A stretch of 64,000 nt of DNA from an uncultured Armatimonadota bacterium (GTDB taxonomy: Bacteria; Armatimonadota; Fimbriimonadia; Fimbriimonadales; Fimbriimonadaceae). Position numbers and translations under genes: made by a program. Below the pieces are notes generated by a model. That model made no database searches, was not told the DNA's origin, and saw nothing but the letters and a program-made list of their open reading frames with translations. Of the stretch, positions 1-64,000 are shown one piece after another (the stretch's first letter is position 1; each line of letters opens with the position of its first letter). The stretch lies in NCBI GenBank assembly GCA_903927345.1, contig CAIYMO010000030.1:20332-84331 (forward strand), given 5' to 3'.

Positions 1-471
1 ATATTCTACGAGAACCCAGGTCTGTACACCGTTAAGGGCGAAATTCCTGACGATATCAACTACACCGTGCCCATTGGCAAGGCTCAGATTCTTCGAGAAG
101 GTAAGGACATCTCCCTAGTTGGCTATTCGCGCATGACCCAGGTTCACCTCGCGGCTGCTGAGTTGCTGGCTAAAGATGGCATCGACTGCGAAGTGGTCGA
201 CGTTCGGTCCCTTCTTCCGTTGGATACCGAAACGATCTATAACTCGGTTCGCAAGACGCACCGAGCGGTCGTGACGTACGAAGACTGGCGAAGCGGTGGC
301 TTCGGAGCTGAAATTGTCTCCCGAATCCAGGAAGATTGCTTCGACGATCTGGACGCTCCAGTTGTCCGAGTTGGTGGCCTTAACGTTCCAATGCCTTACG
401 CGCGAAACCTCGAACTCCTCTGCATCCCGTCCGAAGAAGACGTTGTTGCAGCAGTTCACAAGATTCGATAA
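1..471 (+). CDS. 2-oxo acid (pyruvate/branched-chain) dehydrogenase E1 component, beta subunit, C-terminal part (5' truncated by window edge)
   Basis: Frame is open from base 1; transketolase C-terminal domain text such as DISLVGYSRMTQVHLAAAELLAKDGIDCEVVDVRSLLPLDTETI and VRVGGLNVPMPYARNLE. Confidence 0.9.
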   Translation: MFYENPGLYTVKGEIPDDINYTVPIGKAQILREGKDISLVGYSRMTQVHLAAAELLAKDGIDCEVVDVRSLLPLDTETIYNSVRKTHRAVVTYEDWRSGGFGAEIVSRIQEDCFDDLDAPVVRVGGLNVPMPYARNLELLCIPSEEDVVAAVHKIR

Positions 472-492
472 GCCCCGACGGACATACGCAAG

Positions 493-535
493 CCCGTACA
501 GCTCTAAAGAGTTGTACGGGTTTGTCATTTATTTG
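493..535 (+). terminator. Rho-independent-like terminator after the E1 beta gene
   Basis: 12-bp stem CCCGTACAGCTC-TAAA-GAGTTGTACGGG (one G-T wobble) followed by TTTGTCATTTATTT. Confidence 0.75.
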
Positions 536-585
536 CCAAGGTTTTATTGTTAATCCCGAGGGATTAAAGATAAAATGGAATTGCA

Positions 586-2025
586 ATGGCGGAACTCCGA
601 ACATTCCTTGAAATTCCTTACGATCAGCTCGAAGACCTCAACCTCGAGGCAAAGAAGAAGCAGCTTGACCGAGTCCCGGTTGCTGACTTGGAGAAGCATT
701 ATCTTGCTTACCTCGAAAAGGAGAAGGCGATCAAGGCAGTCACTGTGTGCTTCAGTGACCTTGAAGGTCGGTTCCACATGCTGGACTACGATAAGAAATT
801 CCTGCTTTCCAGCCACGACAACCTTACTTTCGACGGATCATCCATTCGGGGCTTCAGTGTCGTCAGTGAGTCCGATCTCCGACTTGCAATTGACTGGGGC
901 TCCTTCCGCTGGTTGCCTTCCGACGTATTCGGGCCTGGAAAGGTTATCGTATTCGGTTTGATCCAAGACCGAGAAGGGAAGCCTTACGGTTCCGACTTCC
1001 GAGGCCTCCTCAAGGAGTATGCCGATGAACAGGTCGCAAAGAACGGTTGGCACTTCAACCTCGCTGTTGAAGTCGAAGGGTTCCTGTTTGAGGGTCTGAA
1101 TGCCGAGCAGAACTTCGCCTCTGCCGAAGGCTTCAAGGTCGTCTCAAGTGGCGGCTACTACCACTCGCTTCCAAACGACAAACTCCGAACGTTCATCGAC
1201 CGACTCGCCGAAGCGCAACGCGCACTCGGATTCGAAAACGAAAAGGACCACCCTGAAGTTGCTCCAAGCCAGTTCGAGCTGAACTACAAGTACAGCGACG
1301 CAGTTATTGCTGCAGACCAAATTCAACTCTACAAACTCACCGCACGTCAGATCGCAAGCAGCATGGGTTGCACCGCCAGCTTCCTTCCGAAGCCAATGGT
1401 CGGTATCAACGGTAGCGGAATGCACACCAACATGTCCATCTCGGACAAGTCTGGCAAGAACATCTTCTTCCAGGCCGATGGTGAAGATGGTCTGAGTCCA
1501 ATGGCAATCGACTTCGTTGACCGGATCCTCAACAGCGCCAACGATATCTGCTTGATCCTCAACTCGAGCGTTAACTCGTACCGAAGATTGGATCCTCACT
1601 ACGAAGCTCCAAACCAGATTAAGTCGAGCGCAGTAGACCGAACGTCGATGATCCGAATTCCGCTTGGCAATGCCAAGTCGGCTCGTGTCGAGTGCCGAAC
1701 GGTTGCTCCAGACGCGAACGCGTATCTCGCGTTCTACACGCTTCTCCGAACTGGTCTAGAAGGGCCGATGACCGAGAAGATCACCAGCGAGACTCGACGA
1801 ACCCGAACTCGGTTCCTGCCCGACAACATCTACGATGCAATTCGGCACATGAAGCAGTCCGTGTTTATGTCTGAGCTGTTGGGCGAAGACAACAAGGAAA
1901 AGTACATCGACCGAAAGCTTGCAGCTGCAGAGCGAAGCCCGAAGGAGCTTGGCACTCGAGTCAAGACCGGCGAGATCATTTACCACCACGAGGTCACCAA
2001 CCAGTACCTCTGGGGCAAGTTCTAA
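586..2025 (+). CDS. glnA: Glutamine synthetase (type I family)
   Basis: 479 aa; LTFDGSSIRGF, VGINGSGMHTNMSI and DRTSMIRIPLGNAKSARVECRTVAPDANAYL motifs. Confidence 0.88.
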   Translation: MAELRTFLEIPYDQLEDLNLEAKKKQLDRVPVADLEKHYLAYLEKEKAIKAVTVCFSDLEGRFHMLDYDKKFLLSSHDNLTFDGSSIRGFSVVSESDLRLAIDWGSFRWLPSDVFGPGKVIVFGLIQDREGKPYGSDFRGLLKEYADEQVAKNGWHFNLAVEVEGFLFEGLNAEQNFASAEGFKVVSSGGYYHSLPNDKLRTFIDRLAEAQRALGFENEKDHPEVAPSQFELNYKYSDAVIAADQIQLYKLTARQIASSMGCTASFLPKPMVGINGSGMHTNMSISDKSGKNIFFQADGEDGLSPMAIDFVDRILNSANDICLILNSSVNSYRRLDPHYEAPNQIKSSAVDRTSMIRIPLGNAKSARVECRTVAPDANAYLAFYTLLRTGLEGPMTEKITSETRRTRTRFLPDNIYDAIRHMKQSVFMSELLGEDNKEKYIDRKLAAAERSPKELGTRVKTGEIIYHHEVTNQYLWGKF

Positions 2026-2047
2026 ACCTGGTTCCAAGTCGAATACT

Positions 2048-2080
2048 ATGTGGGTCTCTCGATTATCGAGGGACCCACAT
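2048..2080 (+). terminator. Strong hairpin downstream of glnA
   Basis: 15-bp stem ATGTGGGTCTCTCGA-TTA-TCGAGGGACCCACAT (one wobble), then TTTCATTT. Confidence 0.65.
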
Positions 2081-2207
2081 TTCATTTCCAGATCTGCTGA
2101 TCGGCAGTTCTTTTCCAGAACGGACTTGAGTGAATGGGATACCTTCTTTGAGACAAGGTCAATTTCGAATGGTTATACGGTTAAGAGTTGTGGACTTCGC
2201 CAAATAG

Positions 2208-3740
<1,533 letters not shown>

Positions 3741-3748
3741 GCAACCTC

Positions 3749-4159
3749 ATGGCAACATCATTCGAATTGTCCGTCGTAGCTCCCGACCGCGAAGTGGTCG
3801 GGACTCAGTCCACTTCCGTGATCGCTCCCGGTGTGGATGGCTACTTTGGCGTCTGGGCTGGTCACGTTCCTGTCGTGTCCGCACTGAAGCCAGGCATTCT
3901 TGAGTACATCGACGAGAGCGGAAACCGACATCACGTTTACGTGGGTGGCGGATTCGTTCAAGTTGATTCCAGTAAGGTGACGGTTCTTGCGGACGAAGCC
4001 CGACTCGCTTCTGACCTTGACGTGACTGAAGCCGAGAAGGTCCTCGAAGAAGCCCGAAAGGCGCTCCGTGGTGAGGATTCAACGATTGCATCTGAAGACG
4101 CTGTCACCGAAATAGAACGAGCTACCGCTCGGATTCGAGCAGCCAAAGCCGGAAAGTAA
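3749..4159 (+). CDS. atpC: F-type ATP synthase subunit epsilon
   Basis: 136 aa; FELSVVAPDREVVGTQSTSVIAPGVDGYFGVWAGHVPVVSALKPG; directly follows atpD. Confidence 0.95.
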   Translation: MATSFELSVVAPDREVVGTQSTSVIAPGVDGYFGVWAGHVPVVSALKPGILEYIDESGNRHHVYVGGGFVQVDSSKVTVLADEARLASDLDVTEAEKVLEEARKALRGEDSTIASEDAVTEIERATARIRAAKAGK

Positions 4160-4171
4160 CTCGGTTAACAC

Positions 4172-4217
4172 AAAACAAAAGAAGGGCGAGCCAACCGGCT
4201 CGCCCTTCTTTTGTTTT
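4172..4217. terminator. Bidirectional terminator between convergent atpC and the PEP-CTERM gene
   Basis: Perfect 21-bp inverted repeat AAAACAAAAGAAGGGCGAGCC-AACC-GGCTCGCCCTTCTTTTGTTTT. Confidence 0.93.
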
Positions 4218-4227
4218 CACCCAAAAC

Positions 4228-5118
4228 TTACTTGCGACGTCGTCGCAAGAGGGCAGCAACGCCCAGACCAACCGCAGCCATGGTGCCTGGCTCTGGAACG
4301 ACTTCGAAGTTGTACACTTTGAACTCTCCCGAAGCGATCGAACCAGTCGAAACGCTTGAACCGTTGAGATTCAGGTTAAAAGCGCCAAAGCTAGAAGCGT
4401 CCACTCCTGGAACGGCAACTCCATTTGCGAAGAAACTGTCATAGCCACCAACAACCAAGATGTACTTGTTGTTCGCAAGGACGCCTGAGTTTAGCGAACT
4501 CAGGAAGTTGTTAGCGCCTGCGTCAATATCGTCGTTGGTGCCAACAAGAGTTCCTGTCGAGGTGAACAGTGCAATTTCCGTGTCCGAAATCCCGGTGCTA
4601 CCCACCGTATCGAAAGTGAATGATGCTCCCTGGTTGAAGGTACCGAGGTTGGCGTAAGGACTTACTGAGCCGCTGTAGGACATCGAGACGTTGTTCCAGA
4701 CCGCGTCCGTTCCTGCGCCATTGTCAAAATTTTGGAACGCATCGAAATTGGTGACGTCGTTATTGTTCAACCAGAAGAGTCCGTTGAATGAAGCAGCAAC
4801 GTTGACCGTCCCAGCATAGGTACCGTTCCCAGATGGCGTGAAGCTGTATCCGAAGCCTGAATTCGGCATCGTAACATTCCAAGCCGAATCTGATTCCCAC
4901 GTTCCTGCCATTTGGCTGGTGAGATCTCCTGCGAAGGAGAACGAGCTGAAAATCGTAGATGGTCCGGTGTAGGTTCCTGAGAATCCGCCGTTTCCAGAAT
5001 CTCCAAATGTGCCGGCAGAGTTGATGGGTCCTGCGCTCGATGCGGTGTATTGCGCATGAGCCGCCGACGAAACGACCATAAGGGCCGCGATGCTGAAGTA
5101 TTGACTAAGCCTAGACAT
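4228..5118 (-). CDS. PEP-CTERM sorting domain protein, secreted
   Basis: Signal peptide MSRLSQYFSIAALMVVSSAAHAQ; C-terminus VPEPGTMAAVGLGVAALLRRRRK. Start moved to 5118; the ORF extends to 5133. Confidence 0.9.
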   Translation of the reverse strand: MSRLSQYFSIAALMVVSSAAHAQYTASSAGPINSAGTFGDSGNGGFSGTYTGPSTIFSSFSFAGDLTSQMAGTWESDSAWNVTMPNSGFGYSFTPSGNGTYAGTVNVAASFNGLFWLNNNDVTNFDAFQNFDNGAGTDAVWNNVSMSYSGSVSPYANLGTFNQGASFTFDTVGSTGISDTEIALFTSTGTLVGTNDDIDAGANNFLSSLNSGVLANNKYILVVGGYDSFFANGVAVPGVDASSFGAFNLNLNGSSVSTGSIASGEFKVYNFEVVPEPGTMAAVGLGVAALLRRRRK

Positions 5119-5161
5119 AAAAGAACCTCTCAATTCACTTGAGGTTTTATTCTATCACGAA

Positions 5162-5962
5162 CTAGCGTGCTTGGCGACGCAGTAACCTTGCGGATTCCAT
5201 ACCAGGTTTTATCGGAGCCCGAAGCAGCATGAACTGGTCGCCATACTCCTCGATCGGATCCATGCGAGGTTCCATCGCATCCCAGGATGATTTTGAGTAC
5301 TCCTCGAGAATGCTCCGTGCCAACATAAGCTGGTCTTGCTCGACAGGGTAGGTATGAATATCCGGAACGCCGACCTTCTGGAGTCCACGGACAAGGAACG
5401 AGAAGTCATCCCGTTGGGTGATCTCGACATGCTCTTCGAAGCCGACGGCCTGGTGCTTCAGTGAGAGAAACGCTTGGAACTCAGGAACTGCCCAGAGACG
5501 GTCAGCGACGACATCGAGGATGCTGAGCGCACCAACCTGTCCAGCCAATGCATTAGCGACGTGGACGCAGAACTGCAAGTGTTTGCGCTGGTCAAGCTTG
5601 GTTTCGCTGGTGTACTGAACTCGAATCGCGCTTCCTGAGCGTGCAAAGGCATCGCGATAGTCAAGCCTATTCATAATCTCCGAGTTCTTGTTTTTGCTGG
5701 AAAGAATCAGACCAATTTTGAAGCGAATGTCTGAAAAGAGAAGTCCCTCTGCCGGTCCGATGCCAGGAGCCTTCATTACTGCCGCCATAGTCTCAGTCAA
5801 ATCTGGAAGTTTCGTCGTTGGGCTGAGAACCCAATATTCGACGTGGGCTAGATACCGCGCTTTACGACCGTTGAAGTACCGAGCAAAGATAACACCGATC
5901 GCAACGAAGGTGATGATGATGAGCATACCGGCTGGGCTCAAGGTCCAACTCCGCTTGTCCAT
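5162..5962 (-). CDS. Hypothetical protein with N-terminal transmembrane helix
   Basis: MDKRSWTLSPAGMLIIITFVAIGVIFARYF...; ORF extends to 6016 but the start at 5962 fits the membrane anchor. Confidence 0.6.
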   Translation of the reverse strand: MDKRSWTLSPAGMLIIITFVAIGVIFARYFNGRKARYLAHVEYWVLSPTTKLPDLTETMAAVMKAPGIGPAEGLLFSDIRFKIGLILSSKNKNSEIMNRLDYRDAFARSGSAIRVQYTSETKLDQRKHLQFCVHVANALAGQVGALSILDVVADRLWAVPEFQAFLSLKHQAVGFEEHVEITQRDDFSFLVRGLQKVGVPDIHTYPVEQDQLMLARSILEEYSKSSWDAMEPRMDPIEEYGDQFMLLRAPIKPGMESARLLRRQAR

Positions 5963-6153
5963 CGCACAGCAGCTTGGATCTCGGGCGTGTCGAGCGCCGA
6001 ATAGCAGTAGCGACACAGCCCTGCCTCGTTAACATCGGGCCGGCAACAAAGGAAGCAAGAATCCATCTTGCGTCGAAATGCGACCATCTCCCGATTTCCG
6101 AGTGCATACATCAACTGATTCCGAGGAATTCCTTCTGGGTTCAGTCGAGTCAT
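5938..6153 (-). CDS. Small putative zinc-ribbon protein (CxxC...CxxC)
   Basis: 71 aa with CFLCCRPDVNEAGLCRYC; TAAACT motif 6 nt upstream of the start; short overlap with the next gene. Confidence 0.6.
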   Translation of the reverse strand: MTRLNPEGIPRNQLMYALGNREMVAFRRKMDSCFLCCRPDVNEAGLCRYCYSALDTPEIQAAVRWTSGVGP

Positions 6154-6177
6154 ACCGGTAGTTTACTTGTTCAGAGA

Positions 6178-6216
6178 CAAAAGAAAAGAGTCCCAATTCG
6201 CTAGGAATTGAGACCC
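6178..6216 (-). terminator. Terminator of the atp minus-strand operon
   Basis: Minus strand GTCTCAATTC-CTAGC-GAATTGGGAC followed by TCTTTTCTTTT. Confidence 0.8.
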
Positions 6217-6240
6217 TAAATCTGTTTTACGGATGTGAGC

Positions 6241-7101
6241 TTAGCCGTTAAGAGCTTCCGCACCACCGACAACTTCAAGGATTTCCTTGGTGATCGCGGC
6301 TTGGCGCTCACGGTTGGCCTTAAGGGTGAGGGTGTGGATCATCTTGCCTGCCGAATCGGTAGCCGCGGTCATCGCGCTCATTCGAGCACCGAATTCCGAA
6401 GCTGTGGACTCCAGCATTGACTGCCAAACCAAGGTTTGGAAGTAGCGGGGAAGAAGAGTGTCCAAGACAACGTCAGCAGATGGCTCGAAAGCAACCTCAC
6501 CACCAGAAGCTGCGAGCTCAGTCACATCTGGTTCGATTGGTAGCAATTGCACTGTCGTCGGAATCTGCTTAACTGCAGAAACAAACTTGGAGTAGATCAC
6601 ATAAACGGCGTCAACTTCACCAGACTCGAACATTGCTCGTGCCTTCTTTGTGATCGCGACTGCATCTTCGAGTCGTGCGCCTGCCGAAGGGGCAGAGAAG
6701 GTATCGACCATGTCGTATCCGCGCTTGGCAAAGAAGATGTTTGCCTTCTTTCCGTAGCCAAGGATCTTTACGCCCTTGCCTTCGTTCTGCTTTGCAAACT
6801 CTGTTCCTTTACGAAGAATCGAAGTGTTGAAGCCACCAGCGAGACCTCGATCTGAGGTCATCACGATAACAAGAATATTCTGAACTTCTCGGTTGGTCAG
6901 CAACGAGTGCGCAGGAAGCGTTCCCGACGCCGACATGCTGGTCATGATGTCCTTAAGCTTGTCGGCGTAGGGTCTAGCTTCGAGCACGCGATCCGTCGCC
7001 TTCTTGAGGCGCGCGGCGGCAACCAGCTTCATCGCTTTCGTGATTTGCTGGATGTTCTTTGCGGCGCGAATGCGCTGACGAATCTGCTTTAGCGTTGCCA
7101 T
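6241..7101 (-). CDS. atpG: F-type ATP synthase subunit gamma
   Basis: MATLKQIRQRIRAAKNIQQITKAMKLVAAARLKKA; C-terminal NRERQAAITKEILEVVGGAEAL. Confidence 0.96.
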   Translation of the reverse strand: MATLKQIRQRIRAAKNIQQITKAMKLVAAARLKKATDRVLEARPYADKLKDIMTSMSASGTLPAHSLLTNREVQNILVIVMTSDRGLAGGFNTSILRKGTEFAKQNEGKGVKILGYGKKANIFFAKRGYDMVDTFSAPSAGARLEDAVAITKKARAMFESGEVDAVYVIYSKFVSAVKQIPTTVQLLPIEPDVTELAASGGEVAFEPSADVVLDTLLPRYFQTLVWQSMLESTASEFGARMSAMTAATDSAGKMIHTLTLKANRERQAAITKEILEVVGGAEALNG

Positions 7102-8628
7102 TTATTTTCCGAAAGATGCTGCGTATTCTGCGATGCCGGCCTTAAGCTGGTCCTCGGCTTCCTTCGAGATAGCCTTGGAGGTTCGGATCGACTCGACGAC
7201 CTGGCTGTACTTCTCATGCATGAACTTGAGAAGTCCTGCCTCGAACGGCTTAACCTGTTCGTTGGTCAGTTCGTCGAGAACACCCTGCGAACCAGCGAAG
7301 ATCGCGATAACCTGGTCAACAACGTTGACTGGGGAAACGAGGTCCTGCTTGAGGAGCTCGGTAAGGCGTTGACCTCGGATGAGCTGAAGCTGGGTTGATC
7401 GGTCAAGATCCGAAGCGAACTGCGCGAAGGCAGCAACGTCACGGTACTGAGCCATCTCAAGCTTCAACTTACCTGCAACCGACTTCATAGCCTTGATCTG
7501 AGCGTTTCCACCGACACGACTAACCGAGATACCAACGTTAATTGCAGGGCGAACGCCAGCAAAGAAGAGGTCGGGCTCAAGGTAGATCTGACCGTCGGTG
7601 ATCGAGATAACGTTGGTCGGAATGTAAGCCGAAACGTCACCCGATTGGGTCTCGATGATCGGGAGAGCCGTCAGAGATCCGCCACCTCGAGCGTCGGAAA
7701 CCTTAGCTGCTCGCTCCAGAAGGCGTGAGTGAAGGTAGAAAACGTCTCCAGGATAAGCTTCTCGTCCTGGTGGTCGTCGAAGAAGAAGCGAAACTGCGCG
7801 GTAAGCCTGAGCCTGCTTGGTCAAGTCATCGTAGATGACGAGAGCGTGCATGCCGTTGTCTCGGTAGAACTCACCGATTGCCGCACCAGCGAACGGAGCA
7901 AGATACTGCTCAGCATTGGAGTCGGAAGCGGAAGCAAGAACGATGGTGGTGTATTCCAGAGCGCCGTTCTCTTCGAGGGTCTTTACAACTCGAGCAACGT
8001 TCGAAGCCTTCTGTCCACATGCAACATAGATGCAGTAGACGGGTGAGCCGCCTGGCTCGTGGGTCGACTTCTGGTTGATGATCGTATCGATACAGATCGC
8101 GGTCTTACCGGTCTGTCGGTCGCCGATAACGAGTTCTCGTTGTCCTCGTCCGACTGGGATCATCGCGTCGATAGCTTTGATACCGGTCTGAAGAGGCTCG
8201 GTAACTGGCTGTCGATCGACAACACCAGGAGCCATGGTTTCGAGTCGCTGGTAGGTGTCGGTAACGATCGGTCCCTTGTTATCGATTGGCTGGCCAAGTG
8301 CGTTAACAACGCGACCAAGAAGAGCCTTTCCGGTAGGAACCTGGATGATCTTTCCGGTTTCCTTGACGGGGTCTCCTTCCATGATCGAGGTGTCGTCGCC
8401 GATAAGAACGGCACCGACTGAATCCTCTTCAAGGTTCAGCGCAAGACCAACGACGCCGTTGGGGAATTCAAGAAGTTCACCCATTTGGCAGTCAGGAAGT
8501 CCATGGACGCGGGCGATACCGTCTCCAACTTGGATAACGGTGCCAACGTGGTCGGTCTTCGCAGACTTGTCGAATGACTCAAGTTGCTTGCGGAGGATGT
8601 CTGTAATCTCTTCTGGTCGGATGGCCAT
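7102..8628 (-). CDS. atpA: F-type ATP synthase subunit alpha
   Basis: 508 aa; [46 protein letters not shown]. Confidence 0.98.
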
Positions 8629-8633
8629 GTTCT

Positions 8634-9188
8634 TTATGCCTGTTTCAGGTTGTCTTGTCGGAGTGATTCCCGGAGTCGCTTGAGCGAACCCTTGACACTG
8701 CCGTCAATGACGAAATTGTCGTATGCCACTTTCACACCACCGACAAGGGTGGGATCAACGGCAAATTCTGCTTCGGACTTGCGCCCGAGTTTTGCGCTTA
8801 CTTTCTCGACGATCTGCTTCTTCTCGCTGTCTGTCAGCTCGATTGCACTGGACACAGTGATGTGAACAATGCCTTCATCCGCTCGGCGAAGAGTCGTGAA
8901 CTCGTCGCTAATTGTAAGCAACTCTTCTTCGCGTCGCTTCTCAAGCATGAGCTTGACAAGGTTGCTGGAAAGAGCAGTTACCTTCTCGCCGAGAGCTTTC
9001 TCGAAGAGCGCAATCTTTTCTTCTCGGCCACGATTCGGGCTGAGGAGGAAGGATCGAAGATCGCCGTTTCCGGTGAGGGCTGCTTGAAGGCCAGCCAGAT
9101 CTGCGCCGACGATTTCGACGGAGTTAGCGCTTTTTGCGGCTTCAAAAGCTGCTTGGGCGTACCGTTTTGCGACGCGATCTCCAGCCAC
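8634..9188 (-). CDS. atpH: F-type ATP synthase subunit delta
   Basis: [15 protein letters not shown]-terminus; C-terminal [33 protein letters not shown]. Confidence 0.93.
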
Positions 9189-9189
9189 G

Positions 9190-9867
9190 TTAAGCCTTCA
9201 CCTCAAGGTCGGCGATAAAATCAGCGATGAGCTTTCGGTTTGCCGCGGTGTCCATATTGGCGCCAACAACTTTCTCGGCTGCAGTGAGCGAGAGTTCGGT
9301 GACATGGTTTCGCAGTTCCCCGAGAACCTTTGCTTTCTCGGAAGCGATTTCTTCTTGAGCTTGCTTAACGAGAGCGTCGGACTTAGCCGCTGCTTCCGCC
9401 ATCAAACTCTGTCGAAGAGCCTGTGCTTCTTTGATTTGCGCGTTGATCTTCTCGCGAGCTTCCGCTTCGGTGGACGCAATTCGCTTCTCATAGTCGCTCT
9501 TCATCGTCGTCATCTCGTTTCGGAGAGTTTCGACTTCGTTGAAGGTTGACTCAAGGTTGTTATTGCGCTCGTCGATGGCGTTCTTAAGCGGGGTGATGTA
9601 GAAGTACTTCACCGCCGGCATGACGATGAGAAGAACTCCAATCGTCGCCAATGTGATGCCTGGATTAATGGGAAGACCCATGTCGTCCAGCTTGTTAAGG
9701 AAGGCAACCGTCCATTGACCGGTGTGTTCACCGGCGTGTGGAGTTGCACCTGCCTCATGAGCGACGTGCAGAACTTTATCGAGGTACACACCACCGAACA
9801 TCAGGATTGCTCCAATGATGATTCCCGGTAGGGCGCTTCCTTTCGATGATGATTGCTGTTCAGCCAT
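9190..9867 (-). CDS. atpF: F-type ATP synthase subunit b
   Basis: TM segment then long charged coiled coil; position between atpE and atpH. Confidence 0.88.
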   Translation of the reverse strand: MAEQQSSSKGSALPGIIIGAILMFGGVYLDKVLHVAHEAGATPHAGEHTGQWTVAFLNKLDDMGLPINPGITLATIGVLLIVMPAVKYFYITPLKNAIDERNNNLESTFNEVETLRNEMTTMKSDYEKRIASTEAEAREKINAQIKEAQALRQSLMAEAAAKSDALVKQAQEEIASEKAKVLGELRNHVTELSLTAAEKVVGANMDTAANRKLIADFIADLEVKA

Positions 9868-9927
9868 TAGTTGGTTAAGGTCATGGTGCCTGTGCGGTTA
9901 GCACAGGCACGAAAAGCGTAGAGGGAT

Positions 9928-10128
9928 TTACTTACCGACGAATCCGCTTGTGGCGAAGATCGTCAAGAAGCCCATCAGCTCGACGAATGCCAGAGCGATC
10001 AGCATCTGAACCTGCAGCTTACCGATTGCTTCTGGTTGTCGCGACATACCTTGTAGCGCACCATTACCAATCATACCGAGGCCCAGGCCGACGCCCAGGA
10101 TCGCGAGACCGAGACCGATCATACTCAT
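9928..10128 (-). CDS. atpE: F-type ATP synthase subunit c
   Basis: 66-aa helical hairpin: GLGLGMIGNGALQGMSRQPEAIGKLQVQMLIALAFVELMGFLTIFATSGF, with RQPE loop and ion-binding Glu in the second helix. Confidence 0.95.
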   Translation of the reverse strand: MSMIGLGLAILGVGLGLGMIGNGALQGMSRQPEAIGKLQVQMLIALAFVELMGFLTIFATSGFVGK

Positions 10129-10181
10129 TTGTTTTTCGTGTTTCTCCTAGTGTTTTGTTTGTTGTTTGCAGTTACAAATCG

Positions 10182-10907
10182 TTAGTGTGCGTGCGCTTCG
10201 TCGCCGTGGTCGTGACTGGTGACCAATCCGAGATAAACGCAGGTGAGAAGCGTAAAGATCAGGGCTTGGACAAGACAGGTCAGAACCTTAAGGGGAAGAA
10301 GGAACTCTCCAATTGGGAGGAAGGCTGGCTCGCCGAGCTTGTTCATTGACTCAACAGCTGCGTGACCACCGCTCATGTTCGCGAAGATTCGGATTGAGAG
10401 CGAAATGTTCTTCATGATTTCAGAGAACACTTCAATCACGAAGATCATGATGGTGATCGGAAGAAGCGCAAGTCCGAGCTTCGGTCCAGCAAAGTGGGAA
10501 ACGTGACCAATCAGGCCGTTTGCTTTGATCCCTTCGTATTGCACATAGCCAATCGAGCAGAGCGCAAGGCCAAAGTTAAATCCAAAGATTGTAGTTGGCG
10601 AAGCTGGGAAGAACAGAGCAACAACGTTGCTGACAAAGATGACCATCCAGAAGGTCGCAAGCATCGGAAGATACTTTCGACCATGGGAACCGATCGCACC
10701 CACTGCCATGTTCTCAAGGAAGAGATAAAGCTGCTCAGCGAGTCGGGCGGGACCAGATGTAAACACTCGGCCGTTGTAGCCCTTCAGTGCTTTCTGGAGA
10801 AAGAACCCGATGACGAGAAGAACGATTGTGAAATAAAAAGCCCAACCGAGGAACGAAACTGGTGCGTTCGCGATTGGCATCCCACTTAGTTGGCTAAGGT
10901 CCGTCAT
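10182..10907 (-). CDS. atpB: F-type ATP synthase subunit a
   Basis: Multi-TM; SLSIRIFANMSGGHAAVESM segment with the conserved Arg of subunit a. Confidence 0.93.
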   Translation of the reverse strand: MTDLSQLSGMPIANAPVSFLGWAFYFTIVLLVIGFFLQKALKGYNGRVFTSGPARLAEQLYLFLENMAVGAIGSHGRKYLPMLATFWMVIFVSNVVALFFPASPTTIFGFNFGLALCSIGYVQYEGIKANGLIGHVSHFAGPKLGLALLPITIMIFVIEVFSEIMKNISLSIRIFANMSGGHAAVESMNKLGEPAFLPIGEFLLPLKVLTCLVQALIFTLLTCVYLGLVTSHDHGDEAHAH

Positions 10908-11212
10908 TGGTCTTTGCGGTTCTGTTGGAGTCCATAGATGGAAGCCCCAACAACGGAAAGGAAGTATACCAACGTCACTGCCGCCATTGCGCCACCCCGT
11001 TCGGCATCAGCTCCTGTTTTTGCAATTTTTAACGTAACGATTACCGCAGGAAATTTCAGCGCTAGTCCAATGACGCCGAAAACCGCGGCACTTAGCGAGT
11101 TTCCGTTGCTGCCCTCGCCGAGGCAGCGAACCACGCACACAGATCCGAGAACGAACAAAGTTGTCGTCAATGCCACGAGGGCGAACGCGGTTAGCACGCT
11201 GACTGCCTCCAC
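10904..11212 (-). CDS. Small membrane protein in the AtpI position
   Basis: 102 aa, several hydrophobic segments; overlaps atpB by 4 nt. Confidence 0.7.
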   Translation of the reverse strand: MEAVSVLTAFALVALTTTLFVLGSVCVVRCLGEGSNGNSLSAAVFGVIGLALKFPAVIVTLKIAKTGADAERGGAMAAVTLVYFLSVVGASIYGLQQNRKDQ

Positions 11213-11233
11213 CGGAAATCGATTGAATTTGAG

Positions 11234-11725
11234 TTAAAGCCGGTCATTGTTTCTCGAACCGATCATGGCAACCCATGCAACCGCTATGATGCTGAAGATG
11301 AGAGTCGTCCAAATATGCCAGCCCGGATTTCCAGTAGCCTTATTTATAAGGAGCCCGAGTCCGTAGCCCAGCAACGGGGCGCCAATAATGGTGTAAGCCA
11401 TCGACAGTCCTAACCCCATGCCAAGGGCAGTCTTTTGATCCAGACCTCCAGAAACAGAATTTGGCGAGGGCTTGGTGTTTTGGTAGGTCGTCTTTGCCTT
11501 GTTTAACCGCTCGTCAAGGCCATTTAGTTTTTTCGCGACTCGCTCCGCCTCAAGTTCGAGTTCCGTAGGTACCGCTGCAATCGGCTCTTGTCCCAAAAAC
11601 GCTTCGACGCGCGCATCTAATTCAGGATTTTCCGTCAAGGGGTCAAGTTTTGCTTTGATCGAATCAAACCGAGCCTGGATCTCTTCCTCGGAAGGAATTT
11701 CTGGAATCTGATTCTCATCGTTCAT
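11234..11725 (-). CDS. AtpZ/AtpI-like F0F1 assembly protein
   Basis: C-terminal two-helix GLGLSMAYTIIGAPLLGYGLGLLINKATGNPGWHIWTTLIFSIIAVAWVAMI; first gene of the atp minus-strand operon. Confidence 0.75.
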   Translation of the reverse strand: MNDENQIPEIPSEEEIQARFDSIKAKLDPLTENPELDARVEAFLGQEPIAAVPTELELEAERVAKKLNGLDERLNKAKTTYQNTKPSPNSVSGGLDQKTALGMGLGLSMAYTIIGAPLLGYGLGLLINKATGNPGWHIWTTLIFSIIAVAWVAMIGSRNNDRL

Positions 11726-11746
11726 AGATGAATAGTTTAGCCCTAC

Positions 11747-12088
11747 CTACTGACTCTGCGTCGGAACCTGCTTTAGGTCCTGAGTTGTCGAGGTTCGAGG
11801 TGGAACGTATTCGGAAGAAGGGCGTCGCCGATCCAGGGAGTCAATGACGCGATTCACGATTGGTTCAACCCAATCAACTTTTGCTAGGGGGCGAAGCATT
11901 GTTACAAGCAGGGATACAACAACCGTGGCTCCCAAAACTGTTCCGAGTCCCGTCCAAAGTCCGCCAACCAACCGCTTCCCAAAGTGAGTTTGGGCTTCGA
12001 CCAACTCGCTCAGAAGTTTGTTCTGCGCCTCAACCTGCTTGGTGAGCCTTTCTATCGCATCCTGAAGGTCTGTCTGAGGCTGTTCCAC
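11747..12088 (-). CDS. Hypothetical coiled-coil/TM protein
   Basis: 113 aa with one TM segment (GLWTGLGTVLGATVVVSLLVTML). Confidence 0.5.
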   Translation of the reverse strand: MEQPQTDLQDAIERLTKQVEAQNKLLSELVEAQTHFGKRLVGGLWTGLGTVLGATVVVSLLVTMLRPLAKVDWVEPIVNRVIDSLDRRRPSSEYVPPRTSTTQDLKQVPTQSQ

Positions 12089-12153
12089 GCTATGAAAGAC
12101 GTTGGTAAGGCAATATTCGTTGCGAGACGCATCTATCCAAGTAATATCCAGGA

Positions 12154-12969
12154 ATGATCACGGCAGTAATCGCAGCGATGTCAATTCGGCTTTGGGAAGG
12201 GGATGCTCCCTATGCACTCGGGAAGGGAGAAAACGACATTCCAACCTTGACCGCCTTCCTGCCAGAAAAACCTTCGAAGACGGCGATTGTGGTTTGTCCA
12301 GGCGGAGCCTATTGGGTGCTGGCTGACCATGAAGGAACGGACTATGCGCAGTATCTCGCTCAGCACGGAGTCGCCGCGTATGTCCTACGTTATCGCCTCG
12401 GTCAGTTTAAGTATCGACATCCTGCCATGCTCGCCGATGCACAGCGTGCAATCCGGAAAGTGAGATCGATGGGTTACCAAACGGTCGGAATAATGGGCTC
12501 CTCCGCAGGTGGACACCTCGCAGGCACGGCAAGCGTTCACTCTGCGTTGGAGGCGTACCCAGCCGCTGATGATATCGATAAACTCTCTCGCCGACCCGAT
12601 TTCGGAATTCTCTGCTACGCCGTCACTGCGCTGGATAAACCTTACGGACACGAGTTTTCGGGCAAACAGTTACTCGGAGAGAATCCTGACCATAAGCTGG
12701 TTGACTTGATGAACTTGCCGAAACAGGTCACAAAGGACACCCCGCCCTGCTTCTTGTGGCACACCCAGGAGGATGACGCAGTCCCACCGCAGAACTCCGA
12801 GCTGTTCGCCGCCGCGATGAGAAAGGCAGGCGTTGAGTGCGAGTACCACGTGTTTGCAAAAGGGAAACACGGCATCGGTCTCACCGACAAAGCTCCCTAC
12901 AAAAATGCCCACCCGTGGGCTGCAAGCTTGATCTTCTGGTTGCAGCAACACGGATGGGCGAGTAAGTAA
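12154..12969 (+). CDS. Alpha/beta hydrolase, acetyl-xylan-esterase/BD-FAE-like
   Basis: IVVCPGGAYWVLADHEGTDYAQYLA, IMGSSAGGHLAGTAS, WHTQEDDAVPPQNS, KHGIGL catalytic context. Confidence 0.88.
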   Translation: MITAVIAAMSIRLWEGDAPYALGKGENDIPTLTAFLPEKPSKTAIVVCPGGAYWVLADHEGTDYAQYLAQHGVAAYVLRYRLGQFKYRHPAMLADAQRAIRKVRSMGYQTVGIMGSSAGGHLAGTASVHSALEAYPAADDIDKLSRRPDFGILCYAVTALDKPYGHEFSGKQLLGENPDHKLVDLMNLPKQVTKDTPPCFLWHTQEDDAVPPQNSELFAAAMRKAGVECEYHVFAKGKHGIGLTDKAPYKNAHPWAASLIFWLQQHGWASK

Positions 12970-12970
12970 C

Positions 12971-13414
12971 TTACTTATTAGCTTTAGTGAACGTCATGCT
13001 CGCATCGCCGCCCTTCTCGTCTTTGGCGGTGTAGGTCGCAACGTCGCCTTCGAACTTGACAGTTCCGGTGAGCTTGGATTTCAGGCCTTCCATTTGACCC
13101 TTGTTGGCATCGATCATCGGCTTCAGTGCTGCTGGAATCGAGGACTCATCCAACTTGGCGGTGGTGATGTTGATCTCCAGTTTTTCGCCCGAAAGGGTGT
13201 ACGTTCCCGACATATCCATCTTGATCGGAGCTCCGCCGGTTGGCAGAGGCAGTTCCATCTTGATGACAACGTTTGAGCCAGAGAAGTTTGCTGTTGACTT
13301 TGCGCCGTTTGGCATCTTGCCGCCCGAGACATCGTAGTCACCGGACAGCGAAGGACCGCCGCAACCGACGAGAGCTATGGCAAAAAGGGAAGAGGCGGCA
13401 AGAATACGTCGCAT
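12971..13414 (-). CDS. Lipoprotein, hypothetical
   Basis: MRRILAASSLFAIALVGCGG lipobox; start 13414 preferred over the 13504 ORF start. Confidence 0.75.
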   Translation of the reverse strand: MRRILAASSLFAIALVGCGGPSLSGDYDVSGGKMPNGAKSTANFSGSNVVIKMELPLPTGGAPIKMDMSGTYTLSGEKLEINITTAKLDESSIPAALKPMIDANKGQMEGLKSKLTGTVKFEGDVATYTAKDEKGGDASMTFTKANK

Positions 13415-13449
13415 GCCATCGTTATACACGCTTTGCTCCTCCCTAAGTA

Positions 13450-14418
13450 CTATTCGGAGAGAATTGCGTAGTAGCCGACGTCCTTGCCACGTCGGTTTCC
13501 CCAACCCGTGACGTAGATGCGCTTGCCAACATGGGCGATTCCGTTGATGCTCTCAAAGTTCCAACCGGGAAATGCTGTCTCGAGTCGAAATGCTTCCTTG
13601 CCTTTCCAGATGACGGCGTCGTTTCCGCAATATCCCCCGATAAACAGACCATCCTCGGAAATGCACTTTGCCACGGCCGTCTTTCGGCCCAAGTTGGTGA
13701 GGAAGTAGATTTGTCCACCTTTCCAATAGACCGCGTTGCTTGAGTCGACCCCGGAAGCTGCGCCGACAATTATTGAACCGTCTCCGCTGATATCGTTTGC
13801 GGTCGAGTCTGTATGAATTTTGCCAATCGGCAAAAGCTCGGAGGATTTGAAATCGGTTCGGTAGGCGCGAACACTCGTGTCGACGCTGCTGATCCCGCAA
13901 GCGGCCGTGCCGTCTCGCGAAATTGCCAAAGCTATACTGCTCGAATCAGGCACCGGGGATGGAATTTCCTTAATGCCGTTCTCTTTATGCCAAACGAAAG
14001 CTCGGTTTTGGGTCGCAGCTTGGCTGTATCCAACGACGGTACTCCCGTCGCCACTGACGTCGTAGGCAAACGAGTCAATATCGCCTTTCAGCTTGCCAAT
14101 CAGTTGGAACCCTGAAGATCGACTGTAGCGGTAAGCCTGTCCGGCCTTTCCAACGATGACGCTTCCGTCTCGGCTGGCTCCTTGCGCATAGAAGTCGAGA
14201 ATTGACTTATCGGGGCTTGGCTTAAACTTCGCGATCTCACTTCCTCGCCAGACAAACGCATTGCCGGGTGCAAATTGACCAATGACCACCTTTCCGTCGG
14301 CGCTCAAAGCGTAAGGGTGCGGCTGAGGTGTTCCCGGATAACTGGGCAACTGGGTGACCCGAACCGCGGTGAGTCCAAGGAACGCAAGCAACATAAGACA
14401 ATTGTTGGCGCCAACCAC
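13450..14418 (-). CDS. HAF-repeat-like secreted beta-propeller protein
   Basis: Repeated motifs AYDVSGDGSTVVGYSQA, ANDISGDGSIIVGAASG, AKCISEDGLFIGGYCG. Confidence 0.75.
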   Translation of the reverse strand: MVGANNCLMLLAFLGLTAVRVTQLPSYPGTPQPHPYALSADGKVVIGQFAPGNAFVWRGSEIAKFKPSPDKSILDFYAQGASRDGSVIVGKAGQAYRYSRSSGFQLIGKLKGDIDSFAYDVSGDGSTVVGYSQAATQNRAFVWHKENGIKEIPSPVPDSSSIALAISRDGTAACGISSVDTSVRAYRTDFKSSELLPIGKIHTDSTANDISGDGSIIVGAASGVDSSNAVYWKGGQIYFLTNLGRKTAVAKCISEDGLFIGGYCGNDAVIWKGKEAFRLETAFPGWNFESINGIAHVGKRIYVTGWGNRRGKDVGYYAILSE

Positions 14419-14433
14419 GCTAAACTTGTATGA

Positions 14434-15096
14434 GTGAACTGGATTTCGGCGATTTCGGAACTTGAACTAAGCCTTTCGCCGGAGCAGTTGTCGATGTTCT
14501 CGGTTTTTGAAGCCGATCTTTATGATCGAAACCAGGTCATGAACCTCACGCGCGTCCCCAAAGAGGAGTGCGGAGTGAGACACTTTCTCGATTCGTTGCT
14601 CCTCTCGCCTCTCATCGGCGATGGACAACGCGTTGTTGACATCGGCACGGGTCCGGGATTTCCTGCGTGGCCCCTGGCCTGCGCCCGTCCCGATCTCTCG
14701 GTGACGGCTATCGACTCGAGCGGAAAGATGCTCGGCTTCCTTGCCCGTCATCCTCTGCCCAATTTAGAGATCGTCAACGACCGAGCTGAATCGTGGGGAA
14801 GAAGAGAGAAGTTTGATGTGGCGACTGGCCGCGCAGTGGCTCCACTTGGCATTCAGCTAGAACTCTCTGCGCCTGTCGTTCGGCTCGGAGGGCTAGTCAT
14901 CCCCATGCGTACCCCGAACGATGTGTTTGAGTTGGAGTCATTGAAGGGACTCGGTCTGGAATTGGTCAGCATCGAGCGCCAGGTCCTGCCCGGAACCGAC
15001 ATTGAGCGAGTCTTCCCGATCTACAAAAAAATCGCCGCCACACCGCGCAAGTATCCACGCGATTGGGCGACGATTCGTAAGAAGCCGTTGAACTAA
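14434..15096 (+). CDS. rsmG: 16S rRNA (guanine-N7) methyltransferase
   Basis: 220 aa; YDRNQVMNLTRVPKEECGVRHFLDSLLL, VVDIGTGPGFPAWPLACARPDL, VATGRAVAPL. Confidence 0.93.
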   Translation: MNWISAISELELSLSPEQLSMFSVFEADLYDRNQVMNLTRVPKEECGVRHFLDSLLLSPLIGDGQRVVDIGTGPGFPAWPLACARPDLSVTAIDSSGKMLGFLARHPLPNLEIVNDRAESWGRREKFDVATGRAVAPLGIQLELSAPVVRLGGLVIPMRTPNDVFELESLKGLGLELVSIERQVLPGTDIERVFPIYKKIAATPRKYPRDWATIRKKPLN

Positions 15097-16304
15097 ATTC
15101 TTCTGAGCTGCAGCTCGACGTTGCCAGTGACGGCACTGACGTCGATAGTTCCAGTTCCGTCTCCGAGTCGACCGGTGACTCGCTGATCGTTCTGAGCTCG
15201 GTCAGTGAGTTCGATATCGGTCGATGTAACCCCTCGGAGAGTCGTCAACGCGACTCGCGCATCGGAGCCATCAGCAACTTGAACGTGAGCATTTCCGCTC
15301 ACCGTCCGCACACTGACCGTGCCATTGACCGGCTCGACTAAGTCGACGGTGACATTGCCCGAGACTGCCTCAGCGGCAATGGTTTTGCCTTTGCTGCTCA
15401 GAACTGCGATGTTTCCGCTGGAGGATCGAAGATTCATATTCGCATCGCATTCACGAACCTTGATGTCTCCCGACTTGTTCTCGATGTAGAGATTCGGAGA
15501 TTGTGCTTCCTCAACGGTGACATCACCTGCCGCAACAACGATCTCGACAACTCCGCTGACTCGCTTGACATCAACAATGCCGTCAGTGCTCTTGATCCGG
15601 CACGAATTCTTCGTGTCGCGAACGAAGACGTCACCCGTATCCGACTTGACGTCCACGGCCGGAGTTGCTGCGACATGAATCTCCAGATCAACTTCAAGTC
15701 CGCTGACCTGGGGTTGACGGATGACGACACCATGATCCGACCCCTCAACGACGAGCGTGTAAACATCGGCCTTCGCCTTTGCGTCCTCTATCGTTGCTCC
15801 GCGCACCTTGGCTTTAGCGATCACATACGACTCGACAGAGTCCGCAATGATTTGAACATCACCGCATCCGTTCTCGACCGAAAGGCTCTGACCTTCCGTA
15901 ATCGTGAATGGCAACCGGAGCTCTCGCGTCGCCGTGCTGAATAGCCAGCCGACATCGAATCGGCCTTTGCTTACATCCTTTAGGCCTGCCTTCAGCGCAT
16001 CGAGGCCCTTCTTTGCCGAAGAACGTGCCCCCTCGGAGACTTCGTTCCAGTCAATCTTCTCGGTGACTTCCTTGCCGAGTTTCTCGATTGAGTCAACGAT
16101 GCTCTTGAACGGATCTCGCGCCCGGGACTCGGTTGCGTATTCCTGGGCGCCCGCACTCTCGTAGGCTTCCTTGGGAGGTGGTGGTGGCACGTTTCCATCC
16201 TCGGACGCCGAATTGTAGAACGCGTCGATCAGGTCAGCGGCATCCTCGGGAGAAAGTTTCCCCTCGGCCACCAGTTTATTAATTCGTTTGATCTCTTCTT
16301 TCAA
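15093..16304 (-). CDS. DUF4097-like beta-helical protein with N-terminal SHOCT-like segment
   Basis: Repeating SGNVTVDLVEPVNGTVSVRTVSGNAHV-type strands; N-terminal INKLVAEGKLSPEDAADLIDAF. Confidence 0.75.
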   Translation of the reverse strand: MKEEIKRINKLVAEGKLSPEDAADLIDAFYNSASEDGNVPPPPPKEAYESAGAQEYATESRARDPFKSIVDSIEKLGKEVTEKIDWNEVSEGARSSAKKGLDALKAGLKDVSKGRFDVGWLFSTATRELRLPFTITEGQSLSVENGCGDVQIIADSVESYVIAKAKVRGATIEDAKAKADVYTLVVEGSDHGVVIRQPQVSGLEVDLEIHVAATPAVDVKSDTGDVFVRDTKNSCRIKSTDGIVDVKRVSGVVEIVVAAGDVTVEEAQSPNLYIENKSGDIKVRECDANMNLRSSSGNIAVLSSKGKTIAAEAVSGNVTVDLVEPVNGTVSVRTVSGNAHVQVADGSDARVALTTLRGVTSTDIELTDRAQNDQRVTGRLGDGTGTIDVSAVTGNVELQLRRI

Positions 16305-16738
16305 CTCAATACCCCCAGTTTCTTCTTTGCTTCATCAGCGGTGATCTCACCCTTCTCAAGCTGTTCCAAAATTTTCTTACGCTTGTCGGCGTTCTTATCG
16401 CTCCGCTCTCGCGTTTCAATAGGGCTTAAGTTCAGGGCACCCAACAACGTGTCGAGCCTCGCCCGTGCAGTTGGATAGCTGATTCCAAGCTCTCGCTCAA
16501 CTCCATTGAGCATGCCTCGACATCTCAAAAAGACTTCGAGGAAATCGAGTTGCTCCGTATCCAGCTTCGCATACCGTGGAATCTCAAAGTTTCCCCGAAT
16601 GGTGATGCCGGTCTCCTCGCTCGTCAGCTCGCTGATGAACAGTTCGCCACCGCTCACTGGATCCTTGTGCGGAATTCTGTGCATTCGATTTCTCTCCATA
16701 TGTGCCTGTTTACTTTCTAATGGTCGGACGCGTTGCAT
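16301..16738 (-). CDS. DUF2089-like regulatory protein
   Basis: FLEVFLRCRGMLNGVERELGISYPTARARLDTLLGAL helix-turn-helix; 4-nt overlap with the DUF4097 gene. Exact start uncertain. Confidence 0.75.
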   Translation of the reverse strand: MQRVRPLESKQAHMERNRMHRIPHKDPVSGGELFISELTSEETGITIRGNFEIPRYAKLDTEQLDFLEVFLRCRGMLNGVERELGISYPTARARLDTLLGALNLSPIETRERSDKNADKRKKILEQLEKGEITADEAKKKLGVLS

Positions 16739-16796
16739 CCATCTTGATTGTTTGATGATGATTTTATTGATTAGTTCGCTTGGTAGACTAAGAATT

Positions 16797-18281
16797 ATGA
16801 AATCTTCACTTGAGATTTTGAAGAATCGAATGGGCGATGTGAACGCCTTGGGCGCAGCAATGGCGATGATGGACTGGGACCAACAGACCTACATGCCACG
16901 GGGCGGAGCCGAGGCTCGTGCCAACCACTTGGAGTGCCTTTCCAAGCTGCGCCACGAGATGTTCACCGCTGACGAAACTAGAGCGGCCGTTGAAGGTGCT
17001 CGTTCCGAAGCATCAAGTGAAGACGAAGTCGCTCTGATCCGCGTGATCGCTCGTGACCTCGATCTCGCCACCAAGCTTCCATCGGAGCTAGTAGCCCGAA
17101 AGACGAAGCTCTCAGCAATCGCTCACGAAGAGTGGGTTCGAGCTCGGACTCACGATGACTTCGACGGTTTCTCCTCGACTCTCGAGCAGATGTTCGACAT
17201 CGTTAAAGAAGAAGCCCACCACCTTGGCTTTACGGACCACATCTACGACGCAGTCACCGACCAGTACGAAGAGGGAGCAACCGCCGCGGATTGGAAGAAA
17301 ATGTTCGAGGCTATTAAAGGTCCTCAGGTCGAGCTGGTCAAAGCCATCCAAGAAGCTGGCCACGTCGATGACTCACGACTCTACGGAGAATGGGACCGCA
17401 ACAAGCAGAGTCAATTCACCGAGAAAATTGTCTCCAAGATCGGATTCGACTTCAACCGAGGTCGACAAGACACTGCTCCACACCCCTTCTGCACCGGCTG
17501 GTCAGTAGGCGATATCCGACTCACCACCCGCTACAAGCCGTACCTCGGCTCGGCAATCTTCGGCTCTCTTCACGAGGCAGGTCACGGAATGTACGAGCAA
17601 GGTTCGCCCGTAGAATGGGACCTCACCTCTCTCGCTGGCGGAGTTTCGCTCGGTGTCCATGAGAGCCAGAGTCGCACCTGGGAGAACATTGTTGGACGAA
17701 GCGAAGCCTTCTGGTCGCACTTCCTTCCAAGCTTGCAGGAAACCTTCCCCCAGATCGCCGATATCAACCTCGGTTCATTCATGCAGATGATCAACAAGGT
17801 TGAGCCATCGCTCATCCGTGTTGAAGCAGACGAACTTACTTACAACCTCCACGTTCTCGTTCGATTCGAAATCGAGTGCGCCGTTCTCGAAGGTTCGCTT
17901 GAAATCAAGGACCTTCCTGAAGCGTGGAACGCTAAGTACGAGGAATACCTCGGCATTCGACCGCCAAACGACGCGCAAGGATGTCTCCAAGACGTGCACT
18001 GGTCGATGGGATCCATCGGATACTTTCCAACCTACTCGATGGGCAACATCCTGAGCTACCAGATCTGGAACGCTCTCGAGAAGGATGTCAAGAATCCGTT
18101 CGACCTTATCGCGAACGGCGAGTTCGAGCCGATTCTTGGTTGGCTCCAACAAAACATCTACTCAAAGGGGCGCAAGTACACGCCAAAGGACCTTATCAAG
18201 AACGCCACCGGCGAAGAGATGAACGCTAAGTACTACCTCGACGGCCTTGGCGCGAAGTACCGCAAGCTCTACAACCTGTAA
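16797..18281 (+). CDS. Carboxypeptidase Taq (M32 family)
   Basis: MDWDQQTYMPRGGAEAR, SLHEAGHGMYEQG, GIRPPNDAQGCLQDVHWSMGSIGYFPTYSMGN. Start 16797 chosen over the 16506 ORF start. Confidence 0.95.
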   Translation: MKSSLEILKNRMGDVNALGAAMAMMDWDQQTYMPRGGAEARANHLECLSKLRHEMFTADETRAAVEGARSEASSEDEVALIRVIARDLDLATKLPSELVARKTKLSAIAHEEWVRARTHDDFDGFSSTLEQMFDIVKEEAHHLGFTDHIYDAVTDQYEEGATAADWKKMFEAIKGPQVELVKAIQEAGHVDDSRLYGEWDRNKQSQFTEKIVSKIGFDFNRGRQDTAPHPFCTGWSVGDIRLTTRYKPYLGSAIFGSLHEAGHGMYEQGSPVEWDLTSLAGGVSLGVHESQSRTWENIVGRSEAFWSHFLPSLQETFPQIADINLGSFMQMINKVEPSLIRVEADELTYNLHVLVRFEIECAVLEGSLEIKDLPEAWNAKYEEYLGIRPPNDAQGCLQDVHWSMGSIGYFPTYSMGNILSYQIWNALEKDVKNPFDLIANGEFEPILGWLQQNIYSKGRKYTPKDLIKNATGEEMNAKYYLDGLGAKYRKLYNL

Positions 18282-18293
18282 GCAACGAGCAGT

Positions 18294-18328
18294 GAGTCTT
18301 CAGTCAGGCAAATCCTGACTGAAGACTC
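18294..18328. terminator. Intergenic hairpin between convergent M32 and trpE genes
   Basis: Perfect 15-bp stem GAGTCTTCAGTCAGG-CAAAT-CCTGACTGAAGACTC; no clear T-tract. Confidence 0.65.
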
Positions 18329-18332
18329 GATC

Positions 18333-19799
18333 TTAGAGACCCGCGTTCGCCTGCTTCAAGGCGTTCAAACACGCCCGAGCCTTGTTGCAAGCCTCGGTGT
18401 ATTCATAAGACGGGTCGCTGTCGAACACGACTCCGCATCCGGCCTGAACATAGCCCACGTCACCTTTTTTGTAAATCGTCCGCAGGGCGATACACAGGTC
18501 GACGTTTCCGTCGAATCCAATCACGCCGACTGAGCCCGCATAAGCGCCGCGCCGAGTGGGTTCAAGTTCATCGATGACCTGCATCGCCCGAACTTTTGGA
18601 GCACCGGAAACTGTTCCAGCAGGGAAGGCGGCACGAATAAGATCGTATCCATCCTTATCTTTAGCAAGGTCGCCTGTCACGTCGGAGACGATATGCATTA
18701 CGTGGCTGTACTTTTCAATGACCATCAAGTCGTTGACATTTACCGAGCCATACTTGCAAACCCGGCCGAGGTCGTTGCGACCAAGATCAATCAGCATGAT
18801 GTGCTCGGCTCGCTCCTTCTCGTCGGCGAGCAAGTCGCGCGCAAGAGTTAGGTCTTCCTCTTCCGTCTGACCTCTCCAACGAGTTCCGGCGATTGGTCGA
18901 ACGCGAGCTTTTTCGTCATGGAGCGAAACCAAAATCTCGGGGGAGGCACCAATCAACTCAAAGTCCTCAAATCGAAGCAGGAACATGTAAGGCGATGGAT
19001 TGATGGACCTAAGCGCCCGGTAAGTCGAAAGCGGGTGAGAAACTCCCGTGACGTTGAATCGCACCGAAGGAACCATTTGGAAGGCATCCCCCGCCGCAAT
19101 GTACTCCTTCATCTTGGTGACAGTGTCTTCAAACTGCTGCTGAGTCTGGTTCTGGGTGACCACAGGATCTGGCTTCGTATCTACAGGAAGCGCCGGCAGT
19201 GGAGCCCTAAGTCGCGCGATGACCCAGTCAATCTCTTCTTGCGCGGTTTCATAGCCTTCTTCGGTACCGTCGGTGACGTAAAGAACCCGAATAATGTGCT
19301 TCACGTGGTCGAAGACGACGACCAACTGGCAGATCATCATCGCCAGGTCTTCTGCGCCAAGGTCATCCGTGCAGGTATCTGGCAGACACTCGAAGTACCG
19401 AACGATGTCGTATCCCATCATCCCAACCGCACCACCAAGGAAGTGCTTCATTCCCGGAAGCGGCAGTGGGTCAACCTGATCGAGTTCTCGCTTCAGAACA
19501 TGGAGCGGATCTTCGCCGGTTTCAAGGGTTGACGTCACGGTCCCATTGGCATCGGTGATCCTCAGATCGCCGTTCTTCGAGCGAATGATCTTGCGCGGCC
19601 GAACGCCGAGAATCGAGTATCGCCCGACCTGTTCGCCGCCCGTCACTGACTCAAGCAAGAATGAGTTCACTTGATCGTGCGACAGTTTCCAGTATGCGCT
19701 CACCGGGGTTTCGACATCCGCAAGGATGTCCTGGTAGACCGGAATCGCCTTTCCACGCTTGGCTAGCCGCAGATAATCTGGAAGTTCGGGGGTGAGCAT
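18333..19799 (-). CDS. trpE: Anthranilate synthase component I
   Basis: SPEILVSLHDEKARVRPIAGTRWRG, HIMLIDLGRNDLGRV, FPAGTVSGAPKVRAMQVIDELEPTRRGAYAGSVG. Confidence 0.95.
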   Translation of the reverse strand: MLTPELPDYLRLAKRGKAIPVYQDILADVETPVSAYWKLSHDQVNSFLLESVTGGEQVGRYSILGVRPRKIIRSKNGDLRITDANGTVTSTLETGEDPLHVLKRELDQVDPLPLPGMKHFLGGAVGMMGYDIVRYFECLPDTCTDDLGAEDLAMMICQLVVVFDHVKHIIRVLYVTDGTEEGYETAQEEIDWVIARLRAPLPALPVDTKPDPVVTQNQTQQQFEDTVTKMKEYIAAGDAFQMVPSVRFNVTGVSHPLSTYRALRSINPSPYMFLLRFEDFELIGASPEILVSLHDEKARVRPIAGTRWRGQTEEEDLTLARDLLADEKERAEHIMLIDLGRNDLGRVCKYGSVNVNDLMVIEKYSHVMHIVSDVTGDLAKDKDGYDLIRAAFPAGTVSGAPKVRAMQVIDELEPTRRGAYAGSVGVIGFDGNVDLCIALRTIYKKGDVGYVQAGCGVVFDSDPSYEYTEACNKARACLNALKQANAGL

Positions 19800-19847
19800 C
19801 TAGGCTTAGGATATTACTCGGATGAAGGGATGTGACAAACTAGGATC

Positions 19848-20444
19848 GTGCCAGGATTTACCACTCATATCGGCAAGATCGCGGTTTTGAACCAAGATCA
19901 GGTGGACACCGACCGAATTATTCCCGCCCGTTTTCTTTCTCGGGTGAGCAAGGCCGGATACGGTGAGCTTGTCTTTAGCGACGTGCGAGGTGGAGATTTC
20001 CCACTCGACCAGCCTGAAGCAGCGGGTGCATCCATCCTGGTTGTCGGCACAAACTTTGGTTGCGGCTCCTCGCGTGAGCATGCCGTGTGGGCCATTCAAC
20101 AGGCTGGGTTTGCCTGCGTGATCTCACGACGTGATGCTGATTCACCTGGATACAGCGATATCTTTCGGGGCAACGCCGCGAACTGCGGAATGTTGCTGAT
20201 CGAGCTTAATCCAACCGACCACGCCAAGCTCGTTGCTGCTGGCTCAGGCTCGTCCGTCACGGTTAACCTCCCTGACCAGACCGTGCTCATCGGCACTGAG
20301 GAGTTGAAGTTTGAAATCTCCGAAGCTACAAAGCTCGCCCTAATCGCTGGTCTTGATTTGATCGGGACAACCTTGCAATACGACGAACTAATCGCCGACT
20401 ACGAAGCCACTAAACTCGCTTTCGTTCCATCCGCTGTCGCATGA
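19848..20444 (+). CDS. leuD: 3-isopropylmalate dehydratase small subunit
   Basis: VDTDRIIPARFL, VGTNFGCGSSREHAVWAIQQAGFACVIS; GTG start. Confidence 0.9.
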   Translation: MPGFTTHIGKIAVLNQDQVDTDRIIPARFLSRVSKAGYGELVFSDVRGGDFPLDQPEAAGASILVVGTNFGCGSSREHAVWAIQQAGFACVISRRDADSPGYSDIFRGNAANCGMLLIELNPTDHAKLVAAGSGSSVTVNLPDQTVLIGTEELKFEISEATKLALIAGLDLIGTTLQYDELIADYEATKLAFVPSAVA

Positions 20445-20986
20445 AAAAACTTTTCCTCATCGCCCTTCCGCTCTTAGTGATCGGCTGCCAAAAGGAAGCT
20501 TCTGCCCCTGCGGCGTCCTCTGCTCCTGGAGATACATCTTCAGCCCCAGTTGACGCCGGTTTCAACCCCGACCGGATCAACCAGCTCAAGGACCTTAAGA
20601 CAGTCTCCATTGAGGCCCCCAAAGGCACCATGAAGCTCTGGATCATGGATACGCCGAGCGCACGTCAGGAAGGGATGATGTTTCTCGTGGATCGTGAGGT
20701 CAAGGACGACGAAGGCATGATCTTCGTCTTCCCCGAGACCCAGCCGGACGACGGCAAGCACGGTTTCTGGATGCACAACACGCCGCTCGGACTCGACATT
20801 GCGTATGTCGGCAAAGACAAGAAGATCGTCAGCATCGCTCAAGGTCAGCCCCACAACGACACCATGCTTGATCCGAAAGGAGAGTATCTCTACGTCATCG
20901 AACTCAAGCTCGGCCTCGCCGAGCGGATGGGGCTCAAAGTAGGCGATAAAGTAAAAATCCCCGAAACTCTCCGAACGGATGAGTGA
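20441..20986 (+). CDS. DUF192 family lipoprotein
   Basis: Lipobox LLVIGCQK; MDTPSARQEGMMFLVDREVKDDEGMIFVFPETQ...GFWMHNTPLGLDIAYVGKD. Confidence 0.88.
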   Translation: MKKLFLIALPLLVIGCQKEASAPAASSAPGDTSSAPVDAGFNPDRINQLKDLKTVSIEAPKGTMKLWIMDTPSARQEGMMFLVDREVKDDEGMIFVFPETQPDDGKHGFWMHNTPLGLDIAYVGKDKKIVSIAQGQPHNDTMLDPKGEYLYVIELKLGLAERMGLKVGDKVKIPETLRTDE

Positions 20987-21007
20987 CGTGAGTCCGTCTC
21001 GTTTACT

Positions 21008-22243
21008 ATGAAGTTCGTTGTTGCTATCCTAACGCTTTCGACGGCAATGTTTGCCTTCGGTCAGACAATCTTCGGAGATGAGAACGCGGCTTTTGTTCTG
21101 ACACCGGCTCGGGTCGTTTCAGATTCCTTCGTCACGTACGCGAGTTTTAGTAACGATGGAAAAAGGCTCATCTACAGCCGGATCAACCCCAGCCTGGCGA
21201 TGGAGCCAGAAAAGGCTGCGGCCGACTGGTTCGTCTACGATCTCCCGACCTCGCGTACTTATCCGATCCGGCTAAAAGGCATATCCGCCGCCTCAGATAT
21301 AGGCATCTTAGGAGACGGGAAAAACCTCTTCATACGCGACGCGTCGGTTCCGACGCTGAACGGCTTTTACAATCTTGAATCGGGACGTTTCCAAGCGTTC
21401 TTTGTAAAATCAGAAAGCGTGATTTGGGCAGGTTTGCACCCCCAAGCTCCCTTCATGATTGTGGAGGGCGAAAACGACACCGTCGGGGTTGTTTATCCGT
21501 TTGGAACTCCGTGGTTTTTCAAGCTGAGCAAGAGTTGGAGCATCACTGCGCCGTTTTATTCTGATTCTCAGGTCATTAAAATCCTGTGTGCTTCTCAGGG
21601 GCAACCAGTCCGGTTTAGTATTTGCACCGTCGTTAAGAGCACCGGATCCGTGACCTATGACAATGCCACTAAAGACGTGGCCGAAAAGCTACTCAGTTTT
21701 TCAGATTCCTCGAGGTTTGAACTGAGTTTCAAAGAACCATATTGGAAAGTCCACATTGAGCCTGGGTACGACGGAAAACCCAAGAAAACTCCCAGTAAGC
21801 TCGACGAATGGGCATATGTATGCGGAGATAAGTCGACCAATGTCCTTTTCGAGTGGGAGAATGATGTGGTGGCCTACTGCGAAGCAGGAGTTCTCCTGCT
21901 TCGAGAGATCAAGAAGGTCGACTATCAGCGTGCCCTGGATCTCACGGTTGAATTAAGGCACAAAGAAGCCTTGAGTGCCGCCAAGAATGTAGGGATTGCT
22001 TTGCTGATCTACGCTTCGGACGCGGATGACATTCTTCCGAACGGAGAGAACTTCATCGGAAAGCTTCTGCCCTACACAAAGGATGCAAAGCTCCTCTCCA
22101 ATTTCAACTATACGTTTGCTGGGGGGCCGCTAGACAACATCAAAGACCCAGCTGGCACCGAACTCGGATTTGTTCTCGGAGAGGGCGGTCGCGCCATCGT
22201 CTACGCCGATGGCCACGCCAAATGGGTTCCGGATAAGCCGTAG
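21008..22243 (+). CDS. Secreted protein; propeller-like N-terminal part and pseudopilin (DUF1559-like) C-terminal module
   Basis: Signal peptide; C-terminus AAKNVGIALLIYASDADDILP...IVYADGHAKWVPDKP resembles the pseudopilin at 41026-41763. Confidence 0.65.
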   Translation: MKFVVAILTLSTAMFAFGQTIFGDENAAFVLTPARVVSDSFVTYASFSNDGKRLIYSRINPSLAMEPEKAAADWFVYDLPTSRTYPIRLKGISAASDIGILGDGKNLFIRDASVPTLNGFYNLESGRFQAFFVKSESVIWAGLHPQAPFMIVEGENDTVGVVYPFGTPWFFKLSKSWSITAPFYSDSQVIKILCASQGQPVRFSICTVVKSTGSVTYDNATKDVAEKLLSFSDSSRFELSFKEPYWKVHIEPGYDGKPKKTPSKLDEWAYVCGDKSTNVLFEWENDVVAYCEAGVLLLREIKKVDYQRALDLTVELRHKEALSAAKNVGIALLIYASDADDILPNGENFIGKLLPYTKDAKLLSNFNYTFAGGPLDNIKDPAGTELGFVLGEGGRAIVYADGHAKWVPDKP

Positions 22244-22544
22244 CCTGTCTCAAACTTGAAAACCTTGGTTGACTTTTGTGCTCCAGCGTGATGATAAGTA
22301 GATGCACAAATTTCTGACACAACTGTTCTGATCTCACCTTGCCCCTACGGCCCCCAAGCAAAAGCGAGCCACTAACACGAAGAACCACTACCACCCGAAA
22401 ACAGACAACCCGACGCCTACCCATCCCTACCCAACAAAGAACGCCTACGGCCCTATTCAATGAACCTGACTACCCAACCATATGCGTCGCAGTTCTCACG
22501 GATCTGATCGCTTAAACTAGGTGCCGCTAGCGTAAAATCCAACC

Positions 22545-22892
22545 ATGCCCATCTACGAATACGAGCCCGTCGATCGGGACTGCTTCATGTGCCCGAACCG
22601 CATCGAAGTCATCCAAGACATCGGAGCAGAACCCTACAAGTTCTGCCCCTACTGCGGATTGGATGTCAAAAAAGTCGTCAGTCGAGCCACCTTCAAGGTC
22701 GGCAACGAACCAACAGCGGATAAAGCCGCCAAGAAAGGATTCACCACCTACAAACGTGCCGAAAAAGGGGTCTGGGAAAAAGCCGCAGGCGAGGGTCCCG
22801 ACATCATCACCGGAACCAAGGAAGACTTGGAAGCCGTCGAGGCAGAAAAAGCCGCAAAGCCCAAAATCCTTGACCTTAACGACGTAGAGTAA
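22545..22892 (+). CDS. FmdB-like zinc-ribbon protein
   Basis: MPIYEYEPVDRDCFMCPNRIEVIQDIG...YKFCPYCG...VKKVVS; CxxC pairs. Confidence 0.75.
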   Translation: MPIYEYEPVDRDCFMCPNRIEVIQDIGAEPYKFCPYCGLDVKKVVSRATFKVGNEPTADKAAKKGFTTYKRAEKGVWEKAAGEGPDIITGTKEDLEAVEAEKAAKPKILDLNDVE

Positions 22893-22896
22893 AGGA

Positions 22897-24375
22897 ATGG
22901 ACAAAAGGGTCTTTGGGGTCGAAACAGAGTTCGGGTGCCTCGTCGCCGACGAGAACCTCGGAAAGCCCGAACAAGTCGTCGAAGAGATCAAGGATCACCT
23001 GTTTTATGACCGCAAAATCGGCGCAATCGACCACCATGCCCGAGACGACGTCTTCGAGCCCGCCGAAAGCGGTGGCTTCCTCCTCAACGGCGCACGGCTC
23101 TACGTCGATGCTGTTGGATCGCACCTTGAATACGCAACCGCAGAGTGTCAGTCACTGAAGGACCTTGTCGCCAATGATCGCGCCGGTCAGCGGTTGATTG
23201 TCCAGGCCCTCAAGGACCTGGGACTTTCCGAGGACTGCGCAATCTACAACAACTCTGTTGATCATTTCGGTGGCCACACCTTCGGCTGCCACGAGAACTA
23301 TCTCGTCCGCGCCGAGGGCGAGCTGATGAACGGTGCGCTCCATCTCCTGATCCCGTTCTTGGTCACTCGCCAGGTCTACGCAGGAGTTGGCCGTGTCGGC
23401 GGGCATGTGCTGTACGAAGGCGATGCTCCGACTTATGAGCAACTGAGTCAAAACCCAATCGACTATATTTGGGTCTCTCACGTCTACGGAGTCGCCCCGG
23501 ATCCCTCCGTGAAGTTCCAGCTCTCCCAACGTGCAGACCATATCTTGCGCACTATCGCGAGCAAGGTCAGGTTCAACCGAGCGATTGTTAACCCCAAATG
23601 GGAGACGATGTACAGCCAAAATGGCATGACCCGTCTCCATCTCCTCTTTGGCGAAGCTAACCAGAACGAATATGCCTACGCCCTGAAAATCGGCACTACA
23701 ATGCTTGCGATTCGAGCCTGTGAGAGCGGTCTGATCTCTACGGATCTACTGCTAGCCCAGCCTCTGATGGCGCTTCGAGATGTATCGAGGGATGACTCCT
23801 TCCAGTGGCTTGTCGAGTTGCTCGACGGCTCGATAGTTTCCGCACTAGACCTTCAGAGCCGCTACCTCGAAGCCTGCCAATCCTTCCGTGGAGAGAGCGA
23901 CCAGACCGATTGGATCCTCACCGAGTGGGAGACCACTCTCAACGACCTCAAAGCAGATCCCATGCAGATGGGAGATCGCCTTGATTGGGTCGCCAAGAAG
24001 CTGATCTGCGAGGAATACATGGCGAGCGAACAAGTCGGATGGGAAGACGACGCACTCCAATCTGTGGACCTCGAATATCACAACATCGATCCTGCCGCTT
24101 CGCTCTTTTACGGCTGGCAGGAAATGGGTCGCGCCAAACGCCTGATTAGAGATCTCGACATCATGATCGCCCAAGCCGACGCTCCCAAAGACACCCGCGC
24201 TTATGGCCGGAGCAAGCTCGTTGAACTCGTTCTGAAGCGTAAAGGAGCACCGATCTACGCATTCGATTGGTCATCCGTCCAAGTTGACCGCCAACGCTTC
24301 ACCCAGCTCCCCGAACCCCTCGACCCCTACACCAACCCGTTGGATCAATGGGGTCAGCCGATCTTTGGTTCCTGA
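22897..24375 (+). CDS. pafA: Pup ligase PafA-like (UBact ligase-like) protein
   Basis: GVETEFGCLV; LLNGARLYVDAVGSHLEYATAECQSLKDLVANDRAG; YNNSVDHFGGHTFGCHENYLV. Matches the PafA/Dop carboxylate-amine ligase family, nearer PafA. Confidence 0.88.
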   Translation: MDKRVFGVETEFGCLVADENLGKPEQVVEEIKDHLFYDRKIGAIDHHARDDVFEPAESGGFLLNGARLYVDAVGSHLEYATAECQSLKDLVANDRAGQRLIVQALKDLGLSEDCAIYNNSVDHFGGHTFGCHENYLVRAEGELMNGALHLLIPFLVTRQVYAGVGRVGGHVLYEGDAPTYEQLSQNPIDYIWVSHVYGVAPDPSVKFQLSQRADHILRTIASKVRFNRAIVNPKWETMYSQNGMTRLHLLFGEANQNEYAYALKIGTTMLAIRACESGLISTDLLLAQPLMALRDVSRDDSFQWLVELLDGSIVSALDLQSRYLEACQSFRGESDQTDWILTEWETTLNDLKADPMQMGDRLDWVAKKLICEEYMASEQVGWEDDALQSVDLEYHNIDPAASLFYGWQEMGRAKRLIRDLDIMIAQADAPKDTRAYGRSKLVELVLKRKGAPIYAFDWSSVQVDRQRFTQLPEPLDPYTNPLDQWGQPIFGS

Positions 24376-24378
24376 AAC

Positions 24379-25389
24379 GTGCTCGCCAATCTGTTCGCAA
24401 CCGTCTCCTTAACCTCGACGATAATTCCTTCGGCCGCGTGCAGCGTTCGCTTCTACTATCCGCCGGGCGACCGACGAACCAGCTACCACCAGATCTACTT
24501 GTGCGACCTGAAAGGGAAGAGTTTCAAGCAATTGACCTTTGATCGCTCAGAGAAGCTCGATGTCTTCTGGCTTGATGCGAATACCGTTGGCTGGCGTCAA
24601 TCTTTAAGCGTAACAAAAGCCGAAACTTGGCTCGGCTACCACCTTCCCGAAACTGAAAAGACTCAGGTCGTCACTCTGAACTTAATGACCGGAAAACGCA
24701 AAGCTGTTCGGACTGGTTTCTTCGATAAGGTTGATGATCTTGTGTTCCCGAGGGAAATGAATATTGGTGTCAAGCCAGTATTTGTGGAGTATTCCAAACC
24801 CTTTGATCCAGACCGGCCCCCTGTTCGGATTTGGGGAGTGAAGAACGGACGGCTGATTAGTTCGACGAAGATTGAAGAGATGATTGACCCTTTGAGTAAC
24901 GATGGCGAGACCTTCCCAAATCCATTTTTGCAACTAGGGCTTAAGTGCAGCTTCAAATCTGGCGAGACACTGCAAAATTCCTTCGGAGGCTACGAGTCCT
25001 CGGGGCAAAGCGGGGCTCTGACTCTCAACGGAAGAGACTACATTTGGCCCGTAGCAGACCTTCGTCAAGCCTGGAAGTCTTCAGACGGAAGAAAGCTTTA
25101 CGCGGAGAATAGGTTCCATTCCGGCTCTGCTGGCGTCTACGGTTGGATCTTCGAGATGGACCTCGAAACTGCAAAATGGCGCGTTATTGCCGATTCAATT
25201 GCTGATGCAGAATTTGACCCAAACAAACGCTTTTGGGTCGCTCTGGGAAACCACAAAGAGACGATGAAGTTGGGAAAACTTTCTGTTTGGACAAGGCGAC
25301 TGGTTGCCGGAGATAAAACTCTCGGCAACCAGTGGAATCTCACCTCGCGACCAATCAGTGCAGATTCAATCGCGATTCGACCCAATTAG
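24379..25389 (+). CDS. Hypothetical secreted protein, TolB/propeller-like
   Basis: 336 aa; QIYLCDLKGKSFKQLTFDRSEKLDVFWLDANTVGW style; GTG start 4 nt after pafA. Confidence 0.6.
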   Translation: MLANLFATVSLTSTIIPSAACSVRFYYPPGDRRTSYHQIYLCDLKGKSFKQLTFDRSEKLDVFWLDANTVGWRQSLSVTKAETWLGYHLPETEKTQVVTLNLMTGKRKAVRTGFFDKVDDLVFPREMNIGVKPVFVEYSKPFDPDRPPVRIWGVKNGRLISSTKIEEMIDPLSNDGETFPNPFLQLGLKCSFKSGETLQNSFGGYESSGQSGALTLNGRDYIWPVADLRQAWKSSDGRKLYAENRFHSGSAGVYGWIFEMDLETAKWRVIADSIADAEFDPNKRFWVALGNHKETMKLGKLSVWTRRLVAGDKTLGNQWNLTSRPISADSIAIRPN

Positions 25390-26714
25390 CCCTGCATGGG
25401 TGGGCCATCGTTCTGAATCTGGCTTTGCTGTGTCTTTGTCAGCACCGCCTCTAGTCTTTCGCCCTTAGCGATTCGCTCGATCTGTGCGTTCGTCAGTTTT
25501 AATGAGGTTAGCTGGTGAGGCATCACTCCGGCATCCGCGAGCTTGTCGAGGGCCGTCTTAAAGGTTTTGAGCTTGGCTTTCTGCTCGGTGGTCAGTTCAA
25601 GATAGTTCGCGAGGACGTCTGCTGGTGCCATTCCTCGGGGAGGTCCGCCGGGACCACCGCCACCCGGTCCGCCTTGTCCAGGCCCGCCTTGACCTGGTCC
25701 ACCTTGTCCAGGTCCGCCTTGGCCAAATCCATCTTGACCTCCTTGCCCGGGTCCGCCGAACCCGCCTTGACCTGGTCCACCCTGACCAGGACCACCAAAT
25801 CCGGGCCCACCTTGTCCTCCGCCCGGACCTCTTCGCTGACCGGGTCCGCCCTGTCCATCTTGGCCCGGAGGAGGGCCGCCATCGCGCTTGCTAAAGCTAG
25901 GGTCAGCCTGTCCCTTCAGTTGGCGAGGAATGAACGGGAAGGTATCCGTCAAGACATAGTAGTAGGTGCCGTTCGGGAATTCTGGAGTGACGCCGGTTCG
26001 ACCATTGTGTTGGTCGAGGTGGCCAGCACCGGAAACCCATTCATAGTCCGAAGCAAAGGAGCCGTCATACACTCCGCCAGGGCCATCAGGTCTGGTGCCA
26101 GGCTTCAGCCGGTAACCCGACATGAGCTTCTTCATCGCGCTCACCTTCGACGCATCCGAGTAAGCATAAAGCCCATAGATCGGGTAGCCATCGGCAGCCC
26201 AGCCGACCAAAGCCATCTTGTTCTTGTAGTCGAGCTTGTTGAGCAATCCGTAGGGAAGACCGTGGTAGTGATAAGCGCCGTTAGGTTGGACGTGAGCTAA
26301 GTTTTCATCAACTCCGAGTCCGCGTCCGTTTGCGATTTTGCCCACGAGTGCCTCGTAGTGCCACGCAAAGTTGTTGTTCCAAAGCTCGGCTGTGCCAGGA
26401 TCAAAGGGAACACCGTTGATTGCGACGCCAAACAGATTCCCACGGGCAGGTCGAGTTGCCGGGGTCGGCTTCACCGGGATCGACCAAGAGTATTTCTGCG
26501 GAGAGATCCGATTTGGATTCCCCTGGTTAGGGAACTGACCCACTGAGTGATCCGGAATTCCGTTTGAGCTGATGACGCGCTTGTCGCCCTCAACTTTGAT
26601 GCTGACTTCAGACTTGTACTCAACCGTCCGGTTCGCCGCAACGTACCGTCCCGTTTGCGCCAAAACCATTGCAGCGGCTGCCAGTCCCAGGGTGATAAAG
26701 ATCTTCCTTTTCAT
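25386..26714 (-). CDS. YHYH-domain secreted protein with Gly/Pro/Gln low-complexity repeat
   Basis: GVAINGVPFDPGTAELWNNNFAWHYEAL, NGAYHYHGLPYGLL; repeat GPGQGGPGQGG. Confidence 0.82.
   Translation of the reverse strand: MKRKIFITLGLAAAAMVLAQTGRYVAANRTVEYKSEVSIKVEGDKRVISSNGIPDHSVGQFPNQGNPNRISPQKYSWSIPVKPTPATRPARGNLFGVAINGVPFDPGTAELWNNNFAWHYEALVGKIANGRGLGVDENLAHVQPNGAYHYHGLPYGLLNKLDYKNKMALVGWAADGYPIYGLYAYSDASKVSAMKKLMSGYRLKPGTRPDGPGGVYDGSFASDYEWVSGAGHLDQHNGRTGVTPEFPNGTYYYVLTDTFPFIPRQLKGQADPSFSKRDGGPPPGQDGQGGPGQRRGPGGGQGGPGFGGPGQGGPGQGGFGGPGQGGQDGFGQGGPGQGGPGQGGPGQGGPGGGGPGGPPRGMAPADVLANYLELTTEQKAKLKTFKTALDKLADAGVMPHQLTSLKLTNAQIERIAKGERLEAVLTKTQQSQIQNDGPPMQG
25633..25880 (-). repeat. In-frame GPGQGG/GFGGPGQGG-type short tandem repeat
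   Basis: Reiterated ggtccgccttgtccaggtccacc units on the + strand encoding (GPGQGG)n. Confidence 0.85.
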
Positions 26715-26716
26715 AA

Positions 26717-26759
26717 CAAATCTCCTTCGTGCTCAAGTATTGAACACGAAGGAGATTTG
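26717..26759 (-). promoter_or_regulatory. 15-bp hairpin whose 3' arm contains the Shine-Dalgarno of the YHYH gene
   Basis: Minus strand CAAATCTCCTTCGTG...CACGAAGGAGATTTG then TTATG; the AAGGAG lies in the stem. Confidence 0.7.
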
Positions 26760-26763
26760 GAAG

Positions 26764-29700
26764 TTATTTGGCTGGCCAAGAAATGTTGAATTCGTAGCGA
26801 CCAGAACCAACTCTGTGGATAGCTTTGTTCGGCAAGACAATCTTCGCGTCTGTATTGACAGGCACTTCGACGCTTACTTTAAGCATTCCTTTCGCGACTT
26901 CCCAGTGGGTCTTGATGTCTCCCCGAACCGACTTGTAGATGCAGTCGGCGAACGTTAGGTTAGGATCAATCTCTGGAGCAATCAGAATCTCTTCAAAGCC
27001 TGGCTTGAGCTCTTTGATTCCTCCGATCTTCTCAAACATCCAGCCCGAAACCGCTCCGTAGGCATAGTGCGCAAAGGAGTTCATTCCTACGTCCTGGAAG
27101 CCCTTCTCAGGAGTCCATCCGTCCCATCTCTCCCAAATACTGGTTGCGCCGTTGACAATCGGGAAGCCCCAGCTTGGGAACGTCGTATTGTGCAGAAGCC
27201 TGAACGCCACGTCGTTCCGCCCGATCTTGCTGAGAACGTGCATCAAATCGCGGGTTCCGACGAATCCCGTCGAAAGGTGCCACTTCCGTGCCTCAATGTT
27301 CTTGATCAGGTGGTCAGAAGCCTTCTGGACCAGGTCGGCTGGCATCAGGTCGAAGTACAGCGCGAGAACATAGCCTGTCTGCGTCTCGCCACGAACGTGC
27401 CCTTCTGCGTCGATAAACGCCTTCTGGAACGCCGTTTTGATCTTGTCATGAAGTTCGTCATACTCGGCAGCATCGACTCGGTTACCCAAAATCCGCGCAG
27501 CGTCAGCAACCAGCTTGGTGCTACCTGCGAAGTAGGCGGTGGTGATCACATCGCTCGGTGTATCAGCGTTGATGCTGAGCCAGTCACCAAAGATGTGATA
27601 GTTTTTAGGAGGAAGCATGTCCTTAGTTGATCTGGCCTTGCAGAACTCGACAAATTTCTTCATCTGCGGATAGTGCTGCTCCAGCAGATCTCGATCTCCG
27701 TAGACTTGGTAAATCGTCATCGGGCAGATGACGCCTGCATCGCCCCAAGCTGGACCACCATCGTCGAGCCCCTTCAGAACTGGCGAAACCTTAGGGAAGT
27801 TGCCATCCGCGCTCTGAGAGTCATCAAGGGTAACCAGCCACTTTTGGAAGAACGCCTGGACATCGCTGTAGTAAGTTGCCGTTCGTATGTAAGCCTGAGC
27901 ATCGCCGGTCCAACCGAGCCGCTCGTCGCGCTGCGGACAGTCGGTCGGAATGTCCACGAAGTTCATCTTCTGGGTCCACCAGGCGTTGCTGATCAGCTTG
28001 TTCAGCATTGCGTCGCTGGTCTTCAGAGTCCCACTTTCTGGAGTGCTTGAAGAGATCGCGACCGCTTGGAACGTGTCCTTCGAAGGCGCGCTTGGGGCCC
28101 CCGCCACTTCGATGTACTGGAAGCCGTGGAACGTGAATCTCGGATTCCATTCCTCACCACCACCTCGGCAGGTGTAAGTATCGATCGCCTGAGCAAGACG
28201 CAAGTTATCGGTATAAAGGTTGCCCTTCGCATCAAGGCGCTCACCATGACGAATCGTAAGCTTAGTTCCCGCAGGGTAGTTCACTTTCAAGTGAATGAAG
28301 CCCGTCAAGTTCTGACCAAAGTCAATCAGATACTTGTCGCCCTGCTTCGTCACTGTCTTCGCTTTGAACCGTGCGTACTCACGGACCGGGTCGCCGTTAA
28401 ACGCTTCTAACGTGCCGATCTTTGGCTGAGCTACTTTAGCCGGGCTCGCGCTTCGGCTTCGAGCCAAGGTCGCATCAAACTTTTCACCGTGAAGGAAGTG
28501 CTCGTCTCGAACTGGTCCTTCGGAAACGGTCCAGGATGAGTCGCTGCCAATCGTTTCGGTCGTTCCGTCGGTGTATTCAATCTCCGCCTGCATAAGCAGC
28601 ATAGGGGTGTCGCCGTAATGCTCGCGCTGCGCTCCCCAAGCGACATATCCCGTGTACCAGCCTTGACCAAGAACGGCACCGAGCTTGTTTTCACCCTGCT
28701 TGATCGACTTCGTGATGTCAAACGTTCGGTAGAGAACTTGTTTGCTGTACTCGGTCCAGCCAGGTGTAAACAGATCTTCGGTCACCCGCTCGCCATTCAG
28801 TTCATAGTCGGCGATTCCCAGAGCCGTCGCATAAAGCGTCGCCCGGAAGACTTTTTTCGAGACCTTGAACGGCTTGTCGAAGTATTGAGCTGGAGCTTTG
28901 ACAAGGGCACGTTGGCCGAGCGTGCCCCAAGGGTTCATCCCGTAGGCTCCCACGACAACTGCAGCCTTGCCATCGGCTTGCCACGAGTCGTCGGTGCTTG
29001 CGAAGACGGTTGTTTGAGCGCCCTCTCCAACGATTCGCGCGATTACGCCAGCATGGCCGCGCTGGTCGTTTATCGCAAGAATCTTGATTTCATTCCCTTC
29101 AGCGCGAAGGTCCTTGAGTTCAATATTGTGAAGCGTCCGCCACGAATCAGTTCCGCTCGTCTTTAGAATCTCCTTTCCGTTGACCCAAACTTGTACATGG
29201 TCATCACCCGTGATCAGGAGTCGTGCTTTAGCCGCCTTGCCATCGGACCCCTTCGCGGAGAACGTCTTGGTAATCGTCGTTGCGCCACCGGCCGTCTGAT
29301 CGCCCTTCTCGGTCGAATTCCAAATCCACTTTGCTCCCGAGAGCGCATCTGGGGTTGCTACAGGCTTGTTGCCGTGAATCCACTTCGCCGAATAATCCGC
29401 CGCCGTTTGAATTCCCGTTCCAAATCGCTCGGCCTTCGTCCAACTCGAAGCAACTCCGTCCTGATCCCAGACTTGGAGCTTCCAGAAACAATCAAGCTTT
29501 GGCCTCAGAGTCTTTCCGGCGTATTTGATTCCGTAGGTCGCCGAGGAAGAAACCTTCCCCGTGTCCCAGAGGTCCCCGATCTCTTGGTTCAACAGGTTTG
29601 GATTTGTGGCAACGAGAAGCCGATATCCGGTCTGGCGCAAATTAGTCGCCTTGGGTTCATTGCTATTAAGCTTCCAGCTAAAAACGGGTTGAAGACCCTG

Positions 29701-29784
29701 AATCGACAGAGGCTGACTCAGGGCGTTCAACCTGAGCTCGTATGGCAGGATGGCGCACGCAAGAATTGCAGAAGGAACTAGCAT
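26764..29784 (-). CDS. Alpha-L-rhamnosidase (GH78)
   Basis: FVDIPTDCPQRDERLGWTGDAQAYIRTATYYSDVQAFFQKWL, GAVSGWMFEKIGGI, TSIWERWDGW. Confidence 0.93.
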   Translation of the reverse strand: MLVPSAILACAILPYELRLNALSQPLSIQGLQPVFSWKLNSNEPKATNLRQTGYRLLVATNPNLLNQEIGDLWDTGKVSSSATYGIKYAGKTLRPKLDCFWKLQVWDQDGVASSWTKAERFGTGIQTAADYSAKWIHGNKPVATPDALSGAKWIWNSTEKGDQTAGGATTITKTFSAKGSDGKAAKARLLITGDDHVQVWVNGKEILKTSGTDSWRTLHNIELKDLRAEGNEIKILAINDQRGHAGVIARIVGEGAQTTVFASTDDSWQADGKAAVVVGAYGMNPWGTLGQRALVKAPAQYFDKPFKVSKKVFRATLYATALGIADYELNGERVTEDLFTPGWTEYSKQVLYRTFDITKSIKQGENKLGAVLGQGWYTGYVAWGAQREHYGDTPMLLMQAEIEYTDGTTETIGSDSSWTVSEGPVRDEHFLHGEKFDATLARSRSASPAKVAQPKIGTLEAFNGDPVREYARFKAKTVTKQGDKYLIDFGQNLTGFIHLKVNYPAGTKLTIRHGERLDAKGNLYTDNLRLAQAIDTYTCRGGGEEWNPRFTFHGFQYIEVAGAPSAPSKDTFQAVAISSSTPESGTLKTSDAMLNKLISNAWWTQKMNFVDIPTDCPQRDERLGWTGDAQAYIRTATYYSDVQAFFQKWLVTLDDSQSADGNFPKVSPVLKGLDDGGPAWGDAGVICPMTIYQVYGDRDLLEQHYPQMKKFVEFCKARSTKDMLPPKNYHIFGDWLSINADTPSDVITTAYFAGSTKLVADAARILGNRVDAAEYDELHDKIKTAFQKAFIDAEGHVRGETQTGYVLALYFDLMPADLVQKASDHLIKNIEARKWHLSTGFVGTRDLMHVLSKIGRNDVAFRLLHNTTFPSWGFPIVNGATSIWERWDGWTPEKGFQDVGMNSFAHYAYGAVSGWMFEKIGGIKELKPGFEEILIAPEIDPNLTFADCIYKSVRGDIKTHWEVAKGMLKVSVEVPVNTDAKIVLPNKAIHRVGSGRYEFNISWPAK

Positions 29785-29845
29785 TTAAGCCGAGTTTAGC
29801 CCTCAACGATTTCGAATGCAACATTGACTTTTGCGACCGAACCTG

Positions 29846-32524
29846 TTACGGCAAAATCAAATCCTTTTTCCGTGCTTCTGGCTGAATCTTCAGGCGCTTA
29901 ACCTTTCCGTTCGCGAATTCACATTCCACAACTGTGTTGCCCGGAGCGAAGAGACGGAATTTAACATCCCAGTCCTTTGGCCAAGCTGGAAGAAGTCGAA
30001 TCTTCCCGCCGAGTTCCATCGGTTCGCACTGCATTAACATCAGGTGAGTCTGATTAAGCAGGTTTCCGCCGTGATTCTGATCGGGAAGCCAGTCAAAGTT
30101 GGGACCCCAGGTCGCCGGCCAGCGATAGGCAGGATGAGAGTTGCGCACTTTGCCGTGGAGAATTCTTGCCGCTTCATCCGTCATCCCGAGCATGGCTGCG
30201 ACGTTTCCGTCGTAACCCCAGCCATTATCCAGTCGGTTTTTGCGGTTGGCATATGCCGCCTTTGCTTCCGTAACGAACTTAGGCTGATTGAGCGAAACAT
30301 TTCCAAAAGGCCACACCGCGTACAATTCGCCGTTCTCAACGTTCGATATCTTCGGCAGATACTTTTCCGCCGGGGCCAACTGCGCCGTCCCGTTCCTAGA
30401 CTCAATGGGCAGTTTCGGTAGTTGCTTCGACAGCCGGGCATACGTCGCGCGCTGGGTTGCCGACTTGCCGGAAGGTGCTAGCGCGTTGAGTCGTTCCAGA
30501 ATCCGATGGAGTCCTGCGACGACGGGCATGTCGTTGACGACGCCCTCCCAATACGTTTCCACCACCTGCGTGGGATCAATGATCAACGTTCCATTGGCAT
30601 CTCGTTTGAATCGCGTATCGAAATAGGCAAGGACCTGGTCTGCCATTGGTAAGACGCGTTTTCGCAAGAACTCCGCATCCTGCGTGTAGTCGTATCGATC
30701 CAGCATCAGGTTCACAAGTTCCGGTCCCTGATTCCACGCATCGTCCCACCATGGGCATTGCACTTCATTTGGCTTCAGACCCTCTCGGTTCCAGCCATAG
30801 TCTGTTCCTGCATAAGTCCCGAACGGTGTCATCGTTTCGGGGAAGTAAGCCCCTTTCACCCCGTGGTAACTTGCTGCCCGACTCTTCGCCAAGGGAAGCG
30901 CGGCTTCGTAAAGCTTCCAAAAGGGTTCCATCATTTCAAAATCGCCATTGGCGAGCATCGGATGATACATGTGGCGCGTGTTTTGGAACCAGAACGCGTC
31001 ACCCCAATTGCGGAAGTCAGGGTTCGAGTTGCGGCCCATCGCAGAGGGCTCCACGGTGTAGTAACCACCATTAAACTTGATTGGGTAGTTGCCCCTACCT
31101 TGGCACGCCTGGACGTATCGCTGGAGGGTGTAGCCACGTGTGATTTGCGACCCCGATTCGACCTTTGTTTCGGCAACTACTCTCCCATCTACTTGAATGA
31201 TCGCTTTGCCTGTTTTACTGTGATAAGTCGCTTGAACATGACTTCGTTTGCCGACTGAGAGAACATCCTTTGCCGAGAGTTCCATGTCGCCCACGATGAA
31301 GCGAATAGCATTGCCTGGATGTGTGTCGAGAAGGAATCCATCGTTTCGTCCCGCCGTTAGCTTGTCGAAGATTCGGCCAGCCTTCAGTTCGGAAGGGGTG
31401 ATAAAAGCTTCCAGCGTCAGGTCTTTCGGCTGGAATGCAACATCGTGAGGCATACTGTCCAGCCACCGACCAAACTCCTTTTCAACCTCGGAGGCATCTG
31501 CAGAAGCGGAGTATTTCCAGTCCTCAATTCTCCCAGGGAAAACGTTCTGGCCGTTCGAGTCATGTCCTCGGCGGATCGGGAAATTATTATCTGGGACCTT
31601 CTGAGAAGGCGCTTTTTCCGAAGCGAAGACATAGGATCGATTCCAAAAGTTGTTCCACAAAGCCTGAGTCCGTGGCCACGCTTGCGCCGAAGGGGAGCGC
31701 TCAAGTAGTTTGGCGGTTTCCGTTTCCCAAGTCGGAAGCGATCGGTTGGTATGGACGGCGATGCTGATGTCGATTCGGCTGCTAGGAGAGTCGGACCTCA
31801 GGCCGTTCGGCCCCGCCGCCGAAAGCCCGTTGCCTTTGATAATTGCTCCAAACGTTCTGCCAAGTAGCGGGTCTGTTGTCCCTGCCAGCCCAGTCAAGGA
31901 TTGTTCGGCAAGAAGAATGGGCACGATCGAAGTACGGTTCGTGTGGTACCAGCCAATCTGCTTCTGACTTGTCCGGTTAAGAGGTTGATCCGCCGATTCA
32001 ATCAAAGAAACAGGAGCACCTTTTGAACTCCAAGCCGAATTCGCATCAGAGTCCGGCAAGGTTCTGTCTGAGTTTCGCCAATTATCGGTCGCGACGGTGA
32101 CGGAGACCGGTAGAGCAGAGGACCCTTCGAGGTGGATTACGTGATGCGCCGAGTCCACATACAAATTCAGGGCTGTCCCCTTGCCACGGAAGATAATGCG
32201 GCCGTTGTAAAGATCAAGGTGCTGTTCAAATGCACCCGCAACGAACGGATTTGGTGTGAGTTTGACCCGGACTCGGCCAACTTTTAGGATGCGCGAGATC
32301 TCAGAAAACGAATCGGTCCGCGCAATCAAGAGACAAATCTCGCCCGACGCGGCATCCGTCCAAGCATTAAGCACAACTTCGCCATTTCCGATCGGCATGG
32401 AATCGGTTGCACTGGTCGAAGCTGAGCTCCAACGAATGTCCTGAGTGCCAAGTTGGGATTTAACAGACTGGCCGAAGGCGGTAGTCACTTGGAGCAGGGC
32501 GACGAGAAGTGCGATAAAACGCAT
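29846..32524 (-). CDS. DUF5703/GH95-like glycoside hydrolase with inserted LamG-like domain
   Basis: DIRWSSASTSATDSMPIGNGEVVLNAW; internal LTLEAFITPSELKAGRIFDKL (LamG-like); WFQNTRHMYHPMLANGDFEMMEPFWKLY. Start 32524 suggested by signal peptide and upstream motif; ORF extends to 32533. Confidence 0.78.
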   Translation of the reverse strand: MRFIALLVALLQVTTAFGQSVKSQLGTQDIRWSSASTSATDSMPIGNGEVVLNAWTDAASGEICLLIARTDSFSEISRILKVGRVRVKLTPNPFVAGAFEQHLDLYNGRIIFRGKGTALNLYVDSAHHVIHLEGSSALPVSVTVATDNWRNSDRTLPDSDANSAWSSKGAPVSLIESADQPLNRTSQKQIGWYHTNRTSIVPILLAEQSLTGLAGTTDPLLGRTFGAIIKGNGLSAAGPNGLRSDSPSSRIDISIAVHTNRSLPTWETETAKLLERSPSAQAWPRTQALWNNFWNRSYVFASEKAPSQKVPDNNFPIRRGHDSNGQNVFPGRIEDWKYSASADASEVEKEFGRWLDSMPHDVAFQPKDLTLEAFITPSELKAGRIFDKLTAGRNDGFLLDTHPGNAIRFIVGDMELSAKDVLSVGKRSHVQATYHSKTGKAIIQVDGRVVAETKVESGSQITRGYTLQRYVQACQGRGNYPIKFNGGYYTVEPSAMGRNSNPDFRNWGDAFWFQNTRHMYHPMLANGDFEMMEPFWKLYEAALPLAKSRAASYHGVKGAYFPETMTPFGTYAGTDYGWNREGLKPNEVQCPWWDDAWNQGPELVNLMLDRYDYTQDAEFLRKRVLPMADQVLAYFDTRFKRDANGTLIIDPTQVVETYWEGVVNDMPVVAGLHRILERLNALAPSGKSATQRATYARLSKQLPKLPIESRNGTAQLAPAEKYLPKISNVENGELYAVWPFGNVSLNQPKFVTEAKAAYANRKNRLDNGWGYDGNVAAMLGMTDEAARILHGKVRNSHPAYRWPATWGPNFDWLPDQNHGGNLLNQTHLMLMQCEPMELGGKIRLLPAWPKDWDVKFRLFAPGNTVVECEFANGKVKRLKIQPEARKKDLILP

Positions 32525-32551
32525 ATCCGTCACCCTACCCCGAAAGGGAAG

Positions 32552-33886
32552 CTATTTCAAAACTCGCCCGAGCCACTCTAACAAGACAGAGGTGACCTCA
32601 GGGTTGTGGACGTTGCCTGGCTTGCCCCATTTCGTCATGCTGTCCTTAAATGAAGTGGTGTTGAAGAAGCCGTGATCGGCGTTTTTAAGCAACCGATATT
32701 CGCCGAATCCCGGCTTGACCGCATTGACACAATTGGCGATTTCTTCTTGATCCCAGCCCGTGCTGATGAAGTCGTATTCGCCCCAAAGCGAGAGCACGTT
32801 GCAGTTCGTCTTTGCCCATGCCTCCGGCAGGTTCTTGAGCGACAATTGTTGGAAAAATCTCAGGCCAACCCCTGAATATGTCTTTCCGTCCGGGAAGGTG
32901 TCAGTCACCGCAGCCTTAAGCTTTGGATTCTTCTTGATGATCTGAGCCGGCAGCAGTTGGTCGTTGTAGGTGTAGTGCAAAATCTGGCTCAACTGAACCT
33001 GGTGAGCATCAATCTCAGGACCGGTAGCTCCTGCAAGCGCCATCTGTCGACGCTCATTCTCAAGGTTGTATTCGATCCAACTCTTGTACATTGTCGCGCA
33101 CGACGCAATCCCTTTGACCTGCTCAGCCGCACCAACCAGCGGTCCAAACGCTCCGCCCATTGAGTGACCAAAAATCGCAATCTTTGACTTGTCAACAAAC
33201 GGAAGAGTCTTCACCATTCGGAGAGACTGGATGTAGGCATCCAATTCGTCGTTAAACAAAAGGTCGGTGTAGGCCGGCCCGTCGCTGTCGCCTTGCCCCG
33301 GCTTTTCGGTGCGGACAATTGCGTAACCCGCTTTTGAAATCGGTTCGAGGATGTTGCCGTACGGAACCGAACGAAACTCTCCGTCCATGCTGTACGAACC
33401 AATTCCCCCGATGACAAACAACGTTGGGAACGGTCCGGCACCTTTCGGGTGGGTTGCAATCACTCGGATGCGATTGCCCTTGCTCACCACGTGGGTGTAA
33501 ACAACGTCGATTCCTTCGCCCTTCTGCTTCGGCTTTTCCACCAGAGCCGCTTGCAGAGTCACGGTCTTCCCACCGCGATTAACAACAGCGATCAAATTCT
33601 CACCTGCCCGCATCGTCCGCAACACGCCGGTCACATCGGCTGTGGTACTAATCGCCTTACGATTAAGGGAGATCAAGACGTCATTCGGCGCAAGTTTGAG
33701 CGCTTCCGCGGTGAGTCCAGGCAAGATCGTGGATGCCTTAACTCCGGCCTTCAAACCCAGGGACTTTGCTTCGTCCGCCGACAGCGGAGCCATCTGGAGC
33801 CCCAGCGCGCCTCGTCGGGGAAGTTCTTGGGAGAGTGCCGCTGTGGCAAGAAGGGCGAGACTAATCACGCTGACGATTCGGGGCAT
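32552..33886 (-). CDS. Secreted alpha/beta hydrolase with N-terminal PDZ-like domain
   Basis: LGLKAGVKASTILPGLTAEALKLAPNDVLISLNRKAI (PDZ-like); IAIFGHSMGGAFGPLVGA nucleophile elbow. Confidence 0.85.
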   Translation of the reverse strand: MPRIVSVISLALLATAALSQELPRRGALGLQMAPLSADEAKSLGLKAGVKASTILPGLTAEALKLAPNDVLISLNRKAISTTADVTGVLRTMRAGENLIAVVNRGGKTVTLQAALVEKPKQKGEGIDVVYTHVVSKGNRIRVIATHPKGAGPFPTLFVIGGIGSYSMDGEFRSVPYGNILEPISKAGYAIVRTEKPGQGDSDGPAYTDLLFNDELDAYIQSLRMVKTLPFVDKSKIAIFGHSMGGAFGPLVGAAEQVKGIASCATMYKSWIEYNLENERRQMALAGATGPEIDAHQVQLSQILHYTYNDQLLPAQIIKKNPKLKAAVTDTFPDGKTYSGVGLRFFQQLSLKNLPEAWAKTNCNVLSLWGEYDFISTGWDQEEIANCVNAVKPGFGEYRLLKNADHGFFNTTSFKDSMTKWGKPGNVHNPEVTSVLLEWLGRVLK

Positions 33887-33963
33887 GCTGAGATTTTACG
33901 GAATTCAGACGCGGCACAGTTCCAGTTGCAAAAAATGAAGCCATTTAAACTAAACTGCCCCTC

Positions 33964-36498
33964 ATGCGCTTTTTCGCTTTGGTTCTTGTACTGGGAGTCT
34001 CCGGTTCTCTCTCTGCCCAAGATCAACCCCAGGCTAACTGGAAGCTGATGAATCAGTTCGGCGGCAACTACATCCGACAGTACGTCTACAGCACGTCGCT
34101 CACGCCGAACTTCATCAATAAAACCGACGAATTTTGGTATTCCTGGAAGGATAGCAAGGGTGTCAAGTTCTGGCGGGTCAACCCAAAAGCCAAGAAGAAA
34201 GAGCCCCTGTTCGACTCGGCAAAGATGGCTGCTTATCTGAGTGAGTACACAAAGAAGCCGTACGACACAACAAACCTTCCACTCACGACGCTCACCTTTG
34301 ACGAGAAGAACGACCGAGTGATCAAGTTCACGGTCGACAACATTCTGTTTAGTTACGACACCGAGAAGGATGATTTCAAGAAGCTTGAAAAGCCAAAAGA
34401 GACTCCGGCAGCCCCAACCCCTCCGGAAGACCCGGCCTACATCGGTAGAACCGGTGGCGGCGGTGGCTTCGGAGGATTTGGCGGAGGGCGTGGACCAGGT
34501 GGCGGCGGCGGCGCCCGCGATTTCCGAAACTGGTCGCCCGACAAGAGTGCCTTCATCTACGCTCAAGACCACAACTTGTTCTATGTCGCAGTTGCGGATA
34601 AGAAAGAGCAGACGCCGGTTCAGCTCAGCAAAGACGGTGTCAAAGACTACAGCTTTGGTTCACGGTCTGAGCAAGCCGAAATCCAGCAGATGATGCAACA
34701 GCAAGATGGCACCACCACCCAAGGCGGAGGAGCCAACGCTAACGAGCAGCGAGTTCGCGCAGGTGGCACGTGGTCCAAGGATTCCAAGCGGTTCTTTGTT
34801 AGCCGGACTGATCAACGCAAGGTGAAAGATCTTTACTTGGTCAACAGCCTCAACCTCCCAAGACCGTCGTTGATGACCTACAAGTACGCAATGCCCGGCG
34901 AAGCGGACGTCCCCCAGCAGGAAACTTGGCTCTTTGAGCCAGAAACCAAGACCATCAGCAAGATGGAAATCGGAAAGTGGAAGGACCAACGCGCTATGGA
35001 TATGCACTTCCAAGATGCGTCCTCTGACGTGGTTCGATTCGTCCGCCGAGACCGTCTCCAGCGCAACATGGAAGTCTGCGACTACGACGCCAAAACCAAA
35101 AAGACGTCTGTGCTGATCACCGAAGGAGTAGAGAACGCCTTCCTCGAATCACAACAGATTCGATATCTTAAGCCAGGTGGCGATTTCATTTGGTGGTCAG
35201 AGCGAACCGGTTGGGGGCACTTCTACCTCTATAACAATGCCGGAAAGCTTAAAAACGCGATCACTAGCGGTCCTTACCGGGCGAACAATCTCGTAGAGGT
35301 TGAGCCAGAAAGGGGAAGACTATGGTTCAACTCAAACGGTCGCGAAGACGATGAGAACCCGTACTACAAGCACCTCTATCGAGTGAATCTTGATGGTAAG
35401 GATCTGACTCTGCTCGACAAGGGCGATGCGGATCACAACTCCACTCTCTCGACCTCGAAAGACTTTGCCGTCGACGTCGCTTCGCGCACCGACATGGCAC
35501 CTGTCGCAGTTCTTCGCGACAATGAGGGCAGAACTGTCCTCGAACTCGAGAAAACCGACTTGAGCCGGCTCTATCAAACCGGTTGGAAGATGCCAAAGAC
35601 CTTCACCGTCAAAGCTGCTGATGGCGTCACGGACATCTACGGCAACATGTGGCTTCCGTTTGACTTTGACAAAAACAAGAAGTACCCAATCATTGCCAAC
35701 GTCTACCCAGGTCCGCAGACTGAGTCGGTAACAACCGCCTTCTCTGCGACTGCGTCGAATCAGCGACTCGCCCAACTGGGATTCGTGGTAATCCAGATCG
35801 GAAACCGCGGCGGAAACCCCGCTCGTTCAAACGCGTATCATAGCTACGGCTACTACAATCTGCGAGACTACGGACTCTCGGACAAAAAAGCTGGAATCGA
35901 GCAACTCGCCGCCCAAAATCCTTGGATTGACATCGATAAGGTCGGTATCTACGGGCACTCAGGTGGTGGTTTCATGACGGCAGCCGCTCTCATGCTCCCT
36001 CCGTACAACGAGTTCTTCAAAGTCGGCGTGTCCAGTGCAGGCAACCACGATAACAACGTGTACAACCAGAACTGGAGCGAGCAGCATCACGGCCTCAAAG
36101 AGGTTCCGGTCAGCGGAACCACCAAGACAACCGAAGCCAAACCCGAAGACTCGTTCCTCGGCTGGGACGACCCGCAGTTCGACAGCGGTTACGGAACCAC
36201 CGGCACCCGATTCGACATCAAGGTTCCAACCAATGCGGAACTTGCTGCAAACCTCAAAGGGCACCTCTTCCTTGTTCACGGTGACATGGATAACAACGTT
36301 CACTATGCCGGAACCGTTCGGCTCATGGACGCCCTGATCAAGGCCAACAAGCGGTTCGACTTCATGTCGATGCCGGGTCAGGCTCACGGCTTCGGACCGA
36401 TGCAGAACTACTTCATGCAGCGACTGTACGAGTACTTCGTCCAGCACCTCATGGGGGCTCCACTTCCTGCGGGATCAGACATGGTGATCGCACCTTGA
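33964..36498 (+). CDS. S9 family (dipeptidyl peptidase IV-like) peptidase
   Basis: VGIYGHSGGGFMTAAALM, LVHGDMDNNVHYAGTVRLMDALI, MPGQAHGF; Gly-rich insert RTGGGGGFGGFGGGRGPGGGGGAR. Confidence 0.92.
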   Translation: MRFFALVLVLGVSGSLSAQDQPQANWKLMNQFGGNYIRQYVYSTSLTPNFINKTDEFWYSWKDSKGVKFWRVNPKAKKKEPLFDSAKMAAYLSEYTKKPYDTTNLPLTTLTFDEKNDRVIKFTVDNILFSYDTEKDDFKKLEKPKETPAAPTPPEDPAYIGRTGGGGGFGGFGGGRGPGGGGGARDFRNWSPDKSAFIYAQDHNLFYVAVADKKEQTPVQLSKDGVKDYSFGSRSEQAEIQQMMQQQDGTTTQGGGANANEQRVRAGGTWSKDSKRFFVSRTDQRKVKDLYLVNSLNLPRPSLMTYKYAMPGEADVPQQETWLFEPETKTISKMEIGKWKDQRAMDMHFQDASSDVVRFVRRDRLQRNMEVCDYDAKTKKTSVLITEGVENAFLESQQIRYLKPGGDFIWWSERTGWGHFYLYNNAGKLKNAITSGPYRANNLVEVEPERGRLWFNSNGREDDENPYYKHLYRVNLDGKDLTLLDKGDADHNSTLSTSKDFAVDVASRTDMAPVAVLRDNEGRTVLELEKTDLSRLYQTGWKMPKTFTVKAADGVTDIYGNMWLPFDFDKNKKYPIIANVYPGPQTESVTTAFSATASNQRLAQLGFVVIQIGNRGGNPARSNAYHSYGYYNLRDYGLSDKKAGIEQLAAQNPWIDIDKVGIYGHSGGGFMTAAALMLPPYNEFFKVGVSSAGNHDNNVYNQNWSEQHHGLKEVPVSGTTKTTEAKPEDSFLGWDDPQFDSGYGTTGTRFDIKVPTNAELAANLKGHLFLVHGDMDNNVHYAGTVRLMDALIKANKRFDFMSMPGQAHGFGPMQNYFMQRLYEYFVQHLMGAPLPAGSDMVIAP

Positions 36499-39458
36499 GG
36501 CGATTCTCCGGACTCATTCTCGCGGTCATTGCCGCAACGTCATACGCCCAAGTCAATCCCGATCTTTATTCGGGAATGACGTGGCGAAACATTGGCCCCG
36601 CACGCGGGGGGCGATCCATTGCAGTCGCAGGCAGTGTTCAGCGACCGAAGGAGTTCTACTTTGGCGCAACCGGCGGCGGAGTTTGGAAGACCACCGATGC
36701 GGGAACTAGCTGGACCCCAGTAAGCGACAACTCTTTTGGGACCGCCTCAATTGGCGCACTGGCAATCGCTCCCAGCGACCCCAACATCATCATCGCGGGA
36801 ACCGGAGAGCGAGACATTCGTGGAGACATTTCCCACGGCGACGGTCTTTATCGTTCGATGGATTCCGGCAAGACGTGGAACCACATCGGACTCCGAGAAT
36901 GCCAGACAATCTCCCGGATCGTCATTGATCCAACCGACCCGAACAAAATGGTTGTTGCGGCATTCGGCCATGTCTACGGACCAAATCGTGAGCGAGGAAT
37001 CTACAAAACAATTGACGGGGGTCTGAGCTGGCGGAAGGTGCTTTTTGAGTCAGAGAAAGCTGGCGCTGTCGACCTCGTTCAAGACCCAAACAACCCTAAA
37101 ATCTTGCTCGCAAGTACTTGGGAAGCCTGGCGAACGCCCTATTCAATGAACTCCGGCGGTCCGGGCTCAAAGCTCTGGAAATCCGAGGACGGGGGAGAGA
37201 CTTGGGCCGACCTAAGCCGAAACAAAGGTCTTCCTTCGGGAGTCCTTGGCAAAATCGGTGTTTCGATTTCTGCCGCAGATTCCGCGCGCTACTACGCAAT
37301 CGTGGAATCGTTGGAAGGAGGTCTTTTCCGAAGCGATGATTCCGGTAAGAGCTGGACACTGGTCAACAATGACCGCGACTGGCGCCAACGAGCTTGGTAC
37401 TACACCCATGTTTACGCCGGTCCCAAGAACAAGGACGAAGTCTACGTACTCAACGTCGGCTTCGGGCGCTCAACCGATGGTGGCAAGACCTTTTCAAGTC
37501 TGAACCCTCCGCATGGAGATAATCACGACCTATGGATTGCTCCGGATGATCCCAAGCGCATGATCGAGTCCAACGACGGCGGCGCCAATGTTTCTCTTGA
37601 CGGCGGTCAAACATGGACGGAACAAACTTTCTCAACCGGGCAGTTCTACCATGTCACAACTGATAACGCATTCCCGTATCGCATCCTTGGTGCCCAGCAA
37701 GATAACAGCACCGTCCGAATTGTCAGTCGAAAGTCTGGCGGCAACATCGGCACGGACGACTGGACAAGCACCGCCGGCGGCGAGAGCGGATACATCGCGG
37801 TAAAGCCGAACGATCCTGACATAGTTTTTGGCGGCTCCTACGGTGGCGACTTATCCTGGACCAACCACCGAACCAATCAGAGCCGAGCCGTCGATCCGTG
37901 GCCAAATAACCCAATGGGGCACGGTGTCGAAGACTCGGAGTACCGCTTCCAATGGACCTATCCTATCTTGTTCTCTCAACACAATCCGAACGTGTTGTAC
38001 ACCTGCTCCCAGTTCGTCCTCAAGAGCACGAATATGGGCCAGTCGTGGACCAAGATCAGCCCTGACTTGACCCGAAACGATAGGTCAACCATGGGCCCCT
38101 CTGGCGGACCGATCACCAATGATAACACCAGCGTCGAGTATTACGGCACCGTCTTCACTCTGGCGGAATCGTCCAAAAACAAGAACGTTCTTTGGGCGGG
38201 CTCGGATGATGGTCGAGTTCATGTCACCCGAGATGGCGGCAAGTCTTGGAAAGAGATCACTCCTTCCCGGATGCCGAAGAACGGCTTGGTCAGCATGATC
38301 GAAGCCTCTCCTTTTGCTGAAGGCACGGCCTTCGTAGCAGTGGACAACCACGAAAATGACGACTATGCGCCTTACGCCTACCGAACAACAGACTTCGGAG
38401 CAACCTGGACTCCAATTGTCGGGGGAGTCAAAAAGGACGAGTTCTTCAGAGTCATCCGTGAAGATCGAAAACGCAAGGGTCTCCTCTACGGCGGAACTGA
38501 GCGAGGTGTCCTTGTCAGCTTCGACAACGGAAACCAATGGCAATCTCTGAGTCTAAATCTTCCTGTCACGCCTGTCCATGACTTGGCTTGGAAAGACGAC
38601 GATCTCATCGTAGCCACGCACGGACGAGGCTTCTGGGTCCTGGACGACGTCACTCCGCTGCAACAGGCAGGATCGTCGACTAAGACCACCGTCTTCGCTC
38701 CAAAAGACTCGGTTGCGGCACGTTGGGGTAGCGGCGGCGGCGGCCGACGTCGGCAGGGCGCTTCATCTGCACCTATCAGCGATGTCGGTGCCAACCCGCT
38801 CTCAGGGTTGGTGGTTTCTTACTTCCTGGCTCAGCCGGTCAAATCGGTCGAGCTTGTCGTAAAAGACGCCAAAGGAACCATCGTCAGCAAGCGGAGTGGC
38901 TCTACGGAAAAGGGTTTCCAGCGCACCTCGATGTGGCTGGAGTACTCATCGTGGGAAATGCTGCCCGGAATGATCCTCTGGTCTGGGTTCCCATCTCCGA
39001 TCGCCGCACCGCCTGGGGCCTATAAGCTCGAGACGACGATTGACGGAGTTGTGACGAGCCACACTGTGAAGTGGCTACGGGATCCTCGCTCGGTCGGGAC
39101 AGACAACGATCTTATGGCCCAGTTCGAGTTTCTTCAGAAGGTATCCGCCCGCCTGACCGAAGCGAATCGAGCGGTGAAAACTTGCCGAGAACTTCGTGAG
39201 AAGCACCCTAGCTCACCACTCGTTTCCGAGCTAACTCAAATCGAAGAAGCAATCTATCAAACCAAGAACAAAAGCGGACAGGATCCTCTGAACTATCCGA
39301 TTCGGTTGAACGACAAACTCGCCGGGGTTTACAGCAACGCCCAGGGAGGAACAACTCGTCCGACCGATCAGGCTGTCGAGGTCTTCAAACGGCTCTCGCT
39401 AGAACTACAAGTCCAACTGGATCGTCTCGCTGCAATTCAAAAACAGCTAGCAAAGTAG
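36495..39458 (+). CDS. VPS10/sortilin-like BNR repeat protein
   Basis: Repeated GLYRSMDSGKTWNHIGL, GIYKTIDGGLSWRKVLF, GRVHVTRDGGKSWKEITP; TTG start overlaps the S9 peptidase stop. Confidence 0.88.
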   Translation: MRRFSGLILAVIAATSYAQVNPDLYSGMTWRNIGPARGGRSIAVAGSVQRPKEFYFGATGGGVWKTTDAGTSWTPVSDNSFGTASIGALAIAPSDPNIIIAGTGERDIRGDISHGDGLYRSMDSGKTWNHIGLRECQTISRIVIDPTDPNKMVVAAFGHVYGPNRERGIYKTIDGGLSWRKVLFESEKAGAVDLVQDPNNPKILLASTWEAWRTPYSMNSGGPGSKLWKSEDGGETWADLSRNKGLPSGVLGKIGVSISAADSARYYAIVESLEGGLFRSDDSGKSWTLVNNDRDWRQRAWYYTHVYAGPKNKDEVYVLNVGFGRSTDGGKTFSSLNPPHGDNHDLWIAPDDPKRMIESNDGGANVSLDGGQTWTEQTFSTGQFYHVTTDNAFPYRILGAQQDNSTVRIVSRKSGGNIGTDDWTSTAGGESGYIAVKPNDPDIVFGGSYGGDLSWTNHRTNQSRAVDPWPNNPMGHGVEDSEYRFQWTYPILFSQHNPNVLYTCSQFVLKSTNMGQSWTKISPDLTRNDRSTMGPSGGPITNDNTSVEYYGTVFTLAESSKNKNVLWAGSDDGRVHVTRDGGKSWKEITPSRMPKNGLVSMIEASPFAEGTAFVAVDNHENDDYAPYAYRTTDFGATWTPIVGGVKKDEFFRVIREDRKRKGLLYGGTERGVLVSFDNGNQWQSLSLNLPVTPVHDLAWKDDDLIVATHGRGFWVLDDVTPLQQAGSSTKTTVFAPKDSVAARWGSGGGGRRRQGASSAPISDVGANPLSGLVVSYFLAQPVKSVELVVKDAKGTIVSKRSGSTEKGFQRTSMWLEYSSWEMLPGMILWSGFPSPIAAPPGAYKLETTIDGVVTSHTVKWLRDPRSVGTDNDLMAQFEFLQKVSARLTEANRAVKTCRELREKHPSSPLVSELTQIEEAIYQTKNKSGQDPLNYPIRLNDKLAGVYSNAQGGTTRPTDQAVEVFKRLSLELQVQLDRLAAIQKQLAK

Positions 39459-39493
39459 TAGCTTATCCATGGCGGCATTGATATAATGCCGCC

Positions 39494-39955
39494 ATGCCGA
39501 CCCCAAAGTTCCTTGGCGAAGCCACCGGTTGGTGGGAGGGGACTTCATCCCTGAGCCTTCCGTGGCAGCGGAAGGAGCCCTACGACTCCAACTCGGCGCT
39601 TCACATTGACCTCGGTCCTCGGGGAACCTTTGCGCAGATCGAATACCGTTGGAGTTACGAAGACACCGTACAGCACGGCGTTCTGCTCATCGCGGGCAGC
39701 AAAAAAGCTGGTGAAGTGACAGTAGGCTGGGTCGATTCTTGGCATCAAAGTCCAAATGTGATGACCATGACCGGCAAGTGGGAGAAGGATGATTCACTCT
39801 CCGTGCTAGGGCACTATTCGGATGGTTCGGGTCCGCAGTGGGGTTGGCGTTTTGAACTGGCTCTCATCGCGGAAACACTCCAATTCGAGATGACGAATAT
39901 CCATCCGGATGGCAAAGAAGAGTGGGCTGTTCGGTGCCACTACAAGCGGAACTAA
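39494..39955 (+). CDS. DUF1579-like hypothetical protein
   Basis: 153 aa; LGEATGWWEGTSSLSLPW...; TATAAT 6 nt upstream of ATG. Confidence 0.65.
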   Translation: MPTPKFLGEATGWWEGTSSLSLPWQRKEPYDSNSALHIDLGPRGTFAQIEYRWSYEDTVQHGVLLIAGSKKAGEVTVGWVDSWHQSPNVMTMTGKWEKDDSLSVLGHYSDGSGPQWGWRFELALIAETLQFEMTNIHPDGKEEWAVRCHYKRN

Positions 39956-39959
39956 GTCG

Positions 39960-40640
39960 ATGTCCGAGTTCCTCGCTCAGTTTCGACCTGATCCCGAGTT
40001 TCCCGAGGACCGATGGGTCTGGTGGACGTCCAAGCCAGTTCTTGTCAATTACGTTTCCGAGTTCGCACCTTTTGACGACCAGTTTCAAAACTATAAAATT
40101 CCGAAAAAGAGACCTTATCCACTGGAACCATCGTGCACCTGGTGCTCCGTGGCCGACTCCGAGGTTGCGGTGTTCATTTTTGAGAAGAGTTTGGAAGCCG
40201 CCTCCTTGCAACACAGAGCATGGGAATTTCTTGTTGATAATGCGGACCTAGTCGAACAAAAACTGGCGCAAAAGATCACACTGATCCAACGTCAGTGCCT
40301 AGATCAACTCGCTGAGGAGATTACTGAAGGTGGGCCGTACGCGGATCAGTGGGAGATAATTCGCTCAAAAGTCCCCTCGCCCGAGACTGATCTGAATCGG
40401 TTCTACAAACTTGTCGGAATCACCCTCGCAACCTCGGGCCTGGATGACCTAGCGTTTATTGGCTTTGAGTTCCAGACTGCCTGGGATAAGGACCACGGAC
40501 TCGAGATTGTGATGCACAAAGATCGAGTCCTCGCCAAGGCAGGAATGACTGAATTGATCTCTGGATACGGCTCATTTTTGGACGGAATCAAAGGAACCCA
40601 GGCTTTCGCGCTAGATCCGTGCGATTTCAAACTGAAATAA
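39960..40640 (+). CDS. Hypothetical protein
   Basis: [26 protein letters not shown]; follows the preceding gene by 4 nt; ORF extends back to 39909. Confidence 0.6.
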
Positions 40641-40643
40641 AAC

Positions 40644-40731
40644 TGGAGGAGAGAAGGGGATTCGAACCCCTGAGCCCTTTCAGGCTTCTTGTTTTCAAGA
40701 CAAGCGCGATCGACCACTCCGCCATCTCTCC
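40644..40731 (-). tRNA. tRNA-Ser(UGA), CCA encoded
   Basis: Minus strand GGAGAGATGGCGGAGTGGTCGATCGCGCTTGTCTTGAAAACAAGAAGCCTGAAAGGGCTCAGGGGTTCGAATCCCCTTCTCTCC-T-CCA; anticodon loop CTTGAAA. Confidence 0.96.
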
Positions 40732-40781
40732 AATCTTGGTCTTGCGATCAATATAATACTCGGTTGGTTCCAGATACTTCG

Positions 40782-40979
40782 CTAGTTAGACTGTTGGCTC
40801 GTAAGCCGTATAGCCATTTTCTGCCCAAGCCATAGTCCCGCTCCCAAACCCCAAAACAGAAAGAGTAGCTGCCAAAGCTCGTGCTTGCTCGGGATGAAAG
40901 TGAATGCAATCGCTGCCCCAACGAAGACCCCAGTGAGTCCGCCCACCAGAATCGTAGAGAAGGCAAGGACAGATTTCAT
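40782..40979 (-). CDS. Small two-TM membrane protein
   Basis: 65 aa, MKSVLAFSTILVGGLTGVFVGAAIAF...LWQLLFLFWGLGAGLWLG. Confidence 0.5.
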   Translation of the reverse strand: MKSVLAFSTILVGGLTGVFVGAAIAFTFIPSKHELWQLLFLFWGLGAGLWLGQKMAIRLTSQQSN

Positions 40980-41025
40980 GAGTTCTTAACTATATCTCCA
41001 ACTCTTTTAGAGATAAGATTCTAGG

Positions 41026-41763
41026 GTGAGACGCGCATTCACCCTCATCGAGTTGCTAGTTGTCATCGCGATCATTGCGATTCTCGCCGCGATTCTGTTC
41101 CCTGTGTTTGCCCAAGCCAAAGCGTCGGCAAAGAAATCAGCTTGCCTCTCCAACACCCGGCAGCTGGGAATCGGTCTGATGATGTATATGGCGGACGAAG
41201 ATGACACGCTCTTCTTCTTCGGTCACGCTGTCGATACATCCCGAACTCGCCCGCTCGTCCCCTTCGGCGCAACGATCGAAAACCGCTGGTGGAACCAAAT
41301 CCAACCCTACTTGAAGAACCGCGACGTGCTGTGGTCGCCGAGCGATCAGCTAAGAAAGCCGCACCCGCTCGAGGACGGTCAGGCGGGCCGACCCTTTGTG
41401 CCCCGCTCCTACGTCGCAAACCGAGCCGCTGAGGGCCTTAACTACACCATGATCGACGAGGTTTCTTCGATCGTTGTTGTCACGCTCAAAAACGGTGTTT
41501 ACGACGACTCATGGTACGAGCCACCCAAAAATCTTTACAACAAGAGCGCAACAACTCCCCCCGTCCTTTGGTTGGACGGACAGCTTGGCGGTGTCAACAA
41601 TACGTTCTTCGACGGACACGCGAAGTGGCTGTCCAAAGGCGTCCTGCTTTCCAATCCGTGTGGGCTCCCATATTCGGGTGTCCAGCTGATGCGCCAGTTC
41701 CCAATCCCGCCCACCCCTGGCCAGCCCACCCGCACCCCTTGGCACCCGAATTGTCCTTCATAG
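41026..41763 (+). CDS. Type II secretion-like pseudopilin, DUF1559-type
   Basis: [32 protein letters not shown]-terminal [13 protein letters not shown]. Confidence 0.92.
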
Positions 41764-41782
41764 CGGGTAGCCTCTTTGCTGA

Positions 41783-42493
41783 ATGAGACCAGACGGACGC
41801 CAGCCCGACCAACTACGACCTTACACCTTCGAGCGAGGCTTTGCCAAGTTCGCCGAGGGCTCATGCCTTCTCAAACTGGGCGATACCCACATGTTGGTCA
41901 CCGCGACTGTCGAAGAACGCGTTCCTCCGTTCTTGAAAGGGAAGGGACAGGGTTGGGTCACCGCCGAGTATTCAATGCTTCCTCGATCAGGTCGACAGCG
42001 AAACAACCGCGACCTTATGAAGCCGAACGGTCGTTCGATGGAAATTCAGCGACTCATTGGCCGTGCACTCCGCGCCGTCGTTGACCTCGAGGCACTCGGG
42101 GAGCGAACGATCACCATCGATTGCGACGCGATTCGAGCCGATGGGGGAACCCGTTGCGCGTCCATCACAGCTGCGTACGTCGCTCTCTACGACGCGCTTG
42201 AGCACCTAAAGGGCAAGCGTCTCATCAAGAAGGATGTTCTCAAGGATCAAATCGCGGCAATCTCGGTTGGAATCTACCGCAACACCGAAGTTCTCGACCT
42301 CAACTACGACGAGGACTCCGTCGCCGAAACCGACATGAACGTCGTCATGACCGGATCTGGAAAGTTTGTGGAAGTGCAGGGCACTGCTGAAGGCGAACCA
42401 TTCGCTGCCGACGAACTGGGTCGCATGCTCAAGCTTGCAAAAACGGGTTGTGATGAGCTGTTCGCAGCCCAGCGTGAAGCTCTCGGACTATGA
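41783..42493 (+). CDS. rph: Ribonuclease PH
   Basis: [59 protein letters not shown]. Confidence 0.97.
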
Positions 42494-43086
42494 TCTCAAA
42501 GCTGGTCATCGCCACTCATAACCGAAAGAAGGCCGGCGAAATGGTCACGATTTTGGGAGCTCGCTTCCCAAACATAGAAATCGTGACCCTTGCCGACTAC
42601 GAAGGTGCCCCAGAACCTGAGGAAACCGGAACGACTTACGCTTCTAACGCGCAAATCAAAGCAGAATCGGCGTTCAACTTCACGAATGAGTGGTGTGTTG
42701 CAGACGATGCAGGGCTCGAAATCGACGCTCTAGACGGCGCCCCTGGACTCTACAGCAAACGGTTCGGCGGCGAAGACTTGCCATTTCCTGAGAAGATGGC
42801 AATGATCCTCGAGCAGATCAGCGGAACGGAATCCCGTGCCGCTCGGTTCCGTTGCAACGTCGCCCTGATCGGTCCAAACTTCCCATGCAAAGTGTTCGAG
42901 GCGATCTGCGAGGGTGTGATCTCCGAAGAACCAAGCGGCGGTGGGGGCTTTGGCTACGACCCGATCTTCTATCTCCCGGAGATGGGTTGTACAATGGCCG
43001 ATCTCACTGCGTCCCAGAAGCACCAAATCAGTCACAGAGGGAAGGTTTTGAAGATGGTTGGCGACGAGATCGAAACCCTGGGATAA
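42490..43086 (+). CDS. rdgB: Non-canonical purine NTP pyrophosphatase (Ham1/RdgB)
   Basis: [57 protein letters not shown]. Confidence 0.96.
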
Positions 43087-43128
43087 CTAACGGGCTTCTG
43101 AGGCGTCCATAATCCTTAGAGACATTCT

Positions 43129-44145
43129 ATGAACTTGCTTCCCATCCTTGCCTTCGCCTTGAGTGCGCAAACCGAGCCCATGCGCAAGGTTGACATCAAG
43201 CCCGCCGGGTTGACGTTGGAAATCCCCAAAGTTTGGAAGCTCAATCCGAAGGACTCGAACCTGGCGATCTCTGCCCGGGTTCCGGTCAAAGACAGCAAGG
43301 TCGTCGGAAAGCTGGACATCGGTTACGTCATTGACGAAACTACCGATGCCGCCGGGTTCCTTGCCGCTCAGAAGGATATCTTGACCCGGTCTGGTTCCAC
43401 TGTCGAGCGACAATGGACCGTCGATGCTTTGGGCGCACCGTTCGTTTTTACCAAGAGCAAGAAGGACAACGAGACCACCGTTCGCGGCGTGTTCTTCCGG
43501 AAAACAAAAAGCAAGCTCGTCCTGCTGATGTCGTCGCCGAGCGACGTGTTCGAATCAATCGAACCCCAACTGACCCGAGTACTGAGCACCATGAAGGAGA
43601 CGGCGGTCAAAGAGGCAGCAAAGCCGACCGTTCCAACCGAGCGAAAAATCGAAATTTCCGAGCAATTCCCGGGCAACATCGTCGCAACTCCGGTCTCCCA
43701 TCCGGTCACGATCAGCGGTTCAATCTACATCTTGCGTCTGCCGAAAGGATGCGTCGCCACCAAGCTAGGAGATGGATCGGCGAGCGTCACGGTTCCTGGA
43801 CTCAGTCAAGCCGTGATCGTCGATTGTTACACCCAAAAAATCACTCCGCTCACCAAATCCTTCGCCGAAAAGCCGGCGGCGACCGCAAAACTCTTTAAAG
43901 GCGCAGTGACGCGGATTGACCGACTTGTCCCTGTTCGAAAGGATATGCAACAGCGTCAATACGTTTGGCGCTATGGCTTCGCAGCAGCTGGCGGAGACCT
44001 GATGACCTGCGATGTCCTCATCGCACAGCTCAACCCTCAGTACATGTTCGCTTCATACGTCCAGCGCAACAAGGCACTGTTTAAGAGCGAAGAAAAGGTC
44101 TTCACCACGTTTATCAACTCAATTCGGCTAGACGAGAAGAAGTGA
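43129..44145 (+). CDS. Hypothetical secreted protein
   Basis: 338 aa; signal-like N-terminus MNLLPILAFALSAQT. Confidence 0.6.
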   Translation: MNLLPILAFALSAQTEPMRKVDIKPAGLTLEIPKVWKLNPKDSNLAISARVPVKDSKVVGKLDIGYVIDETTDAAGFLAAQKDILTRSGSTVERQWTVDALGAPFVFTKSKKDNETTVRGVFFRKTKSKLVLLMSSPSDVFESIEPQLTRVLSTMKETAVKEAAKPTVPTERKIEISEQFPGNIVATPVSHPVTISGSIYILRLPKGCVATKLGDGSASVTVPGLSQAVIVDCYTQKITPLTKSFAEKPAATAKLFKGAVTRIDRLVPVRKDMQQRQYVWRYGFAAAGGDLMTCDVLIAQLNPQYMFASYVQRNKALFKSEEKVFTTFINSIRLDEKK

Positions 44146-44705
44146 TTTTCGCGTTTTCAACGAGTAGTCCCATCGTCTCGATTGCAGTCTTCAACGAAGG
44201 TGGAGACGTCCTGTTTTCAGGCGAGTTGGAGTCTAAGCAAGAGGCCTCGAACGCTTGTCTTCAACTGCTCGCTAAATCAGGTTTTTCGGTTCTCGAAGGG
44301 AGTCTCTTTCTTGCTGATCTGGGACCAGGCTCCTTCACCGGCACTCGGGTCGGTGTGACGCTCGCAAAGACTCTCGCCTGGTCAGCTGACGCTGTATGCT
44401 CCGGCGTGTCGGCGTTCGACCTAATCTCGACCCAGAAAACCGTCGTATTCCCCAGCAAGCGGGGGGAATGGTTCATCCGTCCGCCGGGGAGCGAAGTATC
44501 AAGGTCGGCGTCACTACCGGAGCTAGAGTTCATTGGCTTTGGCCCCGGAATCGATAACCCTGTTTATCCTCACGCAAAGATGTTCGCCCCTCTCCTTGGT
44601 TCCCTGGAGCAAATTCAGCCAGAACAGCTCGCTCCCCTCTATCTGATCGATCCAAGCATCTCGCAACCGAAACAACCGCTAAGCCGAGTAGAGGGCATCG
44701 TATGA
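44142..44705 (+). CDS. tsaB: tRNA threonylcarbamoyladenosine biosynthesis protein TsaB-like
   Basis: IFAFSTSSPIVSIAVF; LADLGPGSFTGTRVGVTLAKTLAWS. Confidence 0.85.
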   Translation: MIFAFSTSSPIVSIAVFNEGGDVLFSGELESKQEASNACLQLLAKSGFSVLEGSLFLADLGPGSFTGTRVGVTLAKTLAWSADAVCSGVSAFDLISTQKTVVFPSKRGEWFIRPPGSEVSRSASLPELEFIGFGPGIDNPVYPHAKMFAPLLGSLEQIQPEQLAPLYLIDPSISQPKQPLSRVEGIV

Positions 44706-45655
44706 ACTGGGAATTGGTTCAGAGGAAAACCTCGTTGCGCTCGTTAACGACGCTTAAGGCTGGCGGCGTCGCAGAATTGTTCGCCAAAGCCAAAAACGTC
44801 GATGAGCTGATCAAAATTTCAGCAGCTTGCCAGGCCGAGGATATCAAGGTGACCACACTTGGATGGGGTTCAAACTTTCTCGCCTCTGACGCCGGAGTGG
44901 CTGGGCTGGTGCTTCTGAACCAAACTCGTGAGATAAATATCGACGGGGATCAGATCACCGCCGATTCTGGTGTCGCATTCCAGGATCTCTGGTTGAAGAG
45001 CACTCAGGCGGGCTTCCGCGGACTCGAGTTCGCCGTAGGGATCCCAGGCACGGTTGGTGGCGCACTCGTGAGCAATGCCGGTGCTTACCGCAGCAATATC
45101 AGCGAGTTCTTAGTCGCTCTCGAAGTCGTTACCGATGGAGAAGCACGATGGGTAGATCCGACCTGGATGGACTTCAAATACCGAGACTCGATTCTCCGTT
45201 GTGAAAACCCCAGGTCTGCGGTGATCACCCGAACCAGGTTCAAACTTCCACGTGGCGAAGCAAAGCAATCCTACGACGAAGCCCGAGAGTATCAGCGGCA
45301 ACGAATCGGGAAGCAGCCCCCGAGTGCCAGCGCTGGGAGCTTTTTCAAAAACGTCGTCGACCCAAAGCTCGCCCAAGAGATAGAGGGGCTAACCGAGGGC
45401 ATGCGCAAAAACAACGTCGTTCCCGCTGGGTTTCTCATCGAGAAGTGTGGTCTGAAAGGCTTTCGGATCGGTGGAGCCATGATCGGGGCGCGCCACGCAA
45501 ACTTCTTGCTCAACGTTGGCGGAGCAACGGCTTCCGAGTTGCGCTCGCTCGCTCACTTCGCCAAGCAAAGCGTCCAAAATCGATTCGGCGTGGAGCTCGA
45601 AGAAGAAGTGATGTACATCGGAGACTGGTCAAACTTCTCACCCATCAATCCGTGA
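44702..45655 (+). CDS. murB: UDP-N-acetylenolpyruvoylglucosamine reductase
   Basis: TLKAGGVAELF, LGWGSNFLASDAGVAGLVL, GLEFAVGIPGTVGGALVSNAGAY, ASAGSFFKN. Confidence 0.95.
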   Translation: MNWELVQRKTSLRSLTTLKAGGVAELFAKAKNVDELIKISAACQAEDIKVTTLGWGSNFLASDAGVAGLVLLNQTREINIDGDQITADSGVAFQDLWLKSTQAGFRGLEFAVGIPGTVGGALVSNAGAYRSNISEFLVALEVVTDGEARWVDPTWMDFKYRDSILRCENPRSAVITRTRFKLPRGEAKQSYDEAREYQRQRIGKQPPSASAGSFFKNVVDPKLAQEIEGLTEGMRKNNVVPAGFLIEKCGLKGFRIGGAMIGARHANFLLNVGGATASELRSLAHFAKQSVQNRFGVELEEEVMYIGDWSNFSPINP

Positions 45656-45971
45656 GCCGACGCGACTCAAGCTGGGGTGGTGTCAGCCACCCACTTTCGA
45701 ACATCTTCACGGCGATCAGGTAGGTGACCTGCAAACTGAACATTGCGATCAGAAACAAGTAGGTCGCCTTCAGCAACGGAAGGCCAATTTTACGAGCAAG
45801 TCGGTTTTGGCTTCGGTAGCTCTCGAGAAATCCTTCGTGCCGAGCTCTGGGCATCCATCGTAGGGGTGTCATGTGGATGCGACGCATCCAAGGCCTCCTC
45901 ATCCATTGAATTGTGAGGAACCATGTCTTCCGAGATAGCCAGTTAGCAAGCCAGTTCATCGCTGCCGTCAA
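45645..45971 (-). CDS. Hypothetical membrane protein
   Basis: 108 aa with a C-terminal hydrophobic segment; the start is uncertain (45959 MNWLANW is possible). Confidence 0.45.
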   Translation of the reverse strand: MTAAMNWLANWLSRKTWFLTIQWMRRPWMRRIHMTPLRWMPRARHEGFLESYRSQNRLARKIGLPLLKATYLFLIAMFSLQVTYLIAVKMFESGWLTPPQLESRRLTD

Positions 45972-45985
45972 AGTACAATACGCAC

Positions 45986-46558
45986 GTGCAGCAAATTGAT
46001 CGCGCGGTGTTTCACTGGATCAATAGATGGTCGGGCGGACTCGAAGGTTCCATGCGGTTCTTCAGCGAGGGGCTTCAGGAGTGGTGGGTCAAGCTCATCC
46101 TGCTCATTTGTCTCGGTTCAATGATCGCGGCAGGGAAGGACACTCGCAAAGGGGCTATCTGTGCTCTATTGTCATGGCCAATCGCCGACTTACTGACCAA
46201 CATCCTTAAAAAGACGATCCCCCTCCCAAGACCCTGCAACGACCCGGCGCTCGGAGACCTCATCCTCCGCATTGGAAAGACCGATTCTCCCGGCACAGCA
46301 AGCGCACACAGTGCAAATATGCTTGCTGTTGCGATCTGCATGCTCATCGCACTCCGCTGGGGCGGAATTCCGTGGCTCATCCTAGCCATCCTTGTTGCGC
46401 TTAGCCGGGTGTACAACGGCGTCCATTATCCCTATCAGGTTGTCCTAGGCTGGATTTGTGGGGCGTTCGCCGCCGTATTGGTTTGCATGCTCTACGACAA
46501 GATTGCAAAGCGTCGAGCAGCGAAGAGGGAAGCCATTGAAGCGAAGCCAAGCAACTAA
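45986..46558 (+). CDS. PAP2-family phosphatase
   Basis: LKKTIPLPRPCNDPAL...DSPGTASAHSANMLAVA...ALSRVYNGVHYPYQVVLGWICG. Confidence 0.9.
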   Translation: MQQIDRAVFHWINRWSGGLEGSMRFFSEGLQEWWVKLILLICLGSMIAAGKDTRKGAICALLSWPIADLLTNILKKTIPLPRPCNDPALGDLILRIGKTDSPGTASAHSANMLAVAICMLIALRWGGIPWLILAILVALSRVYNGVHYPYQVVLGWICGAFAAVLVCMLYDKIAKRRAAKREAIEAKPSN

Positions 46559-47231
46559 CGCCTTCTTGATTGCACTGGTTGCATCAATCATCCTCCCATT
46601 TATCCCGATTGTAAGTGGGATCCTGTTGCCTTTCGACTTCCTCAACACCCATCTGCACGAGATGTTCCATGGAATCGCTGCGGTGCTCACCGGAGGAAGC
46701 GTTGATAAGATTCTGGTCTTCCGCAACTCAGAAGGCGTGACAACCACCTTCGGCGGATTTCTGCCTCTGATCTATTCGGCAGGCTATATCGGGGCCTCGC
46801 TCTTCGGCGCATTCATGGTCCGGTCATCCGTGAATGAGAAGTCAGCTCGAAAATGGGTTCAAATCCTCGGCATCGCCGTCTTGCTCGTCAACGTCCTTTG
46901 GGTTCGCGGTGACATTGTTGGATGGCCCCTTGGCTTGTTCTGGGGCGTCTTTTTGCTTGTGCTTGCCGTTCGGCTCCAGCCAAGCGAAATTCTCCTTGTC
47001 GCCCAGTTCCTAGGCGTTCAACAGTGCATCAACGGATTCAAGTCGCTTCGTGATCTTCTTCTGCTGACCGGAGCCCAAGCGCAGAATACCGATGCTGCAA
47101 TGCTTGCAAAAGAAACGGGGATCCCGGCCTCAGGTTGGGCGGTGCTGTGGACACTTCTCGGCGTCTATGGCGTAGTTATGGCCGTGATCGGCCTCAACCG
47201 CGCCACTAGCGGACAGGGACCGGCGCGCTGA
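46536..47231 (+). CDS. M50B-like membrane protein
   Basis: LNTHLHEMFHGIAAVLTGGSVDKI (HEMFH); TTG start at 46536 inferred, ORF extends to 46458. Confidence 0.75.
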   Translation: MKRSQATNAFLIALVASIILPFIPIVSGILLPFDFLNTHLHEMFHGIAAVLTGGSVDKILVFRNSEGVTTTFGGFLPLIYSAGYIGASLFGAFMVRSSVNEKSARKWVQILGIAVLLVNVLWVRGDIVGWPLGLFWGVFLLVLAVRLQPSEILLVAQFLGVQQCINGFKSLRDLLLLTGAQAQNTDAAMLAKETGIPASGWAVLWTLLGVYGVVMAVIGLNRATSGQGPAR

Positions 47232-47721
47232 GATCGCTGTGACCTAGCGTTCGCTGAATCTCGCCATCAACTCGAATCTGGAAGTTGTTGACACGCTTGT
47301 CCTTGCTTAGGGCTGATTTCAAAGTTTCGATCAGCTCAGCTTCTCCTGTCGAGCCAAGGGTATCAACGATTCCCGAATTCATATCGACGATCGCCGTGTG
47401 ATCAACGACATCAATTCCGAGGACCCGAGCATTCTCAAAGCCACCTAACTTGATCGCGTCGTTGATCTTGCCGGCTGTGATCGCAGTCGCTTCAGTTCCA
47501 CTTTGATGGTCAGTTCCACCCTGGTGGGTGCCGTTGTTTGCTCCATTCGCCTGACCGTCGCCCTTTGGCGTAACATCCGTAACTGCGATGGGAGTCTCTT
47601 CCGACGAAAGAGACATAGTGCGGTTGCCGCCAACATAGCTAGCAATACCAACGAAACTTGCCCCCGCTACCGCAGCGGTAGCGACGATGGTCCAAGGAAA
47701 GTTACGACGAGTGGTTTTCAT
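47206..47721 (-). CDS. GerMN-domain protein
   Basis: LGIDVVDHTAIVDMNSGIVDTLGSTGEAELIETLKSAL...VNNFQIRVDGEIQRTLGHSDLSAPV; N-terminal TM. Confidence 0.75.
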   Translation of the reverse strand: MKTTRRNFPWTIVATAAVAGASFVGIASYVGGNRTMSLSSEETPIAVTDVTPKGDGQANGANNGTHQGGTDHQSGTEATAITAGKINDAIKLGGFENARVLGIDVVDHTAIVDMNSGIVDTLGSTGEAELIETLKSALSKDKRVNNFQIRVDGEIQRTLGHSDLSAPVPVR

Positions 47722-49346
47722 TTTTGTCCAAAGAATTGTTTTAGTCCTTTGACGACGCATTTAGCGATTCCGTCGCGGAATTTTTCGGTGAGGATAGCCT
47801 TTCGGTCGGTGGGGTTGCGCACGAACGCACACTCCATCAGAATCGCGGGCATCTTCGAGTTGCGCAACACTGAGAATCCGCTCTCATGAGCAAATTTGTG
47901 ATCATCAATCGCCCCAAGGTTTGGAAGCGGTCCTTCGGACTTGATGTACTCCTGTATGCATTCGGCAAGGTACTTATCAGCGTCCCGCCCACCGTGGTAA
48001 ATCGATTTCGTGCCGCTCGGAGGGGTCTTGTTCCCGCCTGGATCATCGTAGTGGAAGGACATGAAGACGTCGGCGTTGTTTCGGTTCGCCACGTCCGCGC
48101 GATAGACCAAATCATCAGCTAAGTTTTCGCGGAAGTGGGTGTCCTTGTCGCGGGTCATGATGACCTGAGCGCCCTCGGCTTCCAAAGCTCGCTTGACGGC
48201 TTGGGCAGTAGCCAGACTGAGCAGCTTCTCCGTATAAACGCCATTCCCAGTGCCGGGGAATTTACCACCGTGACCGGCGTCGATCACAATCACTTTTCCT
48301 TTGAGGCTGCCGTTCCCGGCTGGGTGAACGAAAGTTATTTTAAAACCGTTTGCACTCGGGTCAAGGACGGCGCCCATCCTGCCCGCCAGCTTGAAGCTAA
48401 GTACGGTGAGGCCAGTGTCCTGCCTAAGCTGGACCGACTTGAGATGCTTACTGAGGTCCTTTTCAAGCTCCGCGAGCTTGGCGCTGAACGTCGGCATCGC
48501 AACCTCTACCGTATCTCTCGAAGGTCGTCGAATTGTCGCGATCCCTTTCCAACCTGGCTTCGGTACAGAGACCAACAGTTCGGTCGCCATCTCGTCCTCG
48601 TTGCCTCGCTGAATTGTGAGGTCATCGGCAGGTTGAATCGGAGGAGTTGGATCGATTTTGGGAGTCGTAGTCGTTTTGGGTGGGTCGTTCTTAGCGGGCT
48701 CAACCGGAGCTACTTGCGAAGGATTGAAATCGATAACGATGTTTTGTGCATTCGCCAACGGGCCCTGAGGCAGGGTCGGCGCATACGATAGATTAAGGAC
48801 GATTCGAACGTTGTTCGGCCGGTACTGGCTCACCTTTGCGGTTGAATCGAGTTCAAACTGAACTCCTGGCGCAAGTCGAGCACCTTCGAGGTCAATTACG
48901 ACTTTGGGATCGGACGTGCCTAACAAGGAAACAGTCGGCTTGATTTTTAGCCCGGCATAAATCGAGAGTTCGCCCGACTTAACGGAAACTGATTTTATGG
49001 CGCTAACAACCTCTAAGGCATCAAAGCCGCCTGGAATCCAGGTGCTCATCCCGTCCATTTTCTGAACGAAGTCGCGAAGAGCGATGCAGGTGGAACCTTC
49101 GATTTGTCTCGTCGGGACCTGGATGGTCTTGCCTTCAGCAGAGATTTTGGCCCCGACGGTACTTGATGTCGCGGACCATCCCAGCTCGGTCACCCGATCA
49201 AGTGGAATCATAAATTCTTCGCCGACTCGATATCCGCGAAGTTGCACGCCCAGGTAGGTGTAGGTTACCGTTGCATTCCGCACTTGTGCGAAAGCTCCGG
49301 CACAAAGCGCCATCCATAGCGCCAGGGCAATGAGCAGTCTTTTCAT
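47718..49346 (-). CDS. N-acetylmuramoyl-L-alanine amidase (AMIN + amidase_3)
   Basis: GKVIVIDAGHGGKFPGTGNGVYTEKLLSLATAQAVKRALEAEGAQVIMTRDKD; ILMECAFVRNPTDRKAI; signal peptide from 49346. Confidence 0.93.
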   Translation of the reverse strand: MKRLLIALALWMALCAGAFAQVRNATVTYTYLGVQLRGYRVGEEFMIPLDRVTELGWSATSSTVGAKISAEGKTIQVPTRQIEGSTCIALRDFVQKMDGMSTWIPGGFDALEVVSAIKSVSVKSGELSIYAGLKIKPTVSLLGTSDPKVVIDLEGARLAPGVQFELDSTAKVSQYRPNNVRIVLNLSYAPTLPQGPLANAQNIVIDFNPSQVAPVEPAKNDPPKTTTTPKIDPTPPIQPADDLTIQRGNEDEMATELLVSVPKPGWKGIATIRRPSRDTVEVAMPTFSAKLAELEKDLSKHLKSVQLRQDTGLTVLSFKLAGRMGAVLDPSANGFKITFVHPAGNGSLKGKVIVIDAGHGGKFPGTGNGVYTEKLLSLATAQAVKRALEAEGAQVIMTRDKDTHFRENLADDLVYRADVANRNNADVFMSFHYDDPGGNKTPPSGTKSIYHGGRDADKYLAECIQEYIKSEGPLPNLGAIDDHKFAHESGFSVLRNSKMPAILMECAFVRNPTDRKAILTEKFRDGIAKCVVKGLKQFFGQK

Positions 49347-49506
49347 CCTGACACCGCCATTGTACAGGGTCTTGAGCAAAATCCACAACCTCCTATTCCT
49401 ATTCTCGGCTTTCTTTCGGGTATCTTCATTGCTTCCACCCGAATGGGGAGGCCATCCAAAGTAATACGCTTGGAGGGTATCCCAAGGTTCACTCAATTCG
49501 GAGACT

Positions 49507-49581
49507 GGGCGGTTAGCTCAACGGTAGAGCGTCTCGTTTACACCGAGAGGGTTGGGGGTTCGAATCCCTCACCGCCCACCA
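49507..49581 (+). tRNA. tRNA-Val(UAC), CCA encoded
   Basis: GGGCGGTTAGCTCAACGGTAGAGCGTCTCGTTTACACCGAGAGGGTTGGGGGTTCGAATCCCTCACCGCCCACCA; loop TTTACAC. Confidence 0.97.
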
Positions 49582-49582
49582 C

Positions 49583-49906
49583 TTACTTTGTCGCGTTGAA
49601 GGCTGACACCGTTCCAGGATTGGGAGTTCCGGGTCGACGGTGCGCCAAATAAATTCGGTTCAAAGTTCCGAAATCCGCCAGGTCGACATCCGAGAAGTCA
49701 AGTCGTGCGAATTCCGCCACCCTTGCCGACCGCGCTGAGTTCTTTGCGTTGAGGTCCACCTTGGGAACCAGTGGATTAGATACTCCAGGATTCTTCTTCC
49801 AGGTGAAGCAACGGAACATCGGAGCGGCCCCTGCATCATATTGACTGGTTGGTGCGATCCCCAGGCACAACTCAATCGTGCTCATCAAACTACACGACGT
49901 GTACAT
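49583..49906 (-). CDS. Uncertain ORF, possibly a remnant
   Basis: 107-aa ORF only; no recognised motif. Confidence 0.2.
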   Translation of the reverse strand: MYTSCSLMSTIELCLGIAPTSQYDAGAAPMFRCFTWKKNPGVSNPLVPKVDLNAKNSARSARVAEFARLDFSDVDLADFGTLNRIYLAHRRPGTPNPGTVSAFNATK

Positions 49907-50042
49907 CGTCGAATCAGGAAAACCTGACTTTGTATATGGGCTTGTAACGAGTGGAACTTGGTGAGCGGATCAAGGCAACCGGGGAATCAGCCTCAAAGAA
50001 TGCAACATAGGGTGGGCCGCCCAAAAAAAGTGGTCTCAGTTT

Positions 50043-50528
50043 CTACCACTCGCGGAAGGGCTTGCCGTCGCAGCCCAAGTTCGTAGACGGGTAGTAGATG
50101 TAGCTCGAGTTGAAGGTTTGGTTTGAGAAGTGAGTCCAAGCTGTAGTTGCCGAACTTGTCACTCCGCCAGCGTAGGTGTTGTTTCCGGTGAACGGGTTAA
50201 TCGGGATTGATGTCAAGTAAGGACCTTTCCAAGTGTCAGCAGCAATTGACTTGACCGTCCAGTTGGTTCCGATACTTCCGCGGACCCAACCCGATGCAGG
50301 TGCGGTCGCATTGTCGAGATCATCAACCCTAACTGTGACCCCGGTGTCCGCCTCGGCACGATCTGCCGCTGTTCGGAGAAGAATCAGGTTTGCCCGAAGC
50401 GTTGCTTCCTTGGACCGGGTCGCATTGCGGGCAAATTTGGGCACCGCAATGCCCGCGAGGACTGCGATTATCGTAATCACAATGAGAAGCTCGACTAATG
50501 TATAGCCGCGGTGCTGTTTTTGCTTCAC
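50043..50528 (-). CDS. Type IV pilin-like/pseudopilin protein
   Basis: RGYTLVELLIVITIIAVLAGIAVPKFARNA; GTG start with GGAGG upstream. Confidence 0.9.
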   Translation of the reverse strand: MKQKQHRGYTLVELLIVITIIAVLAGIAVPKFARNATRSKEATLRANLILLRTAADRAEADTGVTVRVDDLDNATAPASGWVRGSIGTNWTVKSIAADTWKGPYLTSIPINPFTGNNTYAGGVTSSATTAWTHFSNQTFNSSYIYYPSTNLGCDGKPFREW

Positions 50529-50577
50529 TGTCGAAGATCCTCCATTAATAAAGTATCGGTATATACGAATCCGTTCC

Positions 50578-51387
50578 TCAGAACTCGGCCCCCGTCGCAA
50601 TCACCTCGCGATAGCTAGCTCCTTGCGCGATTCGATACACCGGGACGTTGGGCAAAAACTGTTGAACCTGATCTCTTAAAGAGTTCATTCCACAATCTTC
50701 ACTCACTCCGTGGTTAACAACAATCATAGGATTACCAGTATCTTGGCAATATTCTCCGATGATCCACGCCCGGGCGATATCATCCACACTCACCGCAAGG
50801 TCGGCGCCTAAGTCGTAGAGCCGCGTGGCCTCACTGCAGCAACCGGTTCCAATCCCCACCGATTCAATGATCCGATCAGGGTCGCCATAGAACTCAACGC
50901 AGGATTGCCCCGCTACTCGAGTGCGCGAGGCGAAATACTTCGCAAACTCCAAAGCTGTCTGACGCTCAACCCGATATACGTTCAGATACCGCTCACTCGT
51001 CAGAAGTCGGTTTAACCCGAGGAATTCTCCCCATGCGAACGGCATTCCAACAACCGGGATCGCGTCCCAAACGTCGTGACAGCGAATAATCGTCAGTCCC
51101 AACTCGGCAATGAGTTGTTCCTTTTCGGCTTTCGCTACCTCAAATCGAGGATGCTGGACCTCCTTCTTGAGCTCCCAATGGTCGAAGAAGGTCGGCTCAT
51201 GCGCAACAACCGTATTCACCCCGAGCGATGCCGCCTCCCGTAGCGTGGACGAGTAAGGCATCCAGCAGACGGCAACCCCGTTCACATCCTGATTAGGGTC
51301 CCCTGCAATCACTCGGTCAACCGTGCGAGTCATATCCAACTCTGGCCACAGAGCGTTAAGTTTGGAACAAAGTTCGAGAGCGGTCAT
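50578..51387 (-). CDS. Nif3-like dinuclear metal center protein
   Basis: DQDVNGVAVCWMPYSSTLREAASLGVNTVVAHEPTFFDH; GNPMIVVNHGVSEDCGM. Confidence 0.85.
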   Translation of the reverse strand: MTALELCSKLNALWPELDMTRTVDRVIAGDPNQDVNGVAVCWMPYSSTLREAASLGVNTVVAHEPTFFDHWELKKEVQHPRFEVAKAEKEQLIAELGLTIIRCHDVWDAIPVVGMPFAWGEFLGLNRLLTSERYLNVYRVERQTALEFAKYFASRTRVAGQSCVEFYGDPDRIIESVGIGTGCCSEATRLYDLGADLAVSVDDIARAWIIGEYCQDTGNPMIVVNHGVSEDCGMNSLRDQVQQFLPNVPVYRIAQGASYREVIATGAEF

Positions 51388-51474
51388 CGCCCAGTTTTAC
51401 CCAGAATCGCCCTCATTCCCAGATTCAAGTGAACCTTGAAACGCCCGCTTTCTGGCAGGCGTAGTCTCTCCTCA

Positions 51475-51768
51475 ATGAACGTCCTCTGTCCCAAGTGTGC
51501 TGAAGTCATGATGATCGTGGATCGCCAAGGGGTTCACATTGACTACTGCCCAAAGTGCCAAGGAGTCTTTCTCGATCGGGGCGAGCTTGAAAAGCTGATC
51601 CAGCTCTCGTTGCAACCTGCTCCCCAGTACCAACAACCGGTCTACCAGCAGCCGGTTTATCAACAGCCACCCCAACCGATGCGAAGAGACGATGACGACT
51701 ACGACTACAACTATAAGGGTCGCCGCCGACGTCGGAGTTTGTTGGGAGACATTTTCGACTTCGATTAA
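51475..51768 (+). CDS. zf-TFIIB domain protein
   Basis: MNVLCPKCAEVMMIVDRQGVHIDYCPKCQGVFLDRGELEKLI; Tyr/Gln-rich repeat YQQPVYQQPVYQQP. Confidence 0.9.
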   Translation: MNVLCPKCAEVMMIVDRQGVHIDYCPKCQGVFLDRGELEKLIQLSLQPAPQYQQPVYQQPVYQQPPQPMRRDDDDYDYNYKGRRRRRSLLGDIFDFD

Positions 51769-51772
51769 GCGA

Positions 51773-52300
51773 TCAATACTGGGTCTTCTCAAGCTTGAAA
51801 GTGAAGCTTCCCTGCACACCTGACTTGAACTCAGGAGTGTAAGCAAAGATGGACGCTTTGTACTCGCCGTTCGAGAGCGACTTGCAGAAGAACTTGAACC
51901 TCAGCTGATCGCTCGAACATTCCGTTCTCCCAGCCGAATCAATAAACACCGCCAACGCTCCTCTTCCACAAGAGACTCCCTTTGAATGGCCGTGAACTAC
52001 CTTTCGGTACTCCGGAGTTCCAAACTTGACGGAGGGCTGACTGAGGCTAAACTTCGCCAGCTGCACTCCCGGGTTCACACTGACATGAATCTTGATCCCT
52101 TGATCATAAAGTACGTCCGACCCCTTCTGGAACGTAAGAACATAAACATCCGCCTCGTCCTTCTTTCCGTCGCTCTCTGCAGAGTCGCGTTGCAACCTCT
52201 TCTGAACCCGGGCATGATCAAACACCACTGGTTTTCCAAACAGAATCCCTTCTAGCCGAGCCGGTTGGGTAACAAGAAGCACTGCGATACAATTCATCAC
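51773..52300 (-). CDS. Hypothetical protein, copy A of tandem pair
   Basis: Strongly similar to the 52516-53067 product (ILFGKPVVFDHA...PSVKFGTPEYRKVVHGHSKGVSCGRGA). Likely start at MNC, 52297. Confidence 0.75.
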   Translation of the reverse strand: MMNCIAVLLVTQPARLEGILFGKPVVFDHARVQKRLQRDSAESDGKKDEADVYVLTFQKGSDVLYDQGIKIHVSVNPGVQLAKFSLSQPSVKFGTPEYRKVVHGHSKGVSCGRGALAVFIDSAGRTECSSDQLRFKFFCKSLSNGEYKASIFAYTPEFKSGVQGSFTFKLEKTQY

Positions 52301-52376
52301 AGTGACTTTTCCCTTCTGCTCCGAGCCTCTCCTCAGTAGATTTACCCGGTTCCCTTAGTATCATTTTGTTGTTCAA

Positions 52377-52436
52377 GGGCGTTTTTCTCAGTGGTGGAGC
52401 ACTTCGTTCACACCGAAGGGGTCGTGGGCTCAAGTA
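52377..52436 (+). pseudogene. Truncated, mutated tRNA-Val(CAC) copy
   Basis: GGGCGTTTTTCTCAGTGGTGGAGCACTTCGTTCACACCGAAGGGGTCGTGGGCTCAAGT aligns with the tRNA at 53120 but ends in the T-loop; no 3' acceptor strand. Confidence 0.93.
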
Positions 52437-52511
52437 AGAAGAGACTTCGACGATAACCATAAGGGTCGCCGTCGCCGACGTTTGTTGGGAGACATCTTCG
52501 ACTTCGATTAA
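52437..52511 (+). pseudogene. 3' fragment of the zf-TFIIB gene
   Basis: ...ATAAGGGTCGCCGTCGCCGACGTTTGTTGGGAGACATCTTCGACTTCGATTAA matches the end of the gene at 51475-51768. Confidence 0.92.
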
Positions 52512-52515
52512 GTCG

Positions 52516-53040
52516 TCAATATCCGAGTTTCCCGAGCTTGAAAGTGAAGCTTCCCTGCACGCCTGACTTGAACTCAGAAGTGTAAGCAAAGATGGACGCT
52601 TTATATTCACCGTTCGCCAGAGGCTTGCAGAAGAACTTGAACCTCACCTGATCGCTCGCTGCCTCCGTTTTCCCCGCCGATTTAATAAATGCTACCATCG
52701 CGCCTCGTCCACAGGAAACTCCTTTCGAGTGACCGTGCATGACCTTGGAGTACTCCGGCGTTCCAAACTTGACTGAAGGCTGTGTGAGGCTCACCTTCGC
52801 CAACTTCACTCCCGGGTTCACGTTGACATGAAATTTGATCCCTTGATCGTAAAACATGTCGTCCCCCTTCTTGAAGGTAAGAATATAAACGTCCGCCTCG
52901 TCCTTCTTTCCGTCGCCCTCTGCCGAGGCGCGACCCGAAGTCTTTTGAACAACCGCGTGGTCAAACACAACCGGTTTCCCAAACAAAATCCCATCTAGCC
53001 GGGCCGGCTGGGTAACAAGAATGGCGGCGATACAATTCAT
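52516..53040 (-). CDS. Hypothetical protein, copy B of tandem pair
   Basis: MNCIAAILVTQPARLDGILFGKPVVFDHA...; same family as copy A; ORF extends to 53067. Confidence 0.75.
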   Translation of the reverse strand: MNCIAAILVTQPARLDGILFGKPVVFDHAVVQKTSGRASAEGDGKKDEADVYILTFKKGDDMFYDQGIKFHVNVNPGVKLAKVSLTQPSVKFGTPEYSKVMHGHSKGVSCGRGAMVAFIKSAGKTEAASDQVRFKFFCKPLANGEYKASIFAYTSEFKSGVQGSFTFKLGKLGY

Positions 53041-53119
53041 CAAACTAGTTTTTCCCTTCTGCCCCAAGCCTCTACTCCGTAGACTTGCTGGGTTCCCTTG
53101 GTATAATTTTGTTGTTCAA

Positions 53120-53194
53120 GGGCGGTTAGCTCAGTGGTAGAGCACTTCGTTCACACCGAAGGGGTCGTGGGTTCAAGTCCCGCACCGCCCACCA
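53120..53194 (+). tRNA. tRNA-Val(CAC), CCA encoded
   Basis: GGGCGGTTAGCTCAGTGGTAGAGCACTTCGTTCACACCGAAGGGGTCGTGGGTTCAAGTCCCGCACCGCCCACCA; loop TTCACAC; TATAAT box upstream. Confidence 0.97.
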
Positions 53195-53204
53195 TGTTCC
53201 TGCA

Positions 53205-55709
53205 TTAATTCGATTGCCGCTTTCGATGCCACAGGATGTACCAGTAGCCGGCTCCAATCATCACCAGGCCGAGCAGGAGCAGAATCGCAACGCGAATAAG
53301 CGAATCAAGCTCAGACAGGTCGATTAAAACGACCTTCCCAACTGTGAGCGCAAACGCACCTAATCCGGAATAACGGACGAACCGGCGATCAAATCTGAAG
53401 CCCATCACCAGCAAGACAACCGCGTAGACCACCCAACTTGTGGTCAGGGCCGACACTTGATTCATTCCCGCTGGAGCCTTCGTCAGTGCCTCACCAAGCA
53501 AAATCGAGGTCAGAACCATTCCAAATACCGAACAAAGGATCGTGAACGGTGCTTCGTCCGACTCCTTGCGGGGCGTGATCCAGAAGAGCACAAGCAGGGA
53601 ACTCAGCGCTGTGACTTGAAGGGCCGGTCTCAGCCAGCTGACTTCAAAGTAGCTTCGAACAGCAATCCCCGCCGCCGCGCAAAAAAGCCAGGAGACCCAA
53701 GCCAAACTCGCGTTATCGACGCTGCGCCGTTTGACCGCCAACAGTGTCCAAACAACGTTCAAAAGACCGAGGCCAAAGTAGACGATCGAACTTTCATTAA
53801 ACGAGCCGACTCGGTGAGTGCCGACAATCTGAAGTCCGCGAACAAAGTAGATCGAGAGCAGTCCACCAAGAATCACGCGCACCACCGGAAGCATTTCCTC
53901 CGAAATCCGCCGCCCGATCCCCTTTGCCGCCAAAACTGTGTTCAACGTTGCCAGCATCAGCAACAGACCGGTGAGCCACTGTGGATTCATCGTCGGCTCT
54001 TTAACGAGGGCAAGGGAAGTTGAAAGAAGACCCAACAATGCCGCCGAAAGAATCAGACCAACTCGCCCTGTGCGATCCGCAAAGAACGTGCAACCAAGGC
54101 ACCCTACTGCGAGCCCAAGAATCGCGCTGTCGTCCCAATACAGGCGAAGCACCGTATTCGGAAGCGTGATCATGAGCACCCTGACGACGAGTCCAACGAG
54201 GCCCATGGAGCCAAAAAACAGCGTGAAATCGCTAGAATCTCGATCGAAATGTGCGAGCGCGTAACGGATTGCGAGCAAAAACACCACCGCGTAACTCGCC
54301 AATAAGCCCATTTCGGGGATCAGCAACAAATTCGTGTTGTGCAGTCCCGGCATCTGTAATTTGATCGCGTAGGCAATGACAGAAAGTCCGAATGTCACAA
54401 GCCCCGACCAGTACACGACAAGGTTTGGTCGCCTCAGCGCAAATACGAGTAACGCCACCGCCTCGCCTGAATACAGAAACGCCGCAACAGTCGATTTGAA
54501 TCCCATGGGGAAGAAGACGGCCACGGTTACCAACGTTCCCAAAAGCGTTGCCTGCTTGGGTCGCTCCTCAGTGATAAGCTTCGTCCCGATGACCCCACAC
54601 AGCAGACCCAGACCCATGATATGGAACGACGGATGTCGACCCTCTTCTGTCAGAAATCCGGTTAATCCGGTGGCGAAGATCAGGGCCGATGGAAGAATCC
54701 CGTGCCGATCAAAATCGCTCTCTTTAAATAGCCGTGCGCTCAGGAAAATGCCAGCTCCTGAACTCGCGTAAAGAGAGCAAATCTTAAGCAGAAAGCCTGT
54801 GTTCGAATTGATCACGGGCAGGAGAGCAAGGGTGGCAAGAACCCAGCTTCCAACCGCCATGTCGTACCAACGGTTCTTTAGGATGATCCATCCGGCAGGC
54901 ACCAAAATCAGGAAGTGGAGGCAGAGGTCCAAAACCGCCTTTGACTCTTTCATCGGCATCATAGCCGCGGCAAATCCGCCCAGTAAACCTAAACCAAGGA
55001 ACGACTTTGATGCCCGAGAGTGCGCGTAACCCAAGTTCAAAAAGCTGAGCAGGACATACAAACCGACAAGAACTTCGCCGGCAAACAGATGCTTGTAGAG
55101 GTGGGCTCCCGCAAAACTCGCATACAGTCCCGCCGAGCCAATTCCCACCATCAATTGGCCAAAATCTTCCCGCTCGTTTCGCTTCCAAAATCCAATGCCG
55201 ACGAACGCCAGGCAGAGCAGGACCTCTCCCGTAAATTGGATCGGGGGCGTCACGTATCCTCGTGATATCATGACCGCGGCGAGGAACAAAAACGCCGCCA
55301 GCACAACAACCGCTCCGCCCCGGAGAAGCCCGTTGATCCCAAGTTTGTATTCAAGCTCATCGTGATCAAGTGGCGCGGAACTGACCGATGACACCGGGGC
55401 TGCCCCTGCATCTGTATTGACCCGAGGGTCAATAACAGGATCTACCGGTGATGCTTTCGGGATTGTCTTCCAAGGTTCCTTAGGGGACGAAGTCGGCTTC
55501 TCTTGCTGCTCAACGACGAGATTCAGTTCTACAATAGGCGGAACGGAAAGAACCGGTTCCTGAATCAACGGGGCGACCTTCTCCTTGGCAGCCTGCTCTG
55601 CGAGAGGAGGCGGGCTCAGGCTTGCCTCTAGCGCGGAGAAGCGCTCCTGAAGCTCCAGCAAGCTTTGCTCAAGCTTTGCAATCCTAACGTCCGGTTCTTC
55701 GTGACTCAA
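53205..55709 (-). CDS. DUF2339-like multi-spanning membrane protein
   Basis: 834 aa with many TM segments, N-terminal coiled coil; KLGINGLLRGGAVVVLAAFLFL. Confidence 0.82.
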   Translation of the reverse strand: MSHEEPDVRIAKLEQSLLELQERFSALEASLSPPPLAEQAAKEKVAPLIQEPVLSVPPIVELNLVVEQQEKPTSSPKEPWKTIPKASPVDPVIDPRVNTDAGAAPVSSVSSAPLDHDELEYKLGINGLLRGGAVVVLAAFLFLAAVMISRGYVTPPIQFTGEVLLCLAFVGIGFWKRNEREDFGQLMVGIGSAGLYASFAGAHLYKHLFAGEVLVGLYVLLSFLNLGYAHSRASKSFLGLGLLGGFAAAMMPMKESKAVLDLCLHFLILVPAGWIILKNRWYDMAVGSWVLATLALLPVINSNTGFLLKICSLYASSGAGIFLSARLFKESDFDRHGILPSALIFATGLTGFLTEEGRHPSFHIMGLGLLCGVIGTKLITEERPKQATLLGTLVTVAVFFPMGFKSTVAAFLYSGEAVALLVFALRRPNLVVYWSGLVTFGLSVIAYAIKLQMPGLHNTNLLLIPEMGLLASYAVVFLLAIRYALAHFDRDSSDFTLFFGSMGLVGLVVRVLMITLPNTVLRLYWDDSAILGLAVGCLGCTFFADRTGRVGLILSAALLGLLSTSLALVKEPTMNPQWLTGLLLMLATLNTVLAAKGIGRRISEEMLPVVRVILGGLLSIYFVRGLQIVGTHRVGSFNESSIVYFGLGLLNVVWTLLAVKRRSVDNASLAWVSWLFCAAAGIAVRSYFEVSWLRPALQVTALSSLLVLFWITPRKESDEAPFTILCSVFGMVLTSILLGEALTKAPAGMNQVSALTTSWVVYAVVLLVMGFRFDRRFVRYSGLGAFALTVGKVVLIDLSELDSLIRVAILLLLGLVMIGAGYWYILWHRKRQSN

Positions 55710-55763
55710 ACCACTATCCCCCGTCCGGATGCTACCGCACTATGTAGCAACCAAAAGCACTCT

Positions 55764-56102
55764 CTAATGAAACGGGCGAACCTCAACGTCTCCGCGGCAA
55801 GCTGCAGCGGCTTTGTGACCCCATTTGAGGGCTTCAGCCTCGTCTAAGACATCGATTACCCAAAATCCGTCTACATACTCCTGAGCATTCAACAAAGGGC
55901 CGCTGATCGCCGAGACCTGACCATCTGCCGATCTCCGAATCATTGTCGCCAAGTTCGGGTCTTTGAGCCCGCCAACAAATACTCGAACGTTTGCGGCCAC
56001 CATTTCGTCGTTAATGGCATCAATATAAACCGTCATCTCCCCATCGTGTTGAGCCGCTCCCGACCATCCCAACGGTCGGTGAATTGCAATTAGGTATTTC
56101 AT
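55764..56102 (-). CDS. YCII-related (DGPF-like) domain protein
   Basis: KYLIAIHRPLG...VFVGGLKDPNLATMIRRSADGQVSAISGPLLNAQEYVDGFWVIDVLDEAEALKWGHKAA. Confidence 0.85.
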   Translation of the reverse strand: MKYLIAIHRPLGWSGAAQHDGEMTVYIDAINDEMVAANVRVFVGGLKDPNLATMIRRSADGQVSAISGPLLNAQEYVDGFWVIDVLDEAEALKWGHKAAAACRGDVEVRPFH

Positions 56103-56126
56103 GGCTAGTGTCCTGGTGCGTTCATC

Positions 56127-57356
56127 TTACTGTACTTTGAACGGATAATTTGCACAGGCCGCCGACCCCATTTCATCTCGAACGTAAACGAAAATGCGGT
56201 AGCGACCAGGAAGGGAAGGAACCTGACATTCGAGTTCACCACCCTCGGCTACATCCCAGCCGCCCGGGACGACTGCTCCGGTCTTCTCACCTTGACCGTC
56301 ATGCTTCCGCTCAGGTGTCTCGTCTCGAACCTCCCACCGAACCTTGAGAGGCTTCGATTCAGGATCGTGATACTTGACACTTGCTCGAAGCGACGACCCA
56401 ACGGCAACTTCCTTCCCCTTAATGTCGACGTCAAACGAATCAATCTCCGGACTGCAATTGTGGGGTAGATGCCCCGTCCAAGCCCGGATCATCACATCAA
56501 TGGCCTGTGTCCGCTCGCCGGTCGGCAAGTACATTCCAAACCATGTCGGCGTTTCCTCCTGCTTGCTCCCCCACATAAACGCATAAGATCCCAGGCACCA
56601 ACCCGGTTGTGAGGCGACCGCGATTCGATAGTCCGAGGCGTACTTCGCCGCCTTCTGAGTTGAGGTTGGCTCATATGCTGCTCCCCAAGATGTCTTCGCC
56701 GACTCCCAAGGTCCGAGTGGACCAAACTCGGTGACAATATAAGGCTTCGTCCATCCTGCCTCCCGTAATCGCTTAGGAAGCGTCGGCAACCCGCCATAAC
56801 TATTGATCCCCAAGACATCGATCGACGGGCAGTATCGCTTGATGTTGGCAATCTTCTGCGGTGAGATATCGGCAACCACGGTCGAAACCGGGTGGTTTGG
56901 ATCAACTGACTTCGCCATTTTCGCGAGCTGTTCAATCGCCATCCAAGTTTCCGGGATGTCGTTTCCAACTTCCATCTCATTCCCCAAACTCCACATCAGT
57001 ACTGCCGGGGAGTCTTTGAACTTCAAAATGTCTCGCTTCACCGCTTCGTACTGCTCGGCGACCTGCTTGGGATTCTTGTAGTCGAAATACTCTTTGTGGC
57101 CGAGCCACAAACCAAACATCACCGTCAGCCCCCGCTGCGTTGCTTCCTCAATCACCTTTGGAGCCTGATCGGCCCCCCAAATGCGAATCGAATTCCCGCC
57201 TGCTTCCTTAAGTTGCTTCATCCCACCAGTTCCGCCAGCTCCCTTGATAAAGAACTTTTGCGTTCCCCGCATGATCTGGTAGCCCGAACCCACCTTAACG
57301 ATTGACACCTTGTTTGCGGTTTGTATCGTAATCGCGAAAATTGAGGCAAGAAGCAT
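56127..57356 (-). CDS. Secreted glycoside hydrolase, GH2-like TIM barrel
   Basis: FFIKGAGGTGGMKQLKEAGGNSIRIWG, AVLMWSLGNEMEVGNDIPETW, PYIVTEFGPLGPWE. Confidence 0.82.
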   Translation of the reverse strand: MLLASIFAITIQTANKVSIVKVGSGYQIMRGTQKFFIKGAGGTGGMKQLKEAGGNSIRIWGADQAPKVIEEATQRGLTVMFGLWLGHKEYFDYKNPKQVAEQYEAVKRDILKFKDSPAVLMWSLGNEMEVGNDIPETWMAIEQLAKMAKSVDPNHPVSTVVADISPQKIANIKRYCPSIDVLGINSYGGLPTLPKRLREAGWTKPYIVTEFGPLGPWESAKTSWGAAYEPTSTQKAAKYASDYRIAVASQPGWCLGSYAFMWGSKQEETPTWFGMYLPTGERTQAIDVMIRAWTGHLPHNCSPEIDSFDVDIKGKEVAVGSSLRASVKYHDPESKPLKVRWEVRDETPERKHDGQGEKTGAVVPGGWDVAEGGELECQVPSLPGRYRIFVYVRDEMGSAACANYPFKVQ

Positions 57357-57396
57357 GAGATCATTCTAGCCCCTGATGCTTCATAATCATGGCAAG

Positions 57397-57867
57397 ATGC
57401 AGGAGAGGCCAAGTTGGGACACCTATTTCATGGAGATTGCCCATCTCGTAGCAACTCGTGCAACCTGCCCTCGCCGATCTGTAGGCGCCGTTCTTGTCAA
57501 GGATAGACGTATCCTCGCCACCGGTTACAACGGCGCTCCAAGAGGAATCTCGCACTGCCCAGACGAAGGCGGAACCACGGATTGGCCCAAGGGATGTCTT
57601 AAAGCAGGTCACTGTATCCGGGCACTCCACGCCGAGCAAAATGCGTTGCTATCGGCAGCCATGATCGGAACTCCCTGCGCCGGAAGCACAATCTACGTCA
57701 CCTGCCAGCCATGCAACATGTGCGCAAAGATGTTGATCAACGCGGGAATCGAGCGAGTGATCTACGAAGGCGACTATCCGGACGAGTTCTCTCTCGAACT
57801 GTTCCGCGAATCAGGAATGGAGCTTTATCGTTACGTCGATAAAGGTCTTGTGGCGGTGGAACTTTGA
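57397..57867 (+). CDS. dCMP deaminase family protein (ComEB-like)
   Basis: RPSWDTYFMEIAHLVATRATCPRRSVGAVLVKD, HAEQNALLSAA, TIYVTCQPCNMCAKMLINAGIERVIY. Confidence 0.93.
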   Translation: MQERPSWDTYFMEIAHLVATRATCPRRSVGAVLVKDRRILATGYNGAPRGISHCPDEGGTTDWPKGCLKAGHCIRALHAEQNALLSAAMIGTPCAGSTIYVTCQPCNMCAKMLINAGIERVIYEGDYPDEFSLELFRESGMELYRYVDKGLVAVEL

Positions 57868-58892
57868 CAACTCTTGCAGCAATCGGCGACTCACTCAAAG
57901 GCATGAAGCAACCCTTCATAGCCGGCATCATCGCTCTTGCAGTCAGCTATCTCCTCACCCCGTTCGTCCGAAAGTTGGCAATCCACAAAGGTGCCGTCGA
58001 CGATCCAACTCGAGATGATCGTCGCGTCCACACTGAGCCCATCCCACGATGGGGAGGTCTCGCGATCTACGCCGGGATTCTGGTTTCAGTCGTCGCAACC
58101 TTCCTCATCAGCGGCCAGCCGCTGAAGCCCTACGTCCTCGGCATTCTCCTCATCAGCGGTGTTCTCATGCTCGCAGGTGCTCTTGATGATCTCTACCAGT
58201 ACAAAGCGAAGATCCAAGCTGGAATCCTTTTCTTAGCGGGCGTCGCCATCCAATTCTTCTACCAAAATCCCGCAGACTGGAAGCTCTCCCGAGTTCACAT
58301 TTACGGCTTCGAAATGCCCTTCACGGGTCAGTACATCTGGCTCGCTTGGGCTGCGATTCCATTGACCGCAATTTACATCTTTGTCGTTACCAAAACGATG
58401 GACACGATCGATGGAATTGATGGACTCACCGCGGGAATCGCCACAATCGCCGGATCAACTCTCACCCTGATCGCCGTCTTCGGTGCTCAGCCCCGTGTTG
58501 CCATCCTCGCCGCCGCTGTTGCAGGAGCCTCGCTCGGCTTCCTGCGCCACAATTACAACCCCGCGAAGATCTTCATGGGGACAGGTGGCGCCTACGTCCT
58601 TGGATTCACCCTTGCCTGTCTCAGCGTCGTCGGAACCCTAAAAACTGCCGCCGCCGCCGCGATATTCATGCCGCTACTCATCTTCGGTCTCCCGCTGATC
58701 GATGCCATGAACGTCGTCATCCGAAGAATCAAGAACAAGGTTCCGATCACGCAAGCCGACAAGCGACACATGCACCATGAGTTGCTCGCACGCGGCCTCT
58801 CCCAACGCCAGACCGTTTGGGTTTTGTATATCGCTGCGGCGGTACTCTGTACCGCTGGGCTCCTGGTCATCAGAGTCTTTGGCGCAAAGTAA
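57864..58892 (+). CDS. Undecaprenyl-phosphate GlcNAc-1-phosphate transferase-like (WecA/TagO/MraY superfamily)
   Basis: DDPTRDDRRVHTEPIPRWGGLAIYAG, LAGALDDLYQYKAK, MDTIDGIDGLTAGIA, DKRHMHHELLARGLSQRQTV. Confidence 0.93.
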   Translation: MTTLAAIGDSLKGMKQPFIAGIIALAVSYLLTPFVRKLAIHKGAVDDPTRDDRRVHTEPIPRWGGLAIYAGILVSVVATFLISGQPLKPYVLGILLISGVLMLAGALDDLYQYKAKIQAGILFLAGVAIQFFYQNPADWKLSRVHIYGFEMPFTGQYIWLAWAAIPLTAIYIFVVTKTMDTIDGIDGLTAGIATIAGSTLTLIAVFGAQPRVAILAAAVAGASLGFLRHNYNPAKIFMGTGGAYVLGFTLACLSVVGTLKTAAAAAIFMPLLIFGLPLIDAMNVVIRRIKNKVPITQADKRHMHHELLARGLSQRQTVWVLYIAAAVLCTAGLLVIRVFGAK

Positions 58893-59774
58893 ATGGACAT
58901 TATCCAAGCGATCGTTTACGGTGTTGTTGAAGGGGCAACCGAGTTCATTCCGGTGTCCTCAACGGCTCACCTCTACCTTGTGCCCTACGTATTCGGGTGG
59001 GAAAAGCCGCCAACTGAGTTCACTGCGATCATTCAGCTCGGTGCAATCCTTGCCGTCGTTCTGTACTTCTGGAAGGACCTATCCAGTGCCGCAACTGCGT
59101 GGGTGAAATCGTTCTTTGGAGGACCCAAAGACACCATCGAAGTGAAAACTGGCTGGGCTGTCGTCATCGCTACGATGATCATCTCGGTGGTAGGTTTGGC
59201 ACTCCATAACTACATCGAGGGTCCATTCCGTTCGCTATGGGTCATCGGCTCATCGCTAATCGTCATGGGCCTTGTCATGATCATCGCCGAGAAGCGTGCT
59301 TCTCTCAGCCGAACAAGTGAGTCAGTCGGCCGACGTGACGGAATCATCATTGGACTCTGGCAGTGCGTCGCGTTGATCCCAGGAATGAGCCGAAGTGGCT
59401 CCACGATTTCTGGCGCCCTCTTCAGCGGGTTCGACCGAGCCTCCGCAGCACGGCTTTCATTCCTCATGTCGGTTCCTGCCATTGCTTTGGCCGGAGCCTA
59501 TGAAGGCATCAAGGAAATCAAACACCTTAAAGAAGCGAACCTCGTTGCACCAACTCTGGTTGCGACCGTCGCCAGCTTTGTCGTCGGCTACGCCTGCATC
59601 CGATGGCTGATGAACTTCCTCCAGCGGAAGGGCGTTGTCCCGTTCGTCGGTTACCGTGTCGCCCTAGGAATCTTCGTCCTCGTTATGTGCGCAACGGGTC
59701 GATGGAATCCAAATCCGGAGATGGAGTCGACCGCAACCCCGTCCACTGTCGCCGCAACTACGAGCGGGAATTAA
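58893..59774 (+). CDS. uppP: Undecaprenyl-diphosphatase
   Basis: IVYGVVEGATEFIPVSSTAHLYLVPYV; ALIPGMSRSGSTISGALFSGFDRASAARLSFLMSVPAI. Confidence 0.96.
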   Translation: MDIIQAIVYGVVEGATEFIPVSSTAHLYLVPYVFGWEKPPTEFTAIIQLGAILAVVLYFWKDLSSAATAWVKSFFGGPKDTIEVKTGWAVVIATMIISVVGLALHNYIEGPFRSLWVIGSSLIVMGLVMIIAEKRASLSRTSESVGRRDGIIIGLWQCVALIPGMSRSGSTISGALFSGFDRASAARLSFLMSVPAIALAGAYEGIKEIKHLKEANLVAPTLVATVASFVVGYACIRWLMNFLQRKGVVPFVGYRVALGIFVLVMCATGRWNPNPEMESTATPSTVAATTSGN

Positions 59775-59791
59775 CCTCGCAACCAGAAAAC

Positions 59792-60388
59792 ATGTTTCGA
59801 AAGAAGTCCCCCGAGCCCGTTAATGTCGAATGGCTGATCATCGGCTTAGGTAACCCTGGTCCCGAGTATTCGGGAACCCGTCACAACATCGGCTTCGAAG
59901 TCATCGATGCCGTCGCCGACAAATACCGAATCAAACTCGACAAAGCTAAGCATAAATCGAGATATGGCCTAGGGGTCATCGAAGGCAGTGGAGTTTGCCT
60001 CGTCAAGCCAATGACGTTCATGAATCTCAGCGGGCAAGCCGTCGCTCCTCTGCTCAAGGAATTCGGTCTAAAGCCCGATCGGCTCCTGATAGTCGCTGAC
60101 GAACTTGACCTTCCCCTCGGTCGGCTCCAACTCAAGCCCAAAGGCGGCACCGCCGGACATAATGGGCACAAATCCATCAAGGCTCTCATCGGAACAGAAG
60201 ATTATCCACGGCTCCGGTTCGGAATCAATTCCGACCGAAAAGAGGAAACCATCGATTTCGTCCTCTCGAAATTCCACCCTGAAGAGCGGCCAGACATCCA
60301 GCAACTTCTCCGCAAAGCAATTACCGGGATTGAAACCCTCGTTGAACAAGGCATCGAGCGAGCCCAAAACGTCGTCAACGAGAGTTGA
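59792..60388 (+). CDS. pth: Peptidyl-tRNA hydrolase
   Basis: WLIIGLGNPGPEYSGTRHNIGFEVID, KPMTFMNLSGQAV, DELDLPLGRLQLKPKGGTAGHNGHKSI. Confidence 0.96.
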   Translation: MFRKKSPEPVNVEWLIIGLGNPGPEYSGTRHNIGFEVIDAVADKYRIKLDKAKHKSRYGLGVIEGSGVCLVKPMTFMNLSGQAVAPLLKEFGLKPDRLLIVADELDLPLGRLQLKPKGGTAGHNGHKSIKALIGTEDYPRLRFGINSDRKEETIDFVLSKFHPEERPDIQQLLRKAITGIETLVEQGIERAQNVVNES

Positions 60389-60389
60389 T

Positions 60390-61925
60390 TCAACTAGCGA
60401 GTAGGTAGGGCTGATCGGGGCGTACAAACCGTACATCCACCCGAACTGCAAGGTCAGGGTCGACGGCTGCCCAAGGGAATCCCTGGATCGACGCCATCGC
60501 ATTCTCAAAACGTTCCGGCGAAGTATTTGGCGCTGCAACAATGAACTCATTGCCAGAATAGCGTCCAACTAGTGAGTTCGCCGATAATCCGACCGAGATC
60601 GCCGACGCAACCCGCGACAAGACTTCGTCGCCAACCTTTCGACCAAAGCGACCGTTGATCAAATCAAGGTTCTTCACCTCAAAGACGGCAACCGTCGGAA
60701 CCTCCAGGGTCTTCAACTGGTGCATAAACTCTGAGCGATTCAAAACGCCAGTTTGTGGATCGACCGATGAGATCATCGCAAGGTGCCCAAAGTGCGCATT
60801 GATATCGTCTTCGGTAAACGTCCAACTTGCCTCATGCAACATGGTTTGCGTCTCATCAAGCAGCGTCTCGTTGAGCCCGATCGTAAAGTCGTGCATGTGT
60901 GCCCAATAGTCAGAGCGCTGGACCTGGATTTGCTGGTCGTACTCAAGGGCCTTCCAAAGAGCTCGAACTGCACCCTGGTGGTCTCCCGAATGCTCACAAG
61001 CTTCCGCCAACCACCGGTGAAGTTCGGCAAAGTCATCCGACGAAGTAGAGCTTGGGGCGTGAATAATCGCCGCCACAATCTGATTCTTAGCCTCCGAAAC
61101 TCCTCCAAGGAGATAGTTCGAGTATCCGATGAGACCCTGTACCCGAGCTTCCGTTCTAAACCCTCCGATCCGCGTCGAAGCATCTGCCGCTTGCCGTAGA
61201 TTTGGGAGCGCCTGTGCGGGACGCCCCTGGATCACGAACGCCTCTCCCAATGTGCGAAACGCCGCTTCGTACGACACTGGAGACAGGTCAGATGAGCGCT
61301 GTTCAAGAATCTTCAGGATGAGCGATGTCGCGATTTGGGCGTCGACAATTGCGTAGCCTGTTTCCTTTGCATTGTGACGCTGCCAAGCTCGGCGGATATA
61401 GATCTGAGCAAGCGATACCCGAAGGTCATCCTCGGCTTCTCGATCACCCAACTGATCAACAATCTCGAGAGCACTGATTCTGCATCGAATCGCATGATCG
61501 AGCAGACCCAAGGTCGAATAGCTCTCCGCATAGTGCATGAGAATCCACGCGATACCCCGAATATCCCGTACCTGCCGGAAGTATTCCAGTGCGCTCTGCC
61601 AGTCCCCAAACGCCTCAACTGGCTTGCCTTCTACAAGTGAAAGCCAACCGCGAGTTTGATGAATTCTTCCCATGACCTGAGTCAATCGAAGTCCAAAAGC
61701 GACTCCCATTGCTTCGTGCAGATACTTCAGTGCGTCATCTCGGCGACCGAGGCATGCGTACGCTGATCCAAAAGAGGCAAGAGCGTAAGCGGAGGTCTCA
61801 TAGTCACCCGGGTTCGAGAATTCAATCGCCGATTTGGCGAGCTCAATCGCTCGGTGGGGAACGCGACTACTCAGCTCAAGTGCGAGCTTTGCGTCGGCGA
61901 GGGCTTGTTCGTGCTGTTCAGGCAT
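60390..61925 (-). CDS. TPR-repeat protein with degenerate GGDEF domain
   Basis: Many TPR-like helices; DPQTGVLNRSEFMHQL ... GDEVLSRVASAI ... VGRYSGNEFIVAAPN. Confidence 0.85.
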   Translation of the reverse strand: MPEQHEQALADAKLALELSSRVPHRAIELAKSAIEFSNPGDYETSAYALASFGSAYACLGRRDDALKYLHEAMGVAFGLRLTQVMGRIHQTRGWLSLVEGKPVEAFGDWQSALEYFRQVRDIRGIAWILMHYAESYSTLGLLDHAIRCRISALEIVDQLGDREAEDDLRVSLAQIYIRRAWQRHNAKETGYAIVDAQIATSLILKILEQRSSDLSPVSYEAAFRTLGEAFVIQGRPAQALPNLRQAADASTRIGGFRTEARVQGLIGYSNYLLGGVSEAKNQIVAAIIHAPSSTSSDDFAELHRWLAEACEHSGDHQGAVRALWKALEYDQQIQVQRSDYWAHMHDFTIGLNETLLDETQTMLHEASWTFTEDDINAHFGHLAMISSVDPQTGVLNRSEFMHQLKTLEVPTVAVFEVKNLDLINGRFGRKVGDEVLSRVASAISVGLSANSLVGRYSGNEFIVAAPNTSPERFENAMASIQGFPWAAVDPDLAVRVDVRFVRPDQPYLLAS

Positions 61926-61970
61926 CCGCTAACCTTCTGCCAGAGTTACCTGAGAAAATGCTAGGGAGGG

Positions 61971-62189
61971 TTACCGGGTTTCTAAGCTCTTTCGGCGTCT
62001 ACTGAAAATGAAGCCGACGACACTCACCACGACCAAAACATCGTCAATCCAGCCGACCACCGGCATCAAATCCGGCAAAAAGTCGAAAGGGAACAGCAAG
62101 TAGCAAACCCCGAAGGCTGCCGCTAGGCGGACAATCTTCGGGTTATTCTGATTTCTGGCCGCCTGGGCAAGCCGAACGCCACGGTTCAC
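61971..62189 (-). CDS. YkvA/DUF1232 family small membrane protein
   Basis: KIVRLAAAFGVCYLLFPFDFLPDLMPVVGWIDDVLVVVSVVGFI. Confidence 0.85.
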   Translation of the reverse strand: MNRGVRLAQAARNQNNPKIVRLAAAFGVCYLLFPFDFLPDLMPVVGWIDDVLVVVSVVGFIFSRRRKSLETR

Positions 62190-62194
62190 AACAG

Positions 62195-63046
62195 TTAGGA
62201 CGTGCCGCCGGGCTTGGTGGTTCCACTTGCCGGGGCTTTAGGGAGCTTGGCCTGCCGCATAGCTTCCGTCTCAAATGGCAGAGGTCGCATCTCCGGATAC
62301 TTCTTGCCTGGATTCTTCTTGAGATTCTCGACAGCCAGAGATCGAATTTTCTTAATGCGGTTGACATCGTCAGGGTGCGTGGAAAGCCACTCAGGTCCCG
62401 AGCCACTCCCTTTCATTGCGCGGAACATCTCAAAGACGCGAGCCATTCCCTCAGGGTTGTAGCCAGCCTGGACGACGTGCCGGAAACCATACTCGTCCGA
62501 CTCTCTTTCCTGACCTCGCCCGTTAGCAACGTCAATTCCAATCTGCTTGATCGCCTGAAGAACCGTCATATGTTGGCGTTTCACGCCGAACAGCTCACCA
62601 AGAATCAGCAGCCCAGCTTCCTTCTCCTGCGCTGAGTTAACCGCGCTCGCCCAGTGCTCACGGCGAATGTGGATGATCTCGTGACCCATTACACCCGCAA
62701 GTTCGTCGACGGTTTGGAAGCGGTCAAGCAGGCCCGTAAAGAAGAAGATCGGTCCACCCGGAACTGCAAAAGCGTTGACTTCCTTGGACTCGATGACGTC
62801 AAACGAAAATTTCCAAGGCTCGGCCTGTTTCTCCTTATCCGTTCGGGTGTCCAGAATCTGCTGACCGACCTTCCGAAGCAAGACAACGCGCGGGTCGTTA
62901 TCCGGCAGGAGCTTCTCTTTTTTTCGAATCTCCGCCGCATAATCTTGGCCCGCCTTGATCTGCTCGTCTTTCGATGGCTTAAACATCTGCGAGTAAGCAC
63001 CGGAAACCAAACTTGTCGCAACCAATGCAAAAACAGCCTTCTTCAT
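62195..63046 (-). CDS. M48 family metalloprotease
   Basis: LAGVMGHEIIHIRREHW (HEIIH); ESDEYGFRHVVQAGYNPEGM; STHPDDVNRIKKI. Confidence 0.93.
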   Translation of the reverse strand: MKKAVFALVATSLVSGAYSQMFKPSKDEQIKAGQDYAAEIRKKEKLLPDNDPRVVLLRKVGQQILDTRTDKEKQAEPWKFSFDVIESKEVNAFAVPGGPIFFFTGLLDRFQTVDELAGVMGHEIIHIRREHWASAVNSAQEKEAGLLILGELFGVKRQHMTVLQAIKQIGIDVANGRGQERESDEYGFRHVVQAGYNPEGMARVFEMFRAMKGSGSGPEWLSTHPDDVNRIKKIRSLAVENLKKNPGKKYPEMRPLPFETEAMRQAKLPKAPASGTTKPGGTS

Positions 63047-63285
63047 TGACTCCTATTTTACGACGATCAGCCCATTCTTCAATCGACAGCCATCAGTGAT
63101 TTATGATTTCCCATAAAGACTGGGTTCCAAACTGCCAACTATTGCTTTATCGCAAAGTGAAAATTTTCATTTTGAAGGGAAAAATCAAAGCTGGTAATTC
63201 CACCTAGATAAACCCGACAGGCGTGAGGAATCAACACTTTGCTTGGGAGCATCCCGGATCAGACTGGGAGGATGTACAACCAATT

Positions 63286-63639
63286 ATGAAGCGAAACATG
63301 CAACGAAACCGAGGCTTTACCCTCGTTGAAATTATGATCGTCGTCCTGATTATCGGGATTCTTGCGGCGATCGCGGTCCCTAACTTCGTGAAGGCACGAG
63401 AGTCAGCACGACGAGCAACCTGTCTTGGCAACATGACGCAGGTCGAGTCGGCGAAAGAGCAGTGGGCTATGGACAACAAGAAGGCAAGCGGCGACACCGT
63501 CACCTCGGCAAACATTGCTCCTTCCTACATCAAGACCTACCCAACCTGTCCTGCAGGCGGAACCTACACGATTGGCGTCATCGGCACCAACATCTCGTGC
63601 TCTAAGTCAGCAGCGCCTGACCTGCACGTCCTTCCGTAA
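63286..63639 (+). CDS. Type IV pilin-like/pseudopilin protein
   Basis: MKRNMQRNRGFTLVEIMIVVLIIGILAAIAVPNFVKARESARRATC. Confidence 0.92.
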   Translation: MKRNMQRNRGFTLVEIMIVVLIIGILAAIAVPNFVKARESARRATCLGNMTQVESAKEQWAMDNKKASGDTVTSANIAPSYIKTYPTCPAGGTYTIGVIGTNISCSKSAAPDLHVLP

Positions 63640-63663
63640 GCTCCAAGCGAACTTACAAACAAG

Positions 63664-63694
63664 ACCCCAATCAGATCTCTGGTTGGGGTTTTTT
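63664..63694 (+). terminator. Rho-independent terminator
   Basis: 11-bp stem ACCCCAATCAG-ATCT-CTGGTTGGGGT followed by TTTTT. Confidence 0.9.
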
Positions 63695-63810
63695 GTCAAC
63701 AATGTCTGGCTTCTCTCCGGGGCCGGTAGACCAAAAAGCGGAACACGACCACTACCAGTTTGCATCCTCAACAATCGGATTCTGAACAGGCGGTGAGTCT
63801 TGAAACACAC

Positions 63811-64000
63811 CATGAAGCGAAACATGCAACGAAACCGAGGTTTTACCCTCGTTGAAATCATGATCGTCGTCCTGATTATCGGGATTCTTGCGGCGATCGC
63901 GGTCCCTAACTTCGTCAAGGCACGAGAGTCAGCACGACGTTCAACCTGTCTTGGCAACATGAAACAGGTCGAGTCGGCCAAAGAGCAGTGGGCTATGGAC
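63811..64000 (+). CDS. Second, near-identical pseudopilin gene (truncated by window end)
   Basis: ATGAAGCGAAACATGCAACGAAACCGAGGTTTTACCCTCGTTGAAATC..., open to window end; not in the supplied ORF track because it lacks a stop. Confidence 0.92.

Follow-up and report, generated by a model that had tools for sequence, protein, structure and literature searches.

A tandem duplication with its joint in a tRNA-Val T-loop, shared by two sister species in opposite copy order

Tandem duplication by unequal crossing-over is documented, including the merodiploids that form during transformation (Johnston et al. 2013, PMC3784515). As in the locus described here, those duplications consist of head-to-tail copies made by recombination, and the copies stay substrates for further exchange. 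Incoming DNA can trigger them, which would also hold for the route proposed below. They extend over about 100-900 kb and are bordered by long repeats, whereas the present unit measures about 0.75 kb and its joint is without homology. Unlike them, the block reported here has been retained and is common to two species.

Homology-facilitated illegitimate recombination, reportedly described by de Vries and Wackernagel in 2002, anchors one end by homology and joins the other with little or none. A process of this kind would add donor DNA beside a resident copy, as is proposed for this locus. Elements that integrate at tRNA genes are also relevant, and they usually leave behind the 3' part of the tRNA. 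The same tRNA gene as here carries one in a relative (integrase, type III pair and tRNA direct repeat). In contrast to such elements, the duplication carries no integrase gene and shows no T-loop core at its zf (zinc-ribbon gene) end, and what it leaves behind is the 5' part of the tRNA. The locus may be regarded as a fresh case of known recombination processes, with the twist of a shared joint, a reversed order and a probable transfer between species.

Architecture of the repeat and its joint

The window analyzed is a stretch of 64,000 nucleotides from the source genome (G000), an uncultured Armatimonadota bacterium. Local self-alignment gave one continuous diagonal of about 740 bp relating 51697-52436 to 52443-53178 (score 833; best of 50 shuffles 28), and a separate repeat search returned a unit spacing of 743-746. 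The original prediction had claimed a tandem repeat of a zinc-ribbon 3' end, a hypothetical gene (Hyp) and tRNA-Val, with a continuous diagonal of this length as its test, and the alignment bears it out. Unit 1 (51683-52435) contains the final ~86 nt of a zinc-ribbon gene, zf-TFIIB (zf), Hyp A (174 aa, minus strand) and the first 59 nt of tRNA-Val(CAC). Its left end, at about 51683, falls at GAAGAGAC within the 3' end of the intact zf gene (51475-51768, plus strand; PF13453, E 3e-18), and its right end is 52435, inside the T-loop (GGGCTCAAGT). Unit 2 (52438-53178) is made up of a zf fragment, Hyp B and tRNA-Val to the matching point of the T-loop. The zf fragment (52438-52511, plus strand) is dead: it is 5'-truncated, differs from the intact tail at 9 of 74 aligned bases and has 9-nt and 3-nt deletions.

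The two units meet at an AA (52436-52437) between the T-loop and the zf fragment, in the sequence CAAGT-AA-GAAGAGAC at 52431-52445; the joint-spanning sequence is CAAGTAAGAA. Microhomology at the joint amounts to one base at most. The breakpoint in the T-loop had been predicted correctly, although the tail of zf in unit 2 begins at 52438, one base away from where the junction had been placed. The same duplication with an identical joint, CAAGT-AA-GAAGAGAC included, is present in the sister species G015 (Fimbriimonas sp. isolate D15.bin.35, JARXAE01). This second, independent assembly rules out an assembly artefact as the source of the joint. With two head-to-tail copies in one alignment and a single joint fusing a unit end to a unit start, the tandem duplication is confirmed as a real feature. 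The unit is barely large enough for the whole Hyp gene, the 5' region that lies beside the tRNA and the 3' region that abuts zf. Because the locus is so compact, unit ends inside the neighboring genes are to be expected, and the T-loop need not be special.

Hyp A (51773-52297, minus strand) has an N-terminal signal-like stretch. Hyp B (52516-53040, minus strand), its 174-aa paralogue, has a further open start, TTG at 53067, upstream. The two proteins are 80% identical. Direct comparison of A with B, as had been suggested, gave dS 0.64 and dN 0.12; the constraint was seen in the cross-species pairs, where dN/dS against the G015 counterpart is 0.15 for A and 0.195 for B. Both genes are under purifying selection (dN/dS 0.15-0.20 in these pairs), in agreement with the earlier claim that both protein copies were retained. 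That A and B have stayed distinct in G000 as well as in G015 suggests that the two proteins cannot simply replace each other.

The Hyp family is present in 13 of 113 genomes of the order, and several members have signal-like or lipoprotein-like N-termini. Profile searches of Pfam (curated cut-off), NCBIfam, PHROGs and PDB sequences gave no significant match to a known family, and a deeper alignment (A3) compared with the PDB produced chance matches alone (best E 0.25). The protein, which had not been recognized at the outset, is still uncharacterized after these searches. Structure prediction, also proposed earlier, yielded a poor model consisting mostly of strands with low confidence (mean pLDDT 52, 5 sequences). 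At the level of a guess from its sequence, Hyp is a putative secreted or cell-envelope protein. Carriage by phages or plasmids was considered and rejected: no relative occurs in viral contigs or plasmids, and there is no PHROG.

Unit 1 closes with a 3'-truncated relic of tRNA-Val(CAC) (52377-52435, plus strand) that ends in the T-loop. It is changed at 5 of 59 nt relative to the intact tRNA and lacks the 3' acceptor strand together with the 3' half of its T arm. The suggested check of 52377-52436 was run with ARAGORN, which gives no tRNA for the relic and reports here solely the intact tRNA-Val(CAC) (53120-53194, plus strand), the right anchor of the shared block. The predicted fold of the relic shows no cloverleaf. 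The intact tRNA has a sigma-70-like promoter-like site (TAGACT-16-TATAAT, 53080-53107, plus strand; a consensus match only), and the relic's counterpart stays below threshold in the scan that this site passes. The relic carries five changes in G000 and four in G015, with none in common and several at conserved tRNA positions. The earlier description of a dead duplicate tRNA is upheld by its changed bases, its missing 3' side and the lack of an ARAGORN call.

Copy order and divergence in the sister species

The tandem block is known from two genomes only, G000 and G015. In G015, slot 1 is occupied by the B-type gene and slot 2 by the A-type gene, which is the opposite of the order in G000. The swap is supported by 52 coding sites, compared with 4 that favor a positional match and 1 that is concerted (within-genome similarity); over the whole unit the counts are 54, 7 and 2. 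The node uniting the B pair has 96% bootstrap. The unit ends show no clear swap pattern, as is expected if the gene bodies alone changed place.

Background divergence was taken from four flanking or nearby genes, and on this basis the synonymous difference between G000 and G015 is saturated, at 0.78-0.82 in NIF3, pilin, DUF2339, amidase and zf codons 1-50 (0.82 for these codons alone). In zf codons 51-98 it is 0.145, and in the matching Hyp copies it is 0.23 and 0.31. The corresponding difference between A and B is 0.43-0.49. The drop relative to G015 begins inside zf, at about 51609-51628 (max-chi2 permutation P 2e-4); no comparable drop was found relative to G018. On the right, homology to G015 is lost just beyond the 3' end of tRNA-Val(CAC). 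The block thus shows the marks of a horizontally exchanged tract, namely divergence far under background and a detectable breakpoint. Constraint on silent sites is not the explanation of the low divergence, because Hyp is saturated against G018. Block divergence below the saturated species divergence points to a duplication younger than the species split and to sharing by horizontal recombination. On this reading, the tandem block arose after G000 and G015 had separated and probably moved by recombination, with zf and the tRNA gene as anchors.

The dead parts provide a separate estimate of age. This dead sequence, which comprises the relic tRNA and the zf fragment, shows 14/133 and 11/131 differences, where a joint of the same age as the A/B split would lead one to expect about 26% and 31% (P = 9e-6 and 7e-10). 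Its lower divergence means either that A and B had diverged before they were joined or that the ends were homogenized later. A and B were probably diverged alleles by the time they were placed in tandem; the low divergence of the dead parts could alternatively reflect gene conversion, with the living zf and tRNA as templates, and not a young joint. The event had been judged old from the divergence of the two proteins. This is not supported, as divergence in the relic tRNA and zf fragment is far smaller than that between A and B, and the whole block appears younger than the split of the two species that carry it. Synteny in relatives, which had been proposed for dating, did reveal the shared joint in G015, but the swapped order and the divergence drop speak against a plain vertical history. 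How far the proteins of tandem copies have diverged can be a poor guide to the age of a duplication, and the dead by-products of a joint, here a tRNA relic and a gene fragment, offer a useful second clock.

Candidate routes to the shared block

The best explanation, and one we consider likely, is that a Hyp unit was joined non-homologously, that the alleles involved had already diverged, and that the block was transferred between species and reordered by homologous recombination. The Hyp gene, flanked by pieces of both neighbors, would have been joined head-to-tail, T-loop of the tRNA to tail of zf-TFIIB, in a single end-joining event that used no homology. A related strain may, for example, have supplied DNA that was added beside the resident copy, which would have put the diverged A and B alleles in tandem. 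The block would have passed between the two species lineages by homologous recombination, with zf as the left anchor and the nearly invariant tRNA-Val as the right anchor. In one lineage, homologous recombination between the repeats would have converted A-B to B-A and kept the zf and tRNA ends and the joint. This reordering could have proceeded by looping out one unit via one flank and re-inserting it through the other, or by expansion of the array and then contraction. The surplus tRNA, without its 3' acceptor side, would have decayed independently in each species, and purifying selection would have maintained both Hyp copies. Against this explanation, a single-copy parent with A alone or B alone was not found among the relatives, and no circle, three-copy array or other intermediate was seen. 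If correct, it would make the locus a small, well-preserved tandem gene pair, possibly from already different alleles, that was moved between species with its order reversed, and a tRNA gene would have served as one recombination anchor of the moved block.

An origin related to integrases had also been put forward. According to the ORF list, Hyp is the sole gene in the repeat unit and no integrase gene is found there; the sequence of the joint in G000 and G015 shows no T-loop-like core at the left, or zf, end of the unit. When unit 2 is instead read as a circle inserted at the T-loop, however, the tRNA 5' part, with the T-loop, lies on both sides. In G018, a tyrosine integrase is located directly 3' of the same tRNA-Val gene. 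The apparent G018 island of ~15 kb (C3:233236-248401; L126, L127) lies between two tRNA-Val(CAC) copies and has a type III modification-restriction pair and a ~72-nt tRNA direct repeat ~15 kb away. A decayed tRNA-Val-like 5' part is found in G002 near a different tyrosine integrase (L102 1499-1580; 3-1067, minus strand). The sulfatase-like gene upstream of this part is the one that in G001 stands ahead of tRNA-Val(CAC), and no intact tRNA-Val(CAC) was detected in G002. Together, the G018 island and the G002 tRNA part near an integrase indicate that integration at the tRNA-Val gene does occur in the genus.

Acting in trans at the T-loop, a tyrosine integrase might have inserted a circle carrying the zf piece, Hyp and the tRNA 5' part; the resident tRNA would have been left without its 3' half, and the 5' half that arrived would have rebuilt a whole tRNA. 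The layout of the locus is formally identical to such an insertion, entry of the circle via either flank would yield both copy orders with one joint, and the G018 island and the decayed G002 tRNA part fit this origin as well. Nevertheless, we consider it unlikely. With no T-loop sequence at the left end, the joint in its present form is not the product of an ordinary att x att exchange, and the unit carries no integrase gene. In addition, the G018 repeat spans nearly the whole tRNA, so that the T-loop is not singled out, and homologous recombination accounts for the order change without an integrase. What stands of the earlier suggestion is the tyrosine integrase 3' of this tRNA in G018; the left end does not carry the T-loop copy. 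Extending the idea, Hyp and the adjoining tRNA 5' part might form a putative tiny integrase-dependent cassette, with one-gene circles excised and re-inserted at the T-loop in trans, which we regard as a long shot. Each insertion would then leave a 3'-truncated tRNA upstream, and the cassette would account for the two copy orders and perhaps also for the truncated 5' copies of tRNAs near tRNA-Val elsewhere in the genus.

A plain vertical history, which comes close to the earlier reading, is quite improbable. It would posit one ancestral duplication before G000 and G015 separated, after which A and B diverged slowly, the spare tRNA decayed and later gene conversion blurred the pattern; the common joint and the constraint on both Hyp copies agree with it. 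Differences within the block (0.15-0.31), and even between A and B (0.43-0.49), are, however, far under the saturated species divergence (0.78), the copy order is swapped, and the dead parts are too similar. Retention of the relic as a functional tRNA-derived 5' RNA, not dead at all, is very doubtful, given that the changes in the two relics all differ and several strike conserved tRNA positions, that the promoter match is weakened and that the predicted fold is not tRNA-like. In its favor, the 5' region of the relic doubles as the upstream region of Hyp A, and in other members of the genus functional tRNA-Val genes are likewise preceded by truncated 5' copies of a tRNA.

Hyp and tRNA-Val neighborhoods in relatives

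The Hyp gene occupies other places in relatives. In G018 it sits between NIF3 and zf, not between zf and tRNA (L044 / G018 C3:248458-249421), and in G008 it adjoins tRNA-Val(CAC) with no zf (L045 6693-7421). As read from these gene orders, Hyp has changed position in this neighborhood. The G008 arrangement, with Hyp beside tRNA-Val and no zf, raises the possibility that the Hyp-tRNA adjacency may be older. Duplication and random loss starting from the G018 order (NIF3-Hyp-zf-tRNA) was set aside, since about four copies and many losses would be needed.

The truncated tRNA 5' copies occur in three other members of the genus and consist of GGGCGGTTAGCTCAGTGGTAGAGC plus a TCCCGA-loop-TCGGGA hairpin, with no T arm. 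They adjoin, directly upstream, functional tRNA-Val(CAC) or tRNA-Val(GAC) genes. In G005 they form tandem arrays with periods of 95 and 84. Copies are located at L052 1216-1450 (plus strand) and in L072 (minus strand, three copies, period 84), and single ones near 1432 in L056 and near 1425 in L051. Rfam returned a sub-threshold tRNA match at most for these copies, and a literature search found nothing directly on T-loop tandem duplications or tandem truncated tRNAs in bacteria.

Elsewhere in the window, a phosphoesterase-like gene is represented by a C-terminal fragment of 107 aa (49583-49906, minus strand), which abuts tRNA-Val(TAC) at its 3' end (window 49507-49906). In G015, synteny to the amidase-tRNA side is lost where tRNA-Val(TAC) ends. 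The phosphoesterase-like gene is intact in G015 (832 aa; L043 7248-9746).
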